From the IMG/VR virus record IMGVR_UViG_3300033553_000092, positions 1 through 53,984 of that record: a DNA stretch of 53,984 bases. The stretch is one strand, 5' to 3'. Under the pieces are notes generated by a model. That model was not told the origin of the DNA, did not search any database, and saw only the letters and a program-made list of their open reading frames with translations. Numbering within the stretch: the first letter of the stretch is position 1; each line of letters starts with the position of its first letter. Source of the DNA: a virus. The position numbers and the translations under genes were made by a program. Shown here piece after piece: positions 1 to 53,984 of this stretch.

Positions 1-59
1 AGCTTGTCGAGCCATCGGTAGCCGGTAGCGGTTCGTTCTCGATCTGGTCGCCAGCTCAT
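1..59 (-). CDS. 5' fragment of the 83-aa gene completed at the right end
   Basis: The first 19 codons of the gene at 53651-53902 appear here because of the terminal overlap. The ATG at 59-57 overlaps the TGA of the neighbour gene as ATGA. The frame runs off the window; on the circle it continues intact. It is not a second gene. Confidence 0.9.
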   Translation of the reverse strand, partial: MSWRPDRERTATGYRWLDK

Positions 60-141
60 TCTCTTATCTCCCTCATATGGCCAATCCATTGCTCGGTCAC
101 AGCCTTACCTTCATACAGGAACTGAGCCTGGCCAATCCAAC
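1..141. repeat. Left copy of 141-bp terminal direct repeat
   Basis: Bases 1-141 are identical to 53844-53984. The copy contains the 5' end of the gene completed at the right end (ATG at 59) and the 3' end of the gene starting at 220, so the two ends join into one continuous gene-bearing circle. 141 is the default largest k-mer of a widely used metagenome assembler, so this is most likely an assembly overlap of a circular or circularly permuted genome, not a packaged terminal repeat. Confidence 0.97.
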
Positions 142-220
142 CGCAGAAAATGCAGTACGGAAGCATCCCAGTTCCGTATCCTTGCTCCTGAACGATCCCG
201 AGTCTCATCTCATGCTTCAT
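56..220 (-). CDS. Small zinc-ribbon-like protein (54 aa)
   Basis: Start chosen at ATG 220 because of the good ribosome-binding site GAGGAGG just upstream and the ATGA overlap with the helicase-loader stop at 217. A CxxC pair (YCIFCGW) and Trp/Tyr-rich C-terminus suggest half of a small zinc knuckle; no second Cys pair is visible, so metal binding is unproven. The gene sits directly after the DnaC-like loader in the early operon and crosses the assembly junction. Function unknown. Confidence 0.7.
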   Translation of the reverse strand: MKHEMRLGIVQEQGYGTGMLPYCIFCGWIGQAQFLYEGKAVTEQWIGHMREIRE

Positions 221-963
221 CGCTTTCCTCCTCGTTGGCTCTTGCCGGGGATCGCTACAGACAGCATCGTGTCCGCCCACCTATCGACGAACCTGGCCCA
301 CTCAGGCACAGACCTCAACGTAGCGGTGGTCAGGTTCGTCGTCACGAGCATCGGGCGACCTCCTGCGGTCCTCTTCTCCACAATCAAATCAATCGTCCCT
401 ACGGTCCAAGGGGCAGGCTCTAACACGCCCCAGTCATCCAGGACCAACAGCTCGGGAGCGACCATCTGGTCAACAATCGACGCCCTGGTCACTTCCTTGT
501 TCTCCAGATTCGTGATCAGCTCAGCAGCATTCACAAACCGAGATCGTATTCCTTGATCCCATAGCGCCTTCGAAGCGAGAGCAGCAGCCATCGACTTGCC
601 TGTACCAACAGGACCATGAATCAACAACCCTTCTCCACGAACACGGTTCTGGACCCACTTACCAATCAGATCAGCCGCACGACAAGTCTCCCAATTCGAT
701 TCAAGAACGTACTTGCGTGGCCAACCTCGACCGATCATCAACTGATCACGTTCACGACGAGCGATCACCGGGATCAGACAAGGCGGTTCCACGTTCATCA
801 GCGGACACTGACCGGCGATCGTCAGCTCTTCGTGCTCGTAACGAATCTGACCATTGCAGTCGGCATGGCAGGGCGGAACAAAATCACCACTCTCGTTCAG
901 ACGAAACAGCGTCTCCGTGGCCTTCCGTTTCCGGTCCACGATGGCGCTCCACTCTGCCTCCAT
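217..963 (-). CDS. DnaC/IstB-like helicase-loader ATPase
   Basis: AAA+ ATPase of about 248 aa. The N-terminus has a Cys/His cluster (CHADC, then two more Cys) that may bind zinc. Walker A GPVGTGKS lies near residues 117-124, Walker B LLVLDDWG follows about 60 residues later, and a sensor-1 motif TTNLT near the C-terminus. Proteins of this type load the replicative helicase onto phage or host DNA. No phage helicase or polymerase is recognisable here, so it probably recruits host DnaB to the phage origin. The start is ambiguous: ATG 963 or ATG 987. Either way the gene overlaps its upstream neighbour by 80-104 bases, unusual for this compact genome. The next gene starts by ATGA overlap. Confidence 0.9.
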   Translation of the reverse strand: MEAEWSAIVDRKRKATETLFRLNESGDFVPPCHADCNGQIRYEHEELTIAGQCPLMNVEPPCLIPVIARRERDQLMIGRGWPRKYVLESNWETCRAADLIGKWVQNRVRGEGLLIHGPVGTGKSMAAALASKALWDQGIRSRFVNAAELITNLENKEVTRASIVDQMVAPELLVLDDWGVLEPAPWTVGTIDLIVEKRTAGGRPMLVTTNLTTATLRSVPEWARFVDRWADTMLSVAIPGKSQRGGKR

Positions 964-1219
964 TATCTCTAGCGAATCTTTCGGCATTCTTCACCCAATT
1001 CCCGAATCGACTTCGATACTTGATCTTCTTGGTCTGCTCATGCTCCGACATCCACACCGACCAGGCGAGAGCCTCCTTGCCCAAATCGACAGTCCGATAG
1101 GCGAAGGCAAGCGCCCGAATCATTTGCAGGTCGTACGTCGAGTCAACCGGCCATCCTGGAACGGCTTGCAACGTTTCCAGGACAGCCAGCTCGTCGTCGG
1201 TCGTATCAAACGGAAGCAT
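884..1219 (-). CDS. Hypothetical protein, possible loader partner (111 aa)
   Basis: Start taken at ATG 1219, which overlaps the upstream Zn-ribbon stop by 14 bases. The body is helical with a basic/aromatic stretch (KYRSRFGNWVKNAERFARDN), then a polar tail that lies entirely inside the helicase-loader reading frame. Position just before the loader suggests an initiator or adaptor role, but I recognise no domain. The long C-terminal overlap could mean a shifted stop codon or coupled translation. Confidence 0.7.
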   Translation of the reverse strand: MLPFDTTDDELAVLETLQAVPGWPVDSTYDLQMIRALAFAYRTVDLGKEALAWSVWMSEHEQTKKIKYRSRFGNWVKNAERFARDNGGRVERHRGPETEGHGDAVSSEREW

Positions 1220-1397
1220 CGTCGTACTGCCAGGAACAGGCCGAGCAAACCCATTTGCCAGGGCCGTTACCAGAGCGAGTCGTGTTCCCATCCGCACTGA
1301 TCTTCACGATGCGACCACCAGGCGGAATCGACTTCCGACACTCGGCACACTTACCGCCCTTCTTCGACGTGGCCCGAGCGACGATCTTCCTACTCAT
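1206..1397 (-). CDS. Small zinc-ribbon protein (63 aa)
   Basis: Two CxxC knuckles are visible (CAECRKSIPPGG and WVCSACSW) separated by about 30 residues, a four-Cys zinc ribbon; the N-terminus is basic. ATG 1397 overlaps the end of the upstream gene by 8 bases. Such ribbons are common as small DNA- or protein-binding phage factors. Specific role unknown; it lies in the replication/recombination operon between a coiled-coil protein and the putative loader partner. Confidence 0.85.
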   Translation of the reverse strand: MSRKIVARATSKKGGKCAECRKSIPPGGRIVKISADGNTTRSGNGPGKWVCSACSWQYDDASV

Positions 1398-1695
1398 CGC
1401 CAATCAACTCATTCAGCAGTTGCACGACCGACTCCAGCGTCGAGTCCTCACCGGACAAAGACCCTTCGGCACTGTCGACGTAGTGGCGGACACTGTCGAT
1501 CTGGTCACGTTCATCTTCGAACTTGTCACCAAGGCCAGATAACGTTTCGTAGACATCGTCGGCCTCCTCTTTGGCATTACTGATGCTCTCCTGCGCCCTC
1601 TCGATGTACTGGACGACCCGTTCGATGTCTCCGACAGCACCCCGGATCACATCCTTCGTTTCTTCCTTCATCAAAATCTTGTCTACAACACCCAT
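1390..1695 (-). CDS. Acidic coiled-coil protein (101 aa)
   Basis: ATG 1695 overlaps the RecB-like nuclease stop by one base (TGATG), so it is translationally coupled. The sequence is almost entirely heptad-like with a strongly acidic bias (KEEADDVYETLSGLGDKFED), predicting a long coiled coil. No catalytic motif. It may be an oligomerising partner of the adjacent nuclease, but that is inference from position only. Confidence 0.8.
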   Translation of the reverse strand: MGVVDKILMKEETKDVIRGAVGDIERVVQYIERAQESISNAKEEADDVYETLSGLGDKFEDERDQIDSVRHYVDSAEGSLSGEDSTLESVVQLLNELIGDE

Positions 1696-2879
1696 CAGTC
1701 CGTTCTCCTGTTCTTCAAAGACATGTTGCCGGGAACCAACGTGATCGTCCGATCCAACCGCTCCACATCTTCCAGATGGTCCTTCTTCCAATCGTTCATT
1801 CCGCCGATCCTCACCGTCACGGCATCGTAAAACTCATCACCCATAACCTCATGCGCTTTCCGTGCATCAACCTCCTTGGTCAGACCTTGCTCTTCAAACC
1901 ATTGCGAATCACCGAGGACAACCGGCTCCTTCGAAGCCCGAACCAGTTCGACGATCCTCCCCTTGATCCTGGCCTCCTCCTTCTCCAAGAACAGGCGGGT
2001 TTCAGTCACCTTGGCCAGACCCTTCACCTGCTCCTCAACCGTTTTGCCGTCCAACTTCTCACCGAGCGTTCTACCAATATCGGGCAGCTTCGCCCAGGCA
2101 GGACACTTCGTCTTGAACTCACACCAGTTACAGCCAGGACCGAGCACCGGATTGCCTTCTTTGTCACGCAGAATCGTGCGGGCAACCGACTCGGCCCAAG
2201 CAGCCCACGTTTCCAATTCGACCCTCGACCACACCTTCTTCAAGGCGTAGTGCTTGACAGCATCGAAGATCACCACGACCTCAACCGTGTCAGGGTCAGC
2301 GCCAGGCAAATACCGTTCGATGTTCTGCAACACCAACCAGGCATACGAGCGGCCCTGCATCCAATGATCCAGGTCCCTGTACGACGGCGGCTGACGGTTC
2401 GTCTTGTAATCACCGACGTACAGGCGGGGCGTCATGTCAACGTCGTTGTCGACACCAATCACATCCAAATATCCGCCGTACTCGATCGGACCGAAATCCT
2501 CATCCTCATACAACGGAGCAGTCAGATGCTGCTCAACCGCAATCGTGTGAATCTGAGTCAGAATCCCACCCCGCTCAATCGCCCCCTGCAAATCCGACAG
2601 AGCCTCTTCGTACCAGACCGCATCCAATCCTGGCGGCCACGACCGGCGCAACGCCTCATCGACACCAACGCCCTCGTCCTCAATCAGAAACAGGGCATCG
2701 TGAACAGCCGAACCATGCGCCAAAACAGGCGACTCGATACCAGTCCGGGCATTCTCAACGTATCGCATCCTGTACTGCATCGGACACCCTGGCTCTTCGA
2801 ACCCTGGGATCAGTTCGTAACCTCCACCGCCATAAGCGGCGATACGACTGTGATACAACATCGAACCTGGCAGTCTCAT
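1695..2879 (-). CDS. RecB/Cas4-type PD-(D/E)XK nuclease with Fe-S cysteines
   Basis: 394 aa. Nuclease core residues: His in HGSAVH (about 56-60), Asp139 in GGYLDVIG, and Asp157/Lys159 in GDYKT. A four-cysteine pattern brackets the fold: Cys32, then Cys250, Cys253 and Cys259 (CNWCEFKTKC), matching the Cx(n)Cx2Cx5C iron-sulfur staple of AddB/Cas4 nucleases. Likely a single-strand DNA exonuclease for recombination or for end processing during replication. The C-terminal 130 residues are helical. ATG 2879 overlaps the upstream stop by one base. Neighbouring SSB and annealing genes fit a recombination module. Confidence 0.92.
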   Translation of the reverse strand: MRLPGSMLYHSRIAAYGGGGYELIPGFEEPGCPMQYRMRYVENARTGIESPVLAHGSAVHDALFLIEDEGVGVDEALRRSWPPGLDAVWYEEALSDLQGAIERGGILTQIHTIAVEQHLTAPLYEDEDFGPIEYGGYLDVIGVDNDVDMTPRLYVGDYKTNRQPPSYRDLDHWMQGRSYAWLVLQNIERYLPGADPDTVEVVVIFDAVKHYALKKVWSRVELETWAAWAESVARTILRDKEGNPVLGPGCNWCEFKTKCPAWAKLPDIGRTLGEKLDGKTVEEQVKGLAKVTETRLFLEKEEARIKGRIVELVRASKEPVVLGDSQWFEEQGLTKEVDARKAHEVMGDEFYDAVTVRIGGMNDWKKDHLEDVERLDRTITLVPGNMSLKNRRTD

Positions 2880-3109
2880 CAAATCTCCTTCAAGATCGCT
2901 TTCAAATCGGTGATCGCACCATCATCCAGAACAGTCACAAACACCACCGACTCGTGCTCCGTATTCTCGCATCGGCACTCCTCGTCAGTGATCAGAACGA
3001 GTCCGACATTCTGACCGACACCATCAGGAGTCACCTTCCACGCATCGAACTTCTCGACGTGAACAATGACCGGAGCGTCACCCAGCTCGACGACCTCACC
3101 TTCATCCAT
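2879..3109 (-). CDS. Hypothetical protein (76 aa)
   Basis: Acidic, beta-rich small protein with one CRC motif (EECRCENTEHE). Starts 8 bases inside the end of the upstream gene and stops at the nuclease start (TGATG). No family recognised. Its position immediately before the nuclease makes a regulatory or accessory role possible. Confidence 0.8.
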   Translation of the reverse strand: MDEGEVVELGDAPVIVHVEKFDAWKVTPDGVGQNVGLVLITDEECRCENTEHESVVFVTVLDDGAITDLKAILKEI

Positions 3110-3632
3110 CGGAAACCTCCAGATACCTCATGGCTGCCTTACCAACAATCGGATTCACCGACGTTGTCAGACCGGCCTGCAACACTTCTACCAGCCACAT
3201 GCGCCCCAACTCAGCATCCGGATCGACTTCAGACCCAGGCAACCGAATCACCCGACCGTCCAATATTTCGTACGGGGCAAGGGCCGACTCAATCCGATCC
3301 GGGAACACCCGAATCACCGTCACACCGGACATCCGATTCGGGTCTTTCGAAGGCGGAACAACCGCATCCAGGTCGGTGTCAAGCGAATGATCGGCCACCC
3401 AGCAATCCGAGAAGGAGTCAACGAACTTGGCATTGACATGGGAGGCGACAGCGGCAAAGGCCAGGATCGAGGATCGCTCCTTCTCGTCGTTTCCGAAGTC
3501 CAGGATCACCAACTCGCCAGGATCAGTGGCGTGCCGGTGGATCACACCCATCGCCGGTATCTCACCCACCTGCTCGATCATGTCGAAGGCGAACTCGATC
3601 GTCTCTTCTAGCGTGGACGCTCTAGACGACAT
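3102..3632 (-). CDS. Hypothetical protein (176 aa)
   Basis: A soluble alpha/beta protein. Its helical N-terminus (STLEETIEFAFDMIEQVGEI) is followed by repeated hydrophobic strands and a conserved-looking VIHRHATD segment. The C-terminal half contains PGSEVDPDAELGRMW. No catalytic motif I can name. It overlaps both neighbours by 8-11 bases. Function unknown. Confidence 0.85.
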   Translation of the reverse strand: MSSRASTLEETIEFAFDMIEQVGEIPAMGVIHRHATDPGELVILDFGNDEKERSSILAFAAVASHVNAKFVDSFSDCWVADHSLDTDLDAVVPPSKDPNRMSGVTVIRVFPDRIESALAPYEILDGRVIRLPGSEVDPDAELGRMWLVEVLQAGLTTSVNPIVGKAAMRYLEVSDG

Positions 3633-3816
3633 CGACCCACTCCATCGTCACCTGCAACAGATGGTCGTAATCACCAGACATTGCCTCAGCCATATACTCG
3701 GCTTGTTCCTCCGACGAAACGCCATTCCTGCGAAGCGCCTTCTTCACGGCACCCATAACGGCAAAGGCATTGCCATCGTTTCCTAGCAACTCGACTTCAA
3801 TATCGAACTTGGCCAT
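3622..3816 (-). CDS. Hypothetical protein (64 aa)
   Basis: Start at ATG 3816, preceded by TAGGAGGAATGAC, a strong ribosome-binding site. Short beta strand followed by two amphipathic helices (AFAVMGAVKKALRRNG, EEQAEYMAEAM). It resembles many phage early microproteins of unknown role. Confidence 0.75.
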   Translation of the reverse strand: MAKFDIEVELLGNDGNAFAVMGAVKKALRRNGVSSEEQAEYMAEAMSGDYDHLLQVTMEWVDVV

Positions 3817-3826
3817 GTCATTCCTC

Positions 3827-4021
3827 CTAGAACAAGAATCCGTTGGACCGATACACAACACGAACGGGCCGAAGCTCCGGGTCGTAATCTGCGTCGATCG
3901 CTTTCTGAGCAGCACGCTTGGCCGCCGTGACTGACCTCGACGGGACCGCAACATCGATCTCCTCCGAGTACTCGCCTCGACCGTCATAGGGCATCTTGCA
4001 GAACACCGTGTACACGAACAT
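3827..4021 (-). CDS. Hypothetical protein (64 aa)
   Basis: ATG 4021 overlaps the upstream stop by one base (TGATG). The beta-alpha-beta sequence (MFVYTVFCKMPYDGRGEYSE, then SVTAAKRAAQKAI) resembles the short 'DUF-like' early actinophage proteins with a central AxxxAxxxAI helix; no named function. Confidence 0.75.
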   Translation of the reverse strand: MFVYTVFCKMPYDGRGEYSEEIDVAVPSRSVTAAKRAAQKAIDADYDPELRPVRVVYRSNGFLF

Positions 4022-4293
4022 CAGGCGCTCTTCTTCAAGTACGCCGAGACTGCGGTGGCTTCGTCGTAGGCAGACAACCAATCGCACAACGCCATTCCTA
4101 TGAACATTGCCGTGCGAAACGCCACCTTCTCCACTTCCGAGATCTCGGAGTCGGGGTCAGCTATCGCCCGCTCAACCGACTCGATCTGCTGCATATCTCC
4201 TGAGCCGATCCAGTCGCCGTACCCACCCTCGATACGGAGGCGGCGAACCGATTCCCGAGAGGCGTATTCCGCTTGCTTGATTTCTGATTCCAT
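4021..4293 (-). CDS. Hypothetical helical protein (90 aa)
   Basis: The start ATG 4293 follows the genome's stereotyped leader GAAGGAGAACGG. Mostly alpha-helical, with a hydrophobic C-terminal helix (VAFRTAMFIGMALCDWL). The leader marks it as an independently well-translated early gene. Function unknown. Confidence 0.8.
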   Translation of the reverse strand: MESEIKQAEYASRESVRRLRIEGGYGDWIGSGDMQQIESVERAIADPDSEISEVEKVAFRTAMFIGMALCDWLSAYDEATAVSAYLKKSA

Positions 4294-4320
4294 GATCCGT
4301 TCTCCTTCGGTCAATCTGAC

Positions 4321-4548
4321 TTACAGTCCGTACAGGACTGCGTTGAGCTGCTCACGTTCGCCACACAGCCGGTCAATGTCGCTGCCCCGGCCTCGGACTG
4401 GTCCGTATCCATCGACGTGTTCGCCGTTGTCCAGACGCTCCAGCGTGTTCGCCAACTGGCGCTGCAAGCCTTCGATGTCCTGGCGAAGCGATTCCTCGAT
4501 CCGCTCGATCTTGCCTTCTAGCTTGGCCTTCTGCTGATCTGTGTTCAT
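4321..4548 (-). CDS. Coiled-coil protein (75 aa)
   Basis: ATG 4548 follows the GAAGGAGAACGG leader. Residues 5-40 form an almost uninterrupted charged heptad helix (KLEGKIERIEESLRQDIEGL), followed by a Gly-rich turn and a second short helix. Likely dimeric; role unknown. Confidence 0.8.
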   Translation of the reverse strand: MNTDQQKAKLEGKIERIEESLRQDIEGLQRQLANTLERLDNGEHVDGYGPVRGRGSDIDRLCGEREQLNAVLYGL

Positions 4549-4562
4549 TTTCCGTTCTCCTT

Positions 4563-4742
4563 CTACTTCAGTGCTTGCATGTCGAGACGCTCAAAGTCGT
4601 CCATGGACAAATCGAATTCAGCGAGCGCTTCTGACAGAGTTCCATCGAACTGGTCGATTGCTGTCACAACCATCAGTGCGTCACCGGGACCCTGCTCCTG
4701 ACGGTGAATCCTGTCTAGCGAGGCTTGCGTGCGGTCATCCAT
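4563..4742 (-). CDS. Hypothetical acidic microprotein (59 aa)
   Basis: ATG GAT GAC at 4742 with the GAAGGAGAACGG leader, TAG stop at 4563. Helix-loop-helix composition, net acidic. It fills the space between two similar leader-preceded early genes, which supports its reality. Function unknown. Confidence 0.75.
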   Translation of the reverse strand: MDDRTQASLDRIHRQEQGPGDALMVVTAIDQFDGTLSEALAEFDLSMDDFERLDMQALK

Positions 4743-4768
4743 TCCGTTCTCCTTCGGTTCTTCTGCTG

Positions 4769-5014
4769 CTACAGCTGCTGCGAGCGGCTGCTGCGGCGGA
4801 TTCGGACTGATTCTTTCTTGGCTTCGATGCGAGCTTGCTTCTCCTGCTGCTCCGGGGAGTTGAAATCAAAGAGCTTCACACCTTCTGCTGCGAGCGCATA
4901 TTCAAGATTCGCAAATACGAAATTGGAAGTATCGAGATACTCCACAAATTCGGAGTCAGCTCCTGCGAGTTCGATCGCCCGATTCCGAATTTCTGTCGTG
5001 GTTGGCTGTGCCAT
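4769..5014 (-). CDS. Hypothetical protein (81 aa), first gene after promoter P1
   Basis: SD-based start at ATG 5014 (leader AAGGAGAACGGAA). An in-frame upstream ATG at 5044 lies exactly where promoter P1 should start transcription, so a leaderless 91-aa form (MEQTTTRRTEM...) is possible. Helical body with a basic C-terminus ending in RIRRSSRSQQL. First gene of a sub-operon that runs leftward through 4321, 4021 and beyond. Function unknown. Confidence 0.8.
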   Translation of the reverse strand: MAQPTTTEIRNRAIELAGADSEFVEYLDTSNFVFANLEYALAAEGVKLFDFNSPEQQEKQARIEAKKESVRIRRSSRSQQL

Positions 5015-5050
5015 TTCCGTTCTCCTTGTGGTGGTTTGTTCCATACCCCT

Positions 5051-5078
5051 ACGATAGACCCACCGCCAGGCATGTCAA
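5051..5078 (-). promoter_or_regulatory. Promoter cassette P1 (TTGACA-N16-TATCGT)
   Basis: -35 TTGACA (5078-5073), 16-bp spacer TGCCTGGCGGTGGGTC, -10 TATCGT (5056-5051). The spacer is nearly identical in P2 and P4, so it may also be an operator. The CTTGACA half resembles the start of the 13-bp stoperator of mycobacteriophage L5 (recalled consensus, complement CTTGACAKCCACC). An ATG sits six bases after the -10. Confidence 0.85.
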
Positions 5079-5158
5079 GAGTTGGCGAGGATTTTTTCGA
5101 TCACCCAACCGAGCCAAATTCCGACCAGAACCATCGGACGAAGCACATCCCGCCACAT
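5075..5158 (-). CDS. Membrane microprotein (27 aa)
   Basis: ATG 5158 overlaps the lipoprotein stop by one base (TGATG). The sequence is one hydrophobic helix (VLRPMVLVGIWLGWVIEKI) with charged ends, a predicted single-pass membrane peptide. Its TGA stop lies inside the -35 box of promoter P1. Possibly acts with the lipoprotein upstream at the host membrane. Confidence 0.65.
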   Translation of the reverse strand: MWRDVLRPMVLVGIWLGWVIEKILANS

Positions 5159-5538
5159 CAGCGCCCAGGACAGACCAGATCAAATACGCCTCCAACGAAG
5201 TACGCCATGAGCAGCCCATCGTCCGTACTCCATGTCGGATCATTGGAAGCGAAGATTTCAATGGCGCTCGTGTACGCTTGCTCTTTCGTCCAGTCGTTGT
5301 CGTAGCCCTGACAGATGATGTCGGCCAGTTCGAACATATAAGCGTCGTCCATGATGTCGACCCAGGTGACCGAGACCATCGCCGCTGACTCTTCTCTCGT
5401 CAGATCGATGGCGTCCTGGACCGTGAACGCCAAAGCTGACGGATTGGCTACCGGGGTTTGCGTATCTGCGGAACCACAGGCTCCGAGAACAACGACTGCA
5501 ACGAGCAGCCAGGTACTTAGCTTTCTAAAATGGCGCAT
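5158..5538 (-). CDS. Phage-encoded lipoprotein (126 aa)
   Basis: Start at ATG 5538, nine bases after GAGGAAG. A basic n-region (RHFRK), a hydrophobic core (LSTWLLVAVVVLGAC) and the lipobox LGAC predict lipidation at Cys21 or so. The mature part is acidic and soluble (DLTREESAAMVSVTWVDIMD), ending in LVCPGR. Phage lipoproteins anchored in the cytoplasmic membrane often block superinfection or DNA entry; that role is inferred. It overlaps the SSB stop and is coupled to a 27-aa membrane peptide. Confidence 0.85.
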   Translation of the reverse strand: MRHFRKLSTWLLVAVVVLGACGSADTQTPVANPSALAFTVQDAIDLTREESAAMVSVTWVDIMDDAYMFELADIICQGYDNDWTKEQAYTSAIEIFASNDPTWSTDDGLLMAYFVGGVFDLVCPGR

Positions 5539-5920
5539 ACGACTCATCTTCCTCAACATATTCGGGCTTCGGCATTCCAACCGAAACGTTCTTCGGAGAC
5601 AGACGATGAACAACCATCACATCGACCCGAGTACGAGACTGCTTCTTACCTTCCCTGTCCTCCCAGGATTGCTGCGACAACTCACCGAGCACATACAGCT
5701 TCTCGCCCTTGGCTTCTCCAAGTTCATCGGCCCAATACTCGGCGTTCGGACCGGCCATCTCACAGCGGATGAACGAGGTCGTCACGACCTGCTGCCTTTC
5801 CTTCGAATCGTATCGAGCACCGTTCACCGCCAATGTCCACGACAGGATCGGCCACCCGCCAGGCGTGTACTTCAACTCGGGGACAGTCGTCAGACCGCCA
5901 GCCAGTTCAACCTTGTTCAT
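5525..5920 (-). CDS. ssb: Single-stranded DNA-binding protein
   Basis: 131 aa. Typical SSB OB-fold opening (NKVELAGGLTTVPELKYTPG, then WTLAVN), a mid-domain GEKLYVLGELSQQSWEDREG strand pair, and a short acidic tail ending DESYAPF, comparable to the DIPF tip of bacterial SSB that recruits partners. Short for a bacterial SSB (about 150-180 aa) but usual for phage. ATG 5920 overlaps its upstream neighbour by ATGA. Functions with the RecB-like nuclease and the annealing-like protein. Confidence 0.92.
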   Translation of the reverse strand: MNKVELAGGLTTVPELKYTPGGWPILSWTLAVNGARYDSKERQQVVTTSFIRCEMAGPNAEYWADELGEAKGEKLYVLGELSQQSWEDREGKKQSRTRVDVMVVHRLSPKNVSVGMPKPEYVEEDESYAPF

Positions 5921-6234
5921 TTCGATCTCCTAATCCATACCTCGTCGTCTACCGTGTAAAACTCCAGGGCGGCGTCTTCGATGAAACCCCTCTTCATAGG
6001 AACACGCTGATCAACGTCGATCAGAGCGCACACAATCTGGCGAAGCAAGAACCGTTCCGAGTCTTTCGTGGCAAGATTCATGGTCATATGCGCCACATCC
6101 TCGACAGGAACTCTTCCGCCGAACTTCTGCTCGATCAGTTCGAAGAAGTCTTCGTACTCGGCTTCCATGGCGGCCTTCACCTTTCGAAGCTCCTCCTCAG
6201 GTGTCGACAGATCAACTTCTGCGAGAACCTTCAC
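5917..6234 (-). CDS. Hypothetical protein, GTG start (105 aa)
   Basis: GTG at 6234 overlaps the upstream TGA (GTGA) and is preceded by GAGGAGGG. N-terminal coiled-coil helix (STPEEELRKVKAAMEAEYED), then VPVEDVAHMTMNLATKDSE and a beta-rich end with two Trp/Tyr strands. No family recognised. Confidence 0.8.
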   Translation of the reverse strand: MKVLAEVDLSTPEEELRKVKAAMEAEYEDFFELIEQKFGGRVPVEDVAHMTMNLATKDSERFLLRQIVCALIDVDQRVPMKRGFIEDAALEFYTVDDEVWIRRSK

Positions 6235-6560
6235 AGCACCCTCCTCACCCAAAGCGTCAGGTCGTCGTCCCGCCAGTACTCGACGTATCCGGTTTCATGC
6301 ACGCCCTGCTCCCATACCTGGCCGGGTTCAGTCAGAGACAACACCATCTCCGTAAGAGACTGAGCTTTCAGTTCGGCCTCAGCGGTCCTACGAGAACAAT
6401 TCACAACCATTGTCCTCGCATCATCAGACAGGTCATCCCACTCGGGCAACACCTTCCGCATCACCGTCTGGTACTGCTCGTCGGGTGCTTCCGAAGCAGC
6501 CAGAGACATCGCCATCTGGACGGGATCGACCGTCAAGTTCAGAATCGTCGTGTCATGCAT
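6231..6560 (-). CDS. Hypothetical protein (109 aa)
   Basis: Helical protein (SLAASEAPDEQYQTVMRKVL, then TAEAELKAQSLTEMVLSLTE) with a Trp-rich C-terminal strand pair. Overlaps the annealing-like gene by 8 bases and the next gene by GTGA. No function assigned. Confidence 0.82.
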   Translation of the reverse strand: MHDTTILNLTVDPVQMAMSLAASEAPDEQYQTVMRKVLPEWDDLSDDARTMVVNCSRRTAEAELKAQSLTEMVLSLTEPGQVWEQGVHETGYVEYWRDDDLTLWVRRVL

Positions 6561-7344
6561 CGCTCTTCTCCTTGTCTCGTTGCTGAACCAGCGAACTGTG
6601 CGCCAACAACAGCTTCCCCTTGTTCAACATATCCCATTTCAGACCATCCTCCGAGCGAATATCCAGCCCGTACGCTTTCTGAACGTACGAAGCCAAGTTC
6701 TCGTCCAACTCTTCGGATTCGATGTCCCTCAACTGGCGCAACTCCTCCTTCGTTTCGATGATCGCTTCGATGATCTCGGCAACCGGACGATCCTTGATCT
6801 CCCGAGTCTTCGGGGTCAAATCACGACCAGCCACATCGACGTTCAGCATTTCGTCAAGGCTGGCAATACCAGTCCCAGGCAAGACGCCGATACCGAGAGC
6901 ACCCAAAGCACGACCACGAGCAGCCGTCTCCGCTTTCTCCCAAGGAGCGTCACCCTTCGACACGGTCGCCAAACCGTGAGCACGACGCACCAGGACATCG
7001 TCCTTCAACAATTCAATGCGAGTCTGCATCATCGGCAGGTTCGCACCCGTCTGCTGCGAGAACAACGTCGTCAGTTCCTCCAGAGCCGAGTACGGGCCAA
7101 GATCACACATGTCATTCAGCATCTTCACCCGACCGGCCACCTGCATGTACAGCTTCCATGTCGGCACCTGACTCGTGACGTTCCCGACCTTCACCTTCTC
7201 CGTTCTGGGCATGGGCAAAACGAAGTCGGCGTACTTGACCGTTTCGATTCCCCACACCGGAGGCAACGAACCAAGGCTCTTGATCACATCGGCCACAGAC
7301 GGGGCCTCCTCCTTCCATTCCCAAACAGCCCGAGCAGCGACCAT
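6553..7344 (-). CDS. Putative ssDNA-annealing protein (Erf/Rad52-like)
   Basis: 263 aa. The central segment KAETAARGRALGALGIGVLP matches the 'ExxARxRAL...lG' motif seen in phage annealases of the Erf/Sak/Rad52 group, following a beta-rich N-terminal core (KVKVGNVTSQVPTWKLYMQV). The C-terminal 80 residues are a charged helical region. Would pair complementary single strands produced by the RecB-like nuclease and work with SSB two genes downstream. Assignment rests on that motif and the gene neighbourhood; a nonspecific helix motif remains possible. ATG overlaps the upstream stop (TGATG). Confidence 0.65.
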   Translation of the reverse strand: MVAARAVWEWKEEAPSVADVIKSLGSLPPVWGIETVKYADFVLPMPRTEKVKVGNVTSQVPTWKLYMQVAGRVKMLNDMCDLGPYSALEELTTLFSQQTGANLPMMQTRIELLKDDVLVRRAHGLATVSKGDAPWEKAETAARGRALGALGIGVLPGTGIASLDEMLNVDVAGRDLTPKTREIKDRPVAEIIEAIIETKEELRQLRDIESEELDENLASYVQKAYGLDIRSEDGLKWDMLNKGKLLLAHSSLVQQRDKEKSDA

Positions 7345-7535
7345 CAGTCAGCCATCTTGTTCTTGACCGGCAAGCTCAACTGCGGGCCGTCGATGTCAGC
7401 GAACGAAGCATCCTTCAAGGAATCGTACAAGTCGCCAATCGAGTTGTTCGATGACAACTCCTGGTGCTCATCGACGAACTCCTTCACCAGCCGGTAGATC
7501 GTCTTCGGCGTGAACTTCCGTTTTACATCACTCAT
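7344..7535 (-). CDS. Hypothetical protein (63 aa)
   Basis: ATG 7535 overlaps the HTH gene's stop (ATGA). Basic N-terminus (SDVKRKFTPKTIYRLVKEF) and an acidic middle. Small helical protein directly upstream of the annealing-like gene; no known family. Confidence 0.78.
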   Translation of the reverse strand: MSDVKRKFTPKTIYRLVKEFVDEHQELSSNNSIGDLYDSLKDASFADIDGPQLSLPVKNKMAD

Positions 7536-7714
7536 TTCATGGCTCCTTTTTCTTTCAGCGACCGGGCTATCTGACCGATCCGCTGCCGGGATACTCCTAG
7601 CTCCTTGCCGATTTTCATCAGCGTCTTACCTTGTCTGATTCCGTCACGAACCTCCCGCTCCCGAGTTGTCAACCCATCAAGGTCACGACCGATTTCATAT
7701 CCGCTCTGCGTCAT
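7532..7714 (-). CDS. Helix-turn-helix DNA-binding protein (60 aa)
   Basis: Nearly the whole protein is one HTH of the LuxR/sigma-70 region-4 type: LTTREREVRDGIRQGKTLMK followed by IGKELGVSRQRIGQIARSL. The 'GVSRQRIGQI' recognition helix is characteristic. It is one of few plausible sequence-specific regulators in the genome, hence a candidate for acting on the four promoter cassettes. Start ATG 7714 overlaps the upstream gene by 20 bases. Confidence 0.88.
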   Translation of the reverse strand: MTQSGYEIGRDLDGLTTREREVRDGIRQGKTLMKIGKELGVSRQRIGQIARSLKEKGAMK

Positions 7715-8069
7715 GCTCGGCCACCACCTTCTCCATCCACGCCTTACATGCGTCACACGAGCAAACGTGGAACGAACTCTCATGCACGAACCAGGCTTCG
7801 TCTCCACCGTTCTTGCGGAAACAATCCGGGCAGAGGGCGTAGCTGCCAAGAAACGGCACCCACAGATGCGAGTGGCCCTCGACTGCCAACGGAATCTCGG
7901 CATTGCACATGTCGCAAATCCACTCGTCGTCAGGCGGCGGAACAGGAACGATGTTCACCATCTCACCGAAGTCAGGATGCACAACCACCGATCCATCAAC
8001 CGGCAGGTTCTCCCGCCATTCGATACGGTGGGCAATCGGGTCAACGACCCAGTACCTATCTCCGCCCAT
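7695..8069 (-). CDS. Zinc-binding protein with multiple CxxC (124 aa)
   Basis: Contains WICDMCNAE, ALCPDCFRKNG and VCSCDACKAW: three Cys pairs spaced like a treble zinc ribbon. The N-terminus is beta-rich (DRYWVVDPIAHRIEW). Probably a small zinc-dependent nucleic-acid or protein-binding factor. Start at ATG 8069; it overlaps the upstream microprotein by 14 bases. Confidence 0.82.
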   Translation of the reverse strand: MGGDRYWVVDPIAHRIEWRENLPVDGSVVVHPDFGEMVNIVPVPPPDDEWICDMCNAEIPLAVEGHSHLWVPFLGSYALCPDCFRKNGGDEAWFVHESSFHVCSCDACKAWMEKVVAEHDAERI

Positions 8070-8157
8070 CACGCACCCACTTCAACAGGATCGGGAGACA
8101 TCCGAGCACCACAAACGACCAGATAATCACCACATCTTTCCAGGGCAACTCACTCAT
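8056..8157 (-). CDS. Single-pass membrane microprotein (33 aa)
   Basis: Starts by ATGA overlap with the gene upstream, RBS GGGAAGCAGA. The core DVVIIWSFVVLGCLPILLKW is a clear transmembrane helix with a basic C-terminal tail (VRDGRR). Role unknown; one of several membrane microproteins in this genome. Confidence 0.7.
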   Translation of the reverse strand: MSELPWKDVVIIWSFVVLGCLPILLKWVRDGRR

Positions 8158-8264
8158 GTCTGCTTCCCGTTCAGTCCGCAATTCGGTGTGCATTCATTTC
8201 CTCGGCTGCACTGCACCGACTCGATCGTGTACTTGGTGCGATCACACCACCATTTCGTTTCCAC
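8154..8264 (-). CDS. Cys-rich microprotein, GTG start (36 aa)
   Basis: GTG 8264 preceded by the strong site AAGGAGG. Four cysteines (WWCDRTK, VQCSRGNECTPNCG) suggest a tiny zinc or disulfide knot. The ATGA junction with the following membrane peptide supports it as a real gene. Function unknown. Confidence 0.65.
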   Translation of the reverse strand: METKWWCDRTKYTIESVQCSRGNECTPNCGLNGKQT

Positions 8265-8281
8265 AACTACCTCCTTCGTTT

Positions 8282-8330
8282 GGGCGGCAGGGGGATCAGC
8301 GGGCCAAGACAACTGACCCCCCATCCGCCC
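8282..8330 (-). terminator. Strong hairpin after the AAA+ ATPase gene
   Basis: Imperfect long inverted repeat: GGGCGG / CCGCCC outer arm (8282-8287 with 8325-8330), then GGGGG / CCCCC and a TCAG / CTGA inner arm. It begins 7 bases after the ATPase stop. There is no U-tract, so it may be a stabilising 3' hairpin or a partial terminator separating the ATPase from the Cys-rich gene. Confidence 0.6.
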
Positions 8331-8336
8331 GACCTG

Positions 8337-9770
8337 TTAGCTCTTGGCCAAGTACAGAACCGGATCGTCCGAATCATCAACGATGTGCGTAACGTCCAGC
8401 TCCCCTCGGATCACCGAAGCGATCGTGTTCGACAGAGCACGCTCCAACGGAACCGGCCCAGTGCCTTCCTCCGCACCGTTCATCATGTCCAACTGCGGGC
8501 GCAAGCCAACAGCAGCATTGACGAAGTCGTCGGTGGTCAGCTCGTCGATCGTGCCGCCAGTCCGAGCGATGGCATACCGCTTCGTGCGATCAATCGACTC
8601 ACGAACAAAGGCAGGCAAGAAGTCCGTCATGGCCTCCGCTACCTTGTCGAAGTCGATGTCGCCAAGCAGCTCCTCAGCCACCGTCGCCTTGATCAATTTC
8701 TCAAACGCCGACCGATCCAACGACCCAATCTGGATCACCGCATCGAGACGCCCTGGCCGAACCATGCCCTTGTGGATCTTCTCCGGGTGATTCGTCGTCA
8801 ACAGAACCATCAACTCGGTTCCCTTGGCCGTGATCCCATCGAACGTGTCCAACAGCTTGGTCACTGTGTCTGTGTCGTCCGAGGACGAGATCGTATCGAC
8901 ATCTTCGAAGAAGACGACAGCAGGTTCGTACAGCCGAGCCGTCTGCATTACCGTGGACAGGTCATCTTGACCCGGACGGCAATACACGAACGTCCAACCA
9001 TTAGCTCCCGCTTCCTTGGCAGTCAGAAACGCCCCGAGAGTCTTGCCGGTCCCATACGGACCAGTCAGAAGCACGGACCGCTTCAGCGGAACACCGTTGT
9101 CCTTCAGTGCTTGCGTGTATCGGAGTGGCGCCCAAACATTCGCTTCTAGCTGGGACATCACTTCTTCCGTGTACACGATCTGCGTCTCGTCGATGCCACC
9201 GAGATCGATGAACTCCGGGTCTTCGGCACCATTGAACGCCTTGCCCCGATAGATCGAGGCGGTTTCCAGCTGATTCTCGATCAGCTTGAACAGGCCGTTC
9301 ACTGCATGACGATGCTTCTTGCGGCACTCGACGTAGACGACTCCGAGCATCCCATATTCGGGATCTCTCGTCGACGACAGCGTCAGAGTTCCGTCAAACA
9401 GCGGGACGTACAGGTTGCCCCAAGGCACCTGCATGACCTCATCATGCGATACGTTGATCGTCTTCATCTCCGGTGGCGTCGAACCAAAGAACGAGAACGT
9501 CCTGATTCCAACACCGGACATTCCGGTCAGTTCCTTGATCGCCCGAGCGGTAGCAGCGGCAACGTCCCAGGGACGGTACTTGAACTTCCGGTCGAACTGG
9601 GTCGTCTTCTCCTCCGCATCGATGTGCGAGACCAGGGCATCAACAGCACCCTGAGCCGACATCGACGACGGGACAACCAGACGGGTCCCTTCGAACGTGA
9701 TCGAGTCCTCCGAGAACTTCCGATCACCTAGCTTGGCTAATTCATTGAGAATCTTTTCATCCACAGACAA
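8337..9770 (-). CDS. AAA+ ATPase (classic FtsH/Cdc48-type clade)
   Basis: 477 aa. Walker A GPYGTGKT near residues 237-244, Walker B AVVFFEDVD about 45 residues on, sensor 1 LLTTNHPEK, and the second-region RPGRLD motif that supplies the arginine finger of classic AAA proteins. The N-terminal 200 residues are an unfamiliar substrate-recognition region; there is no protease or helicase domain. Likely a hexameric protein-remodelling ATPase acting on host or phage replication/transcription complexes. TTG start at 9770 after AAAGGAAA; a GTG three codons in is an alternative. Related stand-alone AAA+ genes occur in other actinophages (recalled). Confidence 0.9.
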   Translation of the reverse strand: MSVDEKILNELAKLGDRKFSEDSITFEGTRLVVPSSMSAQGAVDALVSHIDAEEKTTQFDRKFKYRPWDVAAATARAIKELTGMSGVGIRTFSFFGSTPPEMKTINVSHDEVMQVPWGNLYVPLFDGTLTLSSTRDPEYGMLGVVYVECRKKHRHAVNGLFKLIENQLETASIYRGKAFNGAEDPEFIDLGGIDETQIVYTEEVMSQLEANVWAPLRYTQALKDNGVPLKRSVLLTGPYGTGKTLGAFLTAKEAGANGWTFVYCRPGQDDLSTVMQTARLYEPAVVFFEDVDTISSSDDTDTVTKLLDTFDGITAKGTELMVLLTTNHPEKIHKGMVRPGRLDAVIQIGSLDRSAFEKLIKATVAEELLGDIDFDKVAEAMTDFLPAFVRESIDRTKRYAIARTGGTIDELTTDDFVNAAVGLRPQLDMMNGAEEGTGPVPLERALSNTIASVIRGELDVTHIVDDSDDPVLYLAKS

Positions 9771-9824
9771 GTTCGTTTCCTTTCGATTGTCTGATCTCCT
9801 GTTTCCGTACTTGGCCTTACGGTC

Positions 9825-10067
9825 TCAGCTACCACCCCCTCCGAATCCTGCGGGCGGATTCAAGGCGACCAGTCGGTCAAGCTCCTCATCCTCCTGGGCT
9901 AAAACGTGAACCATCTCGTCGCCAACTTCGGTGAGCTGACGAGCAAAGTCGGCATACACTTCGGGATGCAGACGGCCCTGGGCTTGACGCTCCAGAGTCT
10001 CGATCTCATGCTGGATCGCCCGAAGCACCAACCGCACTCGGGATGCCTTGATCGTGAAATCTTCCAT
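9825..10067 (-). CDS. Hypothetical protein (80 aa), first gene after promoter P3
   Basis: SD start at ATG 10067 (leader AGAAGGAGAACGGAA). A leaderless form could start at the in-frame ATG 10130, the predicted transcription start of P3 (MEHITSIRS...). Helical protein (VLRAIQHEIETLERQAQGRL) with a Gly-rich end (GFGGGGS). It precedes the AAA+ ATPase gene by 54 bases and may be expressed with it. Function unknown. Confidence 0.8.
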   Translation of the reverse strand: MEDFTIKASRVRLVLRAIQHEIETLERQAQGRLHPEVYADFARQLTEVGDEMVHVLAQEDEELDRLVALNPPAGFGGGGS

Positions 10068-10137
10068 TTCCGTTCTCCTTCTAGACGCCGCTGAACCAGT
10101 TGTTGAGCGGATGGACGTGATGTGTTCCATGCATACG

Positions 10138-10165
10138 ACGGTAGTCTCCAAACCAACCGTGTCAA
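10138..10165 (-). promoter_or_regulatory. Promoter cassette P3 (TTGACA-N16-TACCGT)
   Basis: -35 TTGACA (10165-10160), 16-bp spacer, -10 TACCGT (10143-10138). The spacer differs from P1/P2/P4, but the 13-mer ATGGAACACATCA (10130-10118) downstream is the same as in P2 and P4. The -35 contains the TGA stop of the upstream gene. Confidence 0.8.
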
Positions 10166-10317
10166 GAGTTTCGATCTTGCTCCTCCAGGAACTCCCGTAC
10201 GTCGTCTTCGTTGGATTGCAACCATTCCTGAGCGAACCGGACCGCCTTGACCTCTGGCGCTGACACACACCTGGTAACCGCCAAGGCAAGACCGTTCATC
10301 AGATCATCAAACGTCAT
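10162..10317 (-). CDS. Hypothetical protein (51 aa)
   Basis: ATG 10317 follows GGAGAACCTGCA and overlaps the previous stop (ATGA). Short helical protein ending EFLEEQDRNS; its stop codon forms part of the P3 -35 box. No function. Confidence 0.7.
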   Translation of the reverse strand: MTFDDLMNGLALAVTRCVSAPEVKAVRFAQEWLQSNEDDVREFLEEQDRNS

Positions 10318-10478
10318 TGCAGGTTCTCCTTCGCCCAAGCCATTGACAGGACCTGCTGGACTGGCGTCAACACTTCGACGATGTGCGTCATGCCTACACG
10401 CTGGTTCGCCTGGACGAAATCCTCGATCGCTTCCAGCACCAGGTCCAGCTGCTCGCCCTCCAGCTTCAACAGAATCAT
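10314..10478 (-). CDS. Hypothetical protein (54 aa)
   Basis: Starts at ATG 10478 in an ATGA overlap with the SWIM gene. Sequence ILLKLEGEQLDLVLEAIEDF is an amphipathic helix. Function unknown. Confidence 0.7.
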   Translation of the reverse strand: MILLKLEGEQLDLVLEAIEDFVQANQRVGMTHIVEVLTPVQQVLSMAWAKENLQ

Positions 10479-10711
10479 TCGGCACCGCCCAGCATCGTCA
10501 GGACTGCCGTGGCGTGGTAGCACATCATCCCGAACTGACCTGCCCGACAAGAACACGACAGGATCTCGCCACCATCAACGATGACGAAATACAACGAGTC
10601 CTTGCTGCCTAGCACCCGATACGCTTCGATTGTCGGATGCACCACTCGGGCGATCCGCTCTGGCTCCTGCAACAGAGAGACTGCTTTTTCTGCGACACTT
10701 GGCCGTGCCAT
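10475..10711 (-). CDS. SWIM zinc-finger protein (78 aa)
   Basis: The C-terminal half carries CSCRAGQFGMMCYHATAVL, matching the SWIM signature CxCx(n)CxH (here n = 8). SWIM domains bind DNA or protein and occur in transposases, helicases and recombination partners. ATG 10711 after the GAAGGAGAACGG leader. Likely an early DNA-binding accessory; no second domain. Confidence 0.85.
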   Translation of the reverse strand: MARPSVAEKAVSLLQEPERIARVVHPTIEAYRVLGSKDSLYFVIVDGGEILSCSCRAGQFGMMCYHATAVLTMLGGAE

Positions 10712-10737
10712 GATCCGTTCTCCTTCGTTCGGTTCGT

Positions 10738-10782
10738 GGACTGTCGGGATTCGAACCCGGTAACACCAATTTCTGTCAGTCC
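10738..10782 (-). other. tRNA-like mini-element (acceptor stem plus T-arm)
   Basis: On the minus strand GGACTG (10782-10777) pairs with CAGTCC (10743-10738), and between them sits a perfect T-arm, CGGG-TTCGAAT-CCCG, in normal tRNA position relative to the 3' strand. D-arm and anticodon arm are missing; only 16 bases link the halves. It could be a relic of a tRNA gene, an attachment-site match to a host tRNA 3' end, or a functional tRNA mimic. No integrase is present. Lies in a 124-bp gap between genes. Confidence 0.55.
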
Positions 10783-10835
10783 TCCATCTGCGTGGCTTGG
10801 GGGTTCGCTGGGAGGCGTACGACCACGCAAATCTT

Positions 10836-10985
10836 TCAGAGTCGATCCACCAACAGGAGGGCGACCTGATCGTCGAGCTTGGCTATATCACCCATGATCG
10901 CTCGGCGGTGATCCCATTCGGTGGCTTGCGTGAGATCAAGGATCAAGAACTGTCGTTCGATTTCTAGATCTTCAAGGTCCATCAT
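10836..10985 (-). CDS. Hypothetical protein (49 aa)
   Basis: ATG 10985 overlaps the upstream stop (ATGATG). Short acidic helical protein (DLEDLEIERQFLILDLTQ, ending LLLVDRL). Plausible by coupling and composition; no function known. Confidence 0.65.
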   Translation of the reverse strand: MMDLEDLEIERQFLILDLTQATEWDHRRAIMGDIAKLDDQVALLLVDRL

Positions 10986-11158
10986 GCGCTGACTTCCTCG
11001 TTCAGCAAGCTGATCATCACCCGCTGCGCCTGTTCTAATCCAGCAGCTACTCCTGCGTAGAACTCGACGGTCCCGGCGGTGACTGCCCTGTCTCGCTGCA
11101 ATATCGCACTCTTCAGCGAACTGGCGATTACCTCTAGGGCGGTTTCAATCGTGGTCAT
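10982..11158 (-). CDS. Hypothetical protein (58 aa), first gene after promoter P2
   Basis: SD start ATG 11158 (AGAAGGAGAACGGT). An in-frame leaderless start is possible at ATG 11224, seven bases after the P2 -10 box. Helical sequence (IETALEVIASSLKSAI, then AGVAAGLEQAQRVMISLL). Function unknown. Confidence 0.75.
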   Translation of the reverse strand: MTTIETALEVIASSLKSAILQRDRAVTAGTVEFYAGVAAGLEQAQRVMISLLNEEVSA

Positions 11159-11231
11159 ACCGTTCTCCTTCTGGTTGCGCCCGCTTAGGCTTTGGGCTGA
11201 TGCGGGTGTGTTGATGTGTTCCATGTCTTTT

Positions 11232-11259
11232 ACGATAGACCCACCGCCGGGGATGTCAA
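11232..11259 (-). promoter_or_regulatory. Promoter cassette P2 (TTGACA-N16-TATCGT)
   Basis: -35 TTGACA (11259-11254), spacer TCCCCGGCGGTGGGTC (16 bp), -10 TATCGT (11237-11232), then ATGGAACACATCA at 11224-11212. The spacer differs from P1 at only a few bases. Best match in the window to the L5-type stoperator half CTTGACATCC. Confidence 0.87.
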
Positions 11260-11275
11260 GTGTTGGACAAGAGTT

Positions 11276-11515
11276 TTACGAGGCTTCAACGGTCACAGTC
11301 ACCTTCATCACCGTGGGCGGCTCCTTCGTTTTCTGCCACCGAGCCATCATCCGAGCACCGACGAACGTCCGCATGCAATCGAACAGATTCTCCATCGCCT
11401 CAGGGCTGAACGATCTCCCCTCCTGGATCACCTGACGGAACACTTCGAACTCGGTCGTATCGGCGTCGCCAGCAAGCATCATGTCGAACATCTCGTTCTG
11501 TTCTTTGGCGTTCAT
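11276..11515 (-). CDS. Hypothetical protein (79 aa)
   Basis: ATG 11515 overlaps the upstream stop (ATGA). Helical N-terminus (NAKEQNEMFDMMLAGDAD), a middle FSPEAMENLFDCMRTFVG and a basic/beta C-terminus. It is the last gene before promoter P2. No function recognised. Confidence 0.8.
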   Translation of the reverse strand: MNAKEQNEMFDMMLAGDADTTEFEVFRQVIQEGRSFSPEAMENLFDCMRTFVGARMMARWQKTKEPPTVMKVTVTVEAS

Positions 11516-11703
11516 TGCGCCAACCATTCAGCAACGGTCCACATCGGCACAATGTCGACCTGGCTCCCATCGATTGAACCAGCCCGAGCCAGGTTCAGCG
11601 CCGCCATGTTCGCCTCAGCGTCACTGTCAAACGGGCCGATCACCACGTCAGCGAGATCGCCAACCGCATGATCAAACTCCCTCACCGCAAGTACGAATCT
11701 CAT
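11512..11703 (-). CDS. Hypothetical protein (63 aa)
   Basis: Compact beta-alpha-beta protein: RFVLAVREFDHAV, then DSDAEANMAALNLARAG and a C-terminal VPMWTVAEWL. The layout recalls small early 'DUF' proteins in which an AxAN/AL helix packs on two strands. ATGA overlaps on both sides. Function unknown. Confidence 0.78.
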   Translation of the reverse strand: MRFVLAVREFDHAVGDLADVVIGPFDSDAEANMAALNLARAGSIDGSQVDIVPMWTVAEWLAQ

Positions 11704-11885
11704 CCTGCCTCCCTCTCAAACTGCTTCTTGAAATCGTCGACCTGCGACCAGAACGTCGACAACAACCATTCCTTACCTTGCCCGACCGACATCCTCCGAT
11801 AGTCGATGTTCACTTCGATCGATGCTTCCAACCGGAGGACACGACTATCGTCAATCGGGTTAGTCTGTTCAGTTATCCGAATCAT
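11700..11885 (-). CDS. Hypothetical protein (61 aa)
   Basis: Short beta-rich N-terminus (RITEQTNPIDDSRVLRLEAS) and a helical, charged C-terminus (WSQVDDFKKQFEREAG). ATGA overlaps both neighbours, supporting translation. No family recognised. Confidence 0.75.
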   Translation of the reverse strand: MIRITEQTNPIDDSRVLRLEASIEVNIDYRRMSVGQGKEWLLSTFWSQVDDFKKQFEREAG

Positions 11886-12139
11886 CGGTCCTCCTCAACG
11901 ATCAGTCCTCGCAACCAGTCAAGATTCCACATCAGAGCGGCCTCACACCGCTTACACAACGGCAACGGATCGTCGTCCCTCACGTTGTACCACTCGATAT
12001 TCGAAGGGTCGACACTGTGCTCAAACGGCAAACGGCAAGCGAACTGATCTATGCGGCGACCGTTACTAACCCACCTTGCGGGCAGATGCACCACCTTCCT
12101 CCGGGACGACTTGAACACCCAGCCCCTCGAAGCGATCAT
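11882..12139 (-). CDS. Hypothetical protein with one CxxC (85 aa)
   Basis: ATG 12139 (ATGA overlap). Contains basic FKSSRRKVVHLPARWVSNG, a lone Cys, then LCKRCEAALMW; His/Cys arrangement could bind zinc. Resembles small HNH-like or zinc-finger early proteins, not enough to assign. Confidence 0.75.
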   Translation of the reverse strand: MIASRGWVFKSSRRKVVHLPARWVSNGRRIDQFACRLPFEHSVDPSNIEWYNVRDDDPLPLCKRCEAALMWNLDWLRGLIVEEDR

Positions 12140-12468
12140 GGCTTCCAACCCTTCATCGTCTCAACAGCCCGCTCATCCAAAACGATCCCGTCATCAGTAG
12201 CACTGATACCAGGAAACCTCACCGACAGGTCGTAGGACAACAGAGTCGCCTCACCTTCAAGGTAATCCTCAAACATCTGCCTGGTGAACACACCTGAATC
12301 GACAAGCAGAACCACCAGAGCCGACATTTCAGCTCTCATAATCAGAGACTGCTCCCGGTGGTCACTCACCGCATCGCATTCAGGGTCGCCCTTCGGACGA
12401 GTACCCAACTGCCACCCGGCAAAAACAGAACGCCACTTCGCCAACCTATTCAACGCATCCATCATCAT
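12136..12468 (-). CDS. Hypothetical protein (110 aa)
   Basis: Three consecutive ATGs (12468-12460) follow AAAGGA; the third is best spaced, so the true start may be 12462. Helical, with a middle hydrophobic segment (MSALVVLLVDSGVFT). Overlaps its upstream neighbour by about 20 bases. No function recognised. Confidence 0.78.
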   Translation of the reverse strand: MMMDALNRLAKWRSVFAGWQLGTRPKGDPECDAVSDHREQSLIMRAEMSALVVLLVDSGVFTRQMFEDYLEGEATLLSYDLSVRFPGISATDDGIVLDERAVETMKGWKP

Positions 12469-12688
12469 TCCTTTCAATCCTTACGACCGATCCAGGCCGA
12501 TACTTGTACGTCGGGACTCCACGATCCTGCGAATACCTAACGAGCGCCGAGATCATCCGTGACGCCGTGGCCTTCGTCGGGTTCAATCCCTTGCCACACA
12601 TTCCTACGAGCTTCACGGTCTGCTGTCGGCTGAGCCGGTTCAAATCTTCCAATAGCAATATCATTCTCATCTGTGCTTCGGTTGCCAT
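12446..12688 (-). CDS. Hypothetical protein, first gene of the early region (80 aa)
   Basis: First gene after the 550-base gap; ATG 12688 preceded by AAGGGAG at a wide spacing. Sequence (AQMRMILLLEDLNRLSRQQT, then GLNPTKATASRMISALVRY) is consistent with a small helical DNA-binding or initiator-type protein; the N-terminal 'ATEAQMRMILLLxxxNxLS' resembles HTH/Gp7-like phage segments, a weak resemblance only. Confidence 0.78.
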   Translation of the reverse strand: MATEAQMRMILLLEDLNRLSRQQTVKLVGMCGKGLNPTKATASRMISALVRYSQDRGVPTYKYRPGSVVRIERNDDGCVE

Positions 12689-13235
12689 TTAAGACAAAGC
12701 TCCCTTCTCCCCTTATGGCTCTGGATGCTCTAAGAATCCGTTAAGCCCTAAAGGTTGGTGGTGCGTTAACTGAGCGAATGCTCGTGTGCGGTGATTCAAA
12801 CCCCGGCCCGTCTTCGGCAAATCCATACAACGGGTCTGTTGTAGCTCCCCTCTGACTATGGTCGATTTCCTCTCGGAGAATCAAGCGGTCAGCACGCCTC
12901 TGGCTGTGTCACTTCCAACACAGGGACGGACAACGCCGAGCGGGAGGTCAGCTAACGAGCCGCCTTCTACACGCTGTAGCAATCATCCGAACACGCCCTC
13001 ACCCGTTCGTGGGTCAGTCGCATCCGTCGTTACTTGGGAGCACCCTCCTACGATCCTAGGACCGGGGGCGATGTGAGGTCAGGCGAGGTCTATAAGCCGC
13101 TCCTGATTCTGCACCTGTTGGCGGGTCTGCGTCGTTTGACCGATTCGATGGATTTTTTCCATAACTTGATCGTAGTACCTGAGCTGCTACCATCAAAGTA
13201 TTCCTGGTTCTGCCTTGGCGGGTCGTCTCAGGCCA
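12689..13235. other. 547-bp gene-free, hairpin-rich region (possible structured RNA, leader or origin)
   Basis: No credible ORF on either strand. Perfect or near-perfect small hairpins: 12773-12784 (GAGC/GCTC), 12826-12843 (TACAAC/GTTGTA), 12904-12923 (CTGTGT/ACACAG), 12967-12979 (CTACA/TGTAG), 13001-13014 (ACCC/GGGT), 13148-13162 (ATGGA/TCCAT) and 13166-13196 (TTGAT-GTAG/CTAC-ATCAA). It lies between the late terminator and the first early gene. It could be a long 5' leader, a large phage ncRNA, or the replication origin; no known RNA family was matched and no promoter is clear. Confidence 0.6.
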
Positions 13236-13238
13236 ACA

Positions 13239-13283
13239 AGAACAGCCACCGGATAGCCCTCAAGCATCCCCGGTGGCTGTTCT
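13239..13283. terminator. Bidirectional intrinsic terminator after the lysis genes
   Basis: Perfect 14-bp inverted repeat (AGAACAGCCACCGG at 13239-13252 and its complement at 13270-13283) with a 17-base loop. T-rich on both sides (GTTTCT on plus, TTGTT on minus). It ends the late transcript arriving from the structural genes and could also end a plus-strand RNA from the adjacent gene-free region. Confidence 0.85.
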
Positions 13284-13287
13284 GTTT

Positions 13288-13356
13288 CTACAGCAGCTTC
13301 GTGACCAGCCAGACAATCACAATAATCACGACCAGCGTGCCAAGAACGCCTCTCAT
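13288..13356 (-). CDS. 22-aa membrane peptide after holin
   Basis: ATG 13356 overlaps the holin-like gene's TGA (ATGA); TAG at 13288. The peptide is essentially one transmembrane helix (GTLVVIIVIVWLVTKLL). Last gene of the late operon, five bases before the terminator stem. Probably part of the lysis cassette (auxiliary holin or antiholin); very short membrane ORFs are often missed by gene callers. Confidence 0.65.
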   Translation of the reverse strand: MRGVLGTLVVIIVIVWLVTKLL

Positions 13357-13553
13357 ACCCTGGCTACTGGCGTGACCTCGCCTCGGGCAACAAACCCGAA
13401 CACGAGCAGCACAGCACTCTGGATGGCGGTGAACAAATCCACATCACCAATCAGGACCGTCTGGACTACGTTCAGCAACCCGATGACCAACGTGACGTAC
13501 AGAATCGGCTCACGCTTCCACGTAAACCCTGTCAGACTGAAGTTCGTAAACAT
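13353..13553 (-). CDS. Holin-like two-helix membrane protein (66 aa)
   Basis: Two hydrophobic segments (ILYVTLVIGLLNVVQTVLI, about 17-35; LFTAIQSAVLLVFGFVA, about 40-57) follow a short basic/aromatic N-terminus, and the C-terminus reads RGEVTPVARV. The 'R..VTP' ending after helix 2 is typical of actinophage holins placed after the endolysin (recalled pattern). Would form membrane lesions that release the endolysin. RBS AGGAGGTAGATATG. Confidence 0.82.
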   Translation of the reverse strand: MFTNFSLTGFTWKREPILYVTLVIGLLNVVQTVLIGDVDLFTAIQSAVLLVFGFVARGEVTPVARV

Positions 13554-13562
13554 ATCTACCTC

Positions 13563-14324
13563 CTAGACCTGGAGCTTTGCTGACTCCACGATCGCTTTGA
13601 CTTGATCTTCGGTTACTCCACCGGCCCCTGCCGACCCCAAGACACGACGAGCAGCTACAACAGCCACAGCATCGATCAGGTCGTCGTACAGGTTCCCATA
13701 GACAGCTTCACCTGAGTCACCCAGGTACTTCTTGACAGCCGCAACGGTGGCGTCTCCATACATGCCGTCTGCTTTCAGACCAGCATTGAACGCTCGGTTC
13801 ATCATTGCCTGCACAGCACCTACGTCGGACTTCTTGTATTCGAAGGCACCCATTCCGTCGCCTCGTCTCAATGGCAGCATTGGCATATTCTTCTCCTCAA
13901 TTGTCGGTTCGCCTGTGACGACCCACTTCTCGGTCATGTCGTACACTTTCGGATCACCAACAACCGAAAGGTGCATATGCTTTTCGTGCGTGTTCACCCC
14001 TGAGTACGCCCCCCATGTCCATGGCTTTCTGGCACTCGTGGCGTAACTGGCAAAGATCTGCTTATCAAAGATGACGTACTTCACCCGATGGTCACGCTCC
14101 TTGCGGATCGTTTCCGATATCTGATGCATGTCAGCACCTCGAGACGGGTCGTGCGTGATGTCAGCCGCTGTCACCACTCCATAGACATTCGGATTGTGGT
14201 CGGACGTACGAGACGAGTGCGCCGCATCACCAATCGTTCCGTCAGAGGCAGTCGACCTCCCTGGAGCAAGAACATTGACGGCACCTATCAAACCCAGTAT
14301 CGAATTAGCAACTCTCCAACTCAT
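13563..14324 (-). CDS. Endolysin: M15-type peptidase plus peptidoglycan-binding domain
   Basis: 253 aa from ATG 14324 (ATGA overlap with the membrane protein upstream). Catalytic domain has the zinc motif of D,D-/L,D-peptidases: His43 in SSRTSDHNP, Asp55 in TAADITHDP and His118 in HEKHMHLSV. The C-terminal half (RRGDGMGAFEYKKSDVGAVQ ... ADGMYGDATVAAVKKYLG) is a PG_binding_1-type repeat. It cuts the peptide crosslinks of the host wall. No signal peptide, so release depends on the neighbouring holin. Confidence 0.93.
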   Translation of the reverse strand: MSWRVANSILGLIGAVNVLAPGRSTASDGTIGDAAHSSRTSDHNPNVYGVVTAADITHDPSRGADMHQISETIRKERDHRVKYVIFDKQIFASYATSARKPWTWGAYSGVNTHEKHMHLSVVGDPKVYDMTEKWVVTGEPTIEEKNMPMLPLRRGDGMGAFEYKKSDVGAVQAMMNRAFNAGLKADGMYGDATVAAVKKYLGDSGEAVYGNLYDDLIDAVAVVAARRVLGSAGAGGVTEDQVKAIVESAKLQV

Positions 14325-14806
14325 GGCACTCCTCGATTGATCTCCAGGACCGTTTGCAATATCTGAACCAGAATCGTGCCAAGCGTAACAACAACAACGC
14401 CGAAGAACGTCCACTGAGCAGGCGACAGCTTCCTTCTCGTCCTCGTCACCTTTTTCACGATCTCTTCGATCTGGTCAGTATCCATCTCGGCAGGGGTGCC
14501 ATTCCCGACCTTCTTCACCAGACCGTCAACCTTGTCAACGATGCCATCCTTGTTGCGGCCACCACCAAGAAACTCCGCTTTCCGTGTTCCAAGCACAGCA
14601 TCACCGATCGCATCCAGGTCGATTCGGGCCAGAGCCTCCCTTGCCCTGGCAGCAGCGTTCTCGTCAAGTTCGTGCGACTCAATCTTCCGATCGATGTGCG
14701 CCAGGATCTCCCTGCGAGACTTATCGAAGTTTTCGTACAGCTCCTTGTGCGCCTTTGAGAGCGGAACGCCATCCTTGTCCACTTTGTCATCCTGTCGGTC
14801 GGTCAT
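14321..14806 (-). CDS. Coiled-coil protein with C-terminal membrane helix (161 aa)
   Basis: Highly charged helical N-terminal 110 residues (KAHKELYENFDKSRREILAH), then basic TRTRRKLSPAQW and a transmembrane helix (FFGVVVVTLGTILVQILQTV). Located between the tail tip and the endolysin, overlapping both genes by ATGA. Could be a second holin-type protein or a virion-tail membrane factor; the large cytoplasmic domain argues against a simple holin. Confidence 0.8.
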   Translation of the reverse strand: MTDRQDDKVDKDGVPLSKAHKELYENFDKSRREILAHIDRKIESHELDENAAARAREALARIDLDAIGDAVLGTRKAEFLGGGRNKDGIVDKVDGLVKKVGNGTPAEMDTDQIEEIVKKVTRTRRKLSPAQWTFFGVVVVTLGTILVQILQTVLEINRGVP

Positions 14807-17800
14807 GTCGTCACTTCAAGAATCGAGATCCAACGATGATACATCTGGACCGAACCAGTACTACCTGACGCCTGCCACATCACTTGAACGTCAATCGTGC
14901 CAGCAGGCAAAACGACCGGAATACTCGCAATCGTCCAGAACCATCGGGACGTATCCGTTGACACCATGCCCATTTCACCAACCCACATAGCACCATCAAC
15001 ATACAACTGGTATCTGTTCGCATGCCCACCTGTCAAAATCCCTGCGCTAACAAGAACGGTTCGACCACCAGCGACACTCAGGATCATCCCAGGAACCTGA
15101 TTCGTTCCAGCGGGGATCGTTCCAGAAGCCGTTTCGGTGTTATTCACATACACTTCGGCAGCAGGAGCACCACCTCCACCACCGGATGTCCACTTGACGG
15201 TTCCATCAGCATTGATGGCAGGAATCTTTCCGATCGCCTTAGTACCAGTCACCGGCAACCACATGTCAGCGGTCGAGTCGTAATACCACATGTCGTTGTT
15301 GGCGAACGGTCCAGGATCGATCGGCACACCCTGCAAGCCAGTAACGATCGGAGCGGAAACCTTCCCCGACAGGTCAGCATTGGCAGGGAACCGATGGTCG
15401 TGCTCCCGAGGGGCAGTACCACCAGGCTCAGACGAAGCGACCTCCACCGGCAACGTGTTCTGATTCTGCTTCTGCAACAGGATCTCGTGTTCGATGATCT
15501 TCTCAATACGAATCGAGTTCAGGTCCAGGATGAACTGCGGATTGCGGACGTCACCGGCATCCACCGTGATCGCCCTAACCCTGTACAACTCATCGAACCC
15601 TTTGACCTTGTCGATCACCCGAACCGTGTCGCCCATGTCGAAGTCTTGGAACGGTTCCATCTCATCCTCGATGCGAACCACCGCAATGCCGATCTGGTCG
15701 AGAGGCTGACCTGACTTGGCAACAGCAACCTCTGCGAGTCGTTGGGCAGACGTAGCGTTATCGGCAGACGACTGAGCAAATCCCATGAACTTGCCCCACT
15801 CGGCAGTCGAGACAACATCCTCGTGCAGCAGGTACGCCCCGTCACCATATGAAATCAATGCAACGTTCGACGGGCTTTCGAAGTCTTCAGCTACCGACAT
15901 GGCCTTGATCGTGTGACCAGTCATCATCGGGACGTAAGCTGGGTCGGTCGTGCGGTCAAACCCGAATCGGTTGTACAGGAACAACTGGAACTGCGAATCG
16001 AGCCTGATGTCAATACCTAGACCGACAAGCTGGGCAATCACCGCAACCAGATTCGTGCCAGGCTGGAACTCCAGCGTGTACTGGTCCTGCCAATTCTCGT
16101 TGTTCGAATCCTTCAGGGTCGTGAACTTCGAAACCATTCCAACGAAGTACCCATCGGCCTGAGCCTTGCCGATCAGGGTCGTCAGGATCTCCCCAGCGTT
16201 CTTGTCAATGAACTGATGCACCGGATCAGCGATCGAGGGCCAGTTCTGCGGCAACAGCGTGTACCTGGACAGGAACGACAGCCCACCTTTCAGGACGAAA
16301 CGGGTGGCTTCCTGCTCCCGACCGCTCGACCCAACAACCGTGTCGGCACTGAACGAGACGTATCCCCACCAACGCTCCACATTGTCCAGCTCGATGCGAA
16401 CCACGTTGTACTTCGTCCCAATGCCAGGCTCCTCCCAGGCTGGCGAGACAGCGGGCAGCGTGAACTCAGCCGATCCAATACCTGACAGCAGGTTCTGGAA
16501 CTGGACACCAAGAGCATCACCGGCAATGGCGATCAACTGCTGTGGGGCGTCACGGTCATAGATCTTGACGATCACCCCAATGCCTTTGGCTGGCGATGGC
16601 GGCAGGAACGTGTAGTGCTTGCTATTCGACACCAGGTCAGGCGTCGGGTAAATGTTCTCGACCCTTGCGTCACCACCAGGCTGCAACGAACCGGCAGGGG
16701 TCTGAGCAACAATCCGTGAATACGACTGCTGGCTGATCGTCATCAGGTAATCGGTGTCGGTGTCATCGAAGCGAGTCTCAATGTCACCAGTTCCAACCGT
16801 CATCCTCCGGTTGACCTCAAGCTCTCCGTAGCTATCGGCATCAACGAAGCTGAACCGCCAATACCTATGCGACCCATAGTCGGTGTCGGTAGACCACGCC
16901 TCGATCGTCGCCCAACCAGTCGAATCAGGATCAAGTACGGCAGGCGAACCAGAACCAATCGATGTCCACGGCCCAACAGCCGAGTCTCCCCAATCAATCG
17001 TCAGAGTCGTGAACGGATCGGTCAGCCGATACCAAACCCTCGCCTCGTTGATCAGATTCGGCGCACCAGTATCAACAATCACAATGTCGTCATTCGTTGT
17101 ACGATCAGCCCAAGCAGCAACAGACGGATACGCCCCAGCCTGATCTGGCAGATGACCGTCAGTCAGATACGTGCCACCAGGACCACCCGTATACGTTCCG
17201 CCCTCAGCCCAGTTCTTCTTAGGACGGAACCCATACCCATCGATGGCGAAGGCATCACCAGGCGATCCAAAGTTCGGTTCAATCGAAAAGATGTACGGAG
17301 ACGGCAGGTCAGTATTCAGGTTCGCCATCAAGTACAAATATCGATTGAACAGCGTTTCGTCGCCGTCAGCCCAGGTGCCTACGACACCGTTTCCCCAGTC
17401 CTCGGTCTCCGTGCCACCGTAAGCAGGACGATCCGAGTACCTGAACCCAGCTCCAGCATTGGCGTGCAGATACAAGAACCGAGGGAGCAGATTCGCATAA
17501 CCGTCAGGGGCGATCGTCCCGCCCTTGGCAACACCCCAGTCGGCAGGGTCGTCTATCGTCGTGAACCCAGCCCCAGCATTAGCGTGCAGATACAAATACC
17601 GCTCTTCCAAACGAACATCAAACCAGGCCATCGTGGCCGTAGCAGACGAAGCAGCACCAGTCGCACCATCCTGGGTCTTGCCAACCACAAACGACGTTCC
17701 ACCAGTCAGACTTGCGCCATCACCCGTCATGTCGGCAAGGTCAACAAGGCCAGGGTCAGTCACTTCAACAGACCAGGCGCCCGTCGTGCCAGTAACCGTC

Positions 17801-18225
17801 ACCGCCGTCAGGCCAGTCAGACCCTCAATTGCAGTCTTCAGATTGGCGTTCGATTCGTTCCACGGAATCGCCAAGGCATTACTACCGGCATACGTCAGGT
17901 CAAACGTCCCACCCGTATGGTCATGCGTGATCGTCCAAACCTCATTCTTAGCCGTAGCGTCAATGACGGTCGCACGGTGATACCAAGTCGTCCCAGCAGG
18001 ACCCTGATCTGCGGTAGGCACACCAGCATTAGGTGACGTAACACCAACATTCAGATCGGTTTGCAAAGCACCAGAATCGAACGTGTTCACCGTGTCCCAC
18101 TCATGCAGAACGTCAAACGGTCCAGTGCCACCAACCCAGGCTGCCAACTGACCAGGACGCAGGATCGTATCGGGAAGCGTCGATCCGGTCGGCCACGCCC
18201 ATAAGGTGACAGAGGAGACAGTCAT
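14803..18225 (-). CDS. Tail-tip/minor tail protein (1140 aa)
   Basis: Large modular tail protein. An N-terminal domain (residues 1-215) is followed by three related 'RYLYLxAN' segments (about 215-310), a beta-sandwich region starting FSIEPNFGSPGDAFAIDGYG (IPT/TIG-like), a second half (about 545-900) whose IGVIVKIYDRDA...WWGYVSF layout resembles the ReqiPepy6 Gp37-like hub domain found in actinophage tails, a Gly-rich linker (GGGGGAPAAEV) and a C-terminal C1q/TNF-like beta domain. Probably baseplate hub plus host-binding domains. Overlaps the next gene by ATGA. Confidence 0.85.
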   Translation of the reverse strand: MTVSSVTLWAWPTGSTLPDTILRPGQLAAWVGGTGPFDVLHEWDTVNTFDSGALQTDLNVGVTSPNAGVPTADQGPAGTTWYHRATVIDATAKNEVWTITHDHTGGTFDLTYAGSNALAIPWNESNANLKTAIEGLTGLTAVTVTGTTGAWSVEVTDPGLVDLADMTGDGASLTGGTSFVVGKTQDGATGAASSATATMAWFDVRLEERYLYLHANAGAGFTTIDDPADWGVAKGGTIAPDGYANLLPRFLYLHANAGAGFRYSDRPAYGGTETEDWGNGVVGTWADGDETLFNRYLYLMANLNTDLPSPYIFSIEPNFGSPGDAFAIDGYGFRPKKNWAEGGTYTGGPGGTYLTDGHLPDQAGAYPSVAAWADRTTNDDIVIVDTGAPNLINEARVWYRLTDPFTTLTIDWGDSAVGPWTSIGSGSPAVLDPDSTGWATIEAWSTDTDYGSHRYWRFSFVDADSYGELEVNRRMTVGTGDIETRFDDTDTDYLMTISQQSYSRIVAQTPAGSLQPGGDARVENIYPTPDLVSNSKHYTFLPPSPAKGIGVIVKIYDRDAPQQLIAIAGDALGVQFQNLLSGIGSAEFTLPAVSPAWEEPGIGTKYNVVRIELDNVERWWGYVSFSADTVVGSSGREQEATRFVLKGGLSFLSRYTLLPQNWPSIADPVHQFIDKNAGEILTTLIGKAQADGYFVGMVSKFTTLKDSNNENWQDQYTLEFQPGTNLVAVIAQLVGLGIDIRLDSQFQLFLYNRFGFDRTTDPAYVPMMTGHTIKAMSVAEDFESPSNVALISYGDGAYLLHEDVVSTAEWGKFMGFAQSSADNATSAQRLAEVAVAKSGQPLDQIGIAVVRIEDEMEPFQDFDMGDTVRVIDKVKGFDELYRVRAITVDAGDVRNPQFILDLNSIRIEKIIEHEILLQKQNQNTLPVEVASSEPGGTAPREHDHRFPANADLSGKVSAPIVTGLQGVPIDPGPFANNDMWYYDSTADMWLPVTGTKAIGKIPAINADGTVKWTSGGGGGAPAAEVYVNNTETASGTIPAGTNQVPGMILSVAGGRTVLVSAGILTGGHANRYQLYVDGAMWVGEMGMVSTDTSRWFWTIASIPVVLPAGTIDVQVMWQASGSTGSVQMYHRWISILEVTT
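17443..17602 (-). repeat. Internal direct repeat in the tail-tip gene
   Basis: About 40 bases encoding YLYLHANAGAGF occur at 17443-17481 and again at 17564-17602 with only a few mismatches; a weaker third copy (YLYLMANLNTDL) follows near 17320. Recent duplication of a short receptor-facing module is the simplest reading. Confidence 0.75.
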
Positions 18226-18229
18226 TCGT

Positions 18230-19084
18230 CTAAGTCAACGATGCAATCGTGGCCTGGATTCGAGCAGCATGCAAACCCAAACCAGCGGTAGCGGGAATGA
18301 TCTGACGACAAACCAGCAGACTAGAACTCGCCTCGGGCGACAAGGACGTGATCTGCTTCGTAGCAACGAAAGCGTCGCCCCCAACCGAGAACGTGTACCA
18401 GTTGCCAGACCCCAAGTACAGGTCTTCAGCCGTGAACTGGATGTTGTTCAGCGTCTTGTTGTTGCCAACAACTGTCGAGTTGTTCTTCAGCCGCCATTCG
18501 AAGTCACGAGCAGATCCTCTCGGCACATCGCCATAGTCCTCGGCAACAGCAAACTCCAACCCAGTCAACTCATCCATGAACAAAAGACGATCAGGGGTCT
18601 CACCAGGGCTGATCTCACCATACAAATGAATCGCTTTTCGTTCACGGTCAGCGCCTGTAGTCGTGTGTTCGCCTAAGTAGCGGACACCCCGAACATTAGC
18701 TACGGCATGGCTGGTGATGCCGGTCCGGTAATTGTTCATCACGGTGGTGTAATCGGTCGGATTGGCGTCACGAACAGTCCATGTTCCGTCTTGGCCGGTG
18801 GTCGTATCAGCCGACGTTGATACTTCGCTGTATGCGTCGGCTGAGAACTGGTTGTAGGCCAGGAATATCCCATCGAACTCTCGCAACTCAGGGAAAATCC
18901 AGACGCCATATCCTAAAGTGCTCTCAAGCGGTCTGATGTCGACAAGCACCTCGTCCTCGTCATTCAGCTCGGCTTTGTTGGCGGTACGATCAATCCATTG
19001 ACCAAACGGACTCGCAACCTGCCCGAATAAGGTTCCATCCTCGTCCCATGCCATTCGTCGTGACGGAGCAGCAGGATATGGCAT
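18230..19084 (-). CDS. Minor tail protein (284 aa)
   Basis: Beta-rich virion-type protein following the Dit-like gene and a small helical gene. Features include WIFPELREFDGIFLAYNQFS and a repeated Ser/Thr-rich linker, ending in LSPEASSSLLVCRQIIPATA. The ATG overlaps the upstream TGA by one base; the gap to the tail-tip gene is 4 bases. Likely a component of the tail tip or a receptor-binding spike; family not recognised. Confidence 0.8.
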   Translation of the reverse strand: MPYPAAPSRRMAWDEDGTLFGQVASPFGQWIDRTANKAELNDEDEVLVDIRPLESTLGYGVWIFPELREFDGIFLAYNQFSADAYSEVSTSADTTTGQDGTWTVRDANPTDYTTVMNNYRTGITSHAVANVRGVRYLGEHTTTGADRERKAIHLYGEISPGETPDRLLFMDELTGLEFAVAEDYGDVPRGSARDFEWRLKNNSTVVGNNKTLNNIQFTAEDLYLGSGNWYTFSVGGDAFVATKQITSLSPEASSSLLVCRQIIPATAGLGLHAARIQATIASLT

Positions 19085-19479
19085 CAGTCACCCCTCCCCG
19101 CTACACGATGAACACCAGGGCCAACCGACCCAGCAGACTTCAGGCGTGAATCGAGACGGAACACGGTTGCGTGCAATTCATCTAGAGCTTTCCAACACTC
19201 AATCTCATCGTGAACGATTCCAGCCAAGTGAGCGCCCATCATGGACAGCTCCTCCATAGCAACTCTCTGAGCGCCGTCGTTCTGGAGCATCTCATGGCCC
19301 CTTTGCTCACCCAAACGGACCATCATGTGTCCGACACTACGAATGCGCTGATCTTCGTGTCTGGCGAGCTTCTGGCCCGTCACAGACAAAGCGTACGCCT
19401 CCAACCCACGAGCAACCGCCCCAATGCTCTCGTCGTCGTAGACAAGCCACGATCTCTCGTCTGTTCTCAAACCAGCCAT
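19084..19479 (-). CDS. Hypothetical tail-region protein (131 aa)
   Basis: Mostly alpha-helical (LEAYALSVTGQKLARHED, then AMEELSMMGAHLAGIVHDEI) with no strands, unusual for a structural tail protein; could be an assembly factor. One-base overlaps with both neighbours. No family recognised. Confidence 0.78.
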   Translation of the reverse strand: MAGLRTDERSWLVYDDESIGAVARGLEAYALSVTGQKLARHEDQRIRSVGHMMVRLGEQRGHEMLQNDGAQRVAMEELSMMGAHLAGIVHDEIECWKALDELHATVFRLDSRLKSAGSVGPGVHRVAGRGD

Positions 19480-20336
19480 TACCAGTACGCACCTTTCGCC
19501 GTAATCTTCACATCGACCGGACCTGCCGTGACTTCCATCTTCAAATCATTCACTCCTGGGGCAAGCCAGAAGAACTGCGGGTTGCCTGACCAGTCGATGT
19601 TGCCAGTCACTCTGGTCACGCCATCCAGTGTGGCACGCCAACGACCGACATCGATCTCAATCTCTTCACCAGCGGCCATAACGTCCAGGTTGGCAATCCA
19701 ATGATCGGCAGCGGACAACGTCTCGTTGTAAATCTTCACGTTCGTCGGAGTCGTCCCAGTTGCTCTCAGCCAAATGACTGGGTCTTTGACCATCACATCA
19801 GAATCAACCGTCACCGTCCACTGAGCAGTATCGGCACGAGACGTATACACCGACTCACCAACGAACCCAGGATCTCGGAACCAGACACCAGGAACGTGCA
19901 TTCTGACGATGAACGCCGCTCTCGTTGCGCCAGCCATGGTCTTGAAGTCAATCGTCTCCCGAACCTCCACCTGAGCTACAACGTCCTTGTCCTGAACGGG
20001 ATGACGGTACGTCAAATATCCAAGCGCAGAATCGGTGACAAACAGACGACGCAGGGTCTCCAGGTTCTCCCACATCTTCGACTCAGGATCAGCGTCAGGA
20101 ACACCAGTGACGGGATCGGCACCAACCACCCACATGGCCAGCTCGATCTCCTTCTCGTCATAATCCTTGGGCGTCCAAAGCGTGCCGTCTCGATACTGGA
20201 CTTGGACGTTGCCTCCACGACGACCAGCCATTTGCATCCTGCCGCCCAGGGTCGAAATGTTGAACCCCAACCCCTGCAACGACACAGGCGATGCAGCCCG
20301 AGGCGGTTGCCAACGAACGTTCTGTACGACAGCCAT
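19479..20336 (-). CDS. Distal tail (Dit-like) protein
   Basis: 285 aa, directly after the tape measure, the usual place of Dit. N-terminal strands (GLGFNISTLGGRMQMAGRRG), then WVVGADPVTG, a helix LRRLFVTDS and the typical SPP1-gp19-like C-terminal beta sandwich (FFWLAPGVNDLKMEVTAGPV). Forms the hexameric ring joining tube to tip. Assigned by position and fold pattern. Confidence 0.82.
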   Translation of the reverse strand: MAVVQNVRWQPPRAASPVSLQGLGFNISTLGGRMQMAGRRGGNVQVQYRDGTLWTPKDYDEKEIELAMWVVGADPVTGVPDADPESKMWENLETLRRLFVTDSALGYLTYRHPVQDKDVVAQVEVRETIDFKTMAGATRAAFIVRMHVPGVWFRDPGFVGESVYTSRADTAQWTVTVDSDVMVKDPVIWLRATGTTPTNVKIYNETLSAADHWIANLDVMAAGEEIEIDVGRWRATLDGVTRVTGNIDWSGNPQFFWLAPGVNDLKMEVTAGPVDVKITAKGAYW

Positions 20337-23300
20337 CAGACGGCGTACGTTCTGTCATTCGAAGCAGTGGTCAGCAACTTCGTGTCCGACGTTCCGTTGG
20401 CACCCAGGTACGTCCTGCGAGCAGCAATCTTTCTCAAACTGTCCTCCGTCTCTTCAGCAACAGGATTGTTCACCGTGTACGAGGCATCTCCCCTTGCCTT
20501 CAGCGCAGCTGGGCTGTAATCACCGGCCTTGATCGGAGCGGGAGCAGAAGCGATCGGCTTGGCAGCAAACTTACGTCTGAATGACGGAAGCGGAGTCGGA
20601 GTCGAAACGATCGGCTTATCGGTGTCGAACGTTCCGCCGAACTTACGGCGTTCCTTTGGCTTGTCAGGAGAAGCACCACGAAGACGCCCCTTCTCTCTCG
20701 GAAGCACGGATTCAAGACCAGCCGCAAACTTATCAAGCTGCCCCTGATTCACGAACGTTCCTACTGCGTTACCGAACTCATCGACATTCGACGAAGCGGA
20801 GTCGAAACTTTCTCCAAGGTCGTCCAAAGCGTCCATGCCTCCACCACCCAAACCACCAGCAGAGCGCCCACCGTTGGATCTCACAGCATCAGCAGCACTT
20901 TCGAACGCCCGACCAATACCAGACCGCTCAATGGCGTCATCGAAGCCTGAGCCGCCTCCCCCCCCACCAGAGCCACCACCGTCACCAGTCACCTTGATCG
21001 GTTCCACCTGAGACACATCAGCAATCAGAACAGCAATCTGAGCGAACTTGAACTCCTTGCCTTCAGGGTTCTCCCCATCAGCAAACGTGGTCGTGACTCT
21101 CGGACCATCCAGGTCCATCTTCCCGAGCGAACCGTACTCCCGTCCGATGATCTTGACACCATGCTCAACCTGGGACACCAGAGACGGCGAAAACTTCGCA
21201 AACGGATTCAACCTCGACAGCCAATCCTTCGCCGCCTGAGCCTTCTCCTTGATCACCGCAACTACCCGATTCATGGCGTCGAGCACTCTCTGACGCAGGT
21301 TCAGGAACGACTGGACGACATTGCTGATCGCCGTGACAATGCCCATCAAATACGATTTCACCCAGTTGACACCGGACGAAACCGCCGCCTTGATGCCAGC
21401 CCACACACCCTGGAAGAACGAAACGATCGAACTCCAATGCTTGATGATCAAACCGGCAGCCGTAAAGTTGAAAAACAGCGACTTCAAGTAGTCAATCGCA
21501 ACAGCGAACGTGGACTTGATCCATTCCCAGGCGGAAGCGAAGAACGGACCAACCTTCGACCAATTCGCAATCAGCAAAATCGCCAAGGCAGCCAGAGCAG
21601 CAATAACCAGAACGATCGGATTCGCCAACAAGAACGCAAACGCCGCAGCCAACGGACCGATGATCAGGCTCGACAAAGTCGACAGAGCACCAGTAACAAA
21701 CGCAATCGCACCGGGAAGCAAGCCGAGCAAGGTCGTAGCAGCACCAACAAGCACATACCAACCCTTGAAGGCCAAGACTCCAGCAAGGAGCGAAGCGATC
21801 AGCTCCGGGTTGGCAGAAATGAAACCTGCCACCGTCTCGATGAACGGAAGCATGGCATTCACCAGCAGAACAACGGCCTCAGCTCCAGCTACGAATACAG
21901 GAACCAGAGCCTGAGCTACCGCAACGAACGCCGGTCCGAGAGCAGACATAATCTCACCGGCAGCCTGAGCCAACCCACCGAAAGCCTCCATCAACGAAGA
22001 CTGCAACTCGGGAGACGAAGCGATCGCCGTAGCAAGCAGGCTGATCAGCAAACCGATCGGACCAAGCAGACGAGTGATCATCGTCAAAAGGCCGCCACCA
22101 GAAATGCCAGTCAGGAACCCACCAATCAACCGGAGAGCACCACCAATAATCAGCAGAGCAGGACCAGCCGCAGCAGCAGCCGCAGCCATCTTCGCAAACT
22201 GCTTCACAGCATCCGGGTTCTTCTGGATGAACTCGGTCACACGACCAATCAGCGGAATCAGCGTGTCGTTCAAGAACGAAATTAGAGCAGGGGCCAACTG
22301 GTCGACAATCGCAATCGCCAACGATTCGAAGGCACCACCAGTGTTCTTCATGGCAGCACCGAGAGTCTTGTTCATCGTCTCAGCAAAACCCTTCGCCACG
22401 CCATCCGAGTTACGCAACGAAGACTCGATCGCATCCAAGGCATCAGCCGAACTGACGGTTGCCTCTTCACCGGCCTCCATCGCATCAACAAAATCCTGGC
22501 CCATGATTTCGACCAACTGGGCCGTACCCTCAGCACCATCATTGATCAGAATGGTCGTCGCATTCAGGGCAAGACCCATAGCTTTGGCACCCTCAACACC
22601 GAACACCTGGGCTGTGACCCAGTCCTTCGCCTCAGCGGTCGACATATTCATCGATCTGGCGTAATCCTCCAGCTGATCGCCAGCGAAAGCATTCTGGAAC
22701 TCCCGAACAATATCCGGGAACTGCTTCATCGTCCCGTCGATCTCACGAAGCTCGATGCCTAGACCCTCCAGGGCTTTCTTGGCTTTCGGAAGCGGAGCAG
22801 ACAGTCGAGTCATAGCCTGGCGCAATGCGACACCAGCCTGAGCAGCCGGGACACCCTGATTTCTAATCGCAATCAATCCAGTCATCACCGATTCAAGATC
22901 TTGACCCATCGTCGCACCCAAGACACCGGCATGAGCCAGCGCCTGACCAAGTTCCTCACCATGGAACGCCGACTTCTGCAACGTGACGGCCAACACATCG
23001 TTCACATGCGACAGGTCCTCGACACTCAAACCGAAAGCACGCATCGTACCGGCAGACACCAGGGCAGCCTCACCAACACCGATACCAGCAGCTTCTGCCA
23101 ATTCCAACGTCGGACCAATAGCGCCAAGAACCTCACGAGTGTTCAGACCAGCAGACGCCAACTCATACATACCATCCGTAGCGTCCTGAGCAGAGAACCG
23201 ACCAAATGCGGCACCCAACCTGATCGCCTCGTCACGCAACAGCTTCGATTCTTCAGCGGTAGCCGACAACACCAGGGAAGTCCGGGCCGCCTTATCGTCG

Positions 23301-23551
23301 AACTCGTTGAAAACGTCGATCGCTTTCTTGAACCCAATCACCAGCGGAGCAGTAACACCAACCGTCAGGCCACGACCAGCCCGAGTCAAGGTCTGACCAG
23401 CACTACTAAGCGAAGCACCCATCGCCGCACCAGCAGTAGCGGCACCAGCCGCCATACCACTCAGCTCAGCACGAGCACGCTTGATGTCAGCGAACAGCGC
23501 CGAAAAATCGGACAGAACCCTAAACCTGGCATCACCCGTTTCAGCGGACAC
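20336..23551 (-). CDS. Tail tape-measure protein (1071 aa)
   Basis: N-terminal TP901/lambda-type domain (residues about 40-400, KAIDVFNEFDDKAARTSLVL), central hydrophobic segments about 430-640 (ALLIIGGALRLIGGFLTGIS and others) and a Gly/Ser-rich C-terminus. GTG 23551 overlaps the chaperone gene end by 11 bases; an upstream TTG at 23566 is an alternative. At 1.5 angstrom per residue the tail would be about 160 nm, a long flexible siphovirus tail. Followed immediately by Dit. Confidence 0.95.
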   Translation of the reverse strand: MSAETGDARFRVLSDFSALFADIKRARAELSGMAAGAATAGAAMGASLSSAGQTLTRAGRGLTVGVTAPLVIGFKKAIDVFNEFDDKAARTSLVLSATAEESKLLRDEAIRLGAAFGRFSAQDATDGMYELASAGLNTREVLGAIGPTLELAEAAGIGVGEAALVSAGTMRAFGLSVEDLSHVNDVLAVTLQKSAFHGEELGQALAHAGVLGATMGQDLESVMTGLIAIRNQGVPAAQAGVALRQAMTRLSAPLPKAKKALEGLGIELREIDGTMKQFPDIVREFQNAFAGDQLEDYARSMNMSTAEAKDWVTAQVFGVEGAKAMGLALNATTILINDGAEGTAQLVEIMGQDFVDAMEAGEEATVSSADALDAIESSLRNSDGVAKGFAETMNKTLGAAMKNTGGAFESLAIAIVDQLAPALISFLNDTLIPLIGRVTEFIQKNPDAVKQFAKMAAAAAAAGPALLIIGGALRLIGGFLTGISGGGLLTMITRLLGPIGLLISLLATAIASSPELQSSLMEAFGGLAQAAGEIMSALGPAFVAVAQALVPVFVAGAEAVVLLVNAMLPFIETVAGFISANPELIASLLAGVLAFKGWYVLVGAATTLLGLLPGAIAFVTGALSTLSSLIIGPLAAAFAFLLANPIVLVIAALAALAILLIANWSKVGPFFASAWEWIKSTFAVAIDYLKSLFFNFTAAGLIIKHWSSIVSFFQGVWAGIKAAVSSGVNWVKSYLMGIVTAISNVVQSFLNLRQRVLDAMNRVVAVIKEKAQAAKDWLSRLNPFAKFSPSLVSQVEHGVKIIGREYGSLGKMDLDGPRVTTTFADGENPEGKEFKFAQIAVLIADVSQVEPIKVTGDGGGSGGGGGGSGFDDAIERSGIGRAFESAADAVRSNGGRSAGGLGGGGMDALDDLGESFDSASSNVDEFGNAVGTFVNQGQLDKFAAGLESVLPREKGRLRGASPDKPKERRKFGGTFDTDKPIVSTPTPLPSFRRKFAAKPIASAPAPIKAGDYSPAALKARGDASYTVNNPVAEETEDSLRKIAARRTYLGANGTSDTKLLTTASNDRTYAV

Positions 23552-23864
23552 GGAACATACTCTCAATCATCGCCGTCGACGGCGGTTCAGGCTCATCCTT
23601 CTCCCGAGCCATAAACGAAATCTTCTTGGCCATTTTCGCCAAAGCATTCCCAGCCTTCTTCGATTGGGCAAGGGCAGGCATGGCACCGATAATCGAAATC
23701 GTGATCGCCTCAGCGATGGTCACACGGAACTCTCTTTCTGCCGCCAACCGCACATCGATAGCATCAACAGCCATCCGCATGCGCCTCAGCGTCAATTCAA
23801 GAATCTGCTCGTCGGTCCATCCGTACTCGGAACTGATCAGATCAAAAACGGCAGCAAAACTCAC
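23541..23864 (-). CDS. Tail assembly chaperone, downstream reading frame (T-like)
   Basis: Start set at GTG 23864, overlapping the G-like stop as GTGA. Helical (DEQILELTLRRMRMAVDAID; ALAQSKKAGNALAKMAKKIS). The frame is open 12 codons further upstream inside G, +1 relative to it, so expression by +1/-2 frameshift to a G-T fusion is possible; no classic -1 slippery heptamer is visible in the overlap. Chaperone for tape measure and tube assembly. Confidence 0.75.
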   Translation of the reverse strand: MSFAAVFDLISSEYGWTDEQILELTLRRMRMAVDAIDVRLAAEREFRVTIAEAITISIIGAMPALAQSKKAGNALAKMAKKISFMAREKDEPEPPSTAMIESMFRVR

Positions 23865-24331
23865 ACCTGCTGAGTCAGCTGGTCCTTGTTCACTTCCCAC
23901 CAGCTCCGTGCTGCTTTTCCCAGCCGAGTCAGCTCACCAGCTTCCTGCAAGGCAATGGTCTCCGCAACCTGCATCAACACTTCAAGCTCCGGGTTATCGA
24001 GGGCAGCCTTCAAAGGCTCAGCCATGGCAGGATCAACGGGACGAACCATCTGCTTCATCAGCAACAGAAAGTCATTCTCGGCCTGAGGCAAAGACATCAG
24101 AAGAGCACCAACGAACCTGGCACCCAATTCTTCGGTAGGCAGTCCTGCTTCGAAAAGGGACACCACCTGGCCACCCATCCCACGAGTCAGAACCCGCATC
24201 AAAGCGAAGAACTCTCGGGTCTTCAGTCGGCCAACTTCACATTCAATATCATCCACCAGAAGGCGGTTATCCACCGAACCCATAATCTCTTCGATTTGGG
24301 TCGGTTCTGTGAACGCAGTCTCAGCTGTCAT
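23861..24331 (-). CDS. Tail assembly chaperone (G-like)
   Basis: 156 aa helical protein between major tail protein and tape measure, the canonical G position. Contains RLKTREFFALMRVLTRGMG and a C-terminal TRLGKAARSWWEVNKDQL. Start at ATG 24331 with GGAAG seven bases upstream. Works with the overlapping T-like frame to chaperone the tape measure. Confidence 0.85.
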   Translation of the reverse strand: MTAETAFTEPTQIEEIMGSVDNRLLVDDIECEVGRLKTREFFALMRVLTRGMGGQVVSLFEAGLPTEELGARFVGALLMSLPQAENDFLLLMKQMVRPVDPAMAEPLKAALDNPELEVLMQVAETIALQEAGELTRLGKAARSWWEVNKDQLTQQV

Positions 24332-24355
24332 TGTCACACTTCCATATAGGCGTTA

Positions 24356-24919
24356 TTACTGCTTGGAGATCAGACGACCAATCGAGTTGTACGAACCGAT
24401 CGTGGTTCCCGTCTCATCGAAATTCGTGAACAGAGCACGACCCGTATAGTTGATCTTCAGGCCATCCTTGTAAGCGGGACCATCGAACGTGATCGGAGCG
24501 AACTGCACCTTGTACAGAACGAACTCCAACGTACGAACACGGCCAGCCGCATCCTTCGACGGCATCCGAATAAGCATCGGGCGAGGAGCCACGTTACTGG
24601 AACGACTCGTCCACGGTTCGATGTGATACTGATCGGTCGGATCAGCACCCTCAGAACTGATCGGCTCACCCGAGAGCAGGGCAATCAGTTCAAACGGAAT
24701 GTACCCACCGACAACACTGATGTCGAGATAGTTCACCCACTGCCAAACGGACAGGATCGTATCGTCACCTTCGTTGTCGAAATCATCTGTGCTCGGTTCA
24801 AGGCTTGCTTCACTAACACCATAGATGTCGCCGTTCACTTCCTCCGCACCCGTCGTGCCATTCAGAATGGCTGCATGTGACAGGGAAAAGGCTTCTGCGG
24901 TCAATGCCAACTGGGACAT
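24356..24919 (-). CDS. Major tail (tube) protein
   Basis: 187 aa, beta-rich, directly upstream of the tail chaperones. The N-terminus SQLALTAEAFSLSHAAIL and segments such as DEGDDTILSVWQW and RTLEFVLYKVQFAPITFDG match the tail-tube fold of siphoviruses (two orthogonal beta sheets plus a helix). Forms the hexameric tube. RBS GAAGGAG directly before TCTAAATG. Confidence 0.85.
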   Translation of the reverse strand: MSQLALTAEAFSLSHAAILNGTTGAEEVNGDIYGVSEASLEPSTDDFDNEGDDTILSVWQWVNYLDISVVGGYIPFELIALLSGEPISSEGADPTDQYHIEPWTSRSSNVAPRPMLIRMPSKDAAGRVRTLEFVLYKVQFAPITFDGPAYKDGLKINYTGRALFTNFDETGTTIGSYNSIGRLISKQ

Positions 24920-25135
24920 TTAGACTCCTTCATTTAGAAGCGTGATTACTTCGGTTTCTACCAATTCCCCGAGAACGTTGAACCGATGCAAAACCCGAGC
25001 GACGTGCTGATCCTTAGCGCAGTCTCGACACGAAAACTCCAGCAGGTTGCCGTCTACGATCCGATGCTCTGCGAGCAACAGCTTCGTGAACAGTCGATGC
25101 GGATTATCTTCACATCTGACTTCGACAACATGCAC
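24920..25135 (-). CDS. Hypothetical Cys-containing protein (71 aa)
   Basis: ATG 25135 after TTTGGAG. Contains FSCRDCAKDQ and a His-rich N-terminus (VRCEDNPHR), possibly a degenerate zinc ribbon: only three cysteines. Lies between the methyltransferase and the major tail protein; ends one base before the tail-protein ATG. Function unknown. Confidence 0.78.
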   Translation of the reverse strand: MHVVEVRCEDNPHRLFTKLLLAEHRIVDGNLLEFSCRDCAKDQHVARVLHRFNVLGELVETEVITLLNEGV

Positions 25136-25144
25136 GACTCCAAA

Positions 25145-25603
25145 CTAGCAGGCCCCATTACATCGGTCTGTTTTCACCAGCTCCACACAAATCTCCGAGC
25201 CAGTCACGACAATACGTTGCGCCGTGAAATGACGACCATCGGCGTAGCCCTTCCCGTACTTCTTGTGATATCCCCGACCCGGAATCCAGTAATCCCAGGA
25301 TCGCTCGGTCAGGAACCGTTTGTGCGTCGGATCGGTGAAACTGTTCTCGCCCTTCCAATGCGACGTGCGGATCTTCAGCAAGCCACCAGGCTCCAGGACA
25401 CGCCAGCACTCATTCATAAACTCCAGGGGCTTGTCGACGTGTTCGTAAATGTCGAAGGCTACGACCTCGTCACACGAATCATCCGCCCACGGCCAAGGAT
25501 GCTCGTCGAGGTTCATCACCAGGTCAATACCGGAATCCTCATACCAGTCGACATTGACATAACCGTGCATCTGCAACTCACCGCAACCAAGGTTCAGTTT
25601 CAC
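25145..25603 (-). CDS. SAM-dependent methyltransferase (class I)
   Basis: 152 aa. Motif I LNLGCGE at the N-terminus, acidic strand-2 residue in VNVDWYED, motif IV-like VVAFDIYEHV and post-motif LEFMNECWRVLEPGGLLKIR: the UbiE/Methyltransf_11 pattern common in sugar- and lipid-modifying enzymes. ATGA overlap with the adjacent glycosyltransferase suggests a coupled glycan-methylation step, perhaps on the tail or a surface glycan. Short for the family, with a compact C-terminal cap. Confidence 0.88.
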   Translation of the reverse strand: MKLNLGCGELQMHGYVNVDWYEDSGIDLVMNLDEHPWPWADDSCDEVVAFDIYEHVDKPLEFMNECWRVLEPGGLLKIRTSHWKGENSFTDPTHKRFLTERSWDYWIPGRGYHKKYGKGYADGRHFTAQRIVVTGSEICVELVKTDRCNGAC

Positions 25604-26679
25604 CAGTTCTCCAATTCGGACAGCAACTTTTCAACAATACGCTCCCACGACGCCACCTGACGTATCCAATTGGCAGCGTGCTCGCCCTTCAGGGCCGCTT
25701 CAGCCCGATTCGTATGCACCCGCCACATCAATTCCATCAGGTGCTCCACGGACGGCCTGGCCTGCAATGCGGGGCTTCCAGGCACCACAGGCTCCAGTTC
25801 ATAGTTCAACGGATACGAAACGTCCGGGTGCAGCCAGTTCGTAGGACCAGACCAGTTCGTGACGATCACAGTCCCACCCGTAGCCATGAACTCCATCGGC
25901 GGTTTCAGATTCCCTTCACCAAGGGACGGCCCGACGTAGCAAGTCATGTCCAGCATGTAATCGAGGAGCTTCTCCCACGGCCAGACACCAGTCATCACCA
26001 CCACACCAGGATACGTTTCAGCCACCTTCGGGTGAATGCGTGCTCTCGACGATTTCAGATGCAACTCGGCATCGAACTTGTCTCCATGCAAATCCTTCAG
26101 CCGGGAGAACGCCTCCACAGCAATGAACGGACCCTTCCGCATATTCAAGTCACCAGCCATGAAAAACCTGGTCGGACCAGTTACAGACCGACGACGATAC
26201 GGAAACAACTCAGGATCAATACCACAAGGCAACGTCCGATACTCAGGACGATCATCGTAAAAACGGAACGCATCTTCGCACCCCTTCCAGGTCACATACA
26301 TTCGGTCGAGCAAACGCCAAGGATGCGAACCGAGACTATGACCAGTCATGTCTTTCGGGTCCAACAGGGACTGCTCCCACATCGACCAGCCGACATGACG
26401 ATCAGCGGCGATGCTCGGCATTCCTCCCTGCCTGCCCTTCACAAACGAATCCCGGACACTGATCTGAAACGGCGGGGCGAACTGCAAGCTGAAGTCGTAG
26501 CCAACCTTCATCGGCTGTTTCGTCATCAACTGCAAAACGTCCATAGGCAGCGGAGGCGACATACCTCTCGGGTTCAAATGAACATCGGCACCGAGCTTGT
26601 CCAACCAGCGGGCAATGTCCACCCCATCATTCCCGTAACCGGACAACCGATTGAACGACGCCGAAAGCAGGATCTTCAT
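25600..26679 (-). CDS. Glycosyltransferase (GT-B, GT4-like)
   Basis: 359 aa from ATG 26679 (ATGA overlap upstream). N-terminal nucleotide-sugar half opens KILLSASFNRLSGYGNDGVD; the linker TLPCGIDPELFPYRR is the typical 'GID...F' of GT4 enzymes, and the C-terminal half carries YVGPSLGEGNLKPPMEFMAT, matching the E(x7)E-type donor motif in simplified form. Likely transfers a sugar to a tail protein or host glycan together with the methyltransferase. Embedded among tail genes, which favours virion decoration. Confidence 0.88.
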   Translation of the reverse strand: MKILLSASFNRLSGYGNDGVDIARWLDKLGADVHLNPRGMSPPLPMDVLQLMTKQPMKVGYDFSLQFAPPFQISVRDSFVKGRQGGMPSIAADRHVGWSMWEQSLLDPKDMTGHSLGSHPWRLLDRMYVTWKGCEDAFRFYDDRPEYRTLPCGIDPELFPYRRRSVTGPTRFFMAGDLNMRKGPFIAVEAFSRLKDLHGDKFDAELHLKSSRARIHPKVAETYPGVVVMTGVWPWEKLLDYMLDMTCYVGPSLGEGNLKPPMEFMATGGTVIVTNWSGPTNWLHPDVSYPLNYELEPVVPGSPALQARPSVEHLMELMWRVHTNRAEAALKGEHAANWIRQVASWERIVEKLLSELENW

Positions 26680-27026
26680 ACGGTCGGAGTCACAGCACCA
26701 ACATGCTGGTACACGTCGAACAGAATCAGCAGCGAAGCAACCCGCTCGTCGATTCCATTCCCAGCCCAAACCTCCAACTTATGACGGGAACGAGTCTCAC
26801 CATCAGTAACGTCCAAATCACCAGCTGCGAACGTGACCTGAATCTGACCCTTCGCATCATCAAGCCAGGCCACACTGCCAGTCGTCACAACATCGACTCC
26901 GTCACGTTCAAGCCGGTAATCGACCGTGAACCCTGTCAGGTCAACCTCAGTCGCATATAGCTGAACGTTCAACTTGGCCAGTTCACCAGCCGTATACGAA
27001 TCAATTACCCGAACGTCTCTAGTCAT
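26676..27026 (-). CDS. Minor tail/baseplate beta protein (BppU N-like)
   Basis: 116 aa, all-beta, with the pattern LNVQLYATEVDLTGFTVDYR then GDLDVTDGETRSRHKLEVWA, similar to N-terminal domains of upper baseplate proteins that attach fibres. Overlaps the repeat protein and the glycosyltransferase by ATGA. Assignment is by pattern only. Confidence 0.65.
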   Translation of the reverse strand: MTRDVRVIDSYTAGELAKLNVQLYATEVDLTGFTVDYRLERDGVDVVTTGSVAWLDDAKGQIQVTFAAGDLDVTDGETRSRHKLEVWAGNGIDERVASLLILFDVYQHVGAVTPTV

Positions 27027-29365
27027 GGCTGCCTACCAGAAACAACATCAACCCTCTCCTTGCTAATCACCGTAGGACGTAAACCCTTCCCACCAACAAT
27101 CGTAACGGGTTCGGCACTCGCAACCACACGAGGCGGCAACGAACCCAAAACACCTAAGTAGAAGGCTACAGCAATCAGATCATCATTTTCGGTGATCTGA
27201 CCCAACACCACCAAGATCGGTTTCAAGGCGGCCAGATCAATAAGGGCATTCGATTCAGAGACAGATCCGACCAAGACTCGCTTGGCGGGGGCAATTGACA
27301 GCAGGGCATTCGACTCGGCAACCGTCCCGACACCAACCACTACTGGCTTGACACCAGCCGCAGCTATCAGGCTATCGACCTCCGCTACTTGTCCGACGTT
27401 GACAATGATCGGTTTTACGACAACTGCCGTAACCAGGGCGTTCGATTCGGCAAGAGTGCCAATATGCACGGTCTTGACTGGCTGGACAGCTATCAACGAA
27501 TCGGTCTCGACAACCGTCGTGACAAAAGCACCACCCGCTTGCTGGACGAGCAGACCACCGAGCGCCTCGGTCTCATCAAGCGTGCCAATCGATACGAAGA
27601 TCGGCTTGACTGGGGCGATCGAGATAAGCGAGTCAGATTCGGAGATCGTCCCAATATCTCCAGAAAGCGAGACGGCAGCCCCAACAGTCAACAGGCTGTC
27701 GGACTCGGCTATCACCCCTACAGAAACGACGATCGGTTTGACGGCATCAATGCCAACCAGCGAGTCAGATTCGATCAGCGTGCCTACCAAGACATCGATA
27801 GGCTTGACGGCTGCGATGGCCACCAGCGAGTCGGTCTCAGAGACGGTTCCAACATCCACCGAGTTCGCCAGGCCAGCCCCAGCTGAGATCAGGTTGTCGA
27901 CTTCCGATATCGTTCCAACCTGAACGGTCTTGACTGGATCAATCGAGACGAGGACATCCAGCTCGGTGACTGTGCCAGCTCCTACTGTCTTGGCGGCAGA
28001 GACAGACAGCAGCGACTCAGACTCAGCAACCGTTCCTACATCCACCACAACGGGCTTCAAGACAGAAGCAGGAACCAACTGATCGCTTTCAGTCAGAGTG
28101 CCAACCGAAGCGACGATTGGCTTGACAGGCGTTACGGACACCAGGCTGTCAGATTCCGAGAGCGTCCCGACACTGACGACAATCGGCTTCTCGGGAGCGA
28201 CAGAGACCAGAGCGTCTGTTTCTGTGACAGTTCCAACATCAACAGAGATCGGTTTCAGAACCGAGATACCGCCAAGGGTCTCAGACTCGGCTATCAAACC
28301 TACGGACACGATGATCGGCTTGACAGCGGCAATGCTTATCAGAACATCAGACTCTGCGAGCGTCCCAACCGGAACAGTCTTGGTCGACTGAACAGCAATC
28401 AGGATGTCTGTCTCCGCTACGAGTCCGACGCTGGCAGTGATCGGTTCGACTGGAACAACCGAAACCAGAGTGTCTGTTGCTGAGATCGTGCCAACTGCGA
28501 CAACTATTGGAGCGACCTGGACGACAGCTACAGAGAGAAGAGCGTCAACCTCGACAAGCGTCCCTACCGAAACGACGATCGGCTTGACAGCAGCAATGGC
28601 TACCAGCGAGTCGGTTTCTGCAATGGTGCCAACAGCAACCACCACAGGCTTTACTGCTCCGACAGAAACGAGGGCGTCAGTCTCGGCAAGGACACCTACA
28701 GCCGTAACTATCGGCTTGACGGGAACGGCTGTTATCAGTGTGTCAGTTTCAGCCAGGACACCAACAGCAATCGTCTGACCACCAGCAACAGGCGTGTAGG
28801 TGCCAGTCAGCCTCAAGTCAACCATGAGCATCGTGGCGGTGTCGGAACCCTTGTTCTTGGCATCAAGGAACGTCAGCGAAAGCTTGGCGTCGTTCCAATC
28901 AATACGAGAGGCAGCTAGGCCCGTAGCATTCAGGGTGAACGGCAACGACAGGTTATTTCTTGTTGCTGCCCCACCCGTATAAGCGGTTCCATTGAACTCG
29001 TGAACGGTGATCGTGTCCGACCAGGCAGCACCAGCGTTAGAAGTGATCTGAGCTGTGATCCTGCCTGTGTCGTCAGCGTACCCAAAAGCAGAAACGTCAC
29101 AGTTCAAGGCGAGTGTGAGCATCGCCTCAAGGTCGGCATCAACAGGGGGAAATCTATGTACGTTGGAGGCAGAGATGGCCGCCGAAGCAGCCAGCCCCAT
29201 CGCCGTTTCGCCAGAAGCGGCAACCGACCCAACACCGTCGTCAATGTCTGTGAAATTGGCAGACGAGGCTGTTACGGTCCAACCCGACGTTCCACCAGTC
29301 CATCCGAGAATGCTGCCGCTACCGATGGGAGTTTCGTCTGGCGTGAGCGGCGTGAGTGTCGCCAT
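27023..29365 (-). CDS. Repetitive tail-associated protein with about 25 tandem 22-aa repeats
   Basis: 780 aa. Residues 1-195 form a beta-sandwich-like domain (IDWNDAKLSLTFLDAKNKG), residues 201-741 are tandem copies of a 22-residue unit with consensus VGTLAESDSLVSIAPVKPIV, and a 39-residue basic tail closes the protein. Variation is concentrated at the A/S-D/N and V/S positions; a few units are 20 or 24-25 residues long. Similar 'ETD.A..I..vK' repeat proteins occur in other actinobacterial phages (recalled). Likely an elongated beta fibre or surface spike; a sugar-modified fibre would explain the neighbouring glycosyltransferase and methyltransferase. Confidence 0.85.
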   Translation of the reverse strand: MATLTPLTPDETPIGSGSILGWTGGTSGWTVTASSANFTDIDDGVGSVAASGETAMGLAASAAISASNVHRFPPVDADLEAMLTLALNCDVSAFGYADDTGRITAQITSNAGAAWSDTITVHEFNGTAYTGGAATRNNLSLPFTLNATGLAASRIDWNDAKLSLTFLDAKNKGSDTATMLMVDLRLTGTYTPVAGGQTIAVGVLAETDTLITAVPVKPIVTAVGVLAETDALVSVGAVKPVVVAVGTIAETDSLVAIAAVKPIVVSVGTLVEVDALLSVAVVQVAPIVVAVGTISATDTLVSVVPVEPITASVGLVAETDILIAVQSTKTVPVGTLAESDVLISIAAVKPIIVSVGLIAESETLGGISVLKPISVDVGTVTETDALVSVAPEKPIVVSVGTLSESDSLVSVTPVKPIVASVGTLTESDQLVPASVLKPVVVDVGTVAESESLLSVSAAKTVGAGTVTELDVLVSIDPVKTVQVGTISEVDNLISAGAGLANSVDVGTVSETDSLVAIAAVKPIDVLVGTLIESDSLVGIDAVKPIVVSVGVIAESDSLLTVGAAVSLSGDIGTISESDSLISIAPVKPIFVSIGTLDETEALGGLLVQQAGGAFVTTVVETDSLIAVQPVKTVHIGTLAESNALVTAVVVKPIIVNVGQVAEVDSLIAAAGVKPVVVGVGTVAESNALLSIAPAKRVLVGSVSESNALIDLAALKPILVVLGQITENDDLIAVAFYLGVLGSLPPRVVASAEPVTIVGGKGLRPTVISKERVDVVSGRQP
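27143..28765 (-). repeat. About 25 tandem 66-bp coding repeats
   Basis: Nucleotide copies of the 22-residue unit are diverged in wobble positions but keep the frame throughout; no two adjacent units are identical. This points to old, selected repeats and not a recent slippage expansion. Unit length is usually 66 bp with exceptions near 27530, 27960 and 28540. Confidence 0.85.
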
Positions 29366-29649
29366 TAGCTAATCACCACTTCGACCGGCTCATTCCAGCA
29401 GCACAGTCCACGGCCAGCAGCCATCGCTTCGGGGATGTTCTGCGGCCAGTCCTGACAGTTGAACCCAGGGTACGTTTTGGCGAACCACTTACCTACCTCG
29501 GAACGTCTCCACTTGTTGGAGTCCATCTCGTCCCATATCGAGCAACGAGGAACACCGCCCCTGTTGACAAACAGGAACTCGCAGACCTTGCCCTCTATGT
29601 AGCAGCAATGCCCACCATTAGTGTCACCCCTGCCAGTGCAGGCTGGCAT
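29365..29649 (-). CDS. Cys-rich small protein (94 aa)
   Basis: Nine or so cysteines including two CC pairs (NGGHCCYIEGKVCEF; GRGLCCWNEP) and several Trp. ATG 29649 after TAGGAGGCAGC. The gene stops one base inside the repeat-protein start (TAATG). The cysteine pairs may bind a metal or form disulfides in a virion component; comparable proteins appear in other actinophage head/tail regions, unnamed. Function unknown. Confidence 0.8.
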   Translation of the reverse strand: MPACTGRGDTNGGHCCYIEGKVCEFLFVNRGGVPRCSIWDEMDSNKWRRSEVGKWFAKTYPGFNCQDWPQNIPEAMAAGRGLCCWNEPVEVVIS

Positions 29650-29672
29650 GCTGCCTCCTAGTTCTAGGTTGA

Positions 29673-30122
29673 CTAGGCGGCGGTCCAGATACCGTTGGTC
29701 TGGTCGAAGTTGGCAGTGACATCGTTGCCGTCAGTCGTCACCGCAAAGTCCCATTTGCCGATCACCCGTCGAACGGCATCCGAAGCGCCATCCTCACAGA
29801 TCAGCAACGCCACGACGTTGTTGGCAGCAGCTACAGCCGTCCATGTACTGTCGGCGTTGAGGATCACCCGAACAAGGTTGTTCGTGTCGTCAACGGTCAG
29901 CGTAATGACAGCATTCAGATGCACCTTGCGAGACCATCCACCAGTCGTCCGTTCCGTGTTACCGGCAGCAGCAAGAACCGTCGTCAGGAACGCATCGGCA
30001 TACCCGTCTTGAAACGTGGCATCGGCATCGACAGCGGACAACGGGACAACGATCAAATCGCCACCGTCACCGATGATCTCAGCCAGACGACCTTTCGTAT
30101 CATTCAAAGCAGTATTCGCCAT
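29673..30122 (-). CDS. Head/tail-region beta protein (149 aa)
   Basis: Gln/Asn- and Thr-rich beta protein: GGWSRKVHLNAVITLTVDDT, then ADSTWTAVAAANNVVALLIC, ending DGNDVTANFDQTNGIWTAA. No predicted helices beyond the N-terminus. Looks like a virion decoration or tail-fibre domain; position between the small helical gene and the Cys-rich gene fits. Family not recognised. Confidence 0.78.
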   Translation of the reverse strand: MANTALNDTKGRLAEIIGDGGDLIVVPLSAVDADATFQDGYADAFLTTVLAAAGNTERTTGGWSRKVHLNAVITLTVDDTNNLVRVILNADSTWTAVAAANNVVALLICEDGASDAVRRVIGKWDFAVTTDGNDVTANFDQTNGIWTAA

Positions 30123-30355
30123 TAGCTTTCATCCTTCTCGTTGATCGTTCCGACAGCAGCAAAGGCAGCGTCTCGACCTCGCAGGCGGATCGCATCGTTG
30201 ACAGCCTTCTGCGTCGCAATCTGCTGGTCGGCAGTCTTCTCGTTGTACTTGCGCCACTCATCGGGAGTCGACGTGCGCCGCTTCTCTCTACGCTCAGCTA
30301 CAAGATCGTCCATCGCTTTCTGAGCTACGGCAACCTCATCTACTTCCTTCACCAT
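30122..30355 (-). CDS. Charged helical protein (77 aa)
   Basis: ATG 30355 after TAGGAGGTCGTTC. Basic/acidic helix (VAQKAMDDLVAERREKRRTS, KYNEKTADQQIATQKAVNDA) with a short C-terminal beta strand. Possibly an assembly factor for the head-tail junction. Function unknown. Confidence 0.78.
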   Translation of the reverse strand: MVKEVDEVAVAQKAMDDLVAERREKRRTSTPDEWRKYNEKTADQQIATQKAVNDAIRLRGRDAAFAAVGTINEKDES

Positions 30356-30423
30356 GAACGACCTCCTAAGTCGATCTCACTATACAGATCAATGTACAAC
30401 ACAGCAGTAACCACGACAGCCAT
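30349..30423 (-). CDS. 24-aa peptide (possible gene)
   Basis: ATG 30423 overlaps the nuclease stop by one base (TGATG) and its TGA overlaps the start of the next gene. Sequence MAVVVTAVLYIDLYSEIDLG. Either a translated coupling peptide or a chance ORF; the exact fit between two stop/start junctions favours translation. Confidence 0.45.
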   Translation of the reverse strand: MAVVVTAVLYIDLYSEIDLGGRSW

Positions 30424-30761
30424 CAGTAATCAGCCAACTCGGCATGGCCCTCACGAACCAGCCAGTCATTCACAACGACCCCGTTATCAAGGTCGATGAA
30501 CGCAAGCCACCTGCCGTACTTGCCCTTCTTGTCCTTCAGGGTCCGAATGGTCACTTCGGTTCCGACCGGCATCAACTCACGCAGGGCGTCCCGAGCGGCA
30601 ATGCCTTGATCCTTCTCGCCACCACGGACCTCCCAGGCATCGATCCCATACAAGCGAAGGATCTGGTTCTTGTTCCAAATGTAGAAACCCAGGTCGATGT
30701 CGGCCCGGACCGTGTCTGCGTCGTAAATGCTGGCGATGCGTGCTCGATACTCGTATCTCAA
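30423..30761 (-). CDS. Staphylococcal-nuclease-like protein (SNase)
   Basis: 112 aa. Matches the SNase OB-fold: YDADTVRADIDLGF (calcium-binding Asp pair), ILRLYGIDAWEVRGG (catalytic Glu region) and GKYGRWLAFI (the Arg of the active site). Nicks DNA or RNA with calcium. Embedded between head-completion genes, so it could act on host DNA or process packaged ends; some phages carry SNase-like genes near head genes. No signal peptide, so cytoplasmic. Confidence 0.88.
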   Translation of the reverse strand: MRYEYRARIASIYDADTVRADIDLGFYIWNKNQILRLYGIDAWEVRGGEKDQGIAARDALRELMPVGTEVTIRTLKDKKGKYGRWLAFIDLDNGVVVNDWLVREGHAELADY

Positions 30762-31213
30762 TGGAACACCTGCACATCATACGAAACCCGTACCCGAGAA
30801 ACACCGTGGTACTCGGCAGGCGAAGTCGGTTCCGAACCTCGGAAACACCCGATCACATACAGGCCGTTCGGGTCCTGCTCTGGCCAATGCCTCTGCACGC
30901 CACTCACCTGATGCAGAATCCGATCGACCTCCCGATACAGCTGCATGGCCCGCTCGTCACGATCATGCAACAACTCCAAGCCCTGCTCGTCAGGACGGCT
31001 GTTGTCCGAGTAACAATCAACGACTAGAAGCGGGTACTCCTGACTATTACGGCCAGGAGAAGCCCACTGACCAGAACGACGCACAACCAGAGCACCACGG
31101 CCAGTACCCTCCAGCTCTTCCTGCAATTCGAACTTGTACACCCGCTTCTGCACCAGATTCGTCACAGACGGAAAGTTCAGCAGGTGCTTGCGGACAGCAG
31201 TCTCTATCTCCAC
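30758..31213 (-). CDS. Tail terminator/tail completion protein
   Basis: 151 aa, ATGA-coupled to the SNase gene and directly after the gp10-like connector. Layout VRKHLLNFPSVTNLVQKRVY, GYPLLVVDCYS-type strand (EYPLLVVDCYSDNSRPDEQ), then REVDRILHQV and a final VSYDVQVFH matches the 'tail terminator' fold (lambda gpU / DUF3168 group). Caps the tail tube and links to the head. Confidence 0.8.
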   Translation of the reverse strand: MEIETAVRKHLLNFPSVTNLVQKRVYKFELQEELEGTGRGALVVRRSGQWASPGRNSQEYPLLVVDCYSDNSRPDEQGLELLHDRDERAMQLYREVDRILHQVSGVQRHWPEQDPNGLYVIGCFRGSEPTSPAEYHGVSRVRVSYDVQVFH

Positions 31214-31587
31214 GTTCGCATCTCATCTTCGAATGCCTCGATCGTCACCGGACCAAGACGGCCCGCATACTTGACGAAGGCGGGAGTCAAAAAGTCATGC
31301 TCACCACCACGAGCAAATTCCTGCGTGGCGTAATCGACGTACTTCGGAGACGACGGACCACCGTAGGCAACACCGCCCTCCAGCTCGTCACCGTCCCACT
31401 CGATCTCCACCCGACCGGAGTGCTTCAACGAGCCAGTGACAACATGGACGATCTTCTGCGACTCCTCGTACACCCGATCGAGCGTGTTCTTCCACCGGCC
31501 CTGAGTCCTCCCCTTGAATCCGGGTTCGAAGCGAGTAGCACCAGCAATCCAGTGATCAACATCGAAGTCGAAATGCACCTTCGCCAT
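31204..31587 (-). CDS. HK97 gp10-like head-tail connector
   Basis: 127 aa. Sequence FDFDVDHWIAGATRFE followed by helices RWKNTLDRVYEESQKIVHVV and TGSLKHSGRVEIEWDG, then VAYGGPSSPKYVDYATQEFA: typical of gp10-family head-closure/tail-attachment proteins (TGxLRxS...YAxxvEfG pattern). Followed by tail terminator. Confidence 0.85.
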   Translation of the reverse strand: MAKVHFDFDVDHWIAGATRFEPGFKGRTQGRWKNTLDRVYEESQKIVHVVTGSLKHSGRVEIEWDGDELEGGVAYGGPSSPKYVDYATQEFARGGEHDFLTPAFVKYAGRLGPVTIEAFEDEMRTWR

Positions 31588-32021
31588 CAGGACAGATCCA
31601 ACTGGCGTTCAGCCTCAAACAAAGTCACCGAACCCGAATGCACAGCTGACGTAACCCGGAACAGGTTCGTCTGCAACACATCGGAGGCGTCACCAAAGTT
31701 CATGCTGATAGCTGCTCTCTCATCGATCTGCTGATCCAGAAGCAAAGTCGTGATCTTCACCCGAAGGATCGTGACATCATCAACAAGCTCGGTACGCTGC
31801 TGCTGAACGATCATCGGAACAGATTCAGCGAGGGCTACCCACTCATACACCGAGTCGCCGTCCTCGTTGCGACCAACGTTAGAACGGCCATACACGGTCA
31901 GGCGCTCAGCGACAGTCGACGAATCGACCAGCCCACACAGAATGTCGTCGTCCAGGATCAGGCCACCAATAGCAACCGGATCAGGGCAAACTACATCATC
32001 ATTCAGCGTTATCCGTGACAT
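31587..32021 (-). CDS. Head-closure protein
   Basis: 144 aa from ATG 32021, overlapping the upstream gene by 23 bases. Beta-rich (RLTVYGRSNVGRNEDGDSVY, VTILRVKITTLLLDQQID) in the position of gp9/gp16-type stopper proteins between connector and gp10-like protein. Assigned by position and beta content. Confidence 0.72.
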   Translation of the reverse strand: MSRITLNDDVVCPDPVAIGGLILDDDILCGLVDSSTVAERLTVYGRSNVGRNEDGDSVYEWVALAESVPMIVQQQRTELVDDVTILRVKITTLLLDQQIDERAAISMNFGDASDVLQTNLFRVTSAVHSGSVTLFEAERQLDLS

Positions 32022-32262
32022 ACCCTGCCTCAACCAGAGCTGTCACAAGCTCCGCCTTGGACATCTGAGAAAACCCGACCAACTCAATCGCCCGAGCGAT
32101 GTCGACCAGAGCTTCCTTGTCCATCGTAGAAGCGTCAGGCTTAGCAGAAGCACCAATCGGAACAGGGATCAGATCACCATCAGAGTCAGTGGCCTTACCA
32201 AGCCAACGACCGGTCGTCCGGTTATACAGCTGACCCTGAGACGTAATGATGTCATCGGCCAT
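31999..32262 (-). CDS. Head-tail adaptor-region protein (87 aa)
   Basis: N-terminus SQGQLYNRTTGRWLGKATDS is similar to that of the next upstream gene (GQLYDAATGRHLGTKKE), so the two are paralogous at the start. C-terminus contains MSKAELVTALVEAGYVTD, a helix-extended SAP/HeH-like segment found in phage head-tail adaptor proteins. ATG overlaps the previous TAA by one base. Confidence 0.75.
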   Translation of the reverse strand: MADDIITSQGQLYNRTTGRWLGKATDSDGDLIPVPIGASAKPDASTMDKEALVDIARAIELVGFSQMSKAELVTALVEAGYVTDNAE

Positions 32263-32426
32263 TAGGACTCCTTCTCGGAAGCAGCTTCCTTCTTAGCGGC
32301 GGCAGCGGCCTCCTTATCAGCAGCAGCCTTCTCCTTTTCGGCAGCAGCGAATTCCTTCTTCGTACCAAGATGTCGGCCAGTAGCAGCGTCGTACAACTGA
32401 CCGTCTCGTTCAACAGTTTCGGACAT
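32262..32426 (-). CDS. Ala/Lys-rich coiled-coil microprotein (54 aa)
   Basis: ATG 32426 after TAGGAGGTTCTG. After a GQLYDAATGRHLG start shared with the following gene, the remainder is an Ala/Glu/Lys heptad helix (EFAAAEKEKAAADKEAAAAA). It lies directly downstream of the capsid gene. Could be a minor head protein or a degenerate copy of its neighbour. Confidence 0.72.
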   Translation of the reverse strand: MSETVERDGQLYDAATGRHLGTKKEFAAAEKEKAAADKEAAAAAKKEAASEKES

Positions 32427-32445
32427 CAGAACCTCCTATGTAGAC

Positions 32446-32476
32446 GGGGGGCGGCACTTCCCTGCCGAACCCCCCC
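32446..32476 (-). terminator. Strong GC hairpin after the major capsid gene
   Basis: GGGGGG-CGGCA / TGCCG-(2 nt)-CCCCCC with a 6-base loop. It begins 12 bases past the capsid stop and lacks a U-tract. Probably a partial terminator or 3' stabiliser that raises capsid mRNA relative to downstream genes. Confidence 0.65.
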
Positions 32477-32487
32477 ATCAACGGTTA

Positions 32488-33555
32488 TTACGCAGCCAAC
32501 CGAAGCTGACTGATCAGATTCGCACCGGGGAGCGTCGGAGCAGCAACAGCCGCAACCTTCACCCATTCCGAAGGCGGATCTTCCTTGCCGTAGGTCGTCG
32601 AGTAGATCCCAGGAGCCTGGAACGAACGGTTCGTACCAATCAGCGGACGACTCTCAGCGGTCGGACCCCAAAGGGTCTCGCCAATCGTCACACCACTACC
32701 AGGGCTGAACAGCAGAACACCATTTGCGGGGTTCAGCGGAGTCAGCGTAGACACCGTGCCGTTCGCCTCTTCCTGGTACACCTTCACATCGTATGTGACG
32801 ATGTTCGGGAGATCGTACAGGTCGAGCGTCGAGTTCAACTCACCAAGCGTCAATTGACGGGTGAATCCTGACCCAAGCGCCAAAGCACGAACACTGTCAT
32901 TCTTCAACAGGTTCGAAAGCATCGACCGAGCGATAACCAGCTCGTTCGGACGGAAACCCTGAGCAGCCTCAACAAGATCGCAGACAAATTGCAAGTCGTC
33001 GATCGGCTTCGAAAGCGTCGTGTTCGTCCAATAGTTCGCACCAGGCAGATCAGCCACAGCATCGAGTTGCTGGGCAGCCGTGATGCCGTAGTCGAGCGTA
33101 ATCGTCACGCCCTCTTCGGAGTACGCAAGCGTGTCCTCAGACAAAGCCTGCATCCGCATCCACTCAACCCGAGCTTGAACGCCCTGGACAAGTCGAGTCG
33201 CATGGTCATACACCGAATCGATCGCATCCTGAACATCAGGACTTCCCGCACGAGGCGACAAGAACCGAATCAGTTGCTTTTCTGGAATCCGAGCCTTGCG
33301 CTTGATCGGAGGCAGCTCCATCGTCTGCTTCGTCCCAAGGCCAGGAGTACCGGCGATCGGAGCTTCCGAGTCCCAAGCCATGATCGAAGCCATGACAGGG
33401 TTGTTCGTAGCGCCAACCAGATACTCGACTTCAAGGTCGAACACCGTACGATCCGGGAGCCATCGATTAGCGATGAACGGATCGGGGTTCGGAATGTTTC
33501 TTACGAATCCAAGGAACTGCGGTCCCTGGAACGCTTCAAGTTCCCAAAGTGCCAT
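32488..33555 (-). CDS. Major capsid protein (gpE-type HK97 fold)
   Basis: 355 aa. The N-terminus GPQFLGFVRNIPNPDPFIAN, the EKQLIRFLSPRAGS segment and C-terminal region NGVLLFSPGSGVTIGETLWG plus PLIGTNRSFQAPGIYSTTYG match the Phage_cap_E (lambda gpE) group. Preceded by a decoration and a scaffold-like gene. No internal protease, as in other gpE systems using a separate scaffold. Main structural protein of the T-number icosahedral head. Confidence 0.93.
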   Translation of the reverse strand: MALWELEAFQGPQFLGFVRNIPNPDPFIANRWLPDRTVFDLEVEYLVGATNNPVMASIMAWDSEAPIAGTPGLGTKQTMELPPIKRKARIPEKQLIRFLSPRAGSPDVQDAIDSVYDHATRLVQGVQARVEWMRMQALSEDTLAYSEEGVTITLDYGITAAQQLDAVADLPGANYWTNTTLSKPIDDLQFVCDLVEAAQGFRPNELVIARSMLSNLLKNDSVRALALGSGFTRQLTLGELNSTLDLYDLPNIVTYDVKVYQEEANGTVSTLTPLNPANGVLLFSPGSGVTIGETLWGPTAESRPLIGTNRSFQAPGIYSTTYGKEDPPSEWVKVAAVAAPTLPGANLISQLRLAA

Positions 33556-33570
33556 TAGTCAGTCCCTCTC

Positions 33571-33954
33571 TCACTGGAAGATGATCGAGCCAGCAAGGTC
33601 GACCTTGGCAGCCGCATCGACGCCCGTAACACGAGCCTCCAACACAGAGCCGTGGATCAACATACCTGCGGTGACATCGCCATCTCTTAGATTTGCGGTT
33701 TCGAACAAGAACCCAATCGCAACAGCAGTTCCGTCGACAGCAGCATTGTCGTACGGGCCGTACTTGCCAGTGGCAGTAACGACTCCGAGAACAGTACCAG
33801 CAACGATGAACTTGTCACCAGAGCCGTCAGCAACAACCTGCGTGTTGTCGAGCGTGATGCCAGATCGTTTGACCATGGCATGCTCGGAAGCAAGAAAATT
33901 GATTTCGGCGGTGACACCAAGCGATTCGGTCTTGATTGCCGGGTTATAAGACAT
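33571..33954 (-). CDS. Head decoration protein (gpD-like)
   Basis: 127 aa. Repetitive short-strand composition (GVTAEINFLASEH, GDKFIVAGTVLGVVTATGKY, AVAIGFLFETANLRDGD) and the 'AGTVLG...G.....' unit are typical of lambda gpD-family trimers that cap capsid 3-fold sites. ATG 33954; sits 16 bases upstream of the capsid gene. Confidence 0.88.
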   Translation of the reverse strand: MSYNPAIKTESLGVTAEINFLASEHAMVKRSGITLDNTQVVADGSGDKFIVAGTVLGVVTATGKYGPYDNAAVDGTAVAIGFLFETANLRDGDVTAGMLIHGSVLEARVTGVDAAAKVDLAGSIIFQ

Positions 33955-33962
33955 CAAGCCTC

Positions 33963-34571
33963 CTAAACGTTCTTAGCGAATTTTGCTCTGGCCAATTCAG
34001 CTCCCGCATCGAACGCCTTCTGAGCGGACTGAGCGGTATTCGTCTTCGGCTTGGTCGGTTTCTCCGACTCGTCTTCTTCCCTCAGCACACCACGCTGTTT
34101 CAATTCACTGCGGAGCTGCGTCTGGTAAGTCGTTTTCATGCTAGCCATTCTCTGCGTCACTTGTTCAACTATCGCCCTCGCAACCTCGTCAGGATCATCA
34201 ACATCACTCAGACGAGTACGACGGGCGAAGTCCAAGGCAAGCTCCTTAGCGGCACGCTGCTCTTCCTTCGTGTCGAAATCAGCCATGGACAATTCCTCGG
34301 ACACGGCGAGGCGCAACATCCGATCATCGAGGACACCGTGACCGGGATCAGCAGCAGGCTTCGGAGCGGAAGCGCCCTTTTTCAATCCGTACTCATTCGT
34401 GAGCGTTTTCATCAGGCCAGTAACTCGACGATCAATGGACGACTCAATCTGCGTTCCAATCCGTTCCAGGATCTGAGCAACAGGATCTTCCGCTTCTTCT
34501 TCTTCTTCGATCTCTTCTTCGTGAGTCTCCTCCTCGTCTTCAACGGGAGTCTCCTCTAGTTCATCTGCCAT
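33963..34571 (-). CDS. Capsid scaffolding protein
   Basis: 202 aa, acidic N-terminus (EEEETHEEEIEEEEEAED-like) followed by coiled-coil helices (ERIGTQIESSIDRRVTGLMK, EQVTQRMASMKTTYQTQLRS) and a basic, helical C-terminus (FDAGAELARAKFAKNV) suited to bind capsid subunits. Classic scaffold layout just before decoration and capsid genes. No protease domain visible. Confidence 0.88.
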   Translation of the reverse strand: MADELEETPVEDEEETHEEEIEEEEEAEDPVAQILERIGTQIESSIDRRVTGLMKTLTNEYGLKKGASAPKPAADPGHGVLDDRMLRLAVSEELSMADFDTKEEQRAAKELALDFARRTRLSDVDDPDEVARAIVEQVTQRMASMKTTYQTQLRSELKQRGVLREEDESEKPTKPKTNTAQSAQKAFDAGAELARAKFAKNV

Positions 34572-34583
34572 TATCCGTCCTCT

Positions 34584-34793
34584 CTAGTTCGGTTCACTGA
34601 CACCATAATCGGTCATCATCATTCGTAGCAGCGTCTGGTTCTGAAACGTGCTGACAGGCAAACCCAATATATCGGCTGCAATCGGAATCCACACATCCCA
34701 AGTCGTAGCGTGGCCTATCTGCTCATCGAAGTCGTCAATGCCTTTGGCTTCAGCCAGTGCCTCCAAAGATCGGATGACCTGGAACGATGTCAT
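34584..34793 (-). CDS. Hypothetical protein (69 aa)
   Basis: ATG 34793 in an ATGA overlap with the zincin gene. Helical N-terminus (SFQVIRSLEALAEAKGID) and a hydrophobic C-terminus (ADILGLPVSTFQNQTLLRMM). Sits between the MuF-zincin and the scaffold; no function known. Confidence 0.75.
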   Translation of the reverse strand: MTSFQVIRSLEALAEAKGIDDFDEQIGHATTWDVWIPIAADILGLPVSTFQNQTLLRMMMTDYGVSEPN

Positions 34794-35938
34794 TTCCACC
34801 ATTGAACGTATTCCTCTCCATCAGCATTTACCTTCAACACGCCCTCCGCCACAGTCTTTTCGATCTTTACTGGTGCAAGATCATCTATCAAAGACAGGTA
34901 CTTGTCGTTCAGCTTGGCATGCTCCACACGATAGCGGAAGGCATCAATGCCTCCCTCGCTCACTTTGGACGCCGTCCCGAAGACATGGAATCCGGCCATG
35001 TCAGCGAATGCCTCTCCTTCGTCTTTACGGGCATACCACATGAAATCGACATCCTTGTACTCAGTCTGGATCATGCGCCTCCACGAGAAATCGCCCCTCA
35101 TCCTCTCACTCCATCGCAGACTGGGACGCAACGTGGCATCACCGGCATGAGCAATTTCGTGAACCATCGTCTGAGCAATGTCAGAAGCAACCCGTCGCCC
35201 GGAAATGTCAATCTGAATCTGGATCTGTTTACTGGCCCTGCTATACACACCATTCAGACCATGTCCCTGAGACCCAACGGTGGTCGAGAGAACCCTTGGC
35301 TTCATAACCATCCTCGACATATCTTCGAACCCTTCGATAATCAATCGCTGCACCCGAGGGTCGGCGTGCTTCATAGCTTCAATGAACAGCTCGATAGCTT
35401 CGTCGGCAGCCGCCTTGGTCTTAGGTCCAAGCTCCAAGAGTCCTTCTTGTCTCACCTTTTTTCTAAACGCATCGTCGTGGTACGAAGCATTCCAAACCGA
35501 GTCAGGATCAACAGGCTGTTTCTTCCACTCCTCCAGCGTGAAACGCTTTACTCCTTGGACAGACGCCGGGTTCGTTAGCTCGGCAACATCGCTTACAAAC
35601 CGGGGAACAGCAGACTTAGCCTCTCTCGCTTTCCTGGCCGCATACCGTTTCGTACCGACCCGTTTCTTCTCAGCACGAATGGCTTCAACCGACTTCCGAC
35701 GCTCCACCACCAGATACCTGTCACCTTCGACGTTCGCCCGAGTCAGATCCCTAGCCAGGAACACCGATTCAACATCGAGCATCGAGCGACATCCGAAATG
35801 GGCTGGCGGACCATCCAAGAAACCGGAGATCGTGTTGAACGGCTCATTCATCCGAACAGCCTGACCGTGGGCCTCCAAGCAAATCACCGTGGTTCGCTTA
35901 TCAAGAACCGACCACCAGAGTTTGCGGATCTCAGGCAT
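34790..35938 (-). CDS. MuF C-terminal half fused to a zincin metallopeptidase domain
   Basis: 382 aa. The first 55 residues continue the MuF head-morphogenesis fold left by the previous ORF: LWWSVLDKRTTVICLEAHGQ and PPAHFGCRS match the W..LD.RT...C...HG...PP.H..CR signature. A basic linker follows, then a domain with MVHEIAHAGDA, the HExxH zinc site, and downstream EGEAFADMAGFHVFG as a plausible third ligand. MuF proteins in other phages carry toxin or enzyme C-domains released into cells; here a peptidase would be injected or act in the virion. The start overlaps the previous stop by 8 bases (ATGCCTGA). Confidence 0.85.
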   Translation of the reverse strand: MPEIRKLWWSVLDKRTTVICLEAHGQAVRMNEPFNTISGFLDGPPAHFGCRSMLDVESVFLARDLTRANVEGDRYLVVERRKSVEAIRAEKKRVGTKRYAARKAREAKSAVPRFVSDVAELTNPASVQGVKRFTLEEWKKQPVDPDSVWNASYHDDAFRKKVRQEGLLELGPKTKAAADEAIELFIEAMKHADPRVQRLIIEGFEDMSRMVMKPRVLSTTVGSQGHGLNGVYSRASKQIQIQIDISGRRVASDIAQTMVHEIAHAGDATLRPSLRWSERMRGDFSWRRMIQTEYKDVDFMWYARKDEGEAFADMAGFHVFGTASKVSEGGIDAFRYRVEHAKLNDKYLSLIDDLAPVKIEKTVAEGVLKVNADGEEYVQWWK

Positions 35939-36548
35939 CCAACACCGATTGCACCTTGTCAATGGCATCTAGGCGCTGCTCATTCACCATCTGCCAGGCG
36001 ACAGTCGTGAACATAAGGCTGTGGGCAGTGATCACCGACCAGAGAACACCAGGACCACGACGGCCATCACGACGAACAGGATCATCAGACAGAATCCTCG
36101 CCTGGAACCCATCGGCGTAATCCTCGTCAACCGTCCGAGACAGACGATCCTGGCGGGCTATCTCCAACCCGAACTCCTGACTAGCCGTGATCCGCCACCG
36201 TTCCATCGCATCCTCGGCACCATGCTGCCAGCCAAACGGATTCCATTCATCCAACGGTTCAGCATCAACACCAAGATTGGCGAGGACACCAACCACGTCA
36301 CGGCCAATACCAAACGAGTTCTCCTCCGTGAACCGAGACAACGACACCATGGCAATGCGGAAACCATCGTTGATCGCACCAAACACGGCATCCTGGGCAA
36401 TGAACGGCCAGGCAGCAGTCGGATTCAGGTTGAACTGGGCGAGAGCCACCTGAGCACGATCGGCAACCAACTCGGTCAGCTCGACAACAGCCGCATCCTC
36501 GATCTCACGAAGCTTGCGATATGCGGTACGAACACTTCGTTGGCTCAT
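35931..36548 (-). CDS. MuF-like head morphogenesis protein, N-terminal half
   Basis: 205 aa. Helical bundle typical of the first part of MuF/gp7 proteins (YRKLREIEDAAVVELTELVA, then EIARQDRLSRTVDEDYADGF). It stops just before the conserved Cys/His MuF segment, which appears at the start of the next ORF. Adjacent to the portal (ATGA overlap), as expected for a portal-binding minor capsid protein. Split gene or a coupled two-subunit protein; sequencing error cannot be excluded. Confidence 0.85.
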   Translation of the reverse strand: MSQRSVRTAYRKLREIEDAAVVELTELVADRAQVALAQFNLNPTAAWPFIAQDAVFGAINDGFRIAMVSLSRFTEENSFGIGRDVVGVLANLGVDAEPLDEWNPFGWQHGAEDAMERWRITASQEFGLEIARQDRLSRTVDEDYADGFQARILSDDPVRRDGRRGPGVLWSVITAHSLMFTTVAWQMVNEQRLDAIDKVQSVLDA

Positions 36549-38083
36549 GCTCCGACGATTCTGGCAGCGATACTCGCTTCAAGAGCATCCGTCTCATCAT
36601 CGATTTCAGCGACAACCTTGTCGATCTGCTCTTCGATGTAGCCCTTCTTGCGGAGAGCCTCACGGCGACTGATCAGCGACAGACCAAACTCACGTTCCAC
36701 AGCCAAGTCATCAACCACATACGTCGAACCGAAGTTCACCCGGACAGCCCGATTCGGCCAAACCTCTGCTGGGTCAACATCAGCGAACACCCGATTACCG
36801 AACTCATCAACCGTCGAGTTCTTGGCGTAGGCATCCACATCAGCGGCCATCTCAATCAGAGCCTTCACCCCTTCACGCATGTTCTCAATGATCCGCCTGA
36901 ACGTACCATCAGATTTGCGGTTCAGGATCTCCAGGGCGTAACCAGACGGAGCACCAAGACCGAACAGGTTCTTCTGGTCGATGCGGGTCAAACCCATTCC
37001 ATCGAACATCGAATCGATCAGGGTCTCCTTATGCACTTCGAACAGCTCAACCTCAGTCGGCAACGTGACCGACGTGACACCAGTACCACCGGGGAACGTC
37101 AGAATGTCAGCGACATCCTTCCTGATGTTCTTGCCTGATTCGTTGGCCAAATGCACGGCGTCACCAACAACCGCCAACGTAGCGAAGCTGTTGTACCGCA
37201 ACACCAGGTACTGCAACTGGCAGGTGGCGTTGTACCGGTCGGCATTCTCCATCACCTGATGCGAAATGATCGACTTGCCCCACGGCGACATCAGATCCTG
37301 TTTCTCGCCAGACATATGCACCCAGGGGATGAACGGCAATCCGAGACGGCGAACCTGTTCTGGCTCATCATCATCATCCCGGAAGATCTCCTCAACACAT
37401 TCCTGAACGAAATCGACCGGGGCATCAGGACCAGCAGACTCGACGATGATCAACTGCAACCTGAATTGGTGAACGTACCGGACCTCCTGATTCTCCCCTA
37501 CCTCGTTCTTCTCATTCACGAACCGTTCGAACCTGACGGCAACCATCACATCGGGGTCGTTCTCGTCGTAATCGATTTCGATGTCCTCGGCAGGCCAGAA
37601 CTGGACACGAGCACCAGGCTCACCATCGATAGCACCAGGACGAGGGATCACCCGAGCCGCCACATCACCGGCAATCAGCATGTCCTGAGTCACTTCCTGC
37701 CACCGATACGTCACACCAGACAACATGAACGTGTCATTGACAAACGTCTGGAACGACTCATCCTCGGCGTCCAGAACCATCGTGTTGGCAATCTGATCAG
37801 CGATGAACTCCACGCCATCCTTGATCTGAGTCGAATAAGCATGCTTCCGCTGATGCTCAGGCAACCGCTTCATCAGAAGCTCGGCAGCGGAGCAATTAGC
37901 AAACGCCTCTTGCTTCAGATCGAGGTTCTCGGCCTCATACTGCTCACCGGCGTAATACTGGCGGCGCATCAACACGCCCTCACGCCGATACTGATGCTCA
38001 GTCGAACGCCAGTTGTCGGCGTCTAGGCTCTCCACCCACACCAATCTCGAAACACCATTGATCGTGACAGTCTTCTCGGGCAT
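36545..38083 (-). CDS. Portal protein
   Basis: 512 aa, SPP1/HK97-style portal. Landmarks: N-terminal acidic helices, HMSGEKQDLMSPWGKSIISH (the conserved G.S....), an IDQKNLFGLGAPSGYALEIL segment and a long C-terminal helix (ADVDAYAKNSTVDEF; VERE/ALRKKGYIEEQIDKVVAE). Forms the dodecameric ring for DNA entry. Lies directly after the terminase C-part (one-base gap) and overlaps the MuF-like gene by ATGA. Confidence 0.93.
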   Translation of the reverse strand: MPEKTVTINGVSRLVWVESLDADNWRSTEHQYRREGVLMRRQYYAGEQYEAENLDLKQEAFANCSAAELLMKRLPEHQRKHAYSTQIKDGVEFIADQIANTMVLDAEDESFQTFVNDTFMLSGVTYRWQEVTQDMLIAGDVAARVIPRPGAIDGEPGARVQFWPAEDIEIDYDENDPDVMVAVRFERFVNEKNEVGENQEVRYVHQFRLQLIIVESAGPDAPVDFVQECVEEIFRDDDDEPEQVRRLGLPFIPWVHMSGEKQDLMSPWGKSIISHQVMENADRYNATCQLQYLVLRYNSFATLAVVGDAVHLANESGKNIRKDVADILTFPGGTGVTSVTLPTEVELFEVHKETLIDSMFDGMGLTRIDQKNLFGLGAPSGYALEILNRKSDGTFRRIIENMREGVKALIEMAADVDAYAKNSTVDEFGNRVFADVDPAEVWPNRAVRVNFGSTYVVDDLAVEREFGLSLISRREALRKKGYIEEQIDKVVAEIDDETDALEASIAARIVGA

Positions 38084-39022
38084 CTAAATCTCCGCTCCTC
38101 TACGCTCAGAGCCACCGACAGACATCTCACGCATCGCCGGAACACTCATCTTCTCTAGACCCCAGTTGCAATGCCACCAAGCCATCACCGTATCGTCGTG
38201 TTCTCCGACACCCTGTAGCTTGTCATCTTGCCAACCGAAAGCCTCAGCCTCAGCCAAAAACGTTCTGACCATATCCGCCTTGTAGCCATCCGGGGCGTAC
38301 GGAACTTCCCACACATTACGCTCCAAGTCTAGGAGCAACGACGGAACACCCTCCTGGAACGATCGCTTATCACCGGCACCATGACCGAGCACCGGGACAG
38401 CCGTCGTCGCAGACAGATGCTGAACCCACACCTTCTGAGCAAAAGCATCCTCAATCACCACCAGATCATCGTGGTAGCGGGACTGCGAATCTTCGATGAT
38501 ATTGCACTGCTCCTGGAAGCCCTTCCGCTGCCAACGGTCGATGTCCAGGAATCGTTTCTTGCCGGTCTTCTTGTCCTTGACGGCAGTCACCTTCGCCAGC
38601 CAGTCACCACCGGCCTTTTCAGACCAGGCGATGTCCCAGCCGGTACAGACCGCATACCGATTCTCGTCACCGAACGGACGGTTGTAATACTTCACCAACT
38701 GGCCGTCGAGTTTCAGCATCTCGCCCCAGCCTTCAAGCGGGAACAGAGACGAAGCAGCCGCACGAGGCTTGGTGCGAATCTCTCGGTCATACAGGAGGCC
38801 GCCCAGCTCTTTCTGCTTGGCAGTCAGACAGGCCGTGTTCATCACACAGTCACCGCAGGGCAGCTCGTAGCGGATCGTCTCACGATCACCTACCTCGACC
38901 GCAGCAACCTGGTCAATGCATTCCTGCAAGGCGATCAGAGGCCACCGCTCATTCCACAGGGCAGTGCGACCACCCATGCCGTAAGTCGGTTCAGCTAAAA
39001 GCTGTTGCTTTCCCGATGCCAT
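38084..39022 (-). CDS. Large terminase, nuclease part (C-terminal)
   Basis: 312 aa. Begins with the linker GRTALWNERWPLIALQECID that in intact TerL follows the ATPase, then SLFPLEGWGEML and RNase-H-like catalytic acidic residues: Asp in TGWDIAWSEK, Glu/Asp in LVVIEDAFAQ, and Asp in GEHDDTVMAW. Cuts concatemeric DNA at the end of packaging. Separated from its ATPase partner by 787 bases. The N-terminal extension of about 20 residues (ASGKQQLLAEPT) is not found in a fused TerL. Confidence 0.9.
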   Translation of the reverse strand: MASGKQQLLAEPTYGMGGRTALWNERWPLIALQECIDQVAAVEVGDRETIRYELPCGDCVMNTACLTAKQKELGGLLYDREIRTKPRAAASSLFPLEGWGEMLKLDGQLVKYYNRPFGDENRYAVCTGWDIAWSEKAGGDWLAKVTAVKDKKTGKKRFLDIDRWQRKGFQEQCNIIEDSQSRYHDDLVVIEDAFAQKVWVQHLSATTAVPVLGHGAGDKRSFQEGVPSLLLDLERNVWEVPYAPDGYKADMVRTFLAEAEAFGWQDDKLQGVGEHDDTVMAWWHCNWGLEKMSVPAMREMSVGGSERRGAEI

Positions 39023-39183
39023 AGGACGTGTCCCTCGATTCGTTCCTGTAAGCCATCCATGACAGCACGAACGGTGTCGCCCTCATCGAAGACGGGCAGC
39101 TCAGACCTCAGGGCAATACCGCACTTCGGGCAAGTCGTCACAGCGAACATCTTCAGTTCAACTTCGGTCATCGTCAGTCCCAT
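38995..39183 (-). CDS. Small CxxC protein in the terminase interval (62 aa)
   Basis: ATG 39183 overlaps the RusA stop by 10 bases; ATG 39171 is the alternative. One knuckle (TTCPKCGIAL) and a His-rich C-terminus (EGHVLWHRESN) may complete a zinc site. Overlaps the nuclease-part start by 28 bases. Function unknown. Confidence 0.75.
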   Translation of the reverse strand: MGLTMTEVELKMFAVTTCPKCGIALRSELPVFDEGDTVRAVMDGLQERIEGHVLWHRESNSF

Positions 39184-39617
39184 AATTCGAAACTGTAGAC
39201 GATCTCCGTTCGCTGGCGCAGCTTCGGGTCAATCTTCCGACGATCCAAGGCAAAACGGATACCACCATTCGTACCCACCTTGAACATGTCAGGCGTGTCA
39301 TCCTCCAGGATGTCGTTGTACACCAGGCTGTCAGCGATCCAGTACATCAGCGGATGGACGTAGTTCTGCCAGTCACGGCGACGGTTCGAACCAAAAACAA
39401 GGGTCGCCTCGACAGTCACCGCTCGGGCCTTGGGGAACTGACGTTCAGCGATCTGAGCATCGATGTGCTTGTACCACTTCTTCCGAGCACCGGACTTCCA
39501 AGCGGGCTGCCAGTTGTCGTAGCGGTTTTTCGACGGGGGCGTAAACGGCAAACTCAGGCTGCGAGTCACAACCTCGTTCGGTGTCATGTCAATCAGAGCT
39601 AACTGAATCCCGGACAT
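39174..39617 (-). CDS. RusA-like Holliday-junction resolvase
   Basis: 147 aa. N-terminus SLPFTPPSKNRYDNWQPAW is typical of RusA (PP.sKN). Acidic catalytic positions: Asp in RRRDWQNYVHP, Asp in WIADSLVYND, and Asp-Asp in ILEDDTPDMF, the DxDN...D...DD pattern with the first site partly altered (RDWQN). Resolves recombination/replication junctions before packaging. It lies, oddly, inside the split terminase, overlapping its upstream neighbour by 29 bases. Confidence 0.87.
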   Translation of the reverse strand: MSGIQLALIDMTPNEVVTRSLSLPFTPPSKNRYDNWQPAWKSGARKKWYKHIDAQIAERQFPKARAVTVEATLVFGSNRRRDWQNYVHPLMYWIADSLVYNDILEDDTPDMFKVGTNGGIRFALDRRKIDPKLRQRTEIVYSFELWD

Positions 39618-39813
39618 AGCTTCGTCCCCTTACCCGAGGGTACTTCTTCGACGAATGCGCCCAACAGAACCCTCCCAGGTTGTACTGGCTCAATTTCGTG
39701 CAACATTCATCAACACCACAATAGCGTTCAGACGGGTTCGTTTTCGATCTTCTTGGCTTTCCACGGAACACAGTCGTCGAAGCGATCAGCTTGTCCTCGC
39801 CAATCACGATCAA
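39589..39813 (-). CDS. Zinc-finger protein, TTG start, in the terminase interval (74 aa)
   Basis: TTG 39813 overlaps the ATPase-part stop (TTGA). Contains YCGVDECCTKLSQYNLGGFC followed by WAH: a Cx4C...GFCxxH motif seen again in the protein at 49644. Basic C-terminus (KKYPRVRGRSYVRD). Could be a small DNA-binding or homing-nuclease-derived protein; no nuclease core is visible. Confidence 0.78.
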   Translation of the reverse strand: MIVIGEDKLIASTTVFRGKPRRSKTNPSERYCGVDECCTKLSQYNLGGFCWAHSSKKYPRVRGRSYVRDSVSSD

Positions 39814-40586
39814 CCAGCCTCAACAGCGTACGTTCCGTTTATTCTTTCGTGAGGCTCAAACTCGGCGTCGTAACGACGGAACTTGTACATCGGATTCGTT
39901 CGCATCGACATCAACAAGTCCAACTGATGAAACGGAGTCCCCACAAGCAGAATCTTGCTGGGCGGATACCAGATCATCGGAGCATGCTTCGTCAAACGAC
40001 CCCAACCCAACCGACGATACGTCCCAGGATGCGCCATCGGACCGACCGTACCCTTCCACCAAATGTCACGGCGACGACGAGCCAACTGCGACATGGCATC
40101 CTCCTCAGTCAAAATGTCATCACCAACGATCCTATCCGGGTGAATACCACGAACACCCTTACCGGCACCAGCGATCGACACCCGACTGTAATTGCTGAAG
40201 ATCACATCGGACTGCTGGAACCTGACAGCCTTATCGACCATCTCCACATCAACAGCAGCCATGGTCGAAACGATCCGCTCCATCAGCAACGTACCCTGCG
40301 TATGCGTAGCCGAGAAAACGTACTGCCAGGAACCAGGATTGAACAGGGCCATATGCACCGTCGAGATCACCGAGAAGATCTCCGACTTGGCGTGCTCACG
40401 AGGAGCGATCACCGCCAGACGGGTCTCTTTCATTCCTAGCTCATACCATTCCCAATGGAACGGGGCGTTCTTGAATCCGAGGCGTTGCTCAGCGAAAACA
40501 CCCGGATGGTACTGGCAGGCCAAATCGACCATCGACCCCATCGACAGTTCAACAGGGGTCAGGTCAGGGTCAAGGAGCAGAGTCAC
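39810..40586 (-). CDS. Large terminase, ATPase part (N-terminal)
   Basis: 258 aa from GTG 40586. Walker A-like APREHAKSE, Walker B DRIVGDDILTEED, motif III SATHTQ and the C-terminal ILLVGTPFHQLDLL of the terminase motor. It ends at the domain boundary and its nuclease partner is a separate gene further on, so packaging ATPase and nuclease are physically split. The gene overlaps terS by 17 bases. Together with the C-part (38084-39022) it should form a functional motor. Confidence 0.92.
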   Translation of the reverse strand: MTLLLDPDLTPVELSMGSMVDLACQYHPGVFAEQRLGFKNAPFHWEWYELGMKETRLAVIAPREHAKSEIFSVISTVHMALFNPGSWQYVFSATHTQGTLLMERIVSTMAAVDVEMVDKAVRFQQSDVIFSNYSRVSIAGAGKGVRGIHPDRIVGDDILTEEDAMSQLARRRRDIWWKGTVGPMAHPGTYRRLGWGRLTKHAPMIWYPPSKILLVGTPFHQLDLLMSMRTNPMYKFRRYDAEFEPHERINGTYAVEAG

Positions 40587-41178
40587 CGGATGTCCTACTT
40601 GACGCTAACTCCTTCTTCGATCGCTCGTTCACCATCTTCGAGAACTGGATTGCCATATCTTGCTCGTTCGAAGTCATCACATCGATGATCGGCATGACCT
40701 GAGCTGGCGAATACACCTGTTCCATTTCGACTCGCACATCCAAACCGGCACGAGGGACAACACCCCAATCCTGGAGCAATTCCTGATACTGGGCGACCAG
40801 CTCGGCGTACAACTTGATCTCACCCTTCGTGGACGAGAACAGTTTCCCCATCTGCGCTTCGTGAGCAATGTCAATTTCGATTCGTTCCCGCTGCAAGTGG
40901 ATCATCTCCTGCAACACACCAATCGTGTCAACAAAGTCGTCCTGGCGAATGTGCCTGTCAGCGAACGTCTTGTGGGCAGACGCCTGAGCAATATCGGGAT
41001 GCTCATCAGCGATGTGCTTGCCCTCAGCCAGCCGATACACCCGAACTGTCGAGTCGTGAACCTCAACACCGAACCTGGTCCGAATGTACAGAGCGATCGA
41101 CGGGGAAGTCCAACCGGCAGCGATCAGACGGCGGACAACATCCTCGTGGTCACGACCCTTGATCTTGGCTTTCGACAC
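40570..41178 (-). CDS. Small terminase subunit (TerS-like)
   Basis: 202 aa. N-terminal HTH (VRRLIAAGWTSPSIALYIRT; DSTVRVYRLAEGKH), central coiled-coil oligomerisation helices (FSSTKGEIKLYAELVAQYQE) and a basic/Ser C-terminus. Located directly before the ATPase-part gene. Recognises the packaging site; HTH plus helical core fits TerS. Overlaps the ATPase start. Confidence 0.82.
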   Translation of the reverse strand: MSKAKIKGRDHEDVVRRLIAAGWTSPSIALYIRTRFGVEVHDSTVRVYRLAEGKHIADEHPDIAQASAHKTFADRHIRQDDFVDTIGVLQEMIHLQRERIEIDIAHEAQMGKLFSSTKGEIKLYAELVAQYQELLQDWGVVPRAGLDVRVEMEQVYSPAQVMPIIDVMTSNEQDMAIQFSKMVNERSKKELASSRTSGDSAP

Positions 41179-41180
41179 GA

Positions 41181-41933
41181 TTACGAGTCGACGGTAGCGA
41201 GGGCGACGGCCTCCAGGATGTCACCCATGGTCTTGGTCATGTCTCCATGCTCCCGAGCGACCTGGGCTGCGATTCCCTGGGCTACCTTCCAGAGACGAGC
41301 ATCGGCCCGAATCCACATGACCTCCTTGCCTGCCCAACTGAACACCATCATGTTCGAATCGAGCGTGTCACCGAACTCGTGGAACAGCCGGTTCAGAACG
41401 ATCGACAGATCATCAATGGTCTTGATCTCATCCTGAGCATCGAGCAGGGCTTGCTGCAAAGACGGAGGCAACTGAGCGACAACCGACCGGAACACCTTCT
41501 GGAAGGCATCCTCGGTCGTAAAGCCCATCAGGGACTTCAAGACCTCGGCATCGTATTTCTCCGACATGCGCTTGAACAGACGACTGAACTTCTCAGGGTT
41601 CAGGTCCCCACGCAAAATGTTGTCCTTCACGACGTTCCAGTCACGACGGTCCTTGTCGAACTCGTCGGGCGGAAGGCTGATCACCGGCACCTTCACACCA
41701 AGCACTCTGGCTGCACGCCAACGGTGTTCACCACCAACGATCTCAAACTTGCCGTCTTCCATCTCCACGGCAGTAATCGGAACCGTCCAACCTTCTGTCT
41801 GAATCGAATCGACCAGAGCGTTGAACGTCCGGTCGTCTTGCTGATTCGGGTTGTCCACGTTCGGAACCAAATCGTCCGGGTCCATCCACACAACTTCCAT
41901 GTCCCATTCATTCGCACCAATCGAGTCGGTCAT
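41181..41933 (-). CDS. ParB/Sulfiredoxin-fold nuclease-like protein
   Basis: 250 aa from ATG 41933 (ATGA overlap). The N-terminal domain has the ParB box: NVDNPNQQDDRTFNALVDSI, VDSI..EGWTVPITAV, and GGEHRWRAARVLGVKVPVIS. In phages this fold is found in nucleases, DNA-modification enzymes and CTP-dependent partition factors. The C-terminal 130 residues are helical and unfamiliar. Lying between a glycan operon and TerS, it might choose or mark packaged DNA; exact activity is unknown. Confidence 0.82.
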   Translation of the reverse strand: MTDSIGANEWDMEVVWMDPDDLVPNVDNPNQQDDRTFNALVDSIQTEGWTVPITAVEMEDGKFEIVGGEHRWRAARVLGVKVPVISLPPDEFDKDRRDWNVVKDNILRGDLNPEKFSRLFKRMSEKYDAEVLKSLMGFTTEDAFQKVFRSVVAQLPPSLQQALLDAQDEIKTIDDLSIVLNRLFHEFGDTLDSNMMVFSWAGKEVMWIRADARLWKVAQGIAAQVAREHGDMTKTMGDILEAVALATVDS

Positions 41934-42472
41934 AGAACGGTCCATCCTTTCCTAATCGAATGCGTCACATACCAGGGCTTCTCACCAAGCAATGTAACAG
42001 CCGCCTGCCAATCAGCCGTCAAACCAAGGCGATGCTCACGGTAAACGTCCAGAGCCTCAGGCACGTTCTCAGCGTTACAGGCATCGATGGCGACCACTCC
42101 GATCACTTCACCGAACTCGACGATGGGACGAGTCGGGTGGGCTGCACACTCCAACGTGAACGCCAAGTCACCATCATGGATGCTGCGACCAATCAGCTCG
42201 GGCGTCCAGTGCGTCTTGTCCAGAATGAACATGCCAGTCCCATGCGGATCAGCCACAACGATGTCCCACCAGCCGAGCAGACGAACCTCAGCTTCGGTGA
42301 ACGTCAACTCCTGAGACACGCCAATGTGAGCACAGCACTCAGGGACACCAACAACCGTCCGAGCGCAGCAGAAACCGTTGGCACCCTTCAGCGAAGTAAC
42401 CGAACGAAACCTTGCCACAATCTCGTCATACAAGACTTTCTTACCGGCCAGTTTGTCAATGTCATCGAACAT
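41930..42472 (-). CDS. Hypothetical protein (180 aa)
   Basis: Cys-rich N-terminal region (GFCCARTVVGVPECCAHIGV) then a soluble alpha/beta body (WWDIVVADPHGTGMFILDKT; IVEFGEVIGVVAIDACNAEN) and an ending PWYVTHSIRKGWTVL. No family recognised. ATG overlaps the glycosyltransferase stop by one base; it might take part in the glycan/ParB module. Confidence 0.8.
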   Translation of the reverse strand: MFDDIDKLAGKKVLYDEIVARFRSVTSLKGANGFCCARTVVGVPECCAHIGVSQELTFTEAEVRLLGWWDIVVADPHGTGMFILDKTHWTPELIGRSIHDGDLAFTLECAAHPTRPIVEFGEVIGVVAIDACNAENVPEALDVYREHRLGLTADWQAAVTLLGEKPWYVTHSIRKGWTVL

Positions 42473-43911
42473 CAGTCTCCTTTGCGGAACACTCCCCGAG
42501 CGTCACCAGTGTCCACCAGATCGGGATGCTCCCGTAACAGGATGTCGACACACAACCATGGCGACGTAGCCCGAGATTCAGTGGCCTGCTTCCGCACGTC
42601 GAGGTTCTCAGCGTGCTTCTTGATGCCATCGTAGAACAATTCCAGGTCGAACTCTGTCGGCAGCCACTCGTACACCTGGCCGATCAGTTCAGTCAGAGCC
42701 GGGGTTGCAGCCCGCAAGCTGGCCAGCCGCTTCTCGTTCAACTCAGCGATCCACACCACCATCCGAGGAACAATCGCATTCAGATCGAACTCACGGCGGA
42801 TCTTCTCCTGAATGTCTGGCATCCACTCAGCATGCACAGCTTCGTAATTGTCACAGACGTATCGGAGCATCGCCTGACCCTCAGACATCGACTCAAACAG
42901 ATACGGATACCCATTCGGAACCAGATACTCGGACCATGGCTCCCTGACCAGAACGGGGATCAGACCGGAGTACATCTGCTCGACAACCGTGGCCGAGAAG
43001 TCTTCGTACCACGAGTTCGAAATGAACACATGCGCCTGGGCCATCTGCTTCAAGAACGCCGTCCTGCCCATCGAACCGTACGTCCGAATGTACTTGTACT
43101 GACGAGCGGACTTCAACATGTGCATCTTCGACGCAGACGAACCAGTGACAATCTGCAACTCAATCGGACGACCACCAGCGAACGTCGAGTCCATGATCTT
43201 CAACGATTCCAGGAACTTCTGTTCGATGAACAGCTTGTGCGAATAGTTCACCGTCAGCTTCTCGTACTTGTGCGACCTCTCAGCCATGTTGATCTGATCG
43301 ACCTCGGCACAATCGATACCCAACGGGAACACCATCGAGTTCTCCCGCATACGAGCCAGGTTCGTGCCAGTCACATGCTTACGAGCCACTGTCATCGCCC
43401 GATCCAATTGATGCGGCGACTGGTAGATCGTCGGGGCAGACACCCAGCCGAACACTTCAAGCAGCTCGTCACCGAAATGTATCTTCTCCGATTCAGAGGT
43501 CATAACGAACTGGTCACGATTCACCACCAGCGGATTCCTCGACTTGGACAGAACATGGAACGAGGCAAGGTTCCTGAGCATCGGGGCGAGCATGGGCCGC
43601 TCTGACAGGATCACATCGAAGTAGTACTCCCCGAACCGTTCGTTGAACTTCTCCCAAAAGTCACGAGTCACCAACGCCAAGTCATCGAACTGGTGCTCAT
43701 GCATATCGATTTCGATTACATGCGTCCGGGGACCATCCCAATCAGCGCCACCCTGCCACCTGTTGTCCTCGTCCACCTTCGGCACCAGGACAAAAAAAAC
43801 CGAGTTCGGATCGATCTCCAAGGCGTGAGTACGAAACGATCGCCAGAAATTGTACGACGGGGCTGACTGAATGTTGCGGGCTGATACGACTGGCAGATAA
43901 ACGAGTCTCAT
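42472..43911 (-). CDS. Glycosyltransferase (GT-B, GT4-like), 479 aa
   Basis: N-terminal Rossmann half (RLVYLPVVSARNIQSAPSYN), a linker VFPLGIDCAEVDQ like the GT4 'GID/GVD' joint, and a C-terminal donor half with FISNSWYEDFSATVVEQMYS followed by PVLVREPWSEYLVPNGYPYL, the E..s...E......PV pattern of retaining GT4 enzymes. Last enzyme of the sugar operon. Likely adds a sugar to a virion or host surface acceptor, or to DNA. ATGA overlap with the WbqC gene. Confidence 0.9.
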   Translation of the reverse strand: MRLVYLPVVSARNIQSAPSYNFWRSFRTHALEIDPNSVFFVLVPKVDEDNRWQGGADWDGPRTHVIEIDMHEHQFDDLALVTRDFWEKFNERFGEYYFDVILSERPMLAPMLRNLASFHVLSKSRNPLVVNRDQFVMTSESEKIHFGDELLEVFGWVSAPTIYQSPHQLDRAMTVARKHVTGTNLARMRENSMVFPLGIDCAEVDQINMAERSHKYEKLTVNYSHKLFIEQKFLESLKIMDSTFAGGRPIELQIVTGSSASKMHMLKSARQYKYIRTYGSMGRTAFLKQMAQAHVFISNSWYEDFSATVVEQMYSGLIPVLVREPWSEYLVPNGYPYLFESMSEGQAMLRYVCDNYEAVHAEWMPDIQEKIRREFDLNAIVPRMVVWIAELNEKRLASLRAATPALTELIGQVYEWLPTEFDLELFYDGIKKHAENLDVRKQATESRATSPWLCVDILLREHPDLVDTGDARGVFRKGD

Positions 43912-44540
43912 CCGATGATCATAGGAACAGGATCACGATGCGTCATCAACACGGTCAGAACAGAATCGGACGTGACTGGCTTGTGCTCCGACCAGACAAG
44001 ACGAATACCGGCATCTGCGAACACGGCTTCCGGGTTGTCACCCATGTACTCACGGCCACCGATACCGGACAGGTACTCGTCGGCACCGTAAATCTTGCAC
44101 AGCTCAATCAGACCATCAATGCCACGCATCACCAGAGGACGAGCAATCTTGACCTTCGTCTCAATTCCAAGCCGCTCCATCACGGCGTAAATCAGGTTCG
44201 CATTCAGGTTCGTGAGCTGCACCGAAGGACCGCTGTCATCGATGGCGTCGAGCAGCCACCCTGCCTCACGCTTCCAGTACCTGTGGCCCGAGTACCGACC
44301 AACGATCGTGTCGATCAGAACCTGTCTGGCATTGGGAGCAAGACGAACATCGTAGATCGGACCAGCAAACGGTTTCTGGATCGGCAGCGAACACCAGTTG
44401 TCCATCATCTTCACCCGACGCTGATACCCGGCCTTCTGGAACTGGTCGTACAGGGCGATGTCGAACACGTCGCAATGGGCCATCTTCCACCAGAATCCCG
44501 GATACGGCAACAGATCAGGCTGATGGGCGGCGAGTCTCAT
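43908..44540 (-). CDS. WbqC-family protein
   Basis: 210 aa. Starts RLAAHQPDLLPYPGFWWKMA, the family opening ('QPxYLPwxGffekm'), followed by DVFDIALYDQFQKAGYQRRV and WCSLPIQKPFAGPIYDVRL. WbqC proteins sit in O-antigen and sialic/bacillosamine-type sugar loci; their exact reaction is not settled, with acyl or amino-sugar transfer proposed. Here it lies between a PIG-L deacetylase and a glycosyltransferase, consistent with building an N-acylated amino sugar. Confidence 0.87.
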   Translation of the reverse strand: MRLAAHQPDLLPYPGFWWKMAHCDVFDIALYDQFQKAGYQRRVKMMDNWCSLPIQKPFAGPIYDVRLAPNARQVLIDTIVGRYSGHRYWKREAGWLLDAIDDSGPSVQLTNLNANLIYAVMERLGIETKVKIARPLVMRGIDGLIELCKIYGADEYLSGIGGREYMGDNPEAVFADAGIRLVWSEHKPVTSDSVLTVLMTHRDPVPMIIG

Positions 44541-45151
44541 CGGACACTCCTGACAAGGGCATACTGCTCTGCGTACCAGACCTTGCGGGCCTGACCGATT
44601 GCGTGGGCCATCTCGACGACACCGTTCATCGGATGGAACCCCTCTGGCACCTGGGACTCATACGCATCACACGCCCGCTTCTTGGCGGCTACCTGCTCGC
44701 CGGTCAACTCTTCGAAGACATTCCAACGGAGGTCGGACGGATACAGATTCAGGTCGTAGACGGCCACGTCATACACGAACACGTTCGGAACGAACCAATG
44801 CTCCGACGACATCGACATGCGACAAGCACGCATCCCTGCCTCATACACGGCGACGTGATCCTGATGCGAAGACGGGAACGGCAGGTACACCGAGTCAGGA
44901 CGAATCTGGTCGATCATATAATCCAGGTAGCCGACCAACTTGTACATGTCCTCACCGAGACGACCATCCTCAAACCTACCGACCGACCAAGACCCACAAT
45001 CAAGCTCCTTCATAGCATTGGAAAACTCGTTGAATCGTACGTCCGGGGTACTAGCCATAACCGTGATGTGGCACTCAGTCGGGTACTTGGCTATCAGCCC
45101 ACCACACCCAAGCGACTCGTCATCAGCGTGCGGAGCGACAATCAGTCTCAT
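44537..45151 (-). CDS. PIG-L/LmbE-family N-deacetylase
   Basis: 204 aa. Metal motif APHADDESLGCGG (family AHPDDE) at residues about 6-18 and a second site PSSHQDHVAVYEAGMRAC (HxxH) near residue 95-100, with a YDLNLYPSDLRW C-terminal segment. These zinc enzymes remove acetyl from GlcNAc-type sugars or, in MshB/BshB relatives, thiol intermediates. In this operon a free amino group exposed by deacetylation would be the substrate for the WbqC-type partner. Confidence 0.9.
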   Translation of the reverse strand: MRLIVAPHADDESLGCGGLIAKYPTECHITVMASTPDVRFNEFSNAMKELDCGSWSVGRFEDGRLGEDMYKLVGYLDYMIDQIRPDSVYLPFPSSHQDHVAVYEAGMRACRMSMSSEHWFVPNVFVYDVAVYDLNLYPSDLRWNVFEELTGEQVAAKKRACDAYESQVPEGFHPMNGVVEMAHAIGQARKVWYAEQYALVRSVR

Positions 45152-45345
45152 CGTCTGGCCCTGTCGTAGACCTCATCCCACCAACGGGATGAATCACCAC
45201 TCTTGGCGTAGAAAGTCTTGTCAACGACCTCGTCAAACAAGTACTGGCGAATCATGTGCGAACCCTCCAACACAATCAGAGCACCGGGATACTCATCCCT
45301 CAGCTTCGGGGTCTGACGATGCTCGGACACAACGATCAACTTCAT
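45148..45345 (-). CDS. Small protein of the sugar operon (65 aa)
   Basis: ATG 45345 in an ATGA overlap with the glycosyltransferase upstream. Alpha/beta start (KLIVVSEHRQTPKLRDEYPG) and a hydrophilic helical end. Possibly a fragment or small partner of a sugar enzyme; no catalytic motif. Its stop is inside the PIG-L start overlap. Confidence 0.72.
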   Translation of the reverse strand: MKLIVVSEHRQTPKLRDEYPGALIVLEGSHMIRQYLFDEVVDKTFYAKSGDSSRWWDEVYDRARR

Positions 45346-46403
45346 ACCGCCAGCCTCGGATACCACTCCAAGCATTGCGCTTCGAAGGCATCCCAAAACT
45401 TGGTCGAATCGTGCTGCTTGTGAACAAATTCTCTAGTCACACCTGAGTCCTCCATCGCTCTCCTAGCTCGGTCCAAATCATCGAGCACCCACCCGAGCAT
45501 ACCAACAGCTTCAGTCTCCGTGTTGAACGTCAACGGATAACCATCAGGCACCAAGGCCATCGCCCAAGGTCGGTTCGGCAGGATCGTGACCACCCCAGCA
45601 GCCATAGCCTCAACGAATGCCAGGCCATACGACTCGTCTTTCGACGTAGCCAACGCAACATCAATCGAGGCGAGGCTGGCGTAATACTCGGCCCTGGACG
45701 GAAGCACATCGATGTCAACATACGGGCGGGCCACCATCAGGTCAGCCGCAGGACGGTCTATCTCTGCGGTACGAACCCGACCAATCAGCGAATACTGATA
45801 CTCCACCCGATCGATCACCCGCATCCACATGCCAGGGTCTTTCCGATCAGACATCCATATCGACGGGAACCACACGACAGGAACCGGATTCAAGACACGT
45901 TCAGTCGGAATCTTGTCGATCTCTACTCCCAGGTTCGCATACTCAATCCTGGCCTTCCGAACCAGAGCCGGGGCCTGGGTCTTACGAGCGGCCACCATCA
46001 GATCGGTGGCAGACTTCTTGCTGTTCACGAACGTCGGGAAGTTCACCGCCCCATATCCAACCAAACCGATGTCAGGACCAGCCGTGTAATCAGAGACATG
46101 CTCCCAGCAGAAGTTCACCATCTTCGGAACGAAGCGGGGCGTCGGGCGCATCATCAGGTAGTTCGAACCGATCCTCGACCAATCCATCGAGACGATCAGC
46201 GTGTTGGCGATGTCAACCTTGTGCTTCTTGACGATTTCGAAGTCCTTGAACACCTGGTTCTCCGGGCCGACCACTTGCAGACCCGGCCACCTGTCGACCA
46301 TCGCCTGAAACAAATACAGACCCGAGTTGTCAACCGGCTCCCCATCGCAGTACCTGGCGAAGTGACGGACCGTGTCCTGGACACCAACAACAGCAACCTT
46401 CAT
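45342..46403 (-). CDS. Glycosyltransferase (GT-B, GT4-like), 353 aa
   Basis: Start at ATG 46403 (ATGA overlap). N-terminal half KVAVVGVQDTVRHFARYCDG and a C-terminal donor domain with IDVALATSKDESYGLAFVEA, the EsyG...vEam motif of GT4, followed by MAAGVVTILPNRPWAMALVP. First enzyme of the sugar operon. Together with the second GT it would build a disaccharide or decorate two sites. Confidence 0.9.
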   Translation of the reverse strand: MKVAVVGVQDTVRHFARYCDGEPVDNSGLYLFQAMVDRWPGLQVVGPENQVFKDFEIVKKHKVDIANTLIVSMDWSRIGSNYLMMRPTPRFVPKMVNFCWEHVSDYTAGPDIGLVGYGAVNFPTFVNSKKSATDLMVAARKTQAPALVRKARIEYANLGVEIDKIPTERVLNPVPVVWFPSIWMSDRKDPGMWMRVIDRVEYQYSLIGRVRTAEIDRPAADLMVARPYVDIDVLPSRAEYYASLASIDVALATSKDESYGLAFVEAMAAGVVTILPNRPWAMALVPDGYPLTFNTETEAVGMLGWVLDDLDRARRAMEDSGVTREFVHKQHDSTKFWDAFEAQCLEWYPRLAV

Positions 46404-46549
46404 CCAAGGTCCTTCTTGTACGGCGTGTGCCAATGCGTCGGAGCGTCCATCAAGCTCCCGAACCGCTTACAAGGCAGCAGCAGTTTGCGAGCGTCGGTCT
46501 TCTTCACCTGGAACACAGCATCCTGAATACTCCGGTTGCCAAGCGTCAT
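46400..46549 (-). CDS. Hypothetical protein (49 aa)
   Basis: ATG 46549 after AAGGACTTGC. Sequence TLGNRSIQDAVFQVKKTDAR then LLLPCKRFGSLMDAPTHWHT with a His/Cys-bearing C-terminus. Immediately upstream of the first glycosyltransferase, to which it is ATGA-coupled. Function unknown. Confidence 0.65.
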   Translation of the reverse strand: MTLGNRSIQDAVFQVKKTDARKLLLPCKRFGSLMDAPTHWHTPYKKDLG

Positions 46550-46559
46550 ATGCAAGTCC

Positions 46560-46682
46560 TTACGCCTTTCCGGTGTCAACACACTCGCCTCCACAACGTT
46601 CGCTAGTCGTGTCGTGCCATTCGATCCACGACTCAGGCAGACCCAACGATCGGACATACTCGCACGACCAACGGGATCTCAT
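46560..46682 (-). CDS. Hypothetical protein (40 aa)
   Basis: ATG 46682 overlaps the previous TGA (ATGA). Contains WSCEYVRSLGLPESWIEW and a CGGEC pair. A longer frame upstream exists but has no ribosome-binding site. Real because of the coupled junctions; function unknown. Confidence 0.6.
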   Translation of the reverse strand: MRSRWSCEYVRSLGLPESWIEWHDTTSERCGGECVDTGKA

Positions 46683-46816
46683 GCCTCCTCGCATTCGTGG
46701 CCGGTGAACAAGGTCTCGGTGCCATCGGAACCAACAATCCAGGTTCGTCCATCCCACAGATTGACGGCCAGTACGAATACCTTGAAACAGTCGGGACATC
46801 TCTCTACACGCTTCAT
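46679..46816 (-). CDS. Zinc-knuckle microprotein (45 aa)
   Basis: ATG 46816 in an ATGA overlap. CPDC at the start (VERCPDCFKVFV) and GHECEEA at the end give Cx2C...HxC, a probable treble zinc site. Found too short for standard gene callers. Function unknown. Confidence 0.65.
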   Translation of the reverse strand: MKRVERCPDCFKVFVLAVNLWDGRTWIVGSDGTETLFTGHECEEA

Positions 46817-46998
46817 GCCTCAGTCCTAACGAGAACAACGAATACCTCGACACAGGGTTCGGGGTTCATCTGGAACTTCAGACCTGGAGCGCCAGCAATA
46901 ATCTTCAAACATCCGTCTTTCAAGAAATGCTGCGAGTCATGGGTTGAACACCAGCGATATCTCGTTCCTTGGATCGAAGTAACAACCTCGTCGCTCAT
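46813..46998 (-). CDS. Hypothetical protein (61 aa)
   Basis: ATG 46998 (ATGA overlap with the RarA-C-like gene). Contains RWCSTHDSQHFLKDGCLKII with His/Cys alternation, possibly metal binding, and a beta-rich end. Function unknown. Confidence 0.72.
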   Translation of the reverse strand: MSDEVVTSIQGTRYRWCSTHDSQHFLKDGCLKIIAGAPGLKFQMNPEPCVEVFVVLVRTEA

Positions 46999-47708
46999 GC
47001 CTCATCCTCCCCGAACAGAGTCGACCCGTATCCTAAGCCGGCCTTTCCAAGCGGGTCGTTGGGCTGGACCTCATCCGTGGTCATATCGGTCAACTCCCGA
47101 TACGCACGCCAATGCTCCATGAATCCGTCATCAGGCGAGCCGTCCCGATTGAACCACACCTGACCATCCTCGTCGATGAAACCGTCCCGCTGGAACAAAT
47201 ACACCGTCTTGGCCCGACCCAGGTCCGTACCCGAGTAGCGGTCGTCAAACTGGCCGGTCTCCTTGAAGATCGTCCACCCACGCCGAGTGTGACGATCCAA
47301 GGCGTACGACGGGATCGGATGCTGACGTTCAGGCGACCTCAGATCACCAATCGCTTTCGCCCACAACTGATCAACCCGGATACCGTCCTCGTGCTCCCAC
47401 CACTTCCGAGCGTGAGCCATTCGGTACACCAAGAAATACAGGTGGTCTGTCTCCCTGACCGCACCAATCGAATCCATGATGGCGTAGCAGCGCATCAGCA
47501 CCGGTTCGTCATCCAGATCCTCGGCGGCCATGATCCACAGCTGCTTAGCCAGGATCGTCGGTCCCTTGTTGTCACCGAAAGTCAGAATCACGTTCGCCCA
47601 GTAGATCGCTTCTTCGTCTAGCCCGAGCTTGATCGTTTTCCTAAGCGACGAGAGCACTTCGTGATACTGATACGGTCCCAACGGGGGCGGGGTCCACTTC
47701 TCTGCCAT
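46995..47708 (-). CDS. RarA/MgsA C-terminal-like protein (no ATPase)
   Basis: 237 aa. Residues 30-150 follow the helical C-terminal domain of the replication-recombination ATPase RarA/MgsA: EEAIYWANVILTFG, ILAKQLWIMAAEDL, LMRCYAIMDSIGAVRETDHL, FLVYRMAHARKWW, then the DRHTRRG.. box. The AAA+ motor half that normally precedes it is absent, so this could act as an adaptor that tethers or poisons the host RarA/SSB machinery. Leader GAAGGAGAACGGCA before ATG. Confidence 0.75.
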   Translation of the reverse strand: MAEKWTPPPLGPYQYHEVLSSLRKTIKLGLDEEAIYWANVILTFGDNKGPTILAKQLWIMAAEDLDDEPVLMRCYAIMDSIGAVRETDHLYFLVYRMAHARKWWEHEDGIRVDQLWAKAIGDLRSPERQHPIPSYALDRHTRRGWTIFKETGQFDDRYSGTDLGRAKTVYLFQRDGFIDEDGQVWFNRDGSPDDGFMEHWRAYRELTDMTTDEVQPNDPLGKAGLGYGSTLFGEDEA

Positions 47709-47740
47709 TGCCGTTCTCCTTCTCCTGGGACGAGTTGTCC

Positions 47741-47908
47741 CTACTTCGTACGATAGTCTGAGCCATCTTTCGGTGTGCGATCCCTCCTGCCAACAGGCCG
47801 TTCCTGTTTTCGAAACAACACGGCAGGGCGCTCCACCTGGAACAACCCTGCTTCTTTGATCCTGACTCTCCAGAAATCCAGACGATCATCAATCTTCACC
47901 TTTTTCAT
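47741..47908 (-). CDS. Basic microprotein (55 aa)
   Basis: ATG 47908 after AAAGGAGAACGAAC. Strongly basic (KKVKIDDRLDFWRVRIKEAG, then FRKQERPVGRRDRTPKDGSD), probably nucleic-acid binding. Ends 32 bases before the RarA-like gene. Function unknown. Confidence 0.75.
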   Translation of the reverse strand: MKKVKIDDRLDFWRVRIKEAGLFQVERPAVLFRKQERPVGRRDRTPKDGSDYRTK

Positions 47909-48240
47909 GTTCGTTCTCCTTTCAAGAAAACGTATCCGACCAGCACTCTGCCAGCCACTTCTTCCATTCTTGACGACCCATACCAGCATCCCTCATGCTC
48001 GATCGGTCGACCTTCAGGATCTTCATCTATCCGAATCACGTCACCACGATGCGGGCCAGTCAACAAGACGATCTCGTCATAACTGTCAGCCACTCGCAGC
48101 TCCCGATCCCGGTGCTTGTCAACCATCTTGCGGCGTTGGTACTCCGTGTCTGACTGCACCCGCATCCACCGATTACACCGGTCACAGCGGCAACTGAACT
48201 GCCGGTAGTTCGTCGACAGCGAGTATCGGAAGTCATGCAT
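47905..48240 (-). CDS. Zinc-ribbon protein (111 aa)
   Basis: ATG 48240. N-terminal CRCDRCNRWMRV knuckle followed by a helical charged region (QSDTEYQRRKMVDKHRDREL) and a beta-rich C-terminus (GDVIRIDEDPEGRPIEHEGC). Acts perhaps as a small DNA-binding factor. Overlaps its upstream gene by 8 bases. Confidence 0.78.
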   Translation of the reverse strand: MHDFRYSLSTNYRQFSCRCDRCNRWMRVQSDTEYQRRKMVDKHRDRELRVADSYDEIVLLTGPHRGDVIRIDEDPEGRPIEHEGCWYGSSRMEEVAGRVLVGYVFLKGERT

Positions 48241-48415
48241 GCTGCTCACCGGCAGCCAGCTCGGCCTCCTCCACCCACACAGACATGGCGTAATCAACCG
48301 GCCAGACAATCGTCACCGTCGACGACAACCTCGCCCAATGCTCACCAGGACGACCCTCATGTCCACCACACTGATGCAGGACACCATCAACCAACCGCAC
48401 CGAGCTACAGGTCAT
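48233..48415 (-). CDS. Hypothetical protein (60 aa)
   Basis: ATG 48415, overlapping the previous stop by 11 bases. Has a Cys/His-bearing CGGHEGRPGEHWARL segment, then a hydrophobic STVTIVWPVDYAMSVWVEE. Function unknown. Confidence 0.7.
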   Translation of the reverse strand: MTCSSVRLVDGVLHQCGGHEGRPGEHWARLSSTVTIVWPVDYAMSVWVEEAELAAGEQHA

Positions 48416-48779
48416 CAGGGACCACCAAATCAACCGGAGTGCCAGACGCCAACCTGACCTGCTTCACCTTCGTCACCTGTAGACCACCGAGGTTCATGCC
48501 GAACGTTTTCTTGAACCTGGACACTGCCGCTTCCCTGTCGGTGGCAACAATCCTTCGGGTCAATACGCACTCATATGCATACAACGCTCCTGTGCTTGGC
48601 CAAGACAGATCCGTTTCTGTTTCGTCGAGCGTTAGCTCTTCGGGTTCCGTTAGGTCCTCAACCTCATGTCTGTGGCTGGTTCTCCACATCACCGCAGCAT
48701 TCGAGACCGTCGGCATCAGACTGTCCGATTTCAAGTCGATCCATGCCCCACACGAGCAGGTCTCCTTCAGCTCATTCAT
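48405..48779 (-). CDS. Hypothetical protein with a CxC (124 aa)
   Basis: N-terminus ELKETCSCGAWIDLKSDSLM suggests a small metal-binding start; acidic middle (EPEELTLDETETDLSW), then STGALYAYECVLTRRIVATD and a C-terminal beta strand pair. ATGA overlap upstream. No function assigned. Confidence 0.8.
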   Translation of the reverse strand: MNELKETCSCGAWIDLKSDSLMPTVSNAAVMWRTSHRHEVEDLTEPEELTLDETETDLSWPSTGALYAYECVLTRRIVATDREAAVSRFKKTFGMNLGGLQVTKVKQVRLASGTPVDLVVPDDL

Positions 48780-49132
48780 TCGTTTTCTCCTTGATCTTCC
48801 GTATCGATTCCTGTTTCTGTTTCAGGATTCTCTTCCGTTTCGTGCGATCTAGACCCGGCCAACCATTCTTCCCATCTGACAACAGCGTCAAGCGAGCCGC
48901 CAGGTTCTGAGCTAGCAGGTCGATCAGTTCGTCCATCTTGCAACTCCTTCAAAGCTCGCATGATCTCGCCCTGAGCAGCCAACACCATGGCTATCAACCC
49001 AGCAATGGCAGACTGGCCGACAACAACCGTTTCAAGGTCGGGGTTCTCGCTGGCGACCATCAACAGCTGATTCCCCAATTCGTGAGCTGCATCAGCCGTA
49101 TCGTCAACTACCTTGATCAGACGCTCATCCAT
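48776..49132 (-). CDS. Helical acidic protein (118 aa)
   Basis: Helix-rich N-terminal half (VVDDTADAAHELGNQLLMVA; VVVGQSAIAGLIAMVLAAQG) and a long acidic disordered tail (ETEENPETETGIDTEDQGEN). Looks like an inhibitor or DNA-mimic type early protein, but that is inference from charge only. Confidence 0.8.
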   Translation of the reverse strand: MDERLIKVVDDTADAAHELGNQLLMVASENPDLETVVVGQSAIAGLIAMVLAAQGEIMRALKELQDGRTDRPASSEPGGSLDAVVRWEEWLAGSRSHETEENPETETGIDTEDQGENE

Positions 49133-49418
49133 CAGATTTCTCCAACAGCTTGTTCACAGCCTTGGCAATCACCGTCTGGCCCTTCATCAAGACGATCTGG
49201 TTTCGAACGATGTCAGCCAGGACCTCAAACATGAACGCATCATGCAAAGTCAACGTCTTCAGAGACAACGTGTCAGACATGGCTTCTTCGGAGGCGAAGT
49301 CTGCTGCTATCAGAATCACCCGCACTTCATGCGGTTCATCCGGGTACTTGTCCTTGGTCTGCTGTTCGAAGTCAGCAACCGCTTCAGCAAACATTGCTAG
49401 GCGTTCTTCGTCATTCAT
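49125..49418 (-). CDS. Hypothetical protein (97 aa)
   Basis: ATG 49418 after AGGAGAACGTG. Acidic helical N-terminus (EERLAMFAEAVADFEQQTKD) and TLHDAFMFEVLADIVRNQIV. Function unknown; part of the mid-early operon. Confidence 0.8.
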   Translation of the reverse strand: MNDEERLAMFAEAVADFEQQTKDKYPDEPHEVRVILIAADFASEEAMSDTLSLKTLTLHDAFMFEVLADIVRNQIVLMKGQTVIAKAVNKLLEKSDG

Positions 49419-49647
49419 CACGTTCTCCTCTTGCCTTATCGACGATCCTGGCCCACAACTGAAGCTGCTCTCTGGCCCTGATCTCCGTGTAGGTCAGGTC
49501 TTCAGACCGGTTCCAGATCTTCCTGAGGTTCGAATCATCGAGACTCCACAGATTTCTGGCGTGTTCAGAGCAGCGATCGCAGTCGTCGTACAGGACGTGG
49601 GCGATTTCCTTCTTTCTTTCGTCCGGGTGATACCGATGCATGGTCAT
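49411..49647 (-). CDS. Hypothetical protein (78 aa)
   Basis: ATG 49647 with the GAAGGAGAACGG leader, ATGA-coupled to the gene upstream. Contains DDCDRCSEHARNLWSLDDS, a short Cys/His knuckle, and a Trp-containing helical C-terminus. Function unknown. Confidence 0.78.
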   Translation of the reverse strand: MTMHRYHPDERKKEIAHVLYDDCDRCSEHARNLWSLDDSNLRKIWNRSEDLTYTEIRAREQLQLWARIVDKARGERDE

Positions 49648-50048
49648 TTTCCGTTCTCCTTCGGTTCGGGCATCCATTCAGTCGGACGCACATACTTGAT
49701 GCAAGGGCCAAGCTCCCACACGTAAAGCGCTTCGACATCAGCCCAATCCATGTAGTCGATCAGGTCCTGGTCGTTGTCGCTTTCATCCCTGAACTCCTGA
49801 ATCGCATCCTCGGCTGTGCGAGCCAAAACGACGAACGCTCTGTCCTTCTCGTCCAGGTTTCTACCAACAGCAACGATGTACGTGCTGAGGGCATACACCG
49901 GGGTAGCTTCGAAAGCTGCGACGGTGGCGGCCTTTACCTTGGCCTCGCAGTACGCCGTGTGATCATCGTCAATCCGGTGGACGTAGCAACAAAACCCTTC
50001 GAGACCACGACCGGCCTCCCGGAAACAACCTGGCACTTTGCAGTTCAT
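49644..50048 (-). CDS. Zinc-finger (Cx4C...GFCxxxH) protein (134 aa)
   Basis: N-terminus NCKVPGCFREAGRGLEGFCC then YVH forms a Cx4C...FCxxxH motif like that at 39589-39813. Then a globular acidic body (DEKDRAFVVLARTAEDAIQE; DLIDYMDWADVEALYVWELG) and Pro/Lys-rich tail. Possibly binds a zinc and a DNA or partner protein. Confidence 0.8.
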   Translation of the reverse strand: MNCKVPGCFREAGRGLEGFCCYVHRIDDDHTAYCEAKVKAATVAAFEATPVYALSTYIVAVGRNLDEKDRAFVVLARTAEDAIQEFRDESDNDQDLIDYMDWADVEALYVWELGPCIKYVRPTEWMPEPKENGK

Positions 50049-50336
50049 CTACTTCTCCTCAAGCTTGGCGACGTAGGCGACGACAACTTCACGTTCATCG
50101 TCTTCGAACATCCCTCGGACAACGAGGTTGCTGATTCTGATACCACCTGCGCCGACCAGCTCCTTCGCAATGTCCTCCCAGGCGAACTCGGCCAGATACT
50201 TGAACTGGAACGTTTCGGCATACACCAATGTCCCTTCTTCGTCGGTTTCGCCCCAATGCTCCCGCATGGTCAGGACGGTTTTCGTGTCCACGCCGCTTAC
50301 ACGGTCGAGGATCTCGTTCAGAATTTCTAGAGCCAT
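50049..50336 (-). CDS. Hypothetical protein (95 aa)
   Basis: ATG 50336 after AGCAAGGAGAATCTG. Alpha/beta (LEILNEILDRVSGVDTKTVL; DDEREVVVAYVAKLEEK). Overlaps the upstream gene by one base. Function unknown. Confidence 0.78.
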   Translation of the reverse strand: MALEILNEILDRVSGVDTKTVLTMREHWGETDEEGTLVYAETFQFKYLAEFAWEDIAKELVGAGGIRISNLVVRGMFEDDEREVVVAYVAKLEEK

Positions 50337-50479
50337 CAGATTCTCCTTGCTGTGCTGTTCTCGGACAGGATTCGATGCAGGGACATGCATTCGGAGCAGA
50401 CATAGTTCCGGTAGTTCCAACCGACCACCCACTCAGCGACGTTGTTGCACCGACTCCAGACGCACCTTCTTTTCTCCAT
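50336..50479 (-). CDS. Zinc-ribbon microprotein (47 aa)
   Basis: ATG 50479 overlaps the upstream stop (TGATG). Two knuckles: RRCVWSRCNNVAEW (Cx4C) and YVCSECMSLHR (Cx2C). Typical tiny zinc protein of actinophage early regions. Function unknown. Confidence 0.75.
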   Translation of the reverse strand: MEKRRCVWSRCNNVAEWVVGWNYRNYVCSECMSLHRILSENSTARRI

Positions 50480-50781
50480 CAGAAGCTCCTTAGGGCTTGG
50501 TTCTCGGTCGGACGGTTCCAATACGACCGACCCTTGTTCGACAGGGACATCCTCTGCTTGGCAGCAGCCGCATTCCGCTGGGCCTGAGCCTTGTCGTCCA
50601 GGACTTCATCGTTGTGCAGGTCGTGATCCTCATACTCCAGGACCTCGTCATACACCGCATCACCCGAGCGGGGATGCCAGTAGTTGCTGGGCAGCCGGTC
50701 CAACGTGTGCTCGGCCCTGAGCTTGCGGATCAATTCCTTCCGCTCCTCCGGGGTTTTGCCGATTGCGTTTCCGTATGTCAT
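50479..50781 (-). CDS. Hypothetical helical protein (100 aa)
   Basis: ATG 50781 after AAGGAGAACGGCG. Charged helix (TPEERKELIRKLRAEHTLDR), acidic middle (DAVYDEVLEYEDHDLHNDEV), Ala/Gln-rich helix (DKAQAQRNAAAAKQRMSLSN). Function unknown. Confidence 0.8.
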   Translation of the reverse strand: MTYGNAIGKTPEERKELIRKLRAEHTLDRLPSNYWHPRSGDAVYDEVLEYEDHDLHNDEVLDDKAQAQRNAAAAKQRMSLSNKGRSYWNRPTENQALRSF

Positions 50782-50802
50782 CGCCGTTCTCCTTAGGCTC
50801 GA

Positions 50803-51072
50803 CTAAAAGTTGATCAGTTCGATTACGTATTCGATGTCATCAGCGATGTCACGATCGGTTCCTGGACGATGCATCAACAGGTACAGCAGCCCGACCAGAG
50901 TTTCGATGTCATCGCCGCATTCCTCGATCTCCGTGATTATCTGAATCATGGCCATCATCGACTTCTGCGCCCGAGCGACCGTGATGGACTCATTCCGAAG
51001 GGCTGAGCCGATTGTCTCGATCAGACCTGGGATCTCATTTCGTAGCGTGACCATATCCATCGTGTTGTCCAT
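50803..51072 (-). CDS. Hypothetical helical protein (89 aa), first gene after promoter P4
   Basis: SD start ATG 51072 (AAGGAGGACGGAA). An in-frame leaderless ATG at 51135 lies at the P4 transcription start, giving a 110-aa form (MEHIMETPAP...). Helical with hydrophobic core (SMMAMIQIITEIEECGDDIE; TLVGLLYLLM). Function unknown. Confidence 0.8.
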   Translation of the reverse strand: MDNTMDMVTLRNEIPGLIETIGSALRNESITVARAQKSMMAMIQIITEIEECGDDIETLVGLLYLLMHRPGTDRDIADDIEYVIELINF

Positions 51073-51142
51073 TTCCGTCCTCCTTGACGTACCCGAGACC
51101 GGTGTTGGTGCCGGGGTTTCCATGATGTGTTCCATACAACGT

Positions 51143-51170
51143 ACGTTAGACCCACCGCCAGGCATGTCAA
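51143..51170 (-). promoter_or_regulatory. Promoter cassette P4 (TTGACA-N16-TAACGT)
   Basis: -35 TTGACA (51170-51165), spacer TGCCTGGCGGTGGGTC (identical to P1), -10 TAACGT (51148-51143), downstream ATGGAACACATCA (51135-51123). It directly follows an intrinsic terminator. Confidence 0.87.
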
Positions 51171-51179
51171 GAGTTGCCG

Positions 51180-51207
51180 AAAAAAAAGACAGACGCCGAA
51201 ACGCCTG
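51180..51207 (-). terminator. Intrinsic terminator before P4
   Basis: Stem CAGGCG / CGTCTG (six pairs, one G-U) with loop TTTCGG, then eight Ts on the minus strand. Ends the sub-operon finishing at 51235 and insulates promoter P4, ten bases downstream. Confidence 0.82.
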
Positions 51208-51234
51208 CCCTTCTTCATTCGAATGTCGGGACGG

Positions 51235-51489
51235 TCACTCCACCGGCATAATCGAAATCACCTGAAACTGAACGAACGTCCGAATGGCCTCTTCGGTTTC
51301 AAGCCATTCCTCCCCGCTCTTGCGAACGAATCCTCGGATACGAAACTCCACTTCCGAACCGAGTTTCGGCATCTCCTGAACGAACGTGCTCATCCCTGTG
51401 AACGTCGCCTTCACCGCTGCGAGATCGAGCGGCAGACCTCCGAGGTTCGAAGCCTCGATATCCTCTTCCAAAAGGGTCTCCTTCGGCAT
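51235..51489 (-). CDS. Hypothetical protein overlapping the HNH gene (84 aa)
   Basis: ATG 51489, in another frame within the HNH gene's last 190 bases. Sequence EEDIEASNLGGLPLDLAAVK then EFRIRGFVRKSGEEWLETEE looks like a genuine beta-rich protein, whereas the HNH frame there is arginine-rich and unlike coding. Function unknown. Confidence 0.75.
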   Translation of the reverse strand: MPKETLLEEDIEASNLGGLPLDLAAVKATFTGMSTFVQEMPKLGSEVEFRIRGFVRKSGEEWLETEEAIRTFVQFQVISIMPVE

Positions 51490-51757
51490 TCCAATCAACC
51501 CAACCTTCCTGTTTCAGATACTCCAACACTTCATCCGGTAGCTTCTCCGGGGCCAACAGTATCGTCCGGGCATGAACACCAGTATGGCAGGACTCGCACA
51601 GCGTCACACCGTTACGCCGGTCCAATCTGGCTCCACCCTGAGACCGATATCGAACGTGGTGGGCGTGCAGATACATGAACCCATTGCAGAGCACGCACCG
51701 ATTGCCGTCACGAGTCAGAACAGCATCTCGCCAACCAGACATCGATTTCTGAGCCAT
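51299..51757 (-). CDS. HNH endonuclease (C-terminus anomalous)
   Basis: Start ATG 51757. HNH core: NRCVLCNGFMYLHAHHVRYR (Cx2C...HH), SQGGARLDRRNGVTLCESCH (Asn plus CxxCH). Typical zinc-stabilised HNH, used near phage packaging or as a mobile nuclease. The last 60 residues (EPRRSAARSRSGEGDVHRDE) lie in the frame of the overlapping gene and look out of frame, so a frameshift or lost stop codon is likely. Confidence 0.85.
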   Translation of the reverse strand: MAQKSMSGWRDAVLTRDGNRCVLCNGFMYLHAHHVRYRSQGGARLDRRNGVTLCESCHTGVHARTILLAPEKLPDEVLEYLKQEGWVDWNAEGDPFGRGYRGFEPRRSAARSRSGEGDVHRDEHVRSGDAETRFGSGVSYPRIRSQERGGMA

Positions 51758-51876
51758 CAGGAACCGTCCAGGGACGAGATGTCGGGGAGGACCGGAGAAC
51801 GGATGCCGCACTCAGGTTGGAACACATCCTGCGGCTGGCCGAAGTCCCCCCCGACGATTTCAAATCTATCACACAT
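51757..51876 (-). CDS. Hypothetical protein (39 aa)
   Basis: ATG 51876 two bases before the transglycosylase stop; TGA at 51757 overlaps the HNH ATG (TGATG). Sequence CDRFEIVGGDFGQPQDVFQP. Short gene joining the two; supported only by its junctions. Confidence 0.6.
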   Translation of the reverse strand: MCDRFEIVGGDFGQPQDVFQPECGIRSPVLPDISSLDGS

Positions 51877-51877
51877 A

Positions 51878-52282
51878 TCAGCCCCCACACACCCAATGCG
51901 ACGAGCCGCCCCACGAGAACAGCCAGGCCGAAACAGCTATGTTCGCCTCAGGGTCAAACACCGAAGCACCGGCCCAACCAGCACTAGCTGCTCGCTCGGG
52001 CCAGAAACGGCCAAGCTGCTGAAACAAACCAGACGCTGACGAGTTCGGATTCTTGGCGTACGGATCTCCTTCAGATTCGCAATCCATAACCGTCAGCGCC
52101 CAAGAGACATCTTCGGGCAACCAGTACCTCTCAACAAACGGCAACCAATAATCAACGGTGCCATCCCACTCATCAGCAGTCGGAGGCGGTTCAAACACTC
52201 GACCTCCATCTTCGGGCCGCTCCAAAGCAGGAACGGTCAAACTGGCGATCGCAACCGCACCAGCAACAATCATCTGAGCCAT
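51878..52282 (-). CDS. Secreted lytic transglycosylase-like protein (134 aa)
   Basis: Signal-like hydrophobic N-terminus (QMIVAGAVAIASLTVPALER), then an SLT-type core: LTVMDCESEGDPYAKNPNSS (catalytic Glu), SASGLFQQLGRFWPERAASA and IAVSAWLF. It cleaves peptidoglycan glycan strands. Shorter than the usual 150-180 aa and lacking a substrate-binding tail. Early expression and export mark it as a local wall-modifying enzyme, not the lysin. Strong RBS AAGGAGATTTCGT. Confidence 0.87.
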   Translation of the reverse strand: MAQMIVAGAVAIASLTVPALERPEDGGRVFEPPPTADEWDGTVDYWLPFVERYWLPEDVSWALTVMDCESEGDPYAKNPNSSASGLFQQLGRFWPERAASAGWAGASVFDPEANIAVSAWLFSWGGSSHWVCGG

Positions 52283-52304
52283 ACGAAATCTCCTTGGTCA
52301 AGGA

Positions 52305-52334
52305 ACGGGGCCGACCATCCGATGCCGACCCCGT
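52305..52334 (-). terminator. Hairpin between the LPFTG gene and the transglycosylase
   Basis: ACGGGG/CCCCGT outer stem with an inner CAT/ATG stem and a short loop. No U-tract; could be a regulatory or stabilising hairpin in the 61-base gap. Confidence 0.5.
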
Positions 52335-52343
52335 CCAACCTAC

Positions 52344-53162
52344 CTAACTCTCGGTTCGTAGTCGAGCAATCGTCACCAGTCCCATCCCACCAGCCAGCAA
52401 CGCCATGGCAATCGCAACAAGCTGCCACGACTCCAACCCTGTGAACGGCAACACGCCTGGCGTGATCGGAGCATCGTCACAGCTATCCTTGAACACACCC
52501 TCAGCCAAGACGTTCGTCGTACCCGCTTCATAGATCACCCAAGCGTCTCCACCACTCACCTGATCTGAGAAGTCATAGCTCCCAGGAACCAGGTCAGCAT
52601 CAATCAGGCCAGTCTGGAATCGAATGTCAACGTCGGTCGTAACAAACCCGCACGGATCATCCACATTGAACGTCGACGGGGTCGTGGTATCCACCGTCGT
52701 CGTGTCGGTGATAGCTGATGTCGTAGGGGTGCGAGCCGTAGTCGTGGTCACATCGGATACAGTCGTCGTGGTCGATTCCTGAGTCGTTGTCGTTGTCGAT
52801 TTTTCATCCTCCGTGGTCGTAGTCGTTTCCTCGTCCTCCCGAGTCGTAGTCGTTGTCTCCCCTTCAAGACAATTACTGATCGTCAGAACGTTGGCGTTGT
52901 CGATCCAGTGAATCCCGAACTCGCACGGCAACTTCTCGCTACCGTTTCCAACCCAATCGTGGCGCTCAGTAAAGGCAGCACCAGGATTCGTGTCAGGCGT
53001 TTCGTAATGAACGGTCGGGTCATTGGCATTACCAACCACCTTCGTCGGGCTGTACTCTTGGCCATCGACAGTCAGAACGTGATCTCCAGAGGCGAGCGCC
53101 GGGAGCATCCCGAACACCACCACTGACGACACGATCATCGCCATTCCTAATCTCCGCAACAT
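52344..53162 (-). CDS. Secreted surface protein with Thr-rich stalk and LPFTG sortase signal
   Basis: 272 aa from ATG 53162 (AGAAGTGAC upstream). Signal peptide at 1-25 (RRLGMAMIVSSVVVFGMLPA, cut after ALA). Mature part: a first domain with two Cys (LPCEFG, ISNCLEG), a long Thr-rich stalk with acidic interruptions (TTTTTREDEETTTTTED-like), and a second domain with two Cys (DPCGF, DSCDD). C-terminus LPFTG (238-242, 52437-52451), hydrophobic helix and ARLRTES: a complete cell-wall sorting signal. A host sortase would anchor it covalently to peptidoglycan during infection. Phage LPXTG proteins are rare; the stalk resembles Acidimicrobiia proteins. Possible superinfection-exclusion or surface-masking factor. 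Confidence 0.9.
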   Translation of the reverse strand: MLRRLGMAMIVSSVVVFGMLPALASGDHVLTVDGQEYSPTKVVGNANDPTVHYETPDTNPGAAFTERHDWVGNGSEKLPCEFGIHWIDNANVLTISNCLEGETTTTTREDEETTTTTEDEKSTTTTTQESTTTTVSDVTTTTARTPTTSAITDTTTVDTTTPSTFNVDDPCGFVTTDVDIRFQTGLIDADLVPGSYDFSDQVSGGDAWVIYEAGTTNVLAEGVFKDSCDDAPITPGVLPFTGLESWQLVAIAMALLAGGMGLVTIARLRTES

Positions 53163-53170
53163 TGTCACTT

Positions 53171-53275
53171 CTAATTCTCCATTCGTTCGTTGTACTTCCG
53201 TATCTTGCTCAATGCCCAGGCCACCACAAACGGCAGAAGCACCAGGTACAGAGCAATCCAATCAAACCATCTCAT
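53171..53275 (-). CDS. Single-pass membrane microprotein (34 aa)
   Basis: ATG 53275 after AAGGAGACAAACGA. Transmembrane helix (WIALYLVLLPFVVAWAL) and a basic tail (SKIRKYNERMEN). Directly upstream of the LPFTG gene, 8 bases between. Probably acts with it at the envelope; function unknown. Confidence 0.72.
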   Translation of the reverse strand: MRWFDWIALYLVLLPFVVAWALSKIRKYNERMEN

Positions 53276-53391
53276 TCGTTTGTCTCCTTCGCCCATTCAT
53301 AAAGCCGACCGAGCGTGAACGTCGTGAACCCGAAGATCAACCATCTTGTGATCTGAGCGACCGTCTCCAGCAACGCCAAGAAGTCGCTCAT
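53272..53391 (-). CDS. Membrane microprotein ending in KETNE (39 aa)
   Basis: ATG 53391 after AAGGAGACAAGCGA. Hydrophobic helix (ITRWLIFGFTTFTLGRLY) and the shared end AKETNE. ATGA overlap with the next gene. Envelope-module peptide of unknown role. Confidence 0.72.
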   Translation of the reverse strand: MSDFLALLETVAQITRWLIFGFTTFTLGRLYEWAKETNE

Positions 53392-53654
53392 TCGCTTGTC
53401 TCCTTCACCCAGCCGCAAACATCACAAACGTCAGTGGCTAAGTACGGGCATTCCTGATCTTGGCGAGTACGGTTCGGATGCCTGGCAACCTCGCTTGTCT
53501 CCTTCACCTGCACTAATTCAAGCGAATCGGGATACGTACGACGGTTGGTTTCGCATCCAAACCCAACCCAATCGGCCGCCAGGTCTAGCATCTCGGTTGC
53601 AGTGTCGGGTGTCCAGTCGGCGTCATCCCACGTCAATACAATCTGTCGGCTCAT
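53388..53654 (-). CDS. Hypothetical protein, apparent fusion at an internal KETSE (88 aa)
   Basis: ATG 53654 after AAGGAGACAAGCGA. First part SRQIVLTWDDADWTPDTATE, then internal VQVKETSEVARH, where a TGA-containing copy of the repeat would have ended a gene, then a Cys-bearing zinc-like end (ECPYLATDVCDVCGW) with a second KETSE. Best read as two formerly separate small genes now in one frame. Confidence 0.78.
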   Translation of the reverse strand: MSRQIVLTWDDADWTPDTATEMLDLAADWVGFGCETNRRTYPDSLELVQVKETSEVARHPNRTRQDQECPYLATDVCDVCGWVKETSE

Positions 53655-53902
53655 TCGCTTGTCTCCTTCCATATTCCAAGCCGCTTCGCAACGGGGTCTC
53701 GGTCGAGCGGAGGAGACAGATACTTATGCGCCCATACAGCCTCCCGAAGCATCTCAGCGCCCAACACCGGATCACCGTCACCCATCAGCGTGTTCAGCTT
53801 CAACCTTGCCCGGTTCTCACGCCACACCCAATACGGGTTCGTGAGCTTGTCGAGCCATCGGTAGCCGGTAGCGGTTCGTTCTCGATCTGGTCGCCAGCTC
53901 AT
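53651..53902 (-). CDS. Hypothetical protein ending in KETSE (83 aa)
   Basis: ATG 53902 (ATGA overlap across the assembly junction) after GAGGGAGATAAGAGA. Starts SWRPDRERTATGYRW, then RENRARLKLNTLMGDGD, ending GIWKETSE. Compact basic/helical protein with conserved Trp/Tyr; unknown role. Its 5' end lies in the terminal repeat. Confidence 0.78.
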   Translation of the reverse strand: MSWRPDRERTATGYRWLDKLTNPYWVWRENRARLKLNTLMGDGDPVLGAEMLREAVWAHKYLSPPLDRDPVAKRLGIWKETSE

Positions 53903-53984
53903 TCTCTTATCTCCCTCATATGGCCAATCCATTGCTCGGTCACAGCCTTACCTTCATACAGGAACTGAGCCTGGCCAATCCAAC
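53844..53984. repeat. Right copy of the 141-bp terminal direct repeat
   Basis: Exact copy of bases 1-141. On the circular genome only one copy exists; it contains the 5' part of the gene at 53651-53902 and the 3' part of the gene beginning at position 220. Confidence 0.97.
53899..53984 (-). CDS. 3' fragment of the gene starting at position 220
   Basis: Same coding sequence as 56-141, truncated by the window end. It ends in ATGA overlap with the 83-aa gene. It shows that coding continues across the junction. Confidence 0.9.
   Translation of the reverse strand, partial: WIGQAQFLYEGKAVTEQWIGHMREIRE

What the first reader, a model, noticed from the sequence alone, without database searches (positions are those of the whole stretch)
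52344..53162. Phage-encoded LPXTG cell-wall protein with Thr-rich stalk
Signal peptide, two Cys-containing domains, Thr-rich linker and an intact sorting signal (LPFTG + hydrophobic helix + Arg tail) are read directly. A phage using the host sortase to display its own protein on the wall during infection is very unusual. It lies next to a secreted transglycosylase and membrane microproteins, suggesting an envelope-remodelling module: superinfection exclusion, masking of receptors, or host adhesion. The stalk style points to an Acidimicrobiia host.
Basis: partly seen in the sequence, partly recalled or inferred. Interest (0 to 1): 0.88.

Follow-up and report, generated by a model that had tools for sequence, protein, structure and literature searches.

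The report
Phage-borne sortase-anchored Thr-stalk surface protein
A complete, apparently non-integrating phage genome carries a gene for a protein built like its bacterial host's own wall-attached surface proteins, so the phage probably displays it on the infected cell using the host's sortase enzyme, perhaps to block rival phages.

Summary
Window 52344-53162 (-) encodes 272 aa: signal peptide, domain with C80/C98, Thr-rich stalk, second two-Cys domain, and a textbook sorting signal (LPFTG, hydrophobic helix, Arg tail). The record is a complete circularly assembled phage (141-bp exact terminal repeat, no integrase), distantly related to lytic Arthrobacter cluster AT phages. The gene is an accessory: no relative searched has it or any LPXTG signal; it sits between a DnaC-like loader and an HNH gene. 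New here: its N-terminal domain is homologous to an unnamed domain (not in Pfam) heading bacterial Actinomycetota surface proteins that carry LPXTG/LAXTG-type or TM-Arg tails, often Thr/Glu stalks, in genomes that all have sortases; one lies 22 nt from a sortase gene. In the phage the blocks run B-A-C instead of A-B-C. So the gene is of host surface-protein type. Display by host sortase is well supported; superinfection exclusion or receptor masking is inference (about 0.4). 'Very unusual' is overstated: prophage SasX is a precedent. Acidimicrobiia host: plausible, not shown. The neighbouring SLT gene is phage-widespread, so an 'envelope-remodelling module' is not demonstrated.

The parts
52344..53162 (-). 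LPXTG surface protein gene, 272 aa
53091..53162 (-). Sec signal peptide aa 1-24 (ALA|S)
   Evidence: read directly
52860..53090 (-). N-terminal domain aa 25-101, C80/C98, homologous to bacterial wall-protein domain but in block order B-A-C
52986..53078 (-). block B (VLTVDGQEYSPTKVVG..VHYETP), aa 29-59
   Evidence: 13.2 bits to A4 HMM positions 32-57
52896..52958 (-). block A (DWVGNGSEKLPCEFGIHWIDN), aa 69-89
   Evidence: 24.2 bits to A4 HMM positions 4-24
52863..52892 (-). block C (NVLTISNCLE), aa 91-100
   Evidence: 4.9 bits to A4 HMM positions 77-86; 0/2000 shuffles
52668..52859 (-). Thr/Glu-rich stalk aa 102-165
52455..52667 (-). C-terminal domain aa 166-236 with C171/C228, no credible homologue found
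52437..52451 (-). LPFTG sortase motif aa 238-242
52347..52436 (-). hydrophobic helix and RLRTES tail
53171..53275 (-). 34-aa single-TM microprotein ending 8 nt before the LPXTG start codon
53272..53391 (-). 39-aa single-TM microprotein, stop/start overlap with the next gene
51878..52282 (-). secreted SLT-domain protein, neighbour; probably an independent phage-widespread gene
51299..51811 (-). HNH endonuclease, downstream border of the accessory slot
217..939 (-). DnaC-like helicase loader, upstream border of the slot across the circular join

Best explanation
A host-type sortase substrate carried as an accessory (moron) gene by a virulent-type actinophage. It is translated from a leftward operon of non-structural genes, exported by Sec, its LPFTG is cut and joined to the wall by the host's sortase (the phage has none), and the stalk holds the two-Cys domains out on the surface of the infected cell. 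Shown: gene, signals, completeness of the phage, homology of the N-domain to bacterial surface proteins in sortase-positive genomes. Inferred: expression, sorting. Most likely benefit (inferred, about 0.4): a surface change that hinders adsorption or DNA entry of competing or sibling phages, working like CwpV or membrane Sie proteins, possibly by mimicking a host surface protein.
For: Architecture and complete sorting signal. Phage complete, no integrase, no sortase. N-domain homology: 38.5 bits against the A4 HMM versus a maximum of 10.2 in about 4,800 scored shuffles. Bacterial relatives have the same plan: L055 ends LPRTG+TM+RRS, L056 LAVTG+TM, L060/L061/L081 SP-domain-Thr/Glu stalk-TM-R/K tail. 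5 of 5 such genomes have sortases; in G059 a sortase gene lies 22 nt downstream of the homologue. Accessory slot between conserved DnaC-like and HNH genes. Gene GC 0.554 equals phage GC 0.554, so it is resident and not a chimera. Related Arthrobacter phages described as primarily lytic, with only Galaxy encoding an integrase (PMC5513430). CwpV: a wall protein that blocks phage DNA injection (PMC4737114).
Against: No homologue of the whole protein or of this domain in any other virus searched, so there is no conservation argument for a phage function. The host and its sortase specificity are unknown; class E sortases of soil and freshwater actinobacteria prefer LAXTG (PMC5148588). Exclusion is not shown; adhesion or other roles fit as well.
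Confidence: 0.42

Rival explanations
1. Sortase-displayed adhesin or aggregation factor: changes cell-cell or cell-particle contact of infected cells or debris, helping spread, like SasX-driven aggregation.
For: A stalk carrying a small domain is the plan of fibrillar adhesins; prophage SasX promotes aggregation.
Against: Benefit is less obvious for a phage without lysogeny genes; no known adhesive domain.
Confidence: 0.22
2. Picked-up host surface gene with no selected phage function (passenger).
For: Absent from all relatives and other viruses searched.
Against: GC fully matches the phage, intact signals, no frameshift, tightly packed between coupled genes, domain already diverged and rearranged.
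Confidence: 0.15
3. Membrane-held rather than wall-linked exclusion protein: the C-terminal helix alone anchors it and the LPFTG is not used.
For: L060/L061/L081 homologues have TM-R/K tails without a canonical LPXTG.
Against: Canonical LPFTG with correct spacing; homologues L055/L056 have LPRTG/LAVTG; sortase gene next to the L060 gene.
Confidence: 0.15
4. Envelope-remodelling module acting together with the adjacent SLT hydrolase and TM microproteins.
For: Adjacency in one leftward operon.
Against: SLT homologues occur in many unrelated phages without an LPXTG neighbour, in one case also beside HNH.
Confidence: 0.1

Closest known systems
SasX (PhiSPbeta-like prophage of S. aureus ST239)
   Same: phage-borne gene for a cell-wall-anchored surface protein (PMC10232760)
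   Different: temperate prophage of a Firmicute; sequence similarity not tested; role in colonisation and aggregation
Actinomycetota surface proteins L055/L056/L060/L061/L081 (this work)
   Same: homologous N-terminal domain; Thr/Glu stalk in L060, L061 and L081; C-terminal sorting or TM-basic tail; sortase-positive genomes
   Different: bacterial chromosomes; domain blocks in A-B-C order; no match found to the phage's C-terminal two-Cys domain
CwpV of C. difficile
   Same: wall-displayed protein; proposed working model (blocks phage DNA injection)
   Different: host gene, different family and anchor; resemblance of function is only hypothesised
Kelleziovirus / cluster AT Arthrobacter phages and DanielleIgnace
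   Same: capsid 43-48%, terminase ATPase 42-46%, similar gene order; DnaC-like/HNH slot as in DanielleIgnace
   Different: no LPXTG or Thr-stalk gene; GC 63% versus 55%

Membership tests
Sortase-anchored (LPXTG) surface proteins | N-terminal Sec signal peptide | tested here: met
   sequence read; no signal-peptide predictor available
Sortase-anchored (LPXTG) surface proteins | C-terminal LPXTG, hydrophobic stretch, basic tail | tested here: met
   no hit to Pfam PF00746 and only a sub-threshold NCBIfam LAETG hit
Sortase-anchored (LPXTG) surface proteins | covalent linkage by a sortase | not testable with these tools
   host unknown; genomes with homologous domains have sortases
Bacterial W-G-LPC-GIHW / LTISNC domain family (unnamed) | blocks A, B and C with significant similarity | tested here: met
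   0 of about 4,800 scored shuffles reach the score
Bacterial W-G-LPC-GIHW / LTISNC domain family (unnamed) | colinear A-B-C order | tested here: not met
   phage order B-A-C
Superinfection exclusion system | protects the infected cell from further phage | not testable with these tools
   no hit in PADLOC; needs experiment
Cluster AT / Kelleziovirus-like phages | homologous split terminase, capsid, portal and gene order | tested here: met
   distant relative, 33-48% identity; not the same genus

The most novel reading that the evidence does not exclude
A lytic-type phage uses the host sortase during infection to display a rearranged copy of a host surface protein as an exclusion decoy on the wall, i.e. 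sortase-dependent superinfection exclusion.
Probability: 0.25. Interest if true: 0.8.

Novelty: new variant of a known kind. Interest (0 to 1): 0.5.

Why it matters
Phage-borne sortase substrates are known from prophages as virulence factors. Here one sits in a phage with no sign of lysogeny, built on a host-type surface domain that no library searched names, in sortase-bearing Actinomycetota. If it is displayed during the lytic cycle, sortase becomes a host enzyme exploited for phage-phage competition, which is testable.

Tried and rejected
Pfam, PHROGs, NCBIfam and PADLOC for the protein: nothing above threshold. tblastn in phages and plasmids; pattern scans of viral and genome contigs with the protein: nothing. 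C-terminal domain in 396 Actinomycetota genomes: only weak chance-like hits. AlphaFold2 of both domains without alignment: poor, mean pLDDT 54 and 44, so no fold search was made. Generic sorting-signal queries against phages: no match, probably masked as low complexity, so the frequency of LPXTG in phages was not measured. tRNAs as host clue: none. Sortase in phage: none. Idea of chance LPXTG: rejected. Idea that the window is bacterial: rejected (terminase, portal, capsid, tail genes and terminal repeat). Weak A4 hits L062-L070 (E above 0.001): treated as chance.

Full report
WHAT IS THERE. The window is a whole virus record of 53,984 bp with an exact 141-bp direct terminal repeat, i.e. a circularly assembled, complete genome, GC 55.4%, with nearly all genes on the minus strand. 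Structural genes place it as a distant relative of Arthrobacter phages Kitkat/KellEzio (Kelleziovirus, cluster AT) and DanielleIgnace: capsid 43-48%, split terminase (ATPase part 42-46%), portal 33-34%. It has no tyrosine-type phage integrase and no sortase; the paper on the Arthrobacter phages calls them primarily lytic, with an integrase only in Galaxy (PMC5513430).

THE PROTEIN. 52344-53162 (-) gives 272 aa: signal peptide (ALA|S), N-domain with C80/C98, stalk with Thr runs separated by acidic residues, C-domain with C171/C228, then GVLPFTG-LESW-hydrophobic helix-RLRTES. The combination motif + helix + basic tail is found once here, never in 15 related records, and never in 60 randomised genomes.

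SETTING. The gene lies in a packed leftward operon. The two preceding microproteins (34 and 39 aa, one TM each) are joined by stop/start overlaps with a repeated AAGGAGACAARCGAATGA element. After the circular join the slot is bordered by a DnaC-like loader (217-939) and an HNH gene (51299-51811), both conserved in DanielleIgnace and two viral contigs; the genes between them differ in the relatives, and none encodes a sorting signal. The adjacent SLT protein has its best match (66%) in a low-GC phage contig that lies in an Actinomycetota genome bin, also followed by HNH, and 27 viral contigs carry SLT domains at 54-66%. It is a phage-widespread gene, not a specific partner of the LPXTG gene.

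ORIGIN OF THE N-DOMAIN. A search of 396 Actinomycetota genomes found two bacterial proteins matching the N-domain: 576 aa ending LPRTG-helix-RRS and 488 aa ending LAVTG-helix-basic. A profile of these (A4) found further surface proteins (L060, L061 with two tandem genes, L081) made of signal peptide, this domain, Thr/Glu stalk, TM and R/K tail. Bacterial order is A (W-G-GS-LPC-GIHW), B (LT-NG-Y-PTK-VG-HF-TPG), C (LTISNC); the phage has B-A-C. Score 38.5 bits against at most 10.2 in about 4,800 scored shuffles. All five genomes with such proteins encode sortases; in one, the sortase gene lies 22 nt after the homologue's stop. The domain is not in Pfam and was not found in any other virus searched.

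READING. Shown: complete phage; intact sortase-substrate anatomy; host-type domain. Inferred: expression, sorting, function. Since the phage has no sortase, anchoring would need the host's. I favour a surface change that hinders rival phages, by analogy with CwpV (PMC4737114) and membrane Sie proteins, at about 0.4; adhesion/aggregation as in SasX is the main rival. Precedent lowers novelty: a prophage-encoded cell-wall-anchored protein, SasX, is established (PMC10232760).

HOST. L060, L061 and L081 genomes fall in one large Actinomycetota class, and two genomes of that class also carry SLT homologues.

Noticed in passing
window 5158-5547 (-): Phage-encoded putative lipoprotein (signal peptide with lipobox VLGAC), no family above cut-off; lipoproteins are one known type of superinfection-exclusion protein.
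   Followed up: partly
window 53272-53289, 53388-53405, 53651-53668 (-): Repeated stop/start coupling element AAGGAGACAARCGAATGA that makes several consecutive small genes end in KETSE/KETNE.
   Followed up: partly
L118 9298-10521, L134 6823-8157, L136 10103-11308, L123 3149-4453: An unrelated group of phage contigs (GC about 60%) encodes secreted proteins with a Cys-containing N-domain and very long Thr stalks but no LPXTG; many of these contigs also carry Thr-stalked SLT proteins.
   Followed up: partly
window 42472-45151 (-): Cluster of glycosyltransferase, WbqC-like protein and PIG-L deacetylase next to a ParB-like nuclease, shared with DanielleIgnace; possible DNA or surface sugar modification.
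   Followed up: no
window 8337-9764 (-): AAA ATPase (weak PADLOC match to IetA/TRIP13) 46-49% identical to proteins in two related viral contigs but not found in the Arthrobacter phages.
   Followed up: no
L108 4513-6181: Bacterial gene pair of Thr-stalk surface protein plus sortase, 22 nt apart; the surface protein's C-terminus lacks a canonical LPXTG (LAVAGEDG before the TM).
   Followed up: partly
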